From: an uncultured Oceanospirillaceae bacterium
Lineage (GTDB): Bacteria; Pseudomonadota; Gammaproteobacteria; Pseudomonadales; Balneatricaceae
Assembly (NCBI GenBank): GCA_913052465.1
Contig: CAJXEN010000004.1
Location: 1-37,484, forward strand
Direction: 5' to 3'
DNA: 37,484 nucleotides
This document shows positions 1-37,484 of the stretch, piece by piece; position 1 is the first letter of the stretch; the number at the start of each line of letters is the position of its first letter. The notes under the pieces were generated by a model. That model searched no databases. It saw only the letters and a program-made list of their open reading frames with translations, and was not told where the DNA came from. Made by a program: the position numbers and the translations under genes.

Positions 1-1318
1 AGAAAAAAGCGTGAAAAGGTATTGGCATCAAATAGGCAATGTTGAGTAGTGAACTAATCATTAAAATGACCATAATAACTAATTGTTCAGTTTCTAATGT
101 CGCCATTAACAAGTACCACTTGCTCCATGTTCCACCTGTGGGCGGTAAACCAATAATGCTAAGACTACCAATAAAGAACGCCACCATAGTAAAAGGCATT
201 TGCCTGCCCAAGCCTCGCATTTCGCTTATATTACTTTTATGTGCAGCAACCAAAATTGCACCAGCACAGAAGAATAAAGTAATTTTTCCAAAAGCATGCA
301 TGGCTATATTCATCGAACTCGCTATAACGCCTGATGATGTTGCTAGGAGCACACCAATAGTAATATAGCCCAGTTGGCTAACTGTTGAGTAAGCAAGCCT
401 TGCTTTTAAATTATCCTGTCGCATAGCAACGAACGAGGCAAGCAATACTGAAGCGCCACCTAGATATAGTAAAAACTGGGTAGTTGGTAAAACGACTAAT
501 AGATCGAGGCCAAAAATAAACACACCAACTTTCATTACGGTGAAAACACCAGCCTTAACTACAGCCACCGCATGCAGTAGTGCACTGACAGGTGTTGGTG
601 CAACCATCGCAGCAGGTAGCCATCGATGGAAGGGCATAATGGCAGCTTTACCAATGCCAAAAACAAACAGTACTAAAATTATACCTAGCAAAGTGGTATT
701 TGTGTCTACTGGAAATACACCGCCAGGGGTGAAATCTAGCGTACCAGAAAGCTCCCATGTACCAACAATTGCAAACAGAAAAAATGCTACAGAGGTGCCA
801 AGTAAAATACCAAGGTAAGTTCGCCCACCCTTTTTTGCATCCTCCGTGCCAGAGTGAGTCACAAGCGGATAGGTGGAGAGTGTGAGCACCTCATAAAAGA
901 TAAACAAAGTAAACAAGTTATCTGCAAAGGCAACCCCCATGACACTGCCTATGGCAATGGCAAAACAACAGAAAAACCGCGTTTGATGGTCCTCATTATG
1001 GCCACGCATATAACCAATGGAATAGATAATAGTCACAAACCAGAGAAAGCTAGCAATCAATGAGAATATCATCCCCAATGGTTCTACAGAAAAACTCAAA
1101 CTCAGTCCAGGTAAAATCTGTAGCCAATGAACAGTGGTGGTTTCACCAGCATCTAAACCTAGATAAATAGTAACCACTGCATAAAAGACACATAGGCTGG
1201 TAGCAAGGCTAACAGCCTCTCTTAAGTTTTGATGGTTCCTAAAGGCAATGATGCCAAGTGTGGCGAAGATGGGTAATATAATACACAGCTGCAGCAACAT
1301 TTCTAAAGAGTTGGTCAT
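1..1318 (-). CDS. Mrp/Mnh antiporter D-like (NuoL/M-type) subunit, 3' end cut by window edge
   Basis: Large polytopic membrane subunit of a multisubunit monovalent cation/proton antiporter. I translated the minus strand from the ATG at 1316-1318 and the frame stays open to the window edge, giving 439 codons without a stop. The protein is strongly hydrophobic and carries the proton-conducting transporter signature: a PFHRWLPAAMVAPTPVSALL stretch near residue 235, then an HAVAVVKAG stretch with the lysine typical of NuoL/M/N helices, and later LAYSTVSQLGY and GLGRQMPF segments. Its ATG overlaps the TGA of the preceding D subunit (ATGA), so it is the next gene of the same operon. Because MrpA and MrpD share this fold I cannot tell from the visible part which it replaces. 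The C-terminus and any later genes lie outside the window. Confidence 0.87.
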   Translation of the reverse strand, partial: MTNSLEMLLQLCIILPIFATLGIIAFRNHQNLREAVSLATSLCVFYAVVTIYLGLDAGETTTVHWLQILPGLSLSFSVEPLGMIFSLIASFLWFVTIIYSIGYMRGHNEDHQTRFFCCFAIAIGSVMGVAFADNLFTLFIFYEVLTLSTYPLVTHSGTEDAKKGGRTYLGILLGTSVAFFLFAIVGTWELSGTLDFTPGGVFPVDTNTTLLGIILVLFVFGIGKAAIMPFHRWLPAAMVAPTPVSALLHAVAVVKAGVFTVMKVGVFIFGLDLLVVLPTTQFLLYLGGASVLLASFVAMRQDNLKARLAYSTVSQLGYITIGVLLATSSGVIASSMNIAMHAFGKITLFFCAGAILVAAHKSNISEMRGLGRQMPFTMVAFFIGSLSIIGLPPTGGTWSKWYLLMATLETEQLVIMVILMISSLLNIAYLMPIPFHAFF

Positions 1319-2793
1319 GGGGCCACTCCAAACAAGCTTTGCGCCGCACCCGTGGCAACTTCTACAGTCATACGTGTATCAATGCCAAAGTATACATTCG
1401 CTAACACTAACATCCACACAGGTAAAAGGAAGGCCATGGGTGCTTCTTTAACAGGGTCCTTGCCAGTTATTGGGGTCTTAAAATAGGCTGTTTCAACAAT
1501 ACGCCAAACATAAACTACTGCCAATAAAGAACCTAATAAAACTAGGCCAGCCACCGGCCACCAACCCTTGTCAATCGCTGCTGTAACCAGATACCATTTG
1601 CTGACAAACCCAACCGTTAGAGGCACGCCAATAAGGCTTAACCCACCTATGACAATGGCAGCCATGGTTAATGGCATTTGTCGCCCTAAACCACGAAAGT
1701 CATCTATCCTAGTGCTGCCAATACGGTACATCACTGCACCCAAGGCTAAAAATAATGCTCCTTTCATCAGTGCATGATTAAACATGTGTAAGAGCATGGC
1801 ACTGAGCCCAGCATGGGTAGACATACTGAAACCAACAATCATATAACCGATCTGAGCTACACTAGAATAAGCAAATACATGTTTAACATTTTGCTGATAA
1901 ATAGCCACCGTGGAGGCTACGAATATGCCCAATAAACCCAGGGCCAAAAATAAGGTTTCCATAGGTAAAGTGGTAAAAGAAAATGACACGCCAAAAATAG
2001 AAAAGGTAAAACGAATCAGTAAGTAAGCTGCTACTTTAGTAGAGGTTGCAGCAAAAAACGTGGTTACTATTGACGGTGCATAAGTGTAGGCGTTAGGTAG
2101 CCAAAAATGCAGTGGGAACAAAGCTAGTTTTAAACAAACCCCAATAATAAAAAACACATAAGCGGTAGTGACTGTCCGTGTTTCTGCAACTTCAGGTAGT
2201 CGCGCTGCAAGATCGACCATATTAAGTGTACCTGTCATTTGGTACATTAGCCCTATCCCAATCAAGATAAACGTAGCACCGATAGTACCCATAATGAGGT
2301 ATTGAAAGGATGCCCAAAGCGCTCGTCGGTCTTTGCCAAGTGCAATTAAGGAATATGCTGACAGGGAGGATATCTCTAGAAAAACGAAAACGTTGAATGC
2401 ATCCCCAGTGGTAACTATACCCAACATGCCTGTTAATGAAAGTAGGTAGAGGATGTAAAAAAGAGTTTGTTTATTTTCAGGAATCTCTTTTTCAATGCTG
2501 GTTTGGGCAGCCAGTAAAACCACAGTGCTCACGCCAGAGATGATTAAGGCAATAAAGGCGTTGAGCTTATCTATACGGTACTCAATACCCCAAGGTGGGC
2601 TCCAGCCACCTAATTCATAGCTAACAGTGCCCGTTGACATGACCTGCTGAAGCAGAAAAATGCTAATAAAAAAAGTGATTGTGCTCACTAATAAAGTGAA
2701 CAACCAAACTAATTTTGGCCTGCTTAGGATCAAGCATGCCGGCGCTGCCATAAGTGGCACAATAACTTGCAATATAGGGAGGTGCGCTAACAC
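1315..2793 (-). CDS. mnhD: Na+/H+ antiporter subunit D (MnhD/MrpD)
   Basis: Proton-conducting membrane subunit (492 aa) of the Mrp/Mnh complex, homologous to NuoM/NuoN of complex I. There are about 14 predicted hydrophobic segments. Family landmarks are visible: PLHFWLPNAYTYAPSIVTTFFAATSTKVAAY around residues 228-258, FAYSSVAQIGYMIVG near 310, HMFNHALMKGALFLALGAV near 336 with the helix lysine, and FRGLGRQMPLTM near 370. The start is GTG at 2791-2793; an AAGGA element lies about ten bases upstream and the first 7 bases overlap the end of the C subunit gene. The stop overlaps the next ATG. Length is normal for MrpD. The tight overlaps imply translational coupling and stoichiometric assembly. 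Confidence 0.92.
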   Translation of the reverse strand: MLAHLPILQVIVPLMAAPACLILSRPKLVWLFTLLVSTITFFISIFLLQQVMSTGTVSYELGGWSPPWGIEYRIDKLNAFIALIISGVSTVVLLAAQTSIEKEIPENKQTLFYILYLLSLTGMLGIVTTGDAFNVFVFLEISSLSAYSLIALGKDRRALWASFQYLIMGTIGATFILIGIGLMYQMTGTLNMVDLAARLPEVAETRTVTTAYVFFIIGVCLKLALFPLHFWLPNAYTYAPSIVTTFFAATSTKVAAYLLIRFTFSIFGVSFSFTTLPMETLFLALGLLGIFVASTVAIYQQNVKHVFAYSSVAQIGYMIVGFSMSTHAGLSAMLLHMFNHALMKGALFLALGAVMYRIGSTRIDDFRGLGRQMPLTMAAIVIGGLSLIGVPLTVGFVSKWYLVTAAIDKGWWPVAGLVLLGSLLAVVYVWRIVETAYFKTPITGKDPVKEAPMAFLLPVWMLVLANVYFGIDTRMTVEVATGAAQSLFGVAP

Positions 2794-3176
2794 TGCTGAG
2801 GTTCCTTTTCTTGACTGGCCATTACCTGATTATCCATGGCCTGAATTTCATCCTCGTTAACACTGCCATAGGCTTCCTTAATCCTAACGGTTAGGGCAAG
2901 GCCCAATGCAGTGGTTGCTATACCCACAACAATGGCTGTGAGAATAAGCACGTGAGGTAGGGGATTTGAATATAGTATGATGCCCTCTTGCCATATTGGC
3001 GCAGTACCACCATCTACTTTTCCAAGGCTAATATAAAAAATAAACACGGAGATCTGAAAAATATTAAGCCCGACAATTTTTTTAATAAGATGGCCATGAG
3101 CAATAATGATATAAAAACCGATCATCATCAAAACGATAACAATCCAGTAGTTATAAAGGCCCAGTATCATGGTCAT
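2787..3176 (-). CDS. mnhC: Na+/H+ antiporter subunit C (MnhC/MrpC, NuoK-like)
   Basis: Small three-helix membrane subunit (129 aa) related to NuoK of complex I. Hydrophobic segments lie near residues 9-27, 33-51 and 75-98. The segment GHLIKKIVGLNIFQISVFIFY and the following LPHVLILTAIVVGIATTALGLAL are characteristic of MnhC, including the first-helix/second-helix spacing of NuoK proteins. The C-terminal 30 residues are polar and rich in E and Q, so they probably lie in the cytoplasm. The start ATG (3174-3176) overlaps the B-subunit TGA in an ATGA arrangement; a second ATG two codons later is an alternative. Fully embedded in the antiporter operon. Confidence 0.92.
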   Translation of the reverse strand: MTMILGLYNYWIVIVLMMIGFYIIIAHGHLIKKIVGLNIFQISVFIFYISLGKVDGGTAPIWQEGIILYSNPLPHVLILTAIVVGIATTALGLALTVRIKEAYGSVNEDEIQAMDNQVMASQEKEPQQC

Positions 3177-4147
3177 AACAATTCACCTTTATTAGCCTTT
3201 TGAAATTGACTGCGACCTACAAAGCTGTAAAAAATAATGATCATCACTGAAGCTACGGTCAAACCTACGCCCAATTCGATTAAAAGAATACCTAAATGTT
3301 GCCCAGCAATGGGGTCGGCAGCTAGTACGTTATAATCTAGGAAACTACCACCATTTAACATCGATACTAGACCAACGCTTCCATAAACCAGAACTCCAAG
3401 AGCAGATAGCATTTGCACTACAGGCTGAGTGATAACTCGTCGGGCGGCGCCGAGGCCAAATAACATGGCATACAGAATAATACCTGCAGCAAATATCACA
3501 CCGGCCTGAAAGCCACCACCTGGACCATAGTCACCATGGAATTGGACATAGAACGCGTATAGTACGATAAAGGGGATCATGGTTTTTATCACGATGCGTA
3601 AAATCAAATGCTTTTCATGCATCGAGTCATTAATAGCTTCCATTACCGCATCATCTTCTGGGCGTCGTGCTACTGATAGTAATGCTAAAACGCCAATTCC
3701 AGCAGTAAATATAACTGTAACTTCACCAAAGGTATCAAACCCTCGATAACTGGCAAGTACCGATGTCACCATGTTAGGCACACCAATTTCTTGAATTGAA
3801 TCATAAATATAGTGAGGTCCAACGTGCTGGTGGACAGGGGCATCTGCAGAACCAAAATAGGGCATGTCAAAGGTCCCATATATGAGTAACCCTCCAGTAA
3901 CGATAACCGCCACAAATGCCATCAGTGGCTTATGGGTGGCCTCATGATCTGTGCGCCCGGTCATTGCTACAGTTGTCAGCATAAGTAGTGTCGATATACC
4001 TGCACCTATAGACGCTTCCGTAAATGCCACGTCAACGGCGTCCATTGCCACAAAAAAACTAGCACAAACAAGGCCATAAATACCGGCTAGCATGACCACG
4101 GCAAACATATCTTTAATTCTACTAATGGCAATGGCAATAACAACCAA
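3173..4147 (-). CDS. mnhB: Antiporter subunit B with N-terminal DUF4040 (MrpA C-terminal/MbhD-like) part
   Basis: Membrane subunit joining two modules. Residues 1 to about 75 resemble the DUF4040/MbhD module normally at the C-terminus of MrpA (RIKDMFAVVMLAGIYGLV, then DAVDVAFTEASIGAGISTLL). Residues about 185-315 are an MnhB domain (HGDYGPGGGFQAGVIFAAG). The boundaries given use a TTG codon at 4145-4147, the first ordinary start codon in frame, but this removes half of the first membrane helix and has no ribosome binding site. The frame is open to a TAA at 4187-4189, and the extra residues (IIEILVDIVLLTLL) complete the helix expected for the family. An AGGAG lies at 4191-4195. Real initiation may therefore be at an ATC codon at 4181-4183, overlapping the end of the G-subunit gene. 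Function is secure, the start is not. Confidence 0.85.
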   Translation of the reverse strand: MVVIAIAISRIKDMFAVVMLAGIYGLVCASFFVAMDAVDVAFTEASIGAGISTLLMLTTVAMTGRTDHEATHKPLMAFVAVIVTGGLLIYGTFDMPYFGSADAPVHQHVGPHYIYDSIQEIGVPNMVTSVLASYRGFDTFGEVTVIFTAGIGVLALLSVARRPEDDAVMEAINDSMHEKHLILRIVIKTMIPFIVLYAFYVQFHGDYGPGGGFQAGVIFAAGIILYAMLFGLGAARRVITQPVVQMLSALGVLVYGSVGLVSMLNGGSFLDYNVLAADPIAGQHLGILLIELGVGLTVASVMIIIFYSFVGRSQFQKANKGELL

Positions 4148-4170
4148 AAGTGTTAGTAAGACAATATCGA

Positions 4171-4530
4171 CTAAGATTTCGATGATTTATCTCCTGCGCT
4201 AGTGTCTTCTTCTAAAGGGTTTATATTCATATTTATCAGTGGCTGTAATTTATTGAGAACTGCAGCCTGACCTAATGCATGACTGGCTGCTGGGCTTATA
4301 AACAACGTCATCAATAGAATCATCATAAGCTTTATAATAACTAGCAGGTCAGGGTTTTGCAGCATTAACCCAATAAGTATCATTGCTGCAGCTAGCGTGT
4401 CAGTAACACCTACGGCATGCATACGAGTATAAAAGTCTGGAAAGCGCAATATTCCCACTCCACCTGAAAGACAGAGGAAACTACCAAACAGGAGACAAAA
4501 AGAACTCAACAATGTCAGCACAGTATCCAT
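4171..4530 (-). CDS. mnhG: Na+/H+ antiporter subunit G (MnhG/MrpG)
   Basis: Small membrane subunit (119 aa) of the Mrp antiporter. The MnhG landmarks are clear: GSFLCLSGGVGILRFPDFYTRMHAVGVTDTLAAAMILIGL, where the RFPDFYTRMHA core is the family signature, followed by two more hydrophobic segments to about residue 90. The tail (about residues 100-119) is acidic and serine rich and not conserved in the family. The gene starts at ATG 4528-4530 with a one-base overlap with the preceding stop (TAATG). Its last 10 codons hold the AGGAG that seems to serve the next gene. Confidence 0.93.
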   Translation of the reverse strand: MDTVLTLLSSFCLLFGSFLCLSGGVGILRFPDFYTRMHAVGVTDTLAAAMILIGLMLQNPDLLVIIKLMMILLMTLFISPAASHALGQAAVLNKLQPLINMNINPLEEDTSAGDKSSKS

Positions 4531-4823
4531 TATGAATCCCTCTTTGCTGGCTCGGCTACAGGGCCGTTATGCTTAGCATTAAATGCGTCAGACAAACGCA
4601 ATACTCCGATCACACTGACAAAGTTAATCAGTGCATAGACCATGGCAATATCTAAAAATTCTGGCCGGCCCATGACAAAACCCAAGAGGGCAATAAGCAA
4701 CACTGTTTTAGTGCCAAACATGTTCACTGCCAGAATTCGGTCATACAGGCTAGGACCCACTACTGCGCGAATAATTGCTAATATCATGACCACAAGAACG
4801 GCCAGAGTTGCTGCTATAATCAT
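4530..4823 (-). CDS. mnhF: Na+/H+ antiporter subunit F (MnhF/MrpF)
   Basis: Three-helix membrane subunit (97 aa). The family core RAVVGPSLYDRILAVNMFGTKTVLLIALLGF at residues 19-49, then a third helix (AMVYALINFVSVIGVLRL) and a short polar tail, match MrpF/PhaF closely in order and length. The start ATG (4821-4823) overlaps the stop of the E subunit by 4 bases (ATGA) and the stop overlaps the G subunit by one base, so E, F and G form a compact coupled set as in other Mrp operons. Confidence 0.93.
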   Translation of the reverse strand: MIIAATLAVLVVMILAIIRAVVGPSLYDRILAVNMFGTKTVLLIALLGFVMGRPEFLDIAMVYALINFVSVIGVLRLSDAFNAKHNGPVAEPAKRDS

Positions 4824-5293
4824 GAGTTCTCCAACTGACTAACCCGCCGATCCATGTCACCAGATTCAAGTGCTTCAATATTTTCCCTGATTAAGGCATG
4901 TACCATTATTTCATTACCCACCAGCCCTAGCGCCACAGTGCCTGGTGTTAATGTAATTGAATTTGCGTAGATCACTTTTCCAACGTCAGTTTTCTGGCTA
5001 GCCTTAACTGTTATTACGGTAGGGGAAATTGATTTGTTCCCAAGCCAGATGTGTTTAATGACTGTAAGATTAGCAACTACAATTTCTTTCGCCAGCCAGA
5101 TCCCAAATTTTGGAGCTGTTAGTGACAAGTTAATAGATTGCGACTCATGGTCTACTACGTCCATACGATGGGTAATAAATACAACGATGGCGATAGAAAC
5201 GGCACCCAAGGCAAGAATCAGATAGGTATAGTGTCCAGAGTTAAGCAACCAAAATAGTGCTAGAACAATAGAAAGGTTTATTTTATAACGCAT
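4820..5293 (-). CDS. mnhE: Na+/H+ antiporter subunit E (MnhE/MrpE), first gene of the operon
   Basis: MnhE family protein (157 aa): two N-terminal hydrophobic segments (about residues 7-23 and 24-42) followed by a cytoplasmic domain containing the family pattern GKVIYANSITLTPGTVALGL around residues 105-124, equivalent to the conserved LANxITLTPGT motif. Start ATG at 5291-5293; only a weak GAG precedes it, across an A-rich spacer. It is the first gene of the antiporter operon, with a promoter-like element and a roughly 130-base leader upstream. In this operon E-F-G precede B-C-D, unlike the A-to-G order of Bacillus and Pseudomonas Mrp. Confidence 0.92.
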   Translation of the reverse strand: MRYKINLSIVLALFWLLNSGHYTYLILALGAVSIAIVVFITHRMDVVDHESQSINLSLTAPKFGIWLAKEIVVANLTVIKHIWLGNKSISPTVITVKASQKTDVGKVIYANSITLTPGTVALGLVGNEIMVHALIRENIEALESGDMDRRVSQLENS

Positions 5294-5317
5294 ATTTTTT
5301 TACTCGTAAGCAACTTG

Positions 5318-5356
5318 AAAAGCCCCCACATGACTGGATTTTCAGTCCCTGGCTTT
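5318..5356 (-). promoter_or_regulatory. Structured 5' leader hairpin of the antiporter operon (candidate cis-regulatory RNA)
   Basis: In the transcript direction an AAAGCC arm (5351-5356) pairs with GGCTTT (5318-5323), enclosing an inner hairpin GACTG/CAGTC (5343-5347 with 5332-5336). The outer arm is followed by a short U-rich stretch (GGGGGCTTTTC), so it could act as an attenuator. It lies between the putative promoter (5429-5457) and the mnhE start (5293). I do not recognise it as a named riboswitch; the structure is visible, the regulatory role is inferred. Confidence 0.3.
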
Positions 5357-5428
5357 GCAGAAAAATGCTGGTGAGTTGCCATTTTGGACGCAGTAACGAC
5401 CGCCAGATACGATGGGCCAATCTCGCGT

Positions 5429-5457
5429 ATAGTACCTCACAATCCTATCTGTCTCAA
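5429..5457 (-). promoter_or_regulatory. Putative sigma-70 promoter of the mnhEFGBCD operon
   Basis: On the minus strand TTGAGA (5452-5457) and TACTAT (5429-5434) are separated by exactly 17 bases, a good match to -35 and -10 consensus. Transcription would start near 5422 and leave a leader of about 130 bases before mnhE. It is the best promoter-like pair I noticed in this gap. Confidence 0.45.
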
Positions 5458-5825
5458 CGCCGCAGGCCAATTCAGGCTGTTTAATTTCTATGGCTGTAAG
5501 TTTAGTTTATTGGTAATTCAAAAATCTGTAAAAATTAGCCGATGATTTTTCAATAGGTTCTGCTAGGCAGCTATACACTTAATTTGATCTGATTTTTTGC
5601 ATTGCCGTTTTTTATGACTTGTCTAATATACCAGCCACACATGTACCCGTTGCTTTTTTGAGCCATCAATTTGGTTGTCTTGGCACATAGCACTAGGTGG
5701 TACGCAAAAATAATGTCAATCGACAGGTCGATAAAACAGATAAAAGCAGAGCCCATTTACAAACTAGTAACAAAAGCCCAAAGTACTGCGATACCTTGAG
5801 GCCTTTATTGCTAAAGGCTAGAGAA
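5458..5825. other. Gene-free interval between pit and the antiporter promoter
   Basis: AT-rich sequence of about 370 bases with no convincing coding region, tRNA or insertion sequence. A 6-bp stem GCCTTT/AAAGGC at 5801-5818 lies just beyond the pit stop codon but has no T-run on either side, so it is at best a weak transcription end for pit. A 61-codon minus-strand open frame (5571-5756) has no ribosome binding site or family resemblance. Confidence 0.5.
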
Positions 5826-7100
5826 TTAAGAAAAAATGGCTTTAAATATGTAGAAAAAGGTAATCGATAATATTGCGCCAGCTGGAAGGGTAATTACCCA
5901 TGAAGTGAATATAGTTGCCACTATACGTAAGTTAATCGCAGCTAAACCGCGTGCTAAACCCACACCTAATACCGCACCTACAAGGGTGTGTGTGGTGGAG
6001 ATAGGTAAGCCAATGCCAGAGGCAAGTACCACTGTTGCAGAGGCGCCTAGTGTGGCTGCGAAGCCACGGCTAGGAGTTAACTCTGTGATCTTGGTGCCTA
6101 TAGTCGCCATTACTTTATAGCCATAGGTAACAAGGCCAACAACGATGCCTACACCACCGACTAAAAGTATCCATGCAGGCATACTAGATTTGGCAGTTAC
6201 AGCACCAGATTTGATAGTGGCGATAGCGGCTGCCATCGGGCCTACAGCGTTTGCTACATCGTTTGAACCGTGAGCAAAAGCCATCGCGCAAGCAGTAAAA
6301 ATCATTAACACAGCAAATACTTTTTCTACGTTGGCAAAGCGGTCTTCTGATTCAATGGCTTTGTTACGCTTTACACGGGTTAACATCATGCTGCCGATCA
6401 CTGTAACCAAAAGGCCCACTGCAGCTGCAACCAGCGACATTTCGAAGTAATTTAGACTAAAACCAATGTCCTTAAATACATGTTTTAGGCCTTTAATTAA
6501 GGTCACCATAGTGATCATAAAGCCCACCATAAACATATACATAGGTACATATCGTTTGGCGTTTTCAAATGGCGTTTCAGTGTCTAATATCAACCGCTGA
6601 ACACTCCTGAATAGCATGTAGGATATGGTGCTTGCCAACACGGGTGAAACAATCCAACTGGCCGCGATAGTGCTAACTTTGCTCCAATTCACGGCATCTA
6701 CAGAGATGGCAACAGCAGCAAAACCGACGATGGCACCCACGATAGAATGCGTGGTCGATACTGGCCAACCTAGGATAGTTGCGATTAATAACCAAGTGCC
6801 TGCAGCAAGAAGTGCTGAAAGCATGCCGTACACTAAGTATTCTGGAGTACCCTGTAGCGAAAGGGGATCAATAATACCTTTGCGAATGGTGGCAGTCACT
6901 TCACCACCTGCTAAATAGGCGCCTGCAAACTCAAAGACCATAGCGATGATGATCGCTTGCTTTAATGTAATAGCTCCCGACCCCACAGAGGTACCCATGG
7001 CGTTAGCCACATCATTGGCACCTACACCCCAGGCCATAAAAACACCAAATATGATGGCTAAAATGAGCAAAATTTGACCGTATTCGTTTAAAACTTCCAT
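5826..7100 (-). CDS. pit: Inorganic phosphate transporter, Pit family
   Basis: Low-affinity, proton-coupled inorganic (metal-)phosphate symporter of the inner membrane (424 aa). The two inverted PiT repeats are visible: GANDVANAMGTS at residues 27-38 and HGSNDVANAVGP at 277-288, each followed later by a repeat of the type GWPVSTTHSIVGA (111-123) and GLPISTTHTLVGA (364-376). About ten hydrophobic segments surround a hydrophilic central stretch (about 242-260). Start ATG at 7098-7100 matches the family N-terminus. The upstream neighbour, 64 bases away on the same strand, is a PhoU-like DUF47 protein, a pairing common for Pit transporters. Shorter than E. coli PitA (about 499 aa) but normal for this subfamily. 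Confidence 0.95.
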   Translation of the reverse strand: MEVLNEYGQILLILAIIFGVFMAWGVGANDVANAMGTSVGSGAITLKQAIIIAMVFEFAGAYLAGGEVTATIRKGIIDPLSLQGTPEYLVYGMLSALLAAGTWLLIATILGWPVSTTHSIVGAIVGFAAVAISVDAVNWSKVSTIAASWIVSPVLASTISYMLFRSVQRLILDTETPFENAKRYVPMYMFMVGFMITMVTLIKGLKHVFKDIGFSLNYFEMSLVAAAVGLLVTVIGSMMLTRVKRNKAIESEDRFANVEKVFAVLMIFTACAMAFAHGSNDVANAVGPMAAAIATIKSGAVTAKSSMPAWILLVGGVGIVVGLVTYGYKVMATIGTKITELTPSRGFAATLGASATVVLASGIGLPISTTHTLVGAVLGVGLARGLAAINLRIVATIFTSWVITLPAGAILSITFFYIFKAIFS

Positions 7101-7164
7101 GGGGTTTTCTCAAAGCTTTGTGGGTATTTATTATCGGTATTTATGCACAGACTTATCTATTGAG

Positions 7165-7839
7165 TTAGCGAGCAATAATAACTTGGATCTGTTCACCAGC
7201 ACTTTGTGCATGGTCAGCTAGGTTGCCAATTGATTCGATGGTTTTATACATAAACATTGCATCAAGAGGTGGCGAATCTGTTTCTATTTCGTGTAATTTT
7301 GCACGTAGAGTGATTTGACGCTTATCATTTTTGTCTTCTGCTTTTTCTAGTTTGGTAATACACCGGTTAATCCGGTCAATTTCACGCCCACCAAACCCTG
7401 AACCTATTAGTTCGTCAAGCTCATCGATCACTACCTTAGCCTCTACGGCTACAGCGATGGCAGATTTAACGTATGCCGTCATATCTGTGGCAATTTTTTT
7501 AGGGATTACTTGCTTACGACCCAAAATGATACCGGCAATATCTTTAGCAGTGTTACAAATCTTATCTTGTTTGCTAAGGAGCTGAATAAGGTCTGAGCGA
7601 TTAATAGGCATAAACAAACTTTTCGGCAAGTGGAGACGAATGTCTTGTTTTTGATCATCAGCCTGGCCTTCAAACACTGCAATGGCGTTATAAGTAGCTT
7701 CTACGGCTTCCCAGTCTTCCTTAATCACAGCTTGGAAGAATGGGGTTAACAGTTCCACACATTGCACGACTGTGTGCATGTGATTTTGTAACGGTTTAAT
7801 CGGTGAATGGCCAAACAAACTAAGGATGGGATTTGCCAT
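7165..7839 (-). CDS. DUF47/TIGR00153 PhoU-like protein, Pit accessory protein
   Basis: Cytoplasmic all-helical protein (224 aa) of the DUF47 family, distant PhoU relatives generally encoded beside Pit. Family features are the N-terminus SLFGHSPIKPLQNHM, the segment EGQADDQKQDIRLHLPKSLFMPINRSDLI near residues 57-85, and the C-terminal half ending in ESIGNLADHAQSAGEQI. The acidic residues in E-x-x-AD and E-x-x-x-D positions are those PhoU-type domains use for metal binding. Probably modulates Pit activity or phosphate signalling; the exact mechanism is not established for the family. It is the promoter-proximal gene of a DUF47-pit operon and follows a hairpin just 24 bases upstream of its ATG. 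Confidence 0.9.
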   Translation of the reverse strand: MANPILSLFGHSPIKPLQNHMHTVVQCVELLTPFFQAVIKEDWEAVEATYNAIAVFEGQADDQKQDIRLHLPKSLFMPINRSDLIQLLSKQDKICNTAKDIAGIILGRKQVIPKKIATDMTAYVKSAIAVAVEAKVVIDELDELIGSGFGGREIDRINRCITKLEKAEDKNDKRQITLRAKLHEIETDSPPLDAMFMYKTIESIGNLADHAQSAGEQIQVIIAR

Positions 7840-7863
7840 GTGAATTGCCTCTACAAATAATAA

Positions 7864-7897
7864 GGGTGCCTATAATCGGGGTGCATTATAGGCACCC
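7864..7897 (-). terminator. Perfect 13-bp inverted repeat between phoR and the DUF47 gene; terminator that contains a -10 box
   Basis: Arms GGGTGCCTATAAT (7864-7876) and its exact complement (7885-7897) with an 8-base loop. In the minus direction the stem is followed by TTATTATTTG, consistent with a rho-independent terminator for the mnmE-phoB-phoR transcript. Each arm also carries TATAAT, so one sits in -10 orientation for DUF47-pit on the minus strand. No good -35 hexamer lies 16-18 bases upstream (ATATTA at 17), so any promoter here would need an activator such as PhoB; I see no clear Pho box. Confidence 0.65.
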
Positions 7898-7939
7898 TTT
7901 GTTAAGGTAATATAAAGATTGTGAGTTTTTTTGAATTAA

Positions 7940-9709
7940 TTACTTTTGATCAGACAATGGAATTTCAACCGTAAAGGTTGAACCATGGTTAAGTTTACTT
8001 TTTAGATGCAAATTACCCCTATGGTTTTGCACGATATGTTTAACGATGGCAAGGCCAAGTCCAGTGCCACCAAGGGATTGTGAGCGAGCTTTGTTGACTC
8101 GATAGAAGCGTTCAAAAATCCGCTCTTGATCCGCCTCGTCAATACCTAAGCCGTTGTCTTTTACTGTCAGCACCGCGAGCCCAGACTGAGCCTTAATTTG
8201 TACGGTCACTGTGCCCATTTCTGCAGTGTATTTAATAGCGTTATCAATCAAATTAGTGGCCATTTGACCCAAGGCATTGTCGTCTCCAAGCAACGTCATC
8301 TGGCCACCTTCTATTTCCAACTCTAAAACTACTTTATGGCTTTGGGCTACAGCCTGTAAGTTAGCGCACACCCTTTGTATCACCTGCGTTAGATCTACTT
8401 GGGTATTAAATGCTTTGTCATTGCTTTCTAATCGAGATAAGGCCAAGAGGTCGGAGACTAGGTCTGACAAGCGTATAGATTGGCCATGAATTTTACGCAT
8501 AAAGCGCTGCCTAATCGTGGCATCTATGGTTTCACTCTCTATTAAGGTTTCTGCAAAACCACGAATCGCAGTAATGGGAGTTTTTAACTCATGGGACGCG
8601 TTAGCAACGAAATCTGCACGCATTTTATCGATACGCTGAACATCAGTAATATCTTGCAATACTAGTATGGCACCTGCTTGATGGGATTGTTTTAACAAGG
8701 TGACATGCAACCGATAGTGGCGCGCAAAAGTATACCCATCTAGTTGGATGGTCTGCTCCACACTGGATTGTTGTTGGTGGCACTGCATAAAAGCTTGGTC
8801 TAGGTTATTAGATCTATCGATGTCTTTTAATGATTGGCCTAAACAACGCTCACTACTGGTGCGCAACATACGGCATGCAGCAGCATTAACATGGGTAATA
8901 AGCCCTTCACTGGTCACAGTGATTACACCTTCGTTCATACTTTTAAGGATGGTGGAAAGTTGGTCACGCTCAGTCTTTATGATGTCAAACCGCTGGGCCG
9001 AAATATCAGCCATTTGGTTGAGCGAACGAGCTAAGTCACCTATTTCATCCCGTCTATGGCTAGGAATGCGTAATTGATAACGACCGTGGGCATAGTTATT
9101 GGCAATCAGCGTCATTTGCCTAAGAGGGCGGGCAAAACTCATGGCTAACCAATACCCTATAAATAGCGCGATTAATCCCGTCAGGCTCGCGGCGATGACG
9201 ATTACCCGGCGTAAATAGTTGATTTCTTTATCAATGCGTTCTGTAGACAAAGCAGTGCGGATATAACCCAGATCTGAGTTACTAGCTGTGGCTGGTACGG
9301 CCACATACAACATGGTTTTTTGTAAAGTTCTACTATAGCGCTGCGACTGTCCTATTGTTGATTTATTGGCCTGTATTATTTCTGGCCGATAGCGATGGTT
9401 ATCCATTTGTTCAGGGGTAAACTCAGAATCAGCGATCACTATCCCCTCTTTTGTGAGTAAGGTAATGCGGGTGTCGACACGGCGGCCAATCTGCTCCACA
9501 GTCTGCTGTATCTGTGTTTGTGTTTGGCCACCTATGTTAGGAAATGATTGCTGCAAAATGAAGGCTTGGCTAGACAAGTTGTTACTGATGTCCCGTAAAC
9601 TTGCCTGCTCAATTTGACGCTGAACCATTAGTCCAACAATTAAAATACTAAATAATATAACAACTGCAAAACCGGCGTAAAGTCTTATAAATATAGGAGA
9701 GTGGCGCAT
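7940..9709 (-). CDS. phoR: Phosphate-regulon-type sensor histidine kinase PhoR, with large extracytoplasmic domain
   Basis: Membrane histidine kinase (589 aa), partner of the PhoB encoded just upstream. Order of parts: TM1 about 9-29; extracytoplasmic sensor about 30-165; TM2 about 168-190; HAMP about 190-245; PAS about 250-355; HisKA with HELKTP, phospho-accepting H373; HATPase with N-box N486/N490, G1 DNGLGI at 518-523 and G2 GGTGLGL at 547-553. E. coli PhoR (431 aa) lacks such a periplasmic domain; this architecture is like Bacillus PhoR/PnpS and many marine gammaproteobacteria. The ATG lies one base after the phoB stop. The assignment to phosphate rests on architecture plus the pit-DUF47 neighbours; another ligand is possible. 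Confidence 0.87.
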   Translation of the reverse strand: MRHSPIFIRLYAGFAVVILFSILIVGLMVQRQIEQASLRDISNNLSSQAFILQQSFPNIGGQTQTQIQQTVEQIGRRVDTRITLLTKEGIVIADSEFTPEQMDNHRYRPEIIQANKSTIGQSQRYSRTLQKTMLYVAVPATASNSDLGYIRTALSTERIDKEINYLRRVIVIAASLTGLIALFIGYWLAMSFARPLRQMTLIANNYAHGRYQLRIPSHRRDEIGDLARSLNQMADISAQRFDIIKTERDQLSTILKSMNEGVITVTSEGLITHVNAAACRMLRTSSERCLGQSLKDIDRSNNLDQAFMQCHQQQSSVEQTIQLDGYTFARHYRLHVTLLKQSHQAGAILVLQDITDVQRIDKMRADFVANASHELKTPITAIRGFAETLIESETIDATIRQRFMRKIHGQSIRLSDLVSDLLALSRLESNDKAFNTQVDLTQVIQRVCANLQAVAQSHKVVLELEIEGGQMTLLGDDNALGQMATNLIDNAIKYTAEMGTVTVQIKAQSGLAVLTVKDNGLGIDEADQERIFERFYRVNKARSQSLGGTGLGLAIVKHIVQNHRGNLHLKSKLNHGSTFTVEIPLSDQK

Positions 9710-9710
9710 G

Positions 9711-10418
9711 CTAGGGTGCTTCGTTTGCTAGGGTTTTAGTATAGTTGGGGTCACAGCGGTAACCCACTCCGCGTACAGTTTCTATCGCTGATGCGGCCTC
9801 TCCCAACTGTTTGCGAACGCCACGGATGTGCACATCAACGTTACGATCGACTACTTCAGATTGCTCACCTAAGGCTGACAATATGAGCTGTTCTCTTGAA
9901 AATGCCCTGCCAGGCTGTGCCATCAAGGTATGCAACAGTTTAAATTCTGTGGTGGTCAGTTTCAACATTTTGCCATTTAGGCTGCAATGGTAGGCATCTA
10001 GGTCCAATAATAAAGAGCCCATGGAAAGTATGTTTGGGTTAGGTTTTCGGCGTAAGGCCACTTTGATTCTAGCTAATAATTCAGCTTGGCTAAATGGCTT
10101 GGTCATATAGTCATCAGCGCCCCTGCTAAGACCGCCAATAACGTCTGCCTCTTCGCTTCGAGCCGACAACATAATAATAGGTATTAACTGGGTTTTAGGG
10201 TCTGCTTTTAGTCGCTCACACACCTGCATGCCGTTTAGGCCGGGCAACATGATATCAAGTAATATTAAATCAGGATGTTTTGTTTGCGCTAGCTCTAAAC
10301 CTTTAATACCATCGTTAGCTAAAGTAACAGTATAGCCAGCCCTTTCAAGGTTGTAAGCGATAATCTCTTGAATATCAGCTTCATCTTCAATACATAAAAT
10401 GTTGTGTTCGCTGGACAT
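9711..10418 (-). CDS. phoB: Response regulator PhoB (OmpR/PhoB family)
   Basis: DNA-binding response regulator (235 aa). Receiver domain about 5-118 with the acidic pair E11/D12, phospho-acceptor D55 in LILLDIMLPG, and conserved K107 in MTKPFS. Winged-helix domain about 130-225, with TTTEFKLLHTLMAQPGRAFSREQL and VDVHIRGVRKQL recognition-helix region and VRGVGYR hairpin, as in PhoB. It follows mnmE by 6 bases and precedes phoR by 1 base, so mnmE, phoB and phoR may share a transcript. Only a weak ribosome site (GGGAAA, about 9 bases upstream) is seen. Confidence 0.92.
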   Translation of the reverse strand: MSSEHNILCIEDEADIQEIIAYNLERAGYTVTLANDGIKGLELAQTKHPDLILLDIMLPGLNGMQVCERLKADPKTQLIPIIMLSARSEEADVIGGLSRGADDYMTKPFSQAELLARIKVALRRKPNPNILSMGSLLLDLDAYHCSLNGKMLKLTTTEFKLLHTLMAQPGRAFSREQLILSALGEQSEVVDRNVDVHIRGVRKQLGEAASAIETVRGVGYRCDPNYTKTLANEAP

Positions 10419-10424
10419 AGATGG

Positions 10425-11783
10425 TTATTTCCCGATACAAAATGATCCAAAAATACGGCCTAGTAAGTCATCACTGGTGAAGCTTCCGGTAATCTCGTTT
10501 AAACATTCTTGGGCTAAGCGTAAGTCTTCAGCCAATAATTCACCGGCCTGGCTGTAAACCAGTTGTACGGCCCCTTCTTGTAATAGTGTTCGACATCGCT
10601 CTAATGCATCTAAGTGACGTCTGCGGGCACTAAAACCACCTTCTAGGGTAGCTTGATAGCCAACTGCTTGTTTTAACTGGCGCCGCAGGAGGTCTAAGCC
10701 GTGACCCTTTTTTGCACTTAAGTAAATACAGTCTACACCATCAACTTGAGTTAGGTTAGGTAGGTCGTGAGTGAGGTCTATTTTATTACGAACTAAAGTG
10801 AGTTGGCTGGGCATAGGTTGGGGGCCCATTAATCTAAGCCAGTGCTCCTTTGGAGACGCTAAATCGTGAGCATCTTGTAGCAATAATATCTGGTCGGCTT
10901 GACCAATGGCTTCAACAGCACGTTCAATGCCGATTTTTTCTACTTTGTCTGGGCTTTCACGCAAACCTGCGGTGTCTACAATATGTAACGGTAGGCCATC
11001 TATATTGATTGATTCTTTTAAAAGATCTCTTGTGGTACCTGCAATATCTGTGACGATAGCACGGTCTTGTCCTGCTAGTGCATTGAGCAAGCTTGACTTA
11101 CCAGCGTTAGGGGCGCCAGCGATCACCACTTGCATGCCTTCTTGTAAAAGAGTGCCTTGGTGAGCTTGTTGCAATAAGAGATCTAACTCTGCCTGAGCGT
11201 TATCTAATAGTGCCGCCACCTTGCCATCGGCTAAAAAATCAATCTCTTCTTCCGGAAAATCAATGGCAGCTTCCACGTAAAGGCGCAGATAAATGAGGTT
11301 TTCAACCAGGGTATTAATATGCGTGGAAAAGACTCCCTGCAAGGAACGAAAGGCGTTTCTAGCGGCTTGTTCTGAGCTAGCGTCTATTAGGTCAGCAATC
11401 GATTCTGCTTGAGCTAGGTCCATTTTATCATTTAAAAATGCGCGCTCAGAAAACTCTCCAGGGCGTGCTATACGTGCCCCAAGGTGAATCAGTTCACGCT
11501 GCAATACATCCATTACCACCTGGCCGCCATGGCCCTGAAATTCGAATACGTCCTCGCCCGTGAAAGACTCGGGCCCTTTAAAATAGAGGCTTATACCGGC
11601 ATCAATCTGGTCACCATTGTTGTCTAAAAAAGCGCCATAGTGAGCATGGCGAACGATGCCTTGATTACGGCTTAGTTGTTGGCCGTAGCTCAGGGCACTA
11701 GGACCAGATAGGCGAATAATACCCACACCACCCCGGCCTGGGGGAGTAGTTTGAGCGCAGATGGTGTCTAAATCTGATTGCAT
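10425..11783 (-). CDS. mnmE: tRNA modification GTPase MnmE
   Basis: GTPase (452 aa) that with MnmG installs the 5-carboxymethylaminomethyl group on wobble uridine 34. N-terminal tetrahydrofolate-binding domain about 1-118 ([36 protein letters not shown]), helical domain, and an inserted GTPase domain with G1 GAPNAGKS at 223-230, the TTRD switch at about 250-253, G3 DTAG at 270-273 and an NKID G4. It ends in CIGK, the catalytic-cysteine motif of the family. Lies next to yidC as usual, but mnmG, normally adjacent in this group, is not downstream; phoB is. Confidence 0.97.
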
Positions 11784-11856
11784 GGTAGTTAGAGTTTCGC
11801 AGACTTACTTTGAAACCTTCGGCTCCTGTGGTGCAAAAGGGGGTTTAATGATTACA

Positions 11857-11883
11857 AAAAAGGCCTCACTAGGAGACCTTTTT
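11857..11883 (-). terminator. Rho-independent terminator after yidC
   Basis: Eight-base-pair stem AAGGTCTC/GAGGCCTT (one G-U pair in RNA) with a 5-base loop, flanked by an A-run and a T-run of about six in the minus direction. It lies 20 bases beyond the yidC stop and about 75 bases before the mnmE start, so mnmE probably has its own promoter or depends on read-through. Confidence 0.8.
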
Positions 11884-11903
11884 ATCATGTTTAGCACGCT
11901 AGG

Positions 11904-13577
11904 TTAACTTTTACGTGCAGCCATCGATTTTTCTATGCGCTTAGTAATGACATATTGCTGTGAAATCGACAATACGTTGTTGCATACCCAATACAAAACA
12001 AGACCAGCAGGGAACCAAAGGAAGAAGATGGTAAATACGATAGGCAACATCTTCATTATTTTAGCCTGCATTGGATCTGGAGGCGTTGGGTTAAGCATCT
12101 GCTGAATAAACATGGTGGCACCCATGAGAACTGGCAATACAAAATAGGGATCTTGTACTGAGAGATCTTGGATCCAAAGAAAAAATGGCGCATGACGTAA
12201 CTCTACAGTTTCCATCAACATCCAATACAAACCAATAAATACAGGCATTTGGATGATAATCGGGAAACAACCACTTAATGGGTTAGCTTTTTCTCTTTTG
12301 TAAAGCTCCATCATGCCCTGGGACATTTTGGCACGGTCGTCGCCAAACTTTTCCTTTAGCTTGGCAATTTCAGGGGCAAGCGCACGCATCTTAGCCATAG
12401 ACCGATAAGAAATAGCGGACGGGTAAAAGAAGAATGCTTTAACACATAAGGTGACCAATAAAATGGCCACACCCCAGTTACCTACAAACCCAAACATGGT
12501 GTTTAGTAACCAGAACAAAGGTTGAGAAACCCACCACAACCAACCATAGTCGACTACTAGATCTAAGTTCTCAGAAATAGCTTCAAGGTCTGCTTGGATT
12601 TTAGGGCCGGTATAAAAGTCTGCTGAAGTGGAACCAGACTGGCCCGCTTGTAATTCTAAGGCAGGGCTAACAAAGCCAGCAATATAGCTATTCTTGCTTA
12701 CACGCGTGCTGTAATTATGTTGTTGCTCTGGGTTAGGTACCCACGCACATACAAAATAATGTTGTAGCATGCCAACCCAGCCGCCTGGGGCGCTGCGCTT
12801 TAAGTTAGCATCATCCATGTCGTCAAAGTCGTAGCGATAATATTTGTCGTCTGGAAAGGAAAACGCTGGGCCTAAATAAGCCGACATACCCATGCCGCCT
12901 GAAGCACTAGGGTCTGCAGAGCGGTCGCGCTTAATTTGACCAAATAAGTTTGCAGACCAAGGTTGATTACTGCGGTTATCAACTGCATAAGTTAAGTTTA
13001 CTAGGTGACTGTCCCGGGTAAAGGTATAGATCTTATTGATCACAGCACCGGTTTTGTCTGTTAAGCTTAAAACTACTTCTAGACTTTGTTGACCGTCTAG
13101 TAACTCGTAGGTAGATTGCGTCGCCTTAAAAATAGGGCGTGTCTTAAGATCTGTGCCGTTGACCCCAATGAGTCCGCTTTGAGCAACGTAAGTTCGTTGT
13201 TGATTTTGTTCTAATAGGGTAAATGGCACATCGGAGTGCCCCATTTCCGCAAGGTATTTGGACAGCGAAGCTTGGATAATGTCTCCACCTTGGGTATCAA
13301 TTACCACTTGCAAGGTACCAGTATTAACCTCAATAAGGCTACCTGCACTGGCGTTCTCTGTCTGCGTTACCACTATGTCGGCATTATCACTGATATAGTT
13401 ACTGGGTTCTGCAGCCACAGCAAAATCTGTACTCACAGCTTCCGTATCGTAGGCGGAAACGCTAGTGACTTGTTGTGGGGCGAGGGCTTGTGTACCGTAG
13501 TCTTGGTTCCACTGCAGTACCATCAAGTAAGAAATGATGGCGACACCCGCAATTAGAATAATGCGTTGAAAGTCCAT
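11904..13577 (-). CDS. yidC: Membrane protein insertase YidC (Oxa1 family)
   Basis: Inner membrane insertase and chaperone (557 aa) acting alone or with SecYEG. N-terminal anchor about 6-22 (IILIAGVAIISYLMVLQW), large periplasmic beta-sandwich domain to about residue 340, and the Oxa1 core with GNWGVAILLVTLCVKAFFFYPSAISYRSMAKMRAL, the cytoplasmic coiled pair, LSGCFPIIIQMPVFIGLYWML, and NPTPPDPMQAKIMKMLPIVFTIFFLWFPAGLVLYWVCNN; the arginine in PSAISYRSMAKM is the conserved hydrophilic-groove residue. Basic tail (KRIEKSMAARKS). Length is typical for gammaproteobacteria. Between it and rnpA there is no yidD, the small gene often found there. Confidence 0.97.
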   Translation of the reverse strand: MDFQRIILIAGVAIISYLMVLQWNQDYGTQALAPQQVTSVSAYDTEAVSTDFAVAAEPSNYISDNADIVVTQTENASAGSLIEVNTGTLQVVIDTQGGDIIQASLSKYLAEMGHSDVPFTLLEQNQQRTYVAQSGLIGVNGTDLKTRPIFKATQSTYELLDGQQSLEVVLSLTDKTGAVINKIYTFTRDSHLVNLTYAVDNRSNQPWSANLFGQIKRDRSADPSASGGMGMSAYLGPAFSFPDDKYYRYDFDDMDDANLKRSAPGGWVGMLQHYFVCAWVPNPEQQHNYSTRVSKNSYIAGFVSPALELQAGQSGSTSADFYTGPKIQADLEAISENLDLVVDYGWLWWVSQPLFWLLNTMFGFVGNWGVAILLVTLCVKAFFFYPSAISYRSMAKMRALAPEIAKLKEKFGDDRAKMSQGMMELYKREKANPLSGCFPIIIQMPVFIGLYWMLMETVELRHAPFFLWIQDLSVQDPYFVLPVLMGATMFIQQMLNPTPPDPMQAKIMKMLPIVFTIFFLWFPAGLVLYWVCNNVLSISQQYVITKRIEKSMAARKS

Positions 13578-13644
13578 AGAAACAAATCGTCTTTAGTTGT
13601 ATTGAGAAGGAGCCGTTAAAGAATCCTGTTAAAATCCAACAGTG

Positions 13645-13672
13645 ATTATAGGGCTTATGGTTCTATTGGCAA
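13645..13672 (-). promoter_or_regulatory. Putative sigma-70 promoter of yidC
   Basis: Minus-strand TTGCCA (13667-13672) and TATAAT (13645-13650) with a 16-base spacer, in the 122-base gap between rnpA and yidC. The leader would be about 60 bases. It suggests yidC can be transcribed separately from rpmH-rnpA. Confidence 0.55.
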
Positions 13673-13699
13673 TGGGCAGGTCATGGAACAGTGCAAAAT

Positions 13700-14077
13700 C
13701 TAGCCAGTTTGAGCCATTTTTTTACGTAATCGTGACCATTGTTTGAGAATTAGGCGGTGCAGTGTAGCATTATCGAGTTCGCCCAGACCTTTTCTAGACA
13801 ATATGACCAGGTCCAAAGGGGGAGAAAAATCGTTAGTTTGAGTGCACAGCGTTCTGAAACTGTCGCGCATCACCCTTTTTACACGGTTTCGATGAACAGC
13901 GAGCTTTATGCCTTTTTTGGCAATCACTAATCCTAGGCGGGAGTGATTGCCTAAACTTGGTCGAGCCAATATCAGCAGGTGTTGGTCTGAAACTTTAAAA
14001 TCAGCTTGTTCGAAGACCCTTCGAAAATCACTAGCGTTCAGCAGGCGCTGGTGCCGGGAAAAATCGAAGTCAGACAT
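13700..14077 (-). CDS. rnpA: Ribonuclease P protein component
   Basis: Basic protein subunit (125 aa) of RNase P, which assists the catalytic RNA in maturing tRNA 5' ends. Family features: N-terminal RLLNASDFRRVFEQ, the central LGLVIAKKGIKLAVHRNRVKRVMRDSFR containing the RNR box (RNRVKR), and the DLVILSRKGLGELDN segment. Length is typical. It follows rpmH by 21 bases in the classic rpmH-rnpA pair, with the start ATG at 14075-14077. Confidence 0.96.
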   Translation of the reverse strand: MSDFDFSRHQRLLNASDFRRVFEQADFKVSDQHLLILARPSLGNHSRLGLVIAKKGIKLAVHRNRVKRVMRDSFRTLCTQTNDFSPPLDLVILSRKGLGELDNATLHRLILKQWSRLRKKMAQTG

Positions 14078-14098
14078 CTGCTAGCGTGCGACAGTCGT

Positions 14099-14233
14099 TT
14101 ACGCGCTTAGGACTTTACGGCCTTTGGCACGACGTGCATTGATGATGGCGCGTCCACCTGGAGTTGACATACGTGCACGGAAACCGTGAGTGCGTTTGCG
14201 CTTTAGGACGCTAGGTTGAAACGTTCTTTTCAT
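14099..14233 (-). CDS. rpmH: 50S ribosomal protein L34
   Basis: 44-residue very basic protein found by translating the minus strand from ATG 14231-14233 to TAA 14099-14101. It begins [18 protein letters not shown] and continues [20 protein letters not shown], ending in KGRKVLSA, which is the universal L34 pattern. An intact gene of the normal length. First gene of the rpmH-rnpA unit, with a near-consensus promoter 60 bases upstream. Confidence 0.98.
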
Positions 14234-14294
14234 GATCGGTCTCGCAAAATTAAGTTAGTGGCCAAAGTTTTGGCGTTGAAAATCTAGGGGCAAA

Positions 14295-14323
14295 ATTATA
14301 TGAGAGGGAAAATCGAATAGCAA
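14295..14323 (-). promoter_or_regulatory. Putative sigma-70 promoter of rpmH-rnpA
   Basis: Minus-strand TTGCTA (14318-14323) and TATAAT (14295-14300) separated by exactly 17 bases. The predicted start near 14288 gives a leader of about 55 bases before rpmH. One of the clearest promoter-like signals in the window. Confidence 0.65.
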
Positions 14324-14421
14324 GCCTGATTCGCTGTTTAACTTACAAAATGACATAAAAACATTAACTTTATTCGCTGGCTCTAAATATTAAGCCTTAT
14401 CTTATGTTATCGGGCAGCGCC

Positions 14422-14430
14422 TGTGGATAA
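14422..14430 (-). promoter_or_regulatory. DnaA box upstream of dnaA
   Basis: Perfect TTATCCACA on the minus strand, about 98 bases before the dnaA start. DnaA boxes here usually serve initiation and/or dnaA autoregulation. Confidence 0.75.
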
Positions 14431-14527
14431 CTTTAGGCACTTGGTGATAAAATAAAGCCTTTATTGAACCGACTAAACACATCCGTTTTTGACTTGTGAT
14501 TTAGTTTAATTTGGCTTTACTTTATAT

Positions 14528-15991
14528 ATGTCACAAGCAGTATGGCAACAGTGTTTGGCGCGTCTTCAAGACGAACTGCCAAGTCAGCAATTTAATACTT
14601 GGATTCGACCGTTGAAAGTTAACGAAGAAGGCCGGGTGATACAATTGCTAGCGCCTAATCGTTTTGTGCAGGACTGGGTTAGGGACAAGTACTTTTCTAG
14701 AATACGTGAACTTGTGGCAGATTACGCCACAGATGCAACTCAAGGTGTGACATTAATAGTAGGTCCCTCTGGGAGTGCTTCGCCGAGGGTCAATGCTACT
14801 GGTGATCAGTCGCGCATCATCACCCCACCTACTTTCGTGCCTAGTGCTCCTTTGGCCAGCACTATGGCTAGTCAGTCCCCGCTAAGGCAAGAGCGTGCAA
14901 TAATCCAACCACAGCTACCGTTAGGCTCAGCGGCTGAGCGGGTGGTCCAGGTAGAGGGTTCAGTGCGTCACCAGAGCTATTTGAATAGAGCGTTTACTTT
15001 TTCCAGTTTTGTTCAAGGTAAGTCCAATCAATTGGCGTTAGCTGCAGCTAAGCAAGTGGCAGAAAATCCTGGTAGTTCCTACAATCCTTTGTTTTTATAT
15101 GGTGGAGTTGGTTTAGGTAAAACCCACTTAATGCACGCAGTTGGAGCGGCTTTAATTGAGCGTAACCCAAATGCGAAAGTGGTTTATTTGCACTCAGAGC
15201 GGTTTGTTGCTGACATGGTTAAGGCCTTGCAGCTAAATGCGATCAACGAATTTAAGCGATTTTATCGTTCGGTTGATGCTTTGTTAATAGATGACATACA
15301 GTTTTTTGCAGGAAAAGAGCGCTCTCAAGAAGAATTCTTTCATACCTTTAATGCTCTTTTAGAAAGTGGTCAACAGATGATATTAACCTGTGACCGTTAC
15401 CCCAAAGAAATAGCTGGTTTGGAGGACCGTTTGAAGTCACGGTTTGGTTGGGGCCTAACTGTGGCAGTAGAGCCCCCTGAGCTAGAGACGAGGGTGGCGA
15501 TCCTATTGAAGAAGGCTGACGAGGGTAATATAGCATTGCCAGAAGATGCCGCTTTCTTTCTTGCTAAGAAAATCCGCTCTAACGTACGTGAGCTGGAAGG
15601 TGCCTTAAAGCGTGTGGTGGCTAATTCGCATTTCACTGGTGAGTCAATTACTACGCCTTTTATACAAGAGTCTTTGCGAGACCTGTTGGCGCTCCAGGAC
15701 CGTCAGGTTAGTATTGACAATATTCAGAAGACTGTCGCTAGCTACTATAAAATTAAAATTGCTGATCTTTTGTCTAAACGTCGGTCACGGTCTGTGGCTC
15801 GTCCACGGCAGTTGGCTATGGCTTTGGCGAAAGAACTAACCAATCATAGCTTGCCAGAAATAGGTGATGCTTTTGGAGGCCGCGACCATACTACAGTATT
15901 GCATGCGTGCCGAAAAATAAAAGAGTTACGTGAAGCCGATCGTGACATTCACGATGATTATGATAATTTATATCGCTCGTTAACTGTCTAG
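14528..15991 (+). CDS. dnaA: Chromosomal replication initiator protein DnaA
   Basis: AAA+ initiator (487 aa). Domain I about 1-80 ([24 protein letters not shown]), variable linker about 80-150, AAA+ domain from about 155 with Walker [10 protein letters not shown] at 192-200, Walker [10 protein letters not shown], sensor LKSRFGWGL, and C-terminal domain IV with the DnaA signature [14 protein letters not shown] that reads the DnaA box. Length is normal. The ATG has no recognisable Shine-Dalgarno sequence (upstream TTTGGCTTTACTTTATAT), so initiation is weak or leaderless; no in-frame earlier start exists nearby. First gene of dnaA-dnaN-recF-gyrB. Confidence 0.98.
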
Positions 15992-16052
15992 GTTGATCTA
16001 TAAAGATCTAACTTGATAGCTCACCGGGTCAAACCTTTAACAGGATTGTAGT

Positions 16053-17156
16053 ATGAAATTTACCATCAGCCGAGAAGCCTTTTTAAAGCCCTTAGTGTTA
16101 GTTGCGGGCATTGTTGAGAGGCGTCAAACCCTTCCTGTACTGGCCAACATACTGGTCGTTGTTGAAGGTGATCAACTTACCCTTACGGGTACTGACCTAG
16201 AGGTAGAGTTGGTTGGTCGGGTGAGTTTAGACCAAGTGGGTGAAGATGGTGGGGTGACTATACCGGCGCGCAAGTTGATGGATATTTGCAAGTCACTACC
16301 TGATCACGCCATGATCGAAGTTTCTCAGAATGAAGAACACGTGTTAGTGCGTTCGGCGCGTAGTAAGTTTAAGTTATCCACACTTCCTGCTGCTGACTTT
16401 CCAAACGTAGAGGATAGTCCTGAGTCGTTTGAATTTGAGGTGCCACAAATGGCCCTTAAACAGTTGGTTGATCAAACTGGCTTTGCCATGGCTCAGCAAG
16501 ATGTCCGTTATTATTTAAATGGCATGTTGTTTGAGATTAAAGACAGCCAATTGCGCACAGTGGCTACTGATGGCCACAGGTTAGCGACGAGTTTTATGCC
16601 AGTTGCTTTGCCCGACCAAGCTGGACAGCAATTGATCGTGCCGCGAAAGGGAGTGTTGGAGTTGGCGCGCTTAATGACGGAACAGGATGGAACGGTGCGG
16701 TTAGTTGTTGGAGCGAGCCATATCCGTGCATTTACCAGTGAGTTCATTTTTACATCTAAGCTTGTTGACGGCAAGTTTCCGGATTATGAGCGTGTATTGC
16801 CGCGTAATGGCGACAAAGTTGTGCTCGTTGATCGCTTGGCGATGCGTGGCGTATTAAGCCGTGCAGCCATACTATCCAACGAAAAGTACCGTGGGGTCCG
16901 TATGACTGTAAGTGATACTAACTTACAGGTGGTGGCTAATAATCCAGAGCAGGAAGAGGCAGAAGAAAGCCTCATGGTGGATTATCAGGGTGCTCAAATC
17001 GAAATTGGTTTCAACGTTGGTTATGTATTAGATGTGCTTAATGTTCTGCATAGTGATCAGGTAAAAATAACCTTAAGTGATTCTAATTCTAGTGCGCTAT
17101 TGGCAGAGGGTGGCAATGGCGCAGCTCAATACGTCATCATGCCAATGCGCCTATAA
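16053..17156 (+). CDS. dnaN: DNA polymerase III sliding clamp (beta subunit)
   Basis: Ring-forming processivity clamp (367 aa, the usual length) with three repeated domains. It starts MKFTISREAFLKPLVLVAGIVERRQTLPVLANIL and ends NGAAQYVIMPMRL, the conserved C-terminus whose MPMRL forms part of the client-binding pocket. FATDGHRLA-type motif (VATDGHRLATS) is at about 172-182. An AGGAT lies about 12 bases before the ATG. The coding sequence contains a perfect DnaA box, TTATCCACA at 16374-16382, which may be incidental because it encodes the conserved LST. Confidence 0.98.
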   Translation: MKFTISREAFLKPLVLVAGIVERRQTLPVLANILVVVEGDQLTLTGTDLEVELVGRVSLDQVGEDGGVTIPARKLMDICKSLPDHAMIEVSQNEEHVLVRSARSKFKLSTLPAADFPNVEDSPESFEFEVPQMALKQLVDQTGFAMAQQDVRYYLNGMLFEIKDSQLRTVATDGHRLATSFMPVALPDQAGQQLIVPRKGVLELARLMTEQDGTVRLVVGASHIRAFTSEFIFTSKLVDGKFPDYERVLPRNGDKVVLVDRLAMRGVLSRAAILSNEKYRGVRMTVSDTNLQVVANNPEQEEAEESLMVDYQGAQIEIGFNVGYVLDVLNVLHSDQVKITLSDSNSSALLAEGGNGAAQYVIMPMRL

Positions 17157-17232
17157 CTGAGCTCGAACTGAAGCTTTTTCTGTGCGCCAGGTGTACTGGT
17201 GAACTTAGTTTATAAGCACTTTTTTAAAGGTG

Positions 17233-17241
17233 TTATACACA
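17233..17241 (+). promoter_or_regulatory. DnaA box between dnaN and recF
   Basis: Perfect TTATACACA, 13 bases upstream of the recF ATG and overlapping its translation initiation region. The 98-base dnaN-recF gap otherwise shows only a T-rich stretch. Bound DnaA here could affect recF-gyrB expression; that is inferred. Confidence 0.5.
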
Positions 17242-17254
17242 GGTAGTATGGTCT

Positions 17255-18343
17255 ATGTCTGTTCAGCATCTGAGTATTCAGCGGTTGCGTAACCTACAAC
17301 AAGTGGACGTTGAGTTTGATGTAGGCATCAATCTGCTTTATGGACTAAATGCCAGTGGCAAAACTAGCATTTTAGAAGCACTGTACATGCTCGCTTTAGG
17401 GCGCTCTTTTCGGAGTTTAAAGTTGGCTTCTGTTATTACCCAAGGTCACACAGATTGTCTGCTGTTTGCAAAGCTTAGAAACCCCCAGGGTGTTATTGAC
17501 TCATTAGGTATGACCCGTCGTTTGGATGGTGACCATAGCGTGCGCCTCAATGGTGAAACTCTATCTTCTATTGCGGAGCTTGCGAGCCTATTGCCTGTGC
17601 AGCTAATCGACCCTAGTACTGTGGGTTTGATTGAGGCAGGTCCAAGTGTTCGTAGGCAGTATTTAGATTGGGGAGTGTACCACCATAACCCCAGTTTTTT
17701 TGGCCTGTGGAAGCAGGCCCAGAGGCTACTAAAACAACGTAACAGCGCGCTTAAATGTGGTACAATGGCCGCCACTGTAAGGGCTAGTTTTGACCCGGGC
17801 TTGGTAGTTGTCGCGGAGCAGTTAAATAAGCTTAGAGCGGCGTATTTGAAGCTCCTTGAGCCGGTTTTCTTCCAGTTACTGTCTGGCTTGGTAGATTTGC
17901 CAGATTTAAAGCTAGGTTACTATTCTGGTTGGTCTGCAAATCGAGATTATTCCGACATACTTGAAGAAACCTTGGAGCGGGACTTGCGACTTGGTTATAC
18001 TCAGCGTGGTCCCCAGCGTGCAGATGTTAAACTAACGATCAATGGCGTTAACGCTGTTGAGCGCTTGTCCCGTGGTCAGCAAAAGCTGGTTGTGGTAGCG
18101 CTTAAGCTTGCCCAAGGCAAGTTATTAAGCGAGGTAGAGGGCCGCAAGTGTGTGTTTTTGGTTGACGACTTAGCAGCTGAGTTGGATTGGTCCCATCGGC
18201 GAGAGATATGTAGACAGTTAGTGAATTTAGACACGCAAGTGTTTGTCACTAGTGTGGGCCCTAATGAGCTAACGGGTTGTTGGCCAGAAGGTGAAAAAAT
18301 AAAAATGTTTCACGTGAAACAAGGACAAGTCAGTCAAGACTAG
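17255..18343 (+). CDS. recF: DNA replication and repair protein RecF
   Basis: SMC-like ATPase (362 aa) that loads RecA at gapped DNA with RecO and RecR. Walker A GLNASGKT at 30-37, ABC-type signature SRGQQKLVVVALKLA near 273, Walker B VFLVDDLAAELD near 296, all in the expected order. Start ATG 17255-17257 with an AGG about 11 bases upstream. The C-terminal KMFHVKQGQVSQD is encoded across a perfect parS palindrome (18306-18321), so the last residues are constrained by a DNA-level signal. gyrB follows after 62 bases. Confidence 0.97.
   Translation: MSVQHLSIQRLRNLQQVDVEFDVGINLLYGLNASGKTSILEALYMLALGRSFRSLKLASVITQGHTDCLLFAKLRNPQGVIDSLGMTRRLDGDHSVRLNGETLSSIAELASLLPVQLIDPSTVGLIEAGPSVRRQYLDWGVYHHNPSFFGLWKQAQRLLKQRNSALKCGTMAATVRASFDPGLVVVAEQLNKLRAAYLKLLEPVFFQLLSGLVDLPDLKLGYYSGWSANRDYSDILEETLERDLRLGYTQRGPQRADVKLTINGVNAVERLSRGQQKLVVVALKLAQGKLLSEVEGRKCVFLVDDLAAELDWSHRREICRQLVNLDTQVFVTSVGPNELTGCWPEGEKIKMFHVKQGQVSQD
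18306..18321. promoter_or_regulatory. parS site (ParB/Spo0J binding) inside recF
   Basis: TGTTTCACGTGAAACA, a perfect 16-base palindrome and exact match to the bacterial parS consensus (TGTTNCACGTGAAACA). ParB clamps load here and spread to organise and segregate the origin region. It encodes residues MFHVK of RecF, so the same bases serve two roles. Confidence 0.92.
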
Positions 18344-18402
18344 TTATCCATTGGGGTATTTAGCGTTGGCTGCCATTATTTAAGAAATTGACTTCGGAGT
18401 AA

Positions 18403-20823
<2,421 letters not shown>

Positions 20824-20848
20824 TGCCAAAAAGAGAAAATCTAACAAT

Positions 20849-20876
20849 AAAAAAGCCTCCATATGGAGGCTTTTTT
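20849..20876 (+). terminator. Rho-independent terminator after gyrB (bidirectional)
   Basis: GCCTCC/GGAGGC stem extended by A-T pairs to about eleven base pairs with an ATAT loop, followed by TTTTTT on the plus strand and by a matching T-run on the minus strand. It sits between the convergent gyrB and glyS genes and can serve both. Confidence 0.9.
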
Positions 20877-20916
20877 GTAGCTGGAGAGTCATTTACGCAT
20901 TAAGTGTAAACTTACG

Positions 20917-20944
20917 GGATGATGTTTCACGTGGAACATCATCC
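20917..20944. promoter_or_regulatory. Second parS site with extended palindrome, between gyrB and glyS
   Basis: TGTTTCACGTGGAACA at 20923-20938 read on the minus strand is TGTTCCACGTGAAACA, again an exact match to the parS consensus. Six more bases on each side also pair (GGATGA at 20917 and TCATCC ending at 20944), making a 28-base inverted repeat with only one non-pairing position per arm. It is intergenic, 2.6 kb from the recF site. Confidence 0.9.
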
Positions 20945-20964
20945 TTTGGCTGGGTGTGCTAGCC

Positions 20965-23013
20965 TCAACCAGCTAACAAACTGATGTCTGCAACGCGACC
21001 GAGCTCTAGCTGAACTTCAGCCAATAATGCAAGACGGTTGTTCTTTACGGATTCGTCATCAGTCATTACCATAATATCGGAAAAGAACTGTTCTAATGGA
21101 CCAGCTAAATGGGCTAATTGTTGCAGTGCATCATGGTAATTGCCCTGATTAATAGCAGCCAAATTCACCCGCCTAACTTCATTCAACGACTCTGCCAAAG
21201 TAACCTCAGCTGCTTCCGTTAATAACATAACATCAAATGCGGCATCACCATTGCCATTCTTGCTAAGGATATTAACAACTCGTTTATTACTGGCTGCCAA
21301 CGCGGGTGCGGCTTTAAGTTTCAAGAACTCACTTACTGCTTGAACCCGTTTGTTAAAGTCTAAGGGCGAATTGGTTTTATTTTCCATGACCGCAAAATAA
21401 ATATCTACCGCAACATTTTGATCCTCATAGTAGGCCCGTAAACGATCAAAAATGAAATTTAACAACTGAGGCCGTACTTTCTCTAAAGGAGCTGCAAGGC
21501 TATTATGTAGATCATAAGAGGCGTTTATTAGCACACAAAGGTCAAGTTCTAAGTCCTGCTCAATAATAATGCGCAATAAACCTACCGTCGCACGGCGCAA
21601 CGCATAGGGGTCTTTGCTACCAGTAGGTGGTTGTCCGATACCGAACAGTCCCACAAGAGTGTCCAGTCGATCAGCAATAGCAACAGCGCTAGCGACAGGG
21701 GATTCTGGCAGCTGATCACCAGAAAACTTGGGCCAATAGTGCTGCTCTAAAGCTGCCGCAACGGTGTCATCCTCTCCATCATTAAGTGCGTAAACGTGAC
21801 CCATTAGCCCCTGCAGGTCACTAAACTCGAGTACCATATTAGTATTAAGGTCTGCTTTGCATAGTGTCGCTGCACGAGCTGCAAGCAGGCTGTCGGTACC
21901 AATAAGTGAAGCGATTTGGCTGGCCAAATGAGCGACCCTTTGGGTCTTCTCTAATACCGTGCCTAGTTCTGCTTGAAACACTACTTTGCCTAAAGCGGCA
22001 TTGCGACTTTCTAGTGTGGTTTTTTTGTCAGTTTCAAAGAAAAATACGGCATCAGCAAGCCGTGGCCTAATCACCCGCTCATTACCAGCAATAACACGAC
22101 TTGCATCCTTACTGATAACGTTACTGACAGTCAAAAAGTGTGGTAAAATATCGCCATTATCATCTACAAAATGGAAGTATTTTTGATGTTCTTTCATAGA
22201 TGAAATTAATGCCTGTGCAGGCAGTGCCAAAAATGAGTTATCAAATCGACCTGTTAAGCAAACAGGCCGCTCCACTAAACCGGTTACTTCGTCGAGTAAC
22301 TTGTCATCAATTACAGCACTAGCCTTAAGAATCTGGGCTTGCTCTAATATTTGTTTATGGATGATTGCTTTACGCTCTTCGAAGCTAACGATCACATGTT
22401 GCTTACGTAGCTGTTTGGCATAGGTGAGTGGTGACTCAATAGTGATGTCGCCCTGGCTATGAAAGCGATGGCCACGACTAGTATGGCCGTTACTCAAATC
22501 GAACAACTGCGTGTCTACAAGCGCGTTTCCTAATGAAAGAATGAACCACTGTACCGGACGCACGAATTCATTTCTGGATATGCCCCAACGCATCCGCTTA
22601 GCAATTGGCAAGTTAGCCAGCGCTTTATCAATGATCCCTGCTAAAAGGTTGAGGGATTCTGCGCCTGGTATGTGCCGTTCAAATTCATAATATTGGCCTT
22701 TATCGGTATCAACAACCGTTAACTCACTAAGCCCAACTTGGCAGGACCGAGCAAACCCCTGCACTGCTTTTTCTGGAGCCTTAACTGACGGGCCGCGGCG
22801 ACTATCTTGGCGGTCGGCCTGACGCGTTTGTAAAGCTTCAATGATTACTGTGAGACGGCGGGGAGTAGCATAACGAGTAACGTTTGCATGGGCCAAGCCT
22901 AACTCTTTCAATTGACTGGTAATACTAGTTTCCAGTGCTTTAGACAAGCTGAGTAAAGACTTAGGTGGAAGTTCCTCAGTCCCCAGCTCAAACAAAAAAT
23001 CTGCGTGGCTCAT
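20965..23013 (-). CDS. glyS: Glycyl-tRNA synthetase beta subunit
   Basis: Beta chain (682 aa) of the tetrameric alpha2-beta2 class II glycyl-tRNA synthetase, needed for tRNA recognition. N-terminal [16 protein letters not shown], then RTSRGHRFH-like [11 protein letters not shown] near 182, [26 protein letters not shown] near 273, and [37 protein letters not shown] near 448-485 are all typical. Start ATG 23011-23013 overlaps the glyQ stop (ATGA) and has AGGAG upstream. Length is close to the E. coli protein (689 aa). Convergent with gyrB. Confidence 0.98.
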
Positions 23014-23957
23014 GATTTCTCCTCTTCGTCGTGTAATAGCTCTTTTTTTAATTCTTCACTAGTAAGCGGAAACCCTAATGCTTTGCGGGCTGCATAATAT
23101 TCCAGTGCAACTCGGCGCGCAAGAGTTCGAACACGCAGTATATAGCGCTGCCTTTCGGTGACCGAGATAGCGTGGCGAGCGTCGAGTAGGTTAAATACAT
23201 GGGACGCTTTTAGTACAAATTCATAGGCAGGCAGTGGCAGTTTAGCGTCTACCATACGTGCACACTCAGCTTCGTAGTGGTTGAAGTTACTAAACAGCGT
23301 GTCTACGTGTGCATGTTCAAAGTTATAGGTCGACATTTCTACTTCTTGTTGATGGAAAATGTCTCCATAACTCACTGCTGTACCGTCACTTGCCCGGCTC
23401 CAAACGAGGTCATATACGCTATCCACGTTCTGCAAATACATTGCAATACGCTCCAAACCGATAGTAATTTCTCCCATCACTGGGTGGCACTCTAAGCCGC
23501 CAGCCTGTTGAAAGTAAGTGAATTGTGACACCTCCATACCGTTTAACCAGATTTCCCACCCTAGGCCCCACGCTCCCAGCGTTGGAGATTCCCAATTGTC
23601 CTCAACAAAACGTACATCATGTACTTGAGTATCAATACCAAGGTAATCTAGGCAGCTCAAGTAAAGTTCTTGAAAGTTCGTTGGTGAGGGTTTAATCACG
23701 ACCTGAAACTGGAAGTAATGTTGCAACCGGTTTGGGTTTTCACCGTAGCGGCCATCAGTTGGACGCCGGCTGGGCTGAACATAAGCTGCGCGCCAGCTTT
23801 CAGGACCAATAGCCTTAAGAAAAGTTGCCGGATGAAAGGTGCCAGCACCTACTTCCATATCCAGAGGCTGCATAATGTTGCAGCCTTGGGCAGCCCAGTA
23901 TTGCTGCAAGGCGAAAATGAGCCCTTGAAAAGTGCTTGTATCGGTTGTTTTATCCAC
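23010..23957 (-). CDS. glyQ: Glycyl-tRNA synthetase alpha subunit
   Basis: Catalytic alpha chain (315 aa) that forms glycyl-adenylate. Conserved stretches: [67 protein letters not shown], and [23 protein letters not shown], covering the class II motifs. The start is GTG at 23955-23957, preceded by GGGGAC; the next in-frame residues fit the family N-terminus. The GTG lies inside a sequence one base off a DnaA box (TTATCCACG at 23950-23958), probably chance. First gene of glyQS. Confidence 0.98.
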
Positions 23958-24029
23958 GACTTAGTCCCCGCATGAAGTAAAAAATAGAAACGCCTCAGCA
24001 CGGTGCCAATAGCAAGATTTAAGCGAAAT

Positions 24030-24054
24030 ATTATACACTAGCAGTTGCCAACTG
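24030..24054 (-). promoter_or_regulatory. Putative glyQS promoter element with adjacent palindrome
   Basis: Minus-strand TATAAT (24030-24035) about 70 bases before glyQ. Six bases farther upstream is a perfect 13-base palindrome CAGTTGCCAACTG (24042-24054), which replaces a recognisable -35 and could bind a regulator. The rest of the 203-base divergent gap holds two GCATGC copies at about 24056 and 24069 and no other clear signal. Confidence 0.35.
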
Positions 24055-24160
24055 GCATGCATCTAAAAGCATGCTAATCCCTCGTTTATGGCCCATTTAC
24101 GGGGTATGATTACCTAACTGAGCCAAACCTTAGGCTTTAGAACGAATCTTTGATTACCTT

Positions 24161-25060
24161 ATGTCTCAAAAATTAAAATCTAGCCTCGCAGTAGGTTTAT
24201 TACACTTGCTGGGAAAGTTACCCCTGTTGTGGTTACATCGTGTGTCCAAGGCGATATTACCCTTTATGCTTGTGTTGCCTAACCAAAGTGCAAGAGCCAC
24301 TAGGCTTAACATACAGCGATGCTTACCATATCTAAGTAGGCAGCAGCAAAACACTTTAGTCCGGCAAAGCTTGCTGCATACTATCTACGCTGCCTTAGAA
24401 ATGGGCATTAATTGGACCCAAACAAGTCAACGTGGATTAGATAGTATCAAATCCATCAACGGTGAAGTGTGCCTACGTGAAGCCCAAGACCAAGGCGGCG
24501 TAGTGCTATTGACTCCACATCTGGGAAACTGGGAACTGTTTGCTAACTGGGCGGCACATCAAACCAAAGTAACTGCACTTTACAAACCAGCCAAACTAAT
24601 CGGGCTTGACCAATTAATACATCAAGCCAGAAGCAATGCAGGTATGAAATTAGCCCCTGCATCGCCCAAAGGCGTTATGCAGTTAAAGTGGTCTCTGCTT
24701 AAAGGAGAAGTTAATCTGATATTACCAGATCAAGAGCCGCCACCAACAGCTGGCATTATTAGCCTTTGGTTTGACCAGCCCGCCTATACAATGACCTTAG
24801 CCAGTCAGCTGGCGAACACTAAAAACACCCGTATTATTTTAGGTTTTGCAAGGCGTCTGGATGCCAGCAAAGGGTTTGCGATTGAGTTGCAAGACATTAC
24901 TGATTTATGTGAGGTAGCTTGCTCTGTTGAGGTAACTAGCGACGTACTGGCAGCCAAGGTTCGGGCAATTAACTTGGCCATAGAGGGCTTGGTACTAAGT
25001 GCACCGGCCCAATATCAGTGGGAATACCGCCGGTTCAAACATACTCTAGATATAAACTAG
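24161..25060 (+). CDS. Lysophospholipid acyltransferase family protein (LpxL/HtrB-like)
   Basis: Inner-membrane acyltransferase (299 aa) of the lipid A biosynthesis type, expected to move an acyl chain to lipid A or a related lipid. Hydrophobic N-terminal segment about 8-40, then the catalytic H-x4-E motif HLGNWE at H120/E125, LYKPAK near 142, and LILPDQEPP near 188-196 (equivalent to the LxxDQ motif). C-terminal YQWEYRRFK matches the family's QWxYKRFK. It stands alone on the plus strand, divergent from glyQ and convergent with a methyltransferase. Substrate (lipid A laurate, myristate or other) cannot be told from sequence alone. The last 20 bases include a tandem TAGATATAAAC repeat that straddles the stop. 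Confidence 0.85.
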   Translation: MSQKLKSSLAVGLLHLLGKLPLLWLHRVSKAILPFMLVLPNQSARATRLNIQRCLPYLSRQQQNTLVRQSLLHTIYAALEMGINWTQTSQRGLDSIKSINGEVCLREAQDQGGVVLLTPHLGNWELFANWAAHQTKVTALYKPAKLIGLDQLIHQARSNAGMKLAPASPKGVMQLKWSLLKGEVNLILPDQEPPPTAGIISLWFDQPAYTMTLASQLANTKNTRIILGFARRLDASKGFAIELQDITDLCEVACSVEVTSDVLAAKVRAINLAIEGLVLSAPAQYQWEYRRFKHTLDIN

Positions 25061-25079
25061 ATATAAACACTTTGTACCA

Positions 25080-25664
25080 CTAACCTAATAAAGGCTTGCG
25101 CGCTATCAACAGGGCTTTACCAGCCAAGGGGTGTTGGCGCTGAGACAAGTCTTGTTCGTCGTGATACAACAAAGGCACTAGATCGCTAAATAACTCTAAC
25201 AGCTCACTTTTTGCTAACAGAAACTGAGTACGTCTTGGCTTATTTAGAGATTCACCTGCAATATCAGTAACTTGATTAAATGTTTGATAAAGCAAAATAC
25301 CACCTGGCTTAAGGTGTGAGACTATCTGTGGACAAAGTATTCGGTCTAGAAAAGCTGTTACGCAAATAAAGTCGAAATATTGGTTTGGCCATGGCGTATT
25401 AACAAGGTCTATACAGCGTTGATTTACTTCAACTTCTTGTAACGCACAGTGACGCTTCATTTGTTCAAGCCCAGCTAATGAATAGTCCCACCCATACATT
25501 TTAAGTCCATGTTTTTTAAGAAATATTGAGTTTTGCCCTAAGCCACATGCCAAGTCCAAACCAACACCAATATTGGGAATGAGATGAGGGTAACTTTGCA
25601 GCCCATAACAGACTGCTGGTAATTCAGAAAATACAGAATAGCGTTGGTTCCACTGCTGTGGCAT
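25080..25664 (-). CDS. Class I SAM-dependent methyltransferase, unassigned
   Basis: Small Rossmann-fold methyltransferase (194 aa). Motif I is GLDLACGLGQNS at 35-46, followed by an acidic strand end (YGWDYS), a motif-IV-like FDFICVTAFLDR, and LKPGGILLYQTFN after motif V. The overall pattern resembles TehB-like and other small-molecule methyltransferases, but nothing identifies the substrate. It is the third gene after trkA-trkH on the minus strand; a 62-base gap holding DnaA boxes separates it from trkH, so its transcription may be separate. Confidence 0.75.
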   Translation of the reverse strand: MPQQWNQRYSVFSELPAVCYGLQSYPHLIPNIGVGLDLACGLGQNSIFLKKHGLKMYGWDYSLAGLEQMKRHCALQEVEVNQRCIDLVNTPWPNQYFDFICVTAFLDRILCPQIVSHLKPGGILLYQTFNQVTDIAGESLNKPRRTQFLLAKSELLELFSDLVPLLYHDEQDLSQRQHPLAGKALLIARKPLLG

Positions 25665-25677
25665 AGATAAAAAATCC

Positions 25678-25698
25678 TGTGGATAAGTCTGTGAATAG
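25678..25698 (-). promoter_or_regulatory. Pair of DnaA boxes between trkH and the methyltransferase
   Basis: A perfect TTATCCACA (minus strand, 25678-25686) and CTATTCACA (25690-25698), one base from TTATNCACA, in the same orientation with 3 bases between them. They sit immediately upstream of the methyltransferase ATG, about 11 kb from dnaA. Confidence 0.5.
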
Positions 25699-25726
25699 GT
25701 TGGGAAAAATCAGTTAACAGAATAAC

Positions 25727-27214
25727 CTAGTCACGCCAAAACATGGGTGTAAACAATACTAATAGCGTGAAGATTTCAAGACGGCCTAAAAGCATAGAGA
25801 AGCATAAGATCCACTTAGCGGTAGTATTAATGTCACCATAGTTAACAGCCACATCTCCCAAACCTGGGCCTAAATTATTGAGCGTAGCACCCACCGCTGA
25901 CCAGGCAGTAACTTGATCCAAACCTGTACCTAATAAGGCAATCATCATGATTAAAAATACTAGTATATAAACGGAGAAAAACCCCCATACAGCCTCAGCC
26001 ACTCGGTCTGGGATTGGGCTAGAACCAAGTTTTACGTGAATGATCGCGTTGGGGTGTATCAACCGTTTTACCTCCCGTAGCCCTTGCTTCAATATAATCA
26101 GCACCCGTACCACCTTCATACCGCCGCCAGTCGAGCCAGCACAGCCGCCCATAAAGGCGGCACTAAACAAGAGAAAGGCTAACATGGGAGGCCACTGGGC
26201 AAAATCCGCTGTGGCAAAGCCGGTGGTGGTCGCAATGGACACTACCTCAAAAATGCCTTGGCGAAAGCTATCATTAAAATCCATATTGTTAGTGAGCCAT
26301 AAAGTGCCCACGGTAATGACGCTAATGAGGCCCAACACGCTTAGGAAGAAACGAAACTCCTCATCTTTCCAATAATGTAACAAACTAGCTTTATAATTTT
26401 TTTGTCGTATGGTCCGCGCAGTATGGAAGTGAAGGCTAAAATTAACTGCAGCCAAAATCATAAAAATGATGGCAATCGTTTCTATAGCTGCACTATCAAA
26501 ATACCCCAAACTAGCATCATGGGTGGAAAAACCACCAATGGCAACGGTCGAAAAACTATGTGTAATGGCATCAAAGGCATTCATACCAGCAAACCAATAA
26601 GCCAAAGCACAAGTGACCGTAAGGGCAAAATAAATGTACCAAAGTTGCTTCGCAGTTTCTGTAATTCTGGGTGTGAGTTTAGAATCCTTTACTGGCCCTG
26701 GAGTTTCAGCACGGTATAGCTGCATGCCCCCAATACCTAGCATGGGGAGGATCGCCACGGCTAATACGATAATGCCCATACCACCAAACCACTGTAGAAA
26801 TTGGCGATAAAACAATAAAGACTTAGGCAAAACATCAAGGTGCGTAATGACCGTAGCACCCGTGGTCGTCAGGCCAGAAAGAGATTCAAATAAAGCGTCT
26901 ACATAACTCCAGTTTAGGTTTAGAGTAGATAGCGGCTGGGAGAAGTAAAAGGGCAAAGCACCAAACAGTCCTAGTACAGACCAAAACATAACCACAATGA
27001 CAAAGCCATCTCGTGTACGCAGAACTTTATTATGTTTAGAGAATGGTAGCCACAACGAAAAACCAGACGCAAAAGTGATGAAAAAAGACAATGCAAAGGT
27101 CCATTCTGCACCATCTCCCTGAAAGCTAAGGGCAATTATTAACGAGGGCAGCATGGTGGCACTGAAAGCCATTAGCAGCATACCAATAATTTTTAAGGTA
27201 ACACGAAAGTGCAT
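25727..27214 (-). CDS. trkH: Trk potassium uptake protein, membrane subunit TrkH
   Basis: Ion-conducting subunit (495 aa) of the Trk K+ uptake system, built from four M1-P-M2 repeats. Pore-loop sequences are visible: ESLSGLTTTGATVITHLD near 110-127, SFSTVAIGGFSTHDASLG near 220, SIATTTGFATADFAQWP near 325 and SAVGATLNNLGPGLGDV near 440. The TGGGMKVVR segment near 366 is the gating-loop region. Length is typical. It follows trkA by 8 bases on the same strand, so the two subunits of the system are co-expressed, with trkA first. Confidence 0.95.
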   Translation of the reverse strand: MHFRVTLKIIGMLLMAFSATMLPSLIIALSFQGDGAEWTFALSFFITFASGFSLWLPFSKHNKVLRTRDGFVIVVMFWSVLGLFGALPFYFSQPLSTLNLNWSYVDALFESLSGLTTTGATVITHLDVLPKSLLFYRQFLQWFGGMGIIVLAVAILPMLGIGGMQLYRAETPGPVKDSKLTPRITETAKQLWYIYFALTVTCALAYWFAGMNAFDAITHSFSTVAIGGFSTHDASLGYFDSAAIETIAIIFMILAAVNFSLHFHTARTIRQKNYKASLLHYWKDEEFRFFLSVLGLISVITVGTLWLTNNMDFNDSFRQGIFEVVSIATTTGFATADFAQWPPMLAFLLFSAAFMGGCAGSTGGGMKVVRVLIILKQGLREVKRLIHPNAIIHVKLGSSPIPDRVAEAVWGFFSVYILVFLIMMIALLGTGLDQVTAWSAVGATLNNLGPGLGDVAVNYGDINTTAKWILCFSMLLGRLEIFTLLVLFTPMFWRD

Positions 27215-27222
27215 ATTAAGGC

Positions 27223-28605
27223 CTAAAAGAATCCAAGGGCAACGGCAAATAGTTGTTCAACATCACGAATCGCGTGTCTATCTGTTAAGAATAGAATGCA
27301 GTGGTCATCATTTTGGATGACGGTGTCATGGTGTGCAATCAGTACGTCTTCACCCCGAACAATGGCACCAAAACTTGTACCCTTGGGTAGGCGAATATCG
27401 GCTACGTTGCGGCCAACCACTTTGGAGGTCTTGCTATCCCCATGAGCCACAACTTCGATGGCTTCTGCAGCGCCACGCCTTAATGAGTGAACGTTAACAA
27501 TATCGCCTCGGCGTACATGGGTTAGTAGACTACTGATAGTCGTTTGTTGAGGAGAGATAGCGATATCGATAGTGCCATCTTCGATTAGGTCCACATAGGC
27601 TGGATTACTTATTAGGGTCATTACCGTGCGTACGCCTAGACGTTTAGCTAACATAGACGCCATGATATTGGCTTCGTCATCGTTAGTTAAGGCACAAAAA
27701 ACATCTGTGGACTCAATGTTTTCTTCAATTAAAAGCTCTTTATCCGAAGCGCTACCATGTAATACAACAACATCATTAAGACTGTCCGCTAGGTATTCAC
27801 AACGTTCTAACCCACGCTCAATTACCTTGACTCGGAAACGTTTACTTAAGTTTCGGGCTAGCCGAGCGCCAATGTTACCGCCACCTGCGATCATGATCCG
27901 CTTATAGGGTTTTTCTAACCTTCGAAGTTCGCTCATGACCTTACTAATATCAGCTTTAGCTGCGATAAAAAACACTTCATCATCAACGTGAATGTGGGTT
28001 TTTCCAGAAGGCACAATAGCTTTTTCGTTACGAAAAATAGCAGCAACACGCGAGTCGATACTAGGCATATGGCTACGTAAATCAGATACAGGTTTGCCTA
28101 CTAATGGGCCACCGTGGCATGCCGTTACGGCGACTAGCTGGACTTTACCTTTAGCAAAATCGAGTACTTGTAAAGCTGTGGGGTTTTCTATGAGTCGCTG
28201 AACATGAGCGGTCACTAACTTTTCGGGACTGATGATGACATCAATTGGAAAAGCTCTTGGCTCTTCTTTAAACAACGATTCGCGCTCTAATAAATACTGA
28301 TGTTCACGAATTCTGCTGATAATGGTGGTTGTGCCAAACATGGTTTTAGCAATTTGACAGGCTACCATGTTGACCTCGTCGCTGTTGGTTACTGCCACCA
28401 ACATATCAGCGTCTTCGGCACCAGCGCTCGCCAAGATATTCGGCAAAGAGGCATTGCCACGCACTGTACGGATATCAAGACGATCTTGTAAGTCTTTTAG
28501 GTGACCGGCATCTTGATCCACCACAGTCACATCATTGGCATCGTTGGCCAAGTTTTCAGCAAGGGTACGGCCAACCTGACCTGCACCAAGAATGATGATT
28601 TTCAT
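27223..28605 (-). CDS. trkA: Trk potassium uptake regulatory protein TrkA
   Basis: Cytoplasmic NAD-binding gating ring subunit (460 aa) with two tandem RCK modules. First Rossmann motif GAGQVGRTLAENL at 7-19 with the acidic VVDQD after beta-2; second GGGNIGARLARNL about 241-253. Each is followed by a TrkA-C domain (FRNEKAIVPSGKTHIHVDDEVFFIAA near 188-213 and GEDVLIAHHDTVIQNDDHCILFL near 419-442). Normal length. It lies between rsmB and trkH, as in many gammaproteobacteria; an 84-base gap separates it from rsmB, containing a possible TATTAT -10 but no good -35. Confidence 0.97.
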   Translation of the reverse strand: MKIIILGAGQVGRTLAENLANDANDVTVVDQDAGHLKDLQDRLDIRTVRGNASLPNILASAGAEDADMLVAVTNSDEVNMVACQIAKTMFGTTTIISRIREHQYLLERESLFKEEPRAFPIDVIISPEKLVTAHVQRLIENPTALQVLDFAKGKVQLVAVTACHGGPLVGKPVSDLRSHMPSIDSRVAAIFRNEKAIVPSGKTHIHVDDEVFFIAAKADISKVMSELRRLEKPYKRIMIAGGGNIGARLARNLSKRFRVKVIERGLERCEYLADSLNDVVVLHGSASDKELLIEENIESTDVFCALTNDDEANIMASMLAKRLGVRTVMTLISNPAYVDLIEDGTIDIAISPQQTTISSLLTHVRRGDIVNVHSLRRGAAEAIEVVAHGDSKTSKVVGRNVADIRLPKGTSFGAIVRGEDVLIAHHDTVIQNDDHCILFLTDRHAIRDVEQLFAVALGFF

Positions 28606-28689
28606 ACTAGAGCAAAATGCCTCAAGAGATACTTATGGCCACTATAATAGCAGAACAGATGCCAGAATCTACCACTATGAGCGCAACTT

Positions 28690-29985
28690 TTAGAGTGGTT
28701 TGTAGAGTTTAGCGTAGTAAAAACCATCGTGGCTTGTTGGGTTGGGCAGAAGCTGTCTACCGATATCAAGAGGTAAACCCCAGTCAGCTTTGATGGCACA
28801 GTGTTGAGCTTTTGGCTGCTGCTTCAAAAAGCGATTCACAAGGCGATCATTTTCTTGCCGTAATACTGAGCAAGTAGCGTAAAGTAAGTAGCCGCCTGGC
28901 TTCAACAAAGGCCAAAGATTAGTCAGCAGTTTTATCTGTAACTGAGCCAATGCCAAAATACTTTTATTGGTACGTAAAATTTTGATATCAGGATTACGGC
29001 GGATAACGCCTGTGGCAGAGCAGGGCGCATCAAGGAGTATGCGGTCAAAACTTTTGCCATCCCACCATTGATCTGGTTCGCTAGCGTCAGCACAGATGAT
29101 TTGTGCCTGCAAGTCCATCCGGAAGAGGTTATCTTTCATGCGCCCGATTCGTCGTTCTTCTAGCTCAACGGCGACAACACTTACATCTTCGGCTTCTAGT
29201 AAGTGGCAGGTTTTTCCACCAGGTGCAGCACATGCGTCCAATACATGGTGTCCTGGCTCTAGTTCTAACAATTGCGCACACAGTTGTGGCGCTTCATCTT
29301 GCACACTGAACCAGCCTTCTTCAAAGCCTGGTAATTGGATTACATCACTGGCTTTAACCAGCTGCACGCCAACATGGCTATGTTGGCAAGCATTAGCAAG
29401 ATGACCAGCCTCGGTTAAAGCTGCCATGAAGTCCTCACGATTAATTTTACGCGTATTAACGCGCAATGTGAGGGCTCCTTGTGGATCGTTAGCAGCTAAA
29501 ATTTGCTGCCAATGATCAGGCCAGTGGTTACTGAGTTTTGAAATCAGCCACTGTGGGTGATTATACCGATAGGCATCGTGCTCGTTGAGCACGTCGGCTA
29601 AGTCTTCGCCACCACGGATGTAAGATCTTAATACGCCATTAACCAACTTGTCTGCCCAGCGTTTGCCACTAGCTTTAGTGGCCTGCACCGTCGCATCTAC
29701 AGCAGCGTAGTCTGGCGTACGCATAGCTTTTATTTGGTATAAACCCATAAGGATGAGGGCATAAATGTCCTGATCTTGGGCTTTCATGGGCTTATTTAAT
29801 AATTGATCTGCAATCAGTTCTAGTTGTGGGAAATGCCTACAGGTGCCATAACACAACTGTTGAATGAGGGCTCGGTCACCGTGTTCGGCTGCCTCTAGGG
29901 CTTTGGGCAAACTAGAAGCTAAAGAACCTTGGTGGCACAGCACAGAAGTAAGAGCTTGGGCTGCTAATAAGCGTGGGTTTGCCAT
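28690..29985 (-). CDS. rsmB: 16S rRNA (cytosine967-C5)-methyltransferase RsmB
   Basis: Methylates C967 of 16S rRNA (431 aa). N-terminal NusB-like RNA-binding domain about 1-140 (DRALIQQLCYGTCRHF, ALILMGLYQIKAMRTPDYAAVDATV), then the SAM domain: DACAAPGGKT at 250-259, DRILLDAPCSATGVIRRNPDIK with C322, and LLYATCS with catalytic C372. Both cysteines of the m5C mechanism are present. The ATG lies two bases beyond the fmt stop. Part of def-fmt-rsmB, the usual arrangement. Confidence 0.96.
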   Translation of the reverse strand: MANPRLLAAQALTSVLCHQGSLASSLPKALEAAEHGDRALIQQLCYGTCRHFPQLELIADQLLNKPMKAQDQDIYALILMGLYQIKAMRTPDYAAVDATVQATKASGKRWADKLVNGVLRSYIRGGEDLADVLNEHDAYRYNHPQWLISKLSNHWPDHWQQILAANDPQGALTLRVNTRKINREDFMAALTEAGHLANACQHSHVGVQLVKASDVIQLPGFEEGWFSVQDEAPQLCAQLLELEPGHHVLDACAAPGGKTCHLLEAEDVSVVAVELEERRIGRMKDNLFRMDLQAQIICADASEPDQWWDGKSFDRILLDAPCSATGVIRRNPDIKILRTNKSILALAQLQIKLLTNLWPLLKPGGYLLYATCSVLRQENDRLVNRFLKQQPKAQHCAIKADWGLPLDIGRQLLPNPTSHDGFYYAKLYKPL

Positions 29986-29987
29986 GG

Positions 29988-30953
29988 TTAGTTTTCCACC
30001 TTAAGGCTGGTGAAGGCTTCACCAACTATCATTTTTTGTTTTAGGTTCATGAGCTCACTTTGACTTAGGGTTTTGCCACCGGGCCACTGCAATTGGGTGA
30101 TTTTAAGGTGGCCTTTACCGCAAGCTACCTCTAAGCCTGTTTTATCCAGAGCCACTAAAGTGCCTGCAGGGTGCACACCAGAAGCTTCTATTTCGTGAGC
30201 CATCCAGATGCGTAGCTGATTATCTCTCCAATCGCTATACGCGACAGGCCATGGGTTAAGGCCACGAACTTGTGAGCTGATTTGCTGGGCACTTTGGTGC
30301 CAATCTATAGCACCTTCTATTTTGGTTAGCTTGGCTGCATAGTTAGCTTGGCTGTGGTCTTGAGCTTGCGCACTGACAATAGCACCTTGTAGGCTATCTA
30401 AAGTGTCTACAAGGCTATGACAGCCCAGCACTGCCAGCTTTTCATACAAACTAGCGCTAGTGTCGATTGGTGTCACAGGGATCTGTGCTTTAAGCAGCAT
30501 AGGACCAGTATCTAGGCCTGCCTCCATTTGCATTATAGTGACGCCAGAGACGGCATCTCCCGCCAATATTGCCCGTTGAATAGGTGCAGCACCGCGCCAA
30601 CGGGGTAATAACGAGCCGTGTACATTAATGCAACCTAAACGAGGGGTGTCTAAAACTATTTGAGGCAGTAACAAACCGTAAGCCACCACGACCATGATGT
30701 CGGCGTCGTAGCTTGCCAACACTTTTTGAGCCTCTGCATCTTTTAAGTTTAAAGGTTGCTGTACTTCAATAGCGTGTTCAATGGCGAGTGCTTTAACAGG
30801 GCTTGCAGTAAGTTTGCGGCCACGCCCCGCAGGTCGGTCGGGCTGGCTGTAAACAGCCACTACCTTGTGTGGACTATCAAGCAATGCTTGTAAGTGCAGA
30901 GCTGCAAAATCTGGAGTACCTGCAAAAATAACTTTTAAGCCCTCTTGGCTCAC
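29988..30953 (-). CDS. fmt: Methionyl-tRNA formyltransferase
   Basis: Transfers a formyl group from 10-formyl-THF to initiator Met-tRNA (321 aa). Family core: [19 protein letters not shown] at the N-terminus, [21 protein letters not shown] with catalytic N110 and H112, and D148 in [10 protein letters not shown]; the C-terminal domain (from about 210) binds tRNA. Start is GTG at 30951-30953, overlapping the def stop by GTGA, giving translational coupling of the two enzymes that add and remove formyl groups. Confidence 0.97.
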
Positions 30954-31507
30954 GCTTGGGTTGCCGCTTGAGCCTTGGCTTTGGCTTCGTATAGAGCATC
31001 TTTTTCATCATCACGGTGCTTTTTTTCAAGCTTTTTACGGATGCGCTCACGCTTAAGTCGCGAAAGGTAATCTACAAATAACTTACCATTAAGGTGGTCT
31101 AGTTCGTGTTGGATACACACTGCAAACAAACCTTCTGCCTGTTCAAAAATGATTTCGCCATTTTCATCAAGTGCGCTGAGTTGGATTTTGCTATAGCGTG
31201 CAACATCATCGTAAAACTCTGGTACTGACAGGCAACCTTCTTGGTAACTTTGTATTTCTTCAGTCGATGGTTCCCAGGTCGGATTAATGAGCACCCGAGG
31301 GTCATCACCATCATCGCTTACATCGATCACTACCAGGCGCTGATGTACATTTACTTGTGATGCAGCTAAACCGATGCCCGGGGCATTGTACATAGTTTCA
31401 AGCATGTCTTTAGCAAGTTGGCGAGTGTCGTCGGTAATTTGCCCAACATTTACCGCAACTTTGCGCAAACGTGGGTCTGGAAATTCTAAAATAGGTAATA
31501 ATGCCAT
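30950..31507 (-). CDS. def: Peptide deformylase
   Basis: Metal-dependent hydrolase (185 aa from this start) that removes the formyl group from nascent proteins. The three signature motifs are present: GIGLAASQ at 44-51, EGCLS at 90-94 with the metal-ligand cysteine, and QHELDHL at 133-139 with the HExxH histidines. I chose the ATG at 31505-31507 because it gives the family N-terminus [15 protein letters not shown]; an 11-residue GTG extension (to 31540) is unsupported. The C-terminal 30 residues are charged and alanine rich ([19 protein letters not shown]), slightly longer than E. coli Def. First gene of def-fmt-rsmB; divergent from dprA. Confidence 0.96.
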
Positions 31508-31554
31508 GGGATTCAGTGTTCTTAGGGTCTGGCGTAACACGCTATGACAGCTAC

Positions 31555-31591
31555 TTACGCAAAAATGAATTTATTCACTAGAATTATACCA
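31555..31591. promoter_or_regulatory. Overlapping divergent promoters for def (minus) and dprA (plus)
   Basis: Minus strand: TATAAT (31583-31588) preceded by TGG (31589-31591), an extended -10, directed at def. Plus strand: TTACGC (31555-31560) and TAGAAT (31579-31584) with 18 bases between, directed at dprA. The two -10 boxes overlap, so the promoters could compete. If the dprA promoter is real, its translation must start at 31613 or 31619. Confidence 0.4.
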
Positions 31592-31612
31592 CTATCTGCC
31601 TTTAGTAATGGA

Positions 31613-32734
31613 ATGATTATGGATGATCATCATTTAGCTTGGCTTGCGCTGAGTGAACTCAATTTAACTTTTAAACAAAGTTCTGTTCTGGCCGCACTTT
31701 ATGGTCATGGATCAACCATTCTAGAGCAACAGTCTTCGGCACAGGTGGCGTCAGTTTTGAACCATACGCAGCTCAGACTCCTAGCCACCTTAACATTAAA
31801 CCCGTTACACACTAGTCTAGCTTGGCAATTACAATGGGCACAGCGCCATCACGCCTCATTGTTATTATATGACGATTTGAACTACCCCGATGCTTTAAAG
31901 TTAATCCACTACCCGCCAGCATTTTTATGGCTTCAAGGCCGTTCGATCTTGCTTAATGAGCCCAGTATTGCCATGGTGGGTGCTCGTAAAGCTACAACCA
32001 ATGGCATGTTATTAGCCAAAACCTTTGCTGGCAGCCTAGGGTCAAGTGGCTTGACCATTGTTAGTGGCCTGGCTTTAGGCATTGACGGTGCTTGTCATCA
32101 AGGGGCTCTAGATGCACAAGCGGATACTATTGCAGTACTTGGATCAGGACTAGGCCAAATATATCCTACCAAACATCAGCCATTGGCTCATCGTATTATC
32201 GCTGGTGGAGGGTTGCTAGTGTCACCTTGGCCGCTTATGGCCAAACCTTTAGCGTACAGGTTCCCCGAGCGTAATCGTATTATAAGTGGATTAAGTATGG
32301 GAGTCTTAGTAGTTGAGGCTGCACTGCGAAGTGGCTCCCTGATAACCGCTAAAACTGCTCTGGAACAAGGCCGAGAAGTATTTGCGGTACCTTCTAGTGT
32401 TCATAATCTTCAGGCCCAAGGCTGTCATCAACTCATACGGGATGGTGCCATTTTAGTGGATCAGCCGCAGCAAATTTTAGCAGAACTAGCACCTCAACTA
32501 AAGCCGTTGGTAGAGCGCTATCAATCCCAAGACCCTAGACAAAATCAAGAATTAGTAGATATTGAGGAAGAATTACAAATATTGCTGCGACTTTTTGGAT
32601 ATGATCCGGTGCCTGTTGATATACTCTGTACACAGTTGGCTGCGCCATATAACGTTGTTGCAGCCCAATTGGTAGAATTGGAGCTACTTGGCCTTTTGAG
32701 ACTTACAGCCGGCGGTTATGAGAAAGTGCTGTAG
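31613..32734 (+). CDS. dprA: DNA-processing protein DprA (Smf)
   Basis: Binds incoming single-stranded DNA and loads RecA during natural transformation (373 aa from this start). Rossmann-like DprA domain: MVGARKATTNGMLLAKTFAG, VSGLALGIDGACHQGALD, TIAVLGSGLGQIYPTKH, FPERNRIISGLSMGVLVVEAALRSGSLITAKTALEQGREVFAVPSS, all in order. N-terminal SAM-like helical part and C-terminal winged-helix (about 320-373). I chose ATG 31613-31615 because the protein then starts MIMDDHHLAWLALSEL, as is usual; ATG codons at 31544 and 31565 are in frame but lack ribosome sites and fall within or upstream of the proposed promoter. First gene of dprA-tsaC-hemF-aroE. Confidence 0.93.
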   Translation: MIMDDHHLAWLALSELNLTFKQSSVLAALYGHGSTILEQQSSAQVASVLNHTQLRLLATLTLNPLHTSLAWQLQWAQRHHASLLLYDDLNYPDALKLIHYPPAFLWLQGRSILLNEPSIAMVGARKATTNGMLLAKTFAGSLGSSGLTIVSGLALGIDGACHQGALDAQADTIAVLGSGLGQIYPTKHQPLAHRIIAGGGLLVSPWPLMAKPLAYRFPERNRIISGLSMGVLVVEAALRSGSLITAKTALEQGREVFAVPSSVHNLQAQGCHQLIRDGAILVDQPQQILAELAPQLKPLVERYQSQDPRQNQELVDIEEELQILLRLFGYDPVPVDILCTQLAAPYNVVAAQLVELELLGLLRLTAGGYEKVL

Positions 32735-32784
32735 TAATAGCATAATACAGTAGGCGAATGACTTAGGAGCTATTAGGAACTATT

Positions 32785-33351
32785 ATGAAACCCAGTGATT
32801 GGCATTTAACATGCGCCATCCAAGCCTTAACGACAGGGGGCATCATAGCCTATCCCACAGAGGCTGTTTGGGGTTTAGGTTGTGATCCATGGAATGTGCT
32901 GGCTGTGGATAAAATACTTGAACTAAAACAACGCCCTATGTACAAAGGTTTGATATTGGTTGCATCCCAATGGAGTCAGTTTGAACCTTTGACTGCAGCC
33001 CTAACGAAGCAACAAATTGAGCAGCTTAACGCCTCGTGGCCAGGGCCAAATACCTGGTTAATACCAGACCCACAAGACTGGGTACCACTATGGATTAAGG
33101 GCCAGCATACAAGTGTTGCTTTGCGTGTTTCGGCCCATCCGTTAGTGGCTGCTTTATGTGATCACTTTAATGGGCCTATAGTGTCCACATCTGCTAATTT
33201 AGCAGGTTGCGAACCAGCTAGAAGCCGCTCGCAAATAGATCTGACTTTTGGTGATCAACTTGATTATGTAATTGATGGTGAGTTAGGTCAGAACAAACAA
33301 CCAAGCCAAGTGAAAGATTTAGTGTCTGGCCAAATCATTCGGCCAGCGTAA
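32785..33351 (+). CDS. tsaC: L-threonylcarbamoyladenylate synthase TsaC (YrdC/Sua5 family)
   Basis: Makes threonylcarbamoyl-AMP from Thr, bicarbonate and ATP for the tRNA t6A37 modification (188 aa, the short TsaC form without the Sua5 domain). Motifs: [18 protein letters not shown] at 20-37, [17 protein letters not shown] near 45-61, [16 protein letters not shown] near 110 and [12 protein letters not shown] near 129-140. A GGAAC element precedes the ATG by 6 bases. Coupled in the usual dprA-tsaC-hemF order. The coding sequence contains a perfect DnaA box (minus TTATCCACA at 32904-32912), probably incidental. Confidence 0.95.
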
Positions 33352-33373
33352 ATTAATATTTAAGGAATTCTTA

Positions 33374-34285
33374 GTGTCCAACGTTGATATTAACGCAGTA
33401 AAAACATACCTTCTTGGCCTGCAGCAAACCATATGTGATGCCTTGCAAGAGTTAGATGGCGGTGCACAATTCATCGCTGATCAATGGCAACGTGAAGCGG
33501 GTGGTGGTGGCATTAGCCGCGTATTGTCAGGGGGCAGTGTGATAGAAAAGGGAGGAGTGAACTTTTCCCACGTTATGGGTCAATCCATGCCTGCGTCGGC
33601 CACGGCTCATCGCCCAGAGCTAGCAGGGCGTAGTTTTCAGGCTATGGGGGTCTCATTAGTCATCCATCCTAGAAACCCGTATGTGCCTACATCTCACGCC
33701 AATGTTAGGTTTTTTGTTGCAGAAAAACCAGGTGAAGACCCTGTGTGGTGGTTCGGTGGTGGATATGACCTTACGCCATATTATGGTAACCAAGAAGACT
33801 GCCATCATTGGCATGCTACTGCCAAAGCCGCCTGTGATCCCTTTGGTAGCGACCTTTATCCCAGATTAAAAAGCTGGTGTGATGAGTATTTTTATATCCC
33901 TCACCGTGAAGAAGCTCGAGGTGTGGGTGGACTATTCTTTGATGACTTAAATGATCCAGATTTTGATACTGCGTTTGCTATTATGCAAAGTGTTGGTGAT
34001 AGCTACCTGAAGGCATATGGCCCAATTATTGAAGGTCGCAAAGATATGGCATATGGTGAGCGTCAACGGGATTTCCAGTTGCACCGTCGTGGCCGTTATG
34101 TGGAATTTAATTTGGTGTATGACCGAGGCACCTTGTTTGGTTTGCAGACTGGGGGGCGAACGGAATCTATTTTGATGTCACTACCAAGTGAAGTGCGCTG
34201 GAGCTACGATTATCAAATTGATGAAAATTCAGAAGAAGCCATACTGGGGCGGGATTATTTACCTGCCAAAGATTGGCTGGAGTAA
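33374..34285 (+). CDS. hemF: Oxygen-dependent coproporphyrinogen III oxidase
   Basis: Aerobic oxidative decarboxylation of coproporphyrinogen III to protoporphyrinogen IX in heme synthesis (303 aa, normal length). Diagnostic stretches: [24 protein letters not shown] near 44-67, HANVRFF at 108-114 (conserved H, N and R), [14 protein letters not shown] near 125-138, GVGGLFFDD and [32 protein letters not shown]. Start is GTG at 33374-33376 with AAGGAA ten bases upstream. Suggests aerobic metabolism. aroE follows after 4 bases. Confidence 0.98.
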
Positions 34286-34289
34286 CCCC

Positions 34290-35153
34290 GTGGTTTTAGA
34301 TACAGCAGTAGGGCAGAGTTTAGATAAGAACATAGACCAGTATCGTGTTTTTGGTAATCCTATCCATCAAAGTAAATCCCCTAACATTCACAAAGCATTT
34401 GCGCATGCCACCAACCAAAATATCAACTATCAAACACAGCTGGTGGCAGTAGATGAGTTTGAGCACAGTGTTAAGGCATTCTTTACAGCTGGTGGCAAAG
34501 GATTAAATATCACAGTACCTTTTAAGCAGCGGGCTTTTGCTATGGCGCAAGTAGTAAGCCCCGCTGCGCAAAAAGCAGAAGCAGCCAACACTCTATACTT
34601 AAATGAACAAGGGCAGCTAGTGGCTGATAATACCGATGGCATGGGTCTAGTACGGGATATATGTCACAATCTTAACGGCCAATTAAGCGCTAAACGAATT
34701 TTAGTATTAGGGGCAGGTGGGGCGGTTAGGGGGGTATTACAGCCAATACTAGCGCAGTTACCAAAACAGGTGGTCATAGCCAACCGAACCTTTAGTAAAG
34801 CTAAATCTTTGGCTGTTTCATTTACACACTTAGGTGCTATTGAAGCCTTACCTATGGATCAACTAAAAGGCCCATTCGACTGGATAATCAATGGTACCTC
34901 TGCCAGCCTTGCTGGAGATCTTCCCCCATTGCTGGATGGTTTGCTCACTAGTAATAGCCGCTGTTACGATATGATGTACTCCGCCCAAACGACCGTATTC
35001 AATACATGGGCCTTAAGGCAAGGGGCAGCCTGTGCCGATGATGGTTTGGGTATGCTAGTGGAACAAGCGGCTCAGTCCTTTGGTTTATGGCGCGGTATTT
35101 TGCCGCCGACGGCCGTTGTATTATCGGCTTTAAGAAGTGAGTTGAAGGCCTAA
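34290..35153 (+). CDS. aroE: Shikimate dehydrogenase (NADP+)
   Basis: Reduces 3-dehydroshikimate to shikimate (287 aa). Substrate site SKSP at 28-31 after YRVFGNPIHQ, ITVPFKQRAF with the catalytic lysine, DNTDGMGLVRD with the catalytic aspartate, the NADP site VLGAGGAVRGVL and the ANRTFSKAK phosphate-binding segment. I use GTG 34290-34292, because GGAG lies 7 bases upstream and the residues before it (reading back through hemF in another frame) do not belong to the family. The N-terminus is still about 15 residues longer than in E. coli. Its stop overlaps the next ATG by one base. Confidence 0.95.
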   Translation: MVLDTAVGQSLDKNIDQYRVFGNPIHQSKSPNIHKAFAHATNQNINYQTQLVAVDEFEHSVKAFFTAGGKGLNITVPFKQRAFAMAQVVSPAAQKAEAANTLYLNEQGQLVADNTDGMGLVRDICHNLNGQLSAKRILVLGAGGAVRGVLQPILAQLPKQVVIANRTFSKAKSLAVSFTHLGAIEALPMDQLKGPFDWIINGTSASLAGDLPPLLDGLLTSNSRCYDMMYSAQTTVFNTWALRQGAACADDGLGMLVEQAAQSFGLWRGILPPTAVVLSALRSELKA

Positions 35154-35632
35154 TGTATAAAGGTAATGGTGAGGGTGTGGGAGGACTGAACGGAAAGTGC
35201 CTTTGCGCAGCCGTTGAATTTGAAGTCTTGGGTCGATTACCAAACCTTTACCATTGCTACTGCTCCTTGTGCCAGAAGCAAACGGGTGGTTCCCACAACA
35301 CAGCCACGCTGGTCAATGACAATCAATTCAAGTGGCTTAAAGGAGAAGAGTATATTGCCACCTTTACCAAAGCAACAGGCTTCAGCGCCCATAGTTGCAG
35401 ACACTGTGGCTGCCCTGTACCCAATAACTTGAAAGGCACTGGTAAATACTGGATTCCCGTTGGTCTATTAGACCGTTCCATGGTGACTAAAGAACCCTGT
35501 AAAGACGCACCCAAAGTTGTGTTACACATGCACCTAGATTCTAGAGCGCCTTGGCAACCTATGCCAGAACAGGGCCATCAATTTGGCGCCATGCCAGATT
35601 TAATAACCATCTGCAGCTTGCTGGAGCCTTAA
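35153..35632 (+). CDS. GFA/CENP-V family zinc protein
   Basis: Member of the GFA (glutathione-dependent formaldehyde-activating enzyme)/CENP-V fold family (159 aa). Cysteines that bind zinc in this family are all present: GKCLC (C16, C18), CYCSLC (C35, C37, C40) and SCRHCGCP (C82, C85, C87), along with GSHNTATLV after the second cluster. Most members have no proven function; the family name does not prove formaldehyde metabolism. It overlaps aroE by one base and precedes the racemase-family gene by 3 bases, so it belongs to the dprA-aroE operon. Confidence 0.88.
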   Translation: MYKGNGEGVGGLNGKCLCAAVEFEVLGRLPNLYHCYCSLCQKQTGGSHNTATLVNDNQFKWLKGEEYIATFTKATGFSAHSCRHCGCPVPNNLKGTGKYWIPVGLLDRSMVTKEPCKDAPKVVLHMHLDSRAPWQPMPEQGHQFGAMPDLITICSLLEP

Positions 35633-35635
35633 ACT

Positions 35636-36328
35636 ATGAAAACGATTGGTCTTATCGGCGGAATGAGCTGGGAATCCACCAGCCTGTATTACAGTGCGAT
35701 TAACCAAGGTGTTAAGAACTCCTTGGGTGGCTTGCACAGTGCAAAAATATGCTTATATAGCGTTGATTTTCATGAAATAGAAAAATTGCAGCATCAAGGA
35801 AGTTGGCGGCAAACTGCACATATTTTGGCTAAGGCGGCGCAAGCGGTTGAAGCTGGTGGAGCAGATGTGTTTTTGATTTGTACTAACACCATGCATAAAG
35901 TGGCGGAGGAGATACAAGTGGCAGTCAATATCCCCATGATACATATTGCAGACGCCACTGCTAGGGTGTTATTGGCAAACGGTATGACAAAGGTAGGTTT
36001 GCTGGGAACAGCATTCACCATGCAAGAAGACTTTTACAAAGGCAGGTTGAGCCAAGAATTTGGTCTAGAGGTTGTTGTACCTAATGCTGAACAGCAGGTC
36101 ATGGTGCACGAGGTGATTTACCAAGAGCTGTGCCTGGGTGAAATTAACTTAGACTCTAAACAGAAGTATGTAGATGTTATACAAGACTTGTATAACCAAG
36201 GCGCTCAGGCAGTGATTTTAGGGTGCACCGAGATCACTTTGCTGGTGCAGCAAAAAGATACCCCAGTACCGCTTTATGACACTACAGCCATTCACGCCCA
36301 AAGCGCAGTGGCCGCAGCATTAGGCTAA
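35636..36328 (+). CDS. Aspartate/glutamate racemase family protein
   Basis: Cofactor-independent amino acid racemase family (230 aa). It begins MKTIGLIGGMSWESTSLYY, the N-terminus of aspartate racemases, and has both catalytic-position cysteines: C82 in LICTNTMHK and C197 in ILGCTEITLL. SVDFHEIEKLQ near 42-52 is also typical of the YgeA/RacX type. Substrate is not certain: aspartate, glutamate or broad specificity are possible. Last gene of the dprA-led operon. A 5-bp stem GCTAG/CTAGC lies just beyond its stop but has no T-run, so I do not call a terminator. Confidence 0.88.
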   Translation: MKTIGLIGGMSWESTSLYYSAINQGVKNSLGGLHSAKICLYSVDFHEIEKLQHQGSWRQTAHILAKAAQAVEAGGADVFLICTNTMHKVAEEIQVAVNIPMIHIADATARVLLANGMTKVGLLGTAFTMQEDFYKGRLSQEFGLEVVVPNAEQQVMVHEVIYQELCLGEINLDSKQKYVDVIQDLYNQGAQAVILGCTEITLLVQQKDTPVPLYDTTAIHAQSAVAAALG

Positions 36329-36359
36329 AGCTAGATTAAAACCTAGCACTATAAGTTTG

Positions 36360-37091
36360 TTAATCGATTTCGGCGCTGTGATAAACGTTTTGTACGTCAT
36401 CAAGGTCTGTTAGCATATCTAAAAAAGTGTCAAACATTACTGCATCATCACCCGTAACCGGGCTACTGTTTTGCGGGATGAATTGAATCTCGTCCAGTTC
36501 AAATTCAAACTCACCTTTATCGTTGCCTAGGGCATCAATAAGCGCTTGTTTGGTTTTATTATATTCAGTGTTAGGGGCAAATACAGTAGTCTTACCATCC
36601 TCACACTCAACGTCAGTCACATCTACGTCGGCTTCCATCAGTACTTCTAGTACAGCATCTTCGTCATCACCGGCAAATACAAAAATAGCACTGTGATCAA
36701 ACATGTGGCCTACACTGCCCGAGGTGCCAATTTTGGACTTGGTCTTAGTGAAGCACTGGCGTACGTCACCAAACGTTCGGTTTGGATTGTCTGTTAGGCA
36801 CTCTACAATCACCATACAGTTGCCTGGACCATAACCTTCATAACGCGCTGTGGAGTAGTCTTCACCGCCACCACCTTTGGCCTTTTCTAATGCCTTGTCA
36901 ATCACGTGGCTTGGCACTTGATCTTTTTTGGCCCTATCTATCAGTGAACGAAGTGCTAAGTTACCATCAGGTTCAACACCACCGGCTTTTGCACAAACGT
37001 AAATTTCACGGCCGTATTTGCTATACACCTTAGCTTTAGCGTCAGATGTTTTGGCGATGTCTAACTTTTTGTTTTGGTAGGCTCTGCCCAT
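36360..37091 (-). CDS. YebC/PmpR family protein (YeeN-like branch)
   Basis: Soluble protein (243 aa) of the YebC/PmpR (TACO1) family, members of which act as transcription regulators or relieve ribosome stalling. Family stretches: [80 protein letters not shown], and [14 protein letters not shown] at the C-terminus. Its start is MGRAYQNKK rather than MAGHSKW as in canonical YebC, placing it with the E. coli YeeN-type paralogues. The C-terminus is rich in D and E. Monocistronic here; its usual neighbours ruvCAB are not present. Confidence 0.9.
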
Positions 37092-37199
37092 GGTATCTGT
37101 CCAGTGGAAAAAATCAGCTTAATTTTACCTGTATATTTGATTGGGCGAAAGCTACAGTTGTAACATTGCCGCAAGCTAAAACTAGTTTAGGATCGACCC

Positions 37200-37460
37200 A
37201 TGATCATCCGCGAAGCCATTGAACATGACTTTGAAGCCATTTGGCCGATTTTTCATAGCATTGTTAAAACAGGAGAAACCTATGCTTATGCGACAGATAC
37301 TACTAAAGAGCAAGCCCAAAAAATATGGCTACAATACCCCCGCAAAACTTATGTGCTGGAACAAGCAGGTGAAATACTGGGCACCTACTATCTAAAGACT
37401 AACCAACAAGGTCCGGGCAAACATGTATGTGAGACCTTTGCACGAAACTCAAATGATTGA
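37200..37460 (+). pseudogene. GNAT N-acetyltransferase, truncated after about 75 family residues
   Basis: Reads as the N-terminal half of a GNAT acetyltransferase: IREAIEHDFEAIWPIFHSIVKTGETYAYATD at 3-33, then PRKTYVLEQAGEILGTYYLKTNQQGPGKHVC at 47-77. In intact relatives this is followed by the GYMV strand and the Q/RxxGxG/A acetyl-CoA loop; here the frame ends after nine unrelated residues at a TGA (37458-37460), 86 aa in all against about 160. Neither other frame in the remaining 24 bases resembles the missing half. AGGA lies 8 bases before the ATG. Likely a degraded copy, by deletion or frameshift; a sequencing or assembly error at the contig end is the alternative. Confidence 0.6.
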
Positions 37461-37484
37461 TGCTTTTTCCAATCTCCAGAATAA

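Follow-up and report, generated by a model that had tools for sequence, protein, structure and literature searches.

Species-specific, covarying arms around a parS site between gyrB and glyS, and their possible origin in template-switch mutation

The window, meaning the whole stretch of 37,484 nucleotides that was analysed, carries dnaA (14528–15991), dnaN, recF and gyrB (18406–20823, plus strand; NCBIfam PRK14939/TIGR01059), all facing rightward, and glyQ-glyS facing leftward. The glyS gene, for glycine-tRNA ligase beta, occupies 20965–23013 on the minus strand (NCBIfam TIGR00211), and glyQ was likewise confirmed by NCBIfam. The closest named relatives are Oceanospirillaceae / ASP10-02a-like MAGs. 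One record titled Verrucomicrobiaceae (L047) has a glyS 49% identical to that of the window, a level in keeping with the other gammaproteobacterial matches, and its title may be wrong. The gap between the convergent gyrB and glyS genes holds a bidirectional intrinsic terminator, AAAAAAGCCTCCATATGGAGGCTTTTTT (20849–20876), which an automatic terminator scan missed, apparently since its stem includes the A/T tracts, and a parS site within an extended inverted repeat (20917–20944). Read in the sense of glyS, the gap starts with the glyS stop; the parS core follows 26 nt later, the terminator A-tract a further 46 nt on, and the gyrB stop comes last. A similar arrangement is seen in ten close relatives, where parS lies 16–33 nt past the glyS stop and the terminator further on towards gyrB, separated from the core by 24–61 nt (10 of 10 checked). 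In the glyS direction parS precedes the only terminator seen, and glyS transcripts should therefore cross the site, whereas gyrB transcripts alone would stop before reaching it. The preliminary description of this DNA, which rightly placed the repeat beside a bidirectional terminator between convergent genes, regarded the spot as shielded from transcription; this would hold for gyrB but not for glyS. The repeat itself has no T-tract after it on either strand in the window and is ruled out as an intrinsic terminator, that role belonging to 20849–20876. A known RNA was also considered as its identity and rejected: an Rfam search gave no family above threshold and only sub-threshold matches, centred on the terminator within 20762–20915.

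The repeat at 20917–20944 reads GGATGATGTTTCACGTGGAACATCATCC and is laid out as GGATGA-TGTTTCACGTGGAACA-TCATCC. Thirteen of its 14 pairs are complementary, the sole mismatched pair lying inside the core, and the symmetry ends beyond the six outer pairs formed by the left arm (GGATGA, 20917–20922) and the right arm (TCATCC, 20939–20944). In the inverted-repeat listing of the window it is I6, with 14-nt arms that are 93% complementary. The longest fully complementary inverted repeat in that listing is at 7862–7899, a perfect 15-bp stem with an 8-nt loop, between two minus-strand genes. The core (20923–20938, plus strand) matches the parS consensus TGTTYCACGTGRAACA exactly, reads TGTTCCACGTGAAACA on the minus strand and, across the genus, recurs between these two genes. 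Core matches with three or fewer mismatches, counting both strands, number 5 against 0.22 expected. The preliminary description, a second parS within a 28-base extended inverted repeat and with this minus-strand reading, is correct on these points. At local composition, six contiguous complementary flank pairs would arise by chance with a probability of 2.8e-4.

The first parS, TGTTTCACGTGAAACA (18306–18321, plus strand), occupies the last codons of recF and has no complementary arms. It is 2617 bp from the second, and the two are the only exact parS sites in the whole assembly (2.29 Mb, 210 contigs, 84% complete). By its sequence, the core at 20923–20938 is an ordinary parS of a chromosomal ParABS system and belongs to an origin-proximal pair in the dnaA-dnaN-recF-gyrB neighbourhood. 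A parB gene is present in this genome (G000:C142, match 1.2e-55), ParB is encoded in 13 of the 15 genus genomes, and an alignment shows its DNA-binding domain, with the HTH region, to be nearly invariant across the genus; ParB would be expected to bind the core in the cell. The earlier proposal that the two sites, 2.6 kb apart, make up a ParB nucleation cluster is very plausible, because at least two exact parS sites occur in 14 of the 15 genus genomes, the exception being a 72% complete draft. The spacing of the pair is smaller in some of these genomes.

Around this core, the letters of the arms change from species to species while their pairing is kept. At the homologous site the arms are CGATTTAA/TTAAATCG in L022, AATCAGGTCAA/TTGACCTGATT in L023, CACTTTGA/TCAAAGTG in L024 and TTTAG/CTAAA in L018; pairing is looser in L019 and L021, and there is little in G002 and L020. 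Arm letters are different in nearly every species of the genus, and each of the ten outer pairs varies in both arms among the 14 genus sites. For these 14 sites the covariation score is 0.540, against a shuffled mean of 0.244 (0 of 500 as high) and a maximum of 0.216 in slid alignments; covarying pairs, which a selected RNA hairpin would also show, are present here. In the ten closest species, a species' own arms pair at 66 of 100 positions, compared with 34.7 when one arm is taken from another species (p about 5e-5, which is the floor of 20,000 shuffles). Between L022 and L024, which are sister species in the gyrB tree, three of the eight arm pairs have changed on both sides and none on one side only, although at a distance of about 0.2 substitutions per gyrB site the differences may be the sum of several events. 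The picture is less tidy for other close pairs: L019 and L021 show one-sided changes only. In the Neptuniibacter parS-like sites L028:7773, L029:7773 and L318:2170, an outer base of the core is broken and the CTCAG/CTGAG arms are intact; therefore, arms can outlast the core.

The arms depend strongly on where the site lies. In a first sample of 117 distinct sites, with gene context taken from a simple ORF caller rather than a trained gene finder, complementary runs of at least four pairs from the core were found at 12 of 46 sites between convergent genes, 4 of 25 between co-directional genes and 2 of 41 in coding sequence. Thus, coding parS sites are mostly unpaired and intergenic ones often extended. 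Over eight flank positions at 71 intergenic sites, 221 of 568 are paired, against an expected fraction of 0.25. None of the 71 clean intergenic parS sites of the family sample lies in a gap between divergent genes, and most are between convergent ones. In the samples at class and phylum level, parS is mostly in coding sequence and few of the intergenic sites are extended. A group of Porticoccaceae/Cellvibrionales-like records (L045, L050, L051, L054, L071 and L073) has parS in the recF tail with covarying arms inside coding sequence.

Arm extension is not specific to parS, because some terminators carry perfect arms that run past their T-tracts, into a stretch where a transcript, once released, could not form pairs. 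In the gyrB/glyS gap, the counterparts of the window's terminator have arms that remain perfect for 14 bases past the T-tract in L024 and for 11 in L022, and the outermost bases differ between the two while being complementary in both. The terminator of L118, from another genus, has 8 complementary bases past its T-tract, and the genus hairpin catalogue includes further cases. Terminators of this kind, bidirectional and with perfect complementarity 6–14 bases past the T-tract, were recorded at L022:7127–7175, L024:7124–7179, L285:17165–17206 and near position 1579 of L118. Over about 0.87 Mb of the genus, the density of hairpins with at least 11 perfect pairs is 1.9 per kb in convergent gaps (a figure in which the parS and terminator palindromes are themselves counted), 0.33 in co-directional gaps, 0.14 in divergent ones and 0.006 in coding sequence. 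Terminators and parS also meet directly in some genomes. At L124:1490–1530, the stem of a canonical intrinsic terminator has parS as its inner part (AAAAAGCCC-AA-[parS]-TC-GGGCTTTTTT), and in Neptuniibacter, Marinobacterium and others (L032:7099, L036:7100, L039:7102, L117:1501) a terminator U-tract runs straight into parS (TTTTTTTGTT[TC]CACGTG).

The explanation we favor, with a rough probability of 0.55, is that an ordinary ParB site has seeded a palindrome, which template-switch mutation lengthens and homogenises in 3'-end DNA that is free of constraint. A parS site is a perfect or near-perfect palindrome and, when single-stranded, could fold into a short hairpin. Template switching at this hairpin during replication would turn one flank into a reverse-complement copy of its partner, and the unconstrained DNA past the glyS stop would be the setting in which arms can grow. 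Such events would lengthen the palindrome and later re-homogenise arms eroded by point mutations, and the outcome would resemble RNA covariation without needing an RNA function. We infer this cause from the covarying arms, their mismatch with ParB, their near-absence from coding sequence and the parallel with terminators.

A possible trace of the process is seen at the same locus in another genus of the family, in L101, L102 (flanking protein 96% identical) and L103 (90%). The left arm CAGAG is common to L101 and L103, and the right CCG is common to L102, L103 and the more distant L313. In place of CCG-, L101 has a right arm CTCTG, the complement of its own left arm, while L102 has in place of CAGAG a left arm CCCGG, the complement of its own right CCGGG. 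By parsimony, L101 and L102 would descend from an unpaired ancestor, with the right arm apparently rewritten in L101 and the left arm in L102; the case consists of a single trio picked out among many sites. The pattern would be the footprint expected of replication template switching, which produces such footprints in RNA stems (PMC8794818). That palindromic protein sites such as parS seed templated palindrome growth in non-coding DNA, giving strong RNA-like covariation without RNA or protein function, is offered tentatively, with chances a little under even; the scarcity of extended intergenic sites outside the family counts against the favored explanation and against its generality.

The main rival is a selected hairpin at the 3' end of the mRNA, which we consider rather unlikely. 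The extended palindrome would be an RNA hairpin in the 3' UTR of glyS, selected for protection of the mRNA end, slower read-through or termination, with parS reused as its inner stem. The position of parS shortly after the glyS stop and ahead of the terminator, in 10 of 10 close relatives, is as expected for such a hairpin, as are the conservation of pairing while letters change, the concentration of extended hairpins between convergent genes and the placing of parS within the stem of a T-tract terminator in L124. However, the window hairpin has no T-tract of its own, a strong terminator already follows, G002 and L020 have no stem despite the same gene order, no Rfam family scored above threshold, and the terminator arms extend past T-tracts, where an RNA function is not expected.

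Mismatches offer a further way to separate RNA from DNA, as G-U should be better tolerated than A-C in the transcribed strand of a selected hairpin. With the sense strand as assumed, G-U and A-C mismatches number 60 and 61 at the 71 intergenic sites and 9 and 14 at the extended ones, while 12 and 4 are counted in terminator-like hairpins taken from these sequences. At a 3:1 ratio, nine or fewer of 23 has a probability of 2.8e-4. The genus alone has few mismatches, leaning to G-U in the glyS sense and too few to decide. In the recF-tail group, over positions 1–9 in the recF sense, there are 6 G-U and no A-C, which favors RNA there and counts against template switching; pooled with the extended sites, the counts are 15 and 14. 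Overall, the counts tell against a strong RNA constraint, but not finally, because the nearest stop codon was used to set the sense strand and convergent genes may be transcribed both ways, which weakens the test.

Selection for a hairpin or cruciform at the level of DNA, at an origin-proximal spot where it might buffer supercoils, stop a polymerase or load SMC, is improbable. It would account for pairing that is conserved without overall strand bias, and for long hairpins being commonest between convergent genes, where supercoiling collides, but some species of the genus have no arms and unrelated terminators behave alike.

Less probable again is that ParB or a cofactor makes additional contacts with the arms, which would raise affinity or loading here. 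The preliminary description had suggested that they might raise affinity or bind another factor, and that arms varying freely among relatives would tell against this. The letters do vary freely, while the pairing is kept. The arms are symmetric and directly adjoin the core, and the paired sites might be of unequal strength, but the arm letters are species-specific whereas the DNA-binding domain of ParB hardly varies, and different, unpaired flanks surround the recF parS of these genomes. In addition, published ParB-parS structures and binding assays employed duplexes of 20–24 bp centred on the palindrome (PMC7383237, PMC5815017). A search of the literature on ParB flank effects and on parS with a terminator or hairpin turned up no account of symmetric arms. 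To the extent that sequence can show it, these are not ParB affinity arms, and extended ParB recognition was rejected on the contrast between species-specific arms and an almost unchanging protein domain. Chance complementarity of the flanks, the least probable explanation, could appeal to a window chosen after the fact and to a single-site probability that is small but not extreme, but it is refuted for the genus by the covariation (0 of 500) and by the tests of own against foreign arms.

If the template-switch explanation is true, these sites would form a natural series of one palindrome at many stages of growth and decay, with a centre that is unable to change, and a clean place to measure how template switching mutates the DNA of wild bacteria. 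DNA palindromes could then give rise to covariation, a signal that is often accepted as proving RNA structure, and around such sites covariation would not by itself be evidence of a selected RNA structure. If the RNA hairpin is true instead, parS would also serve in a hairpin at the mRNA 3' end, and no description of such a double role was found in the literature searched.

Compared with known systems, the site shares with the chromosomal parS of ParABS (TGTTNCACGTGAAACA) its core sequence, origin-proximal place, membership of a small cluster and a genome-encoded ParB, and differs by its complementary arms, which are outside the consensus and vary between species. With bidirectional intrinsic terminators between convergent genes it shares the gene gap, the palindromic form and, in relatives, arms that extend and covary, but the parS palindrome of the window has no A/T tracts and its centre matches a ParB site. 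Template-switch (quasipalindrome) mutations that make or maintain hairpin stems, described in PMC8794818 and at E. coli quasipalindrome hotspots (PMC7202029), have in common with it multi-base compensatory changes, apparent rewriting of one arm and extension of a palindrome. The present case differs in being read from sequence comparison, not from individual events, and in its seed, which is a conserved protein-binding site and not an RNA gene.
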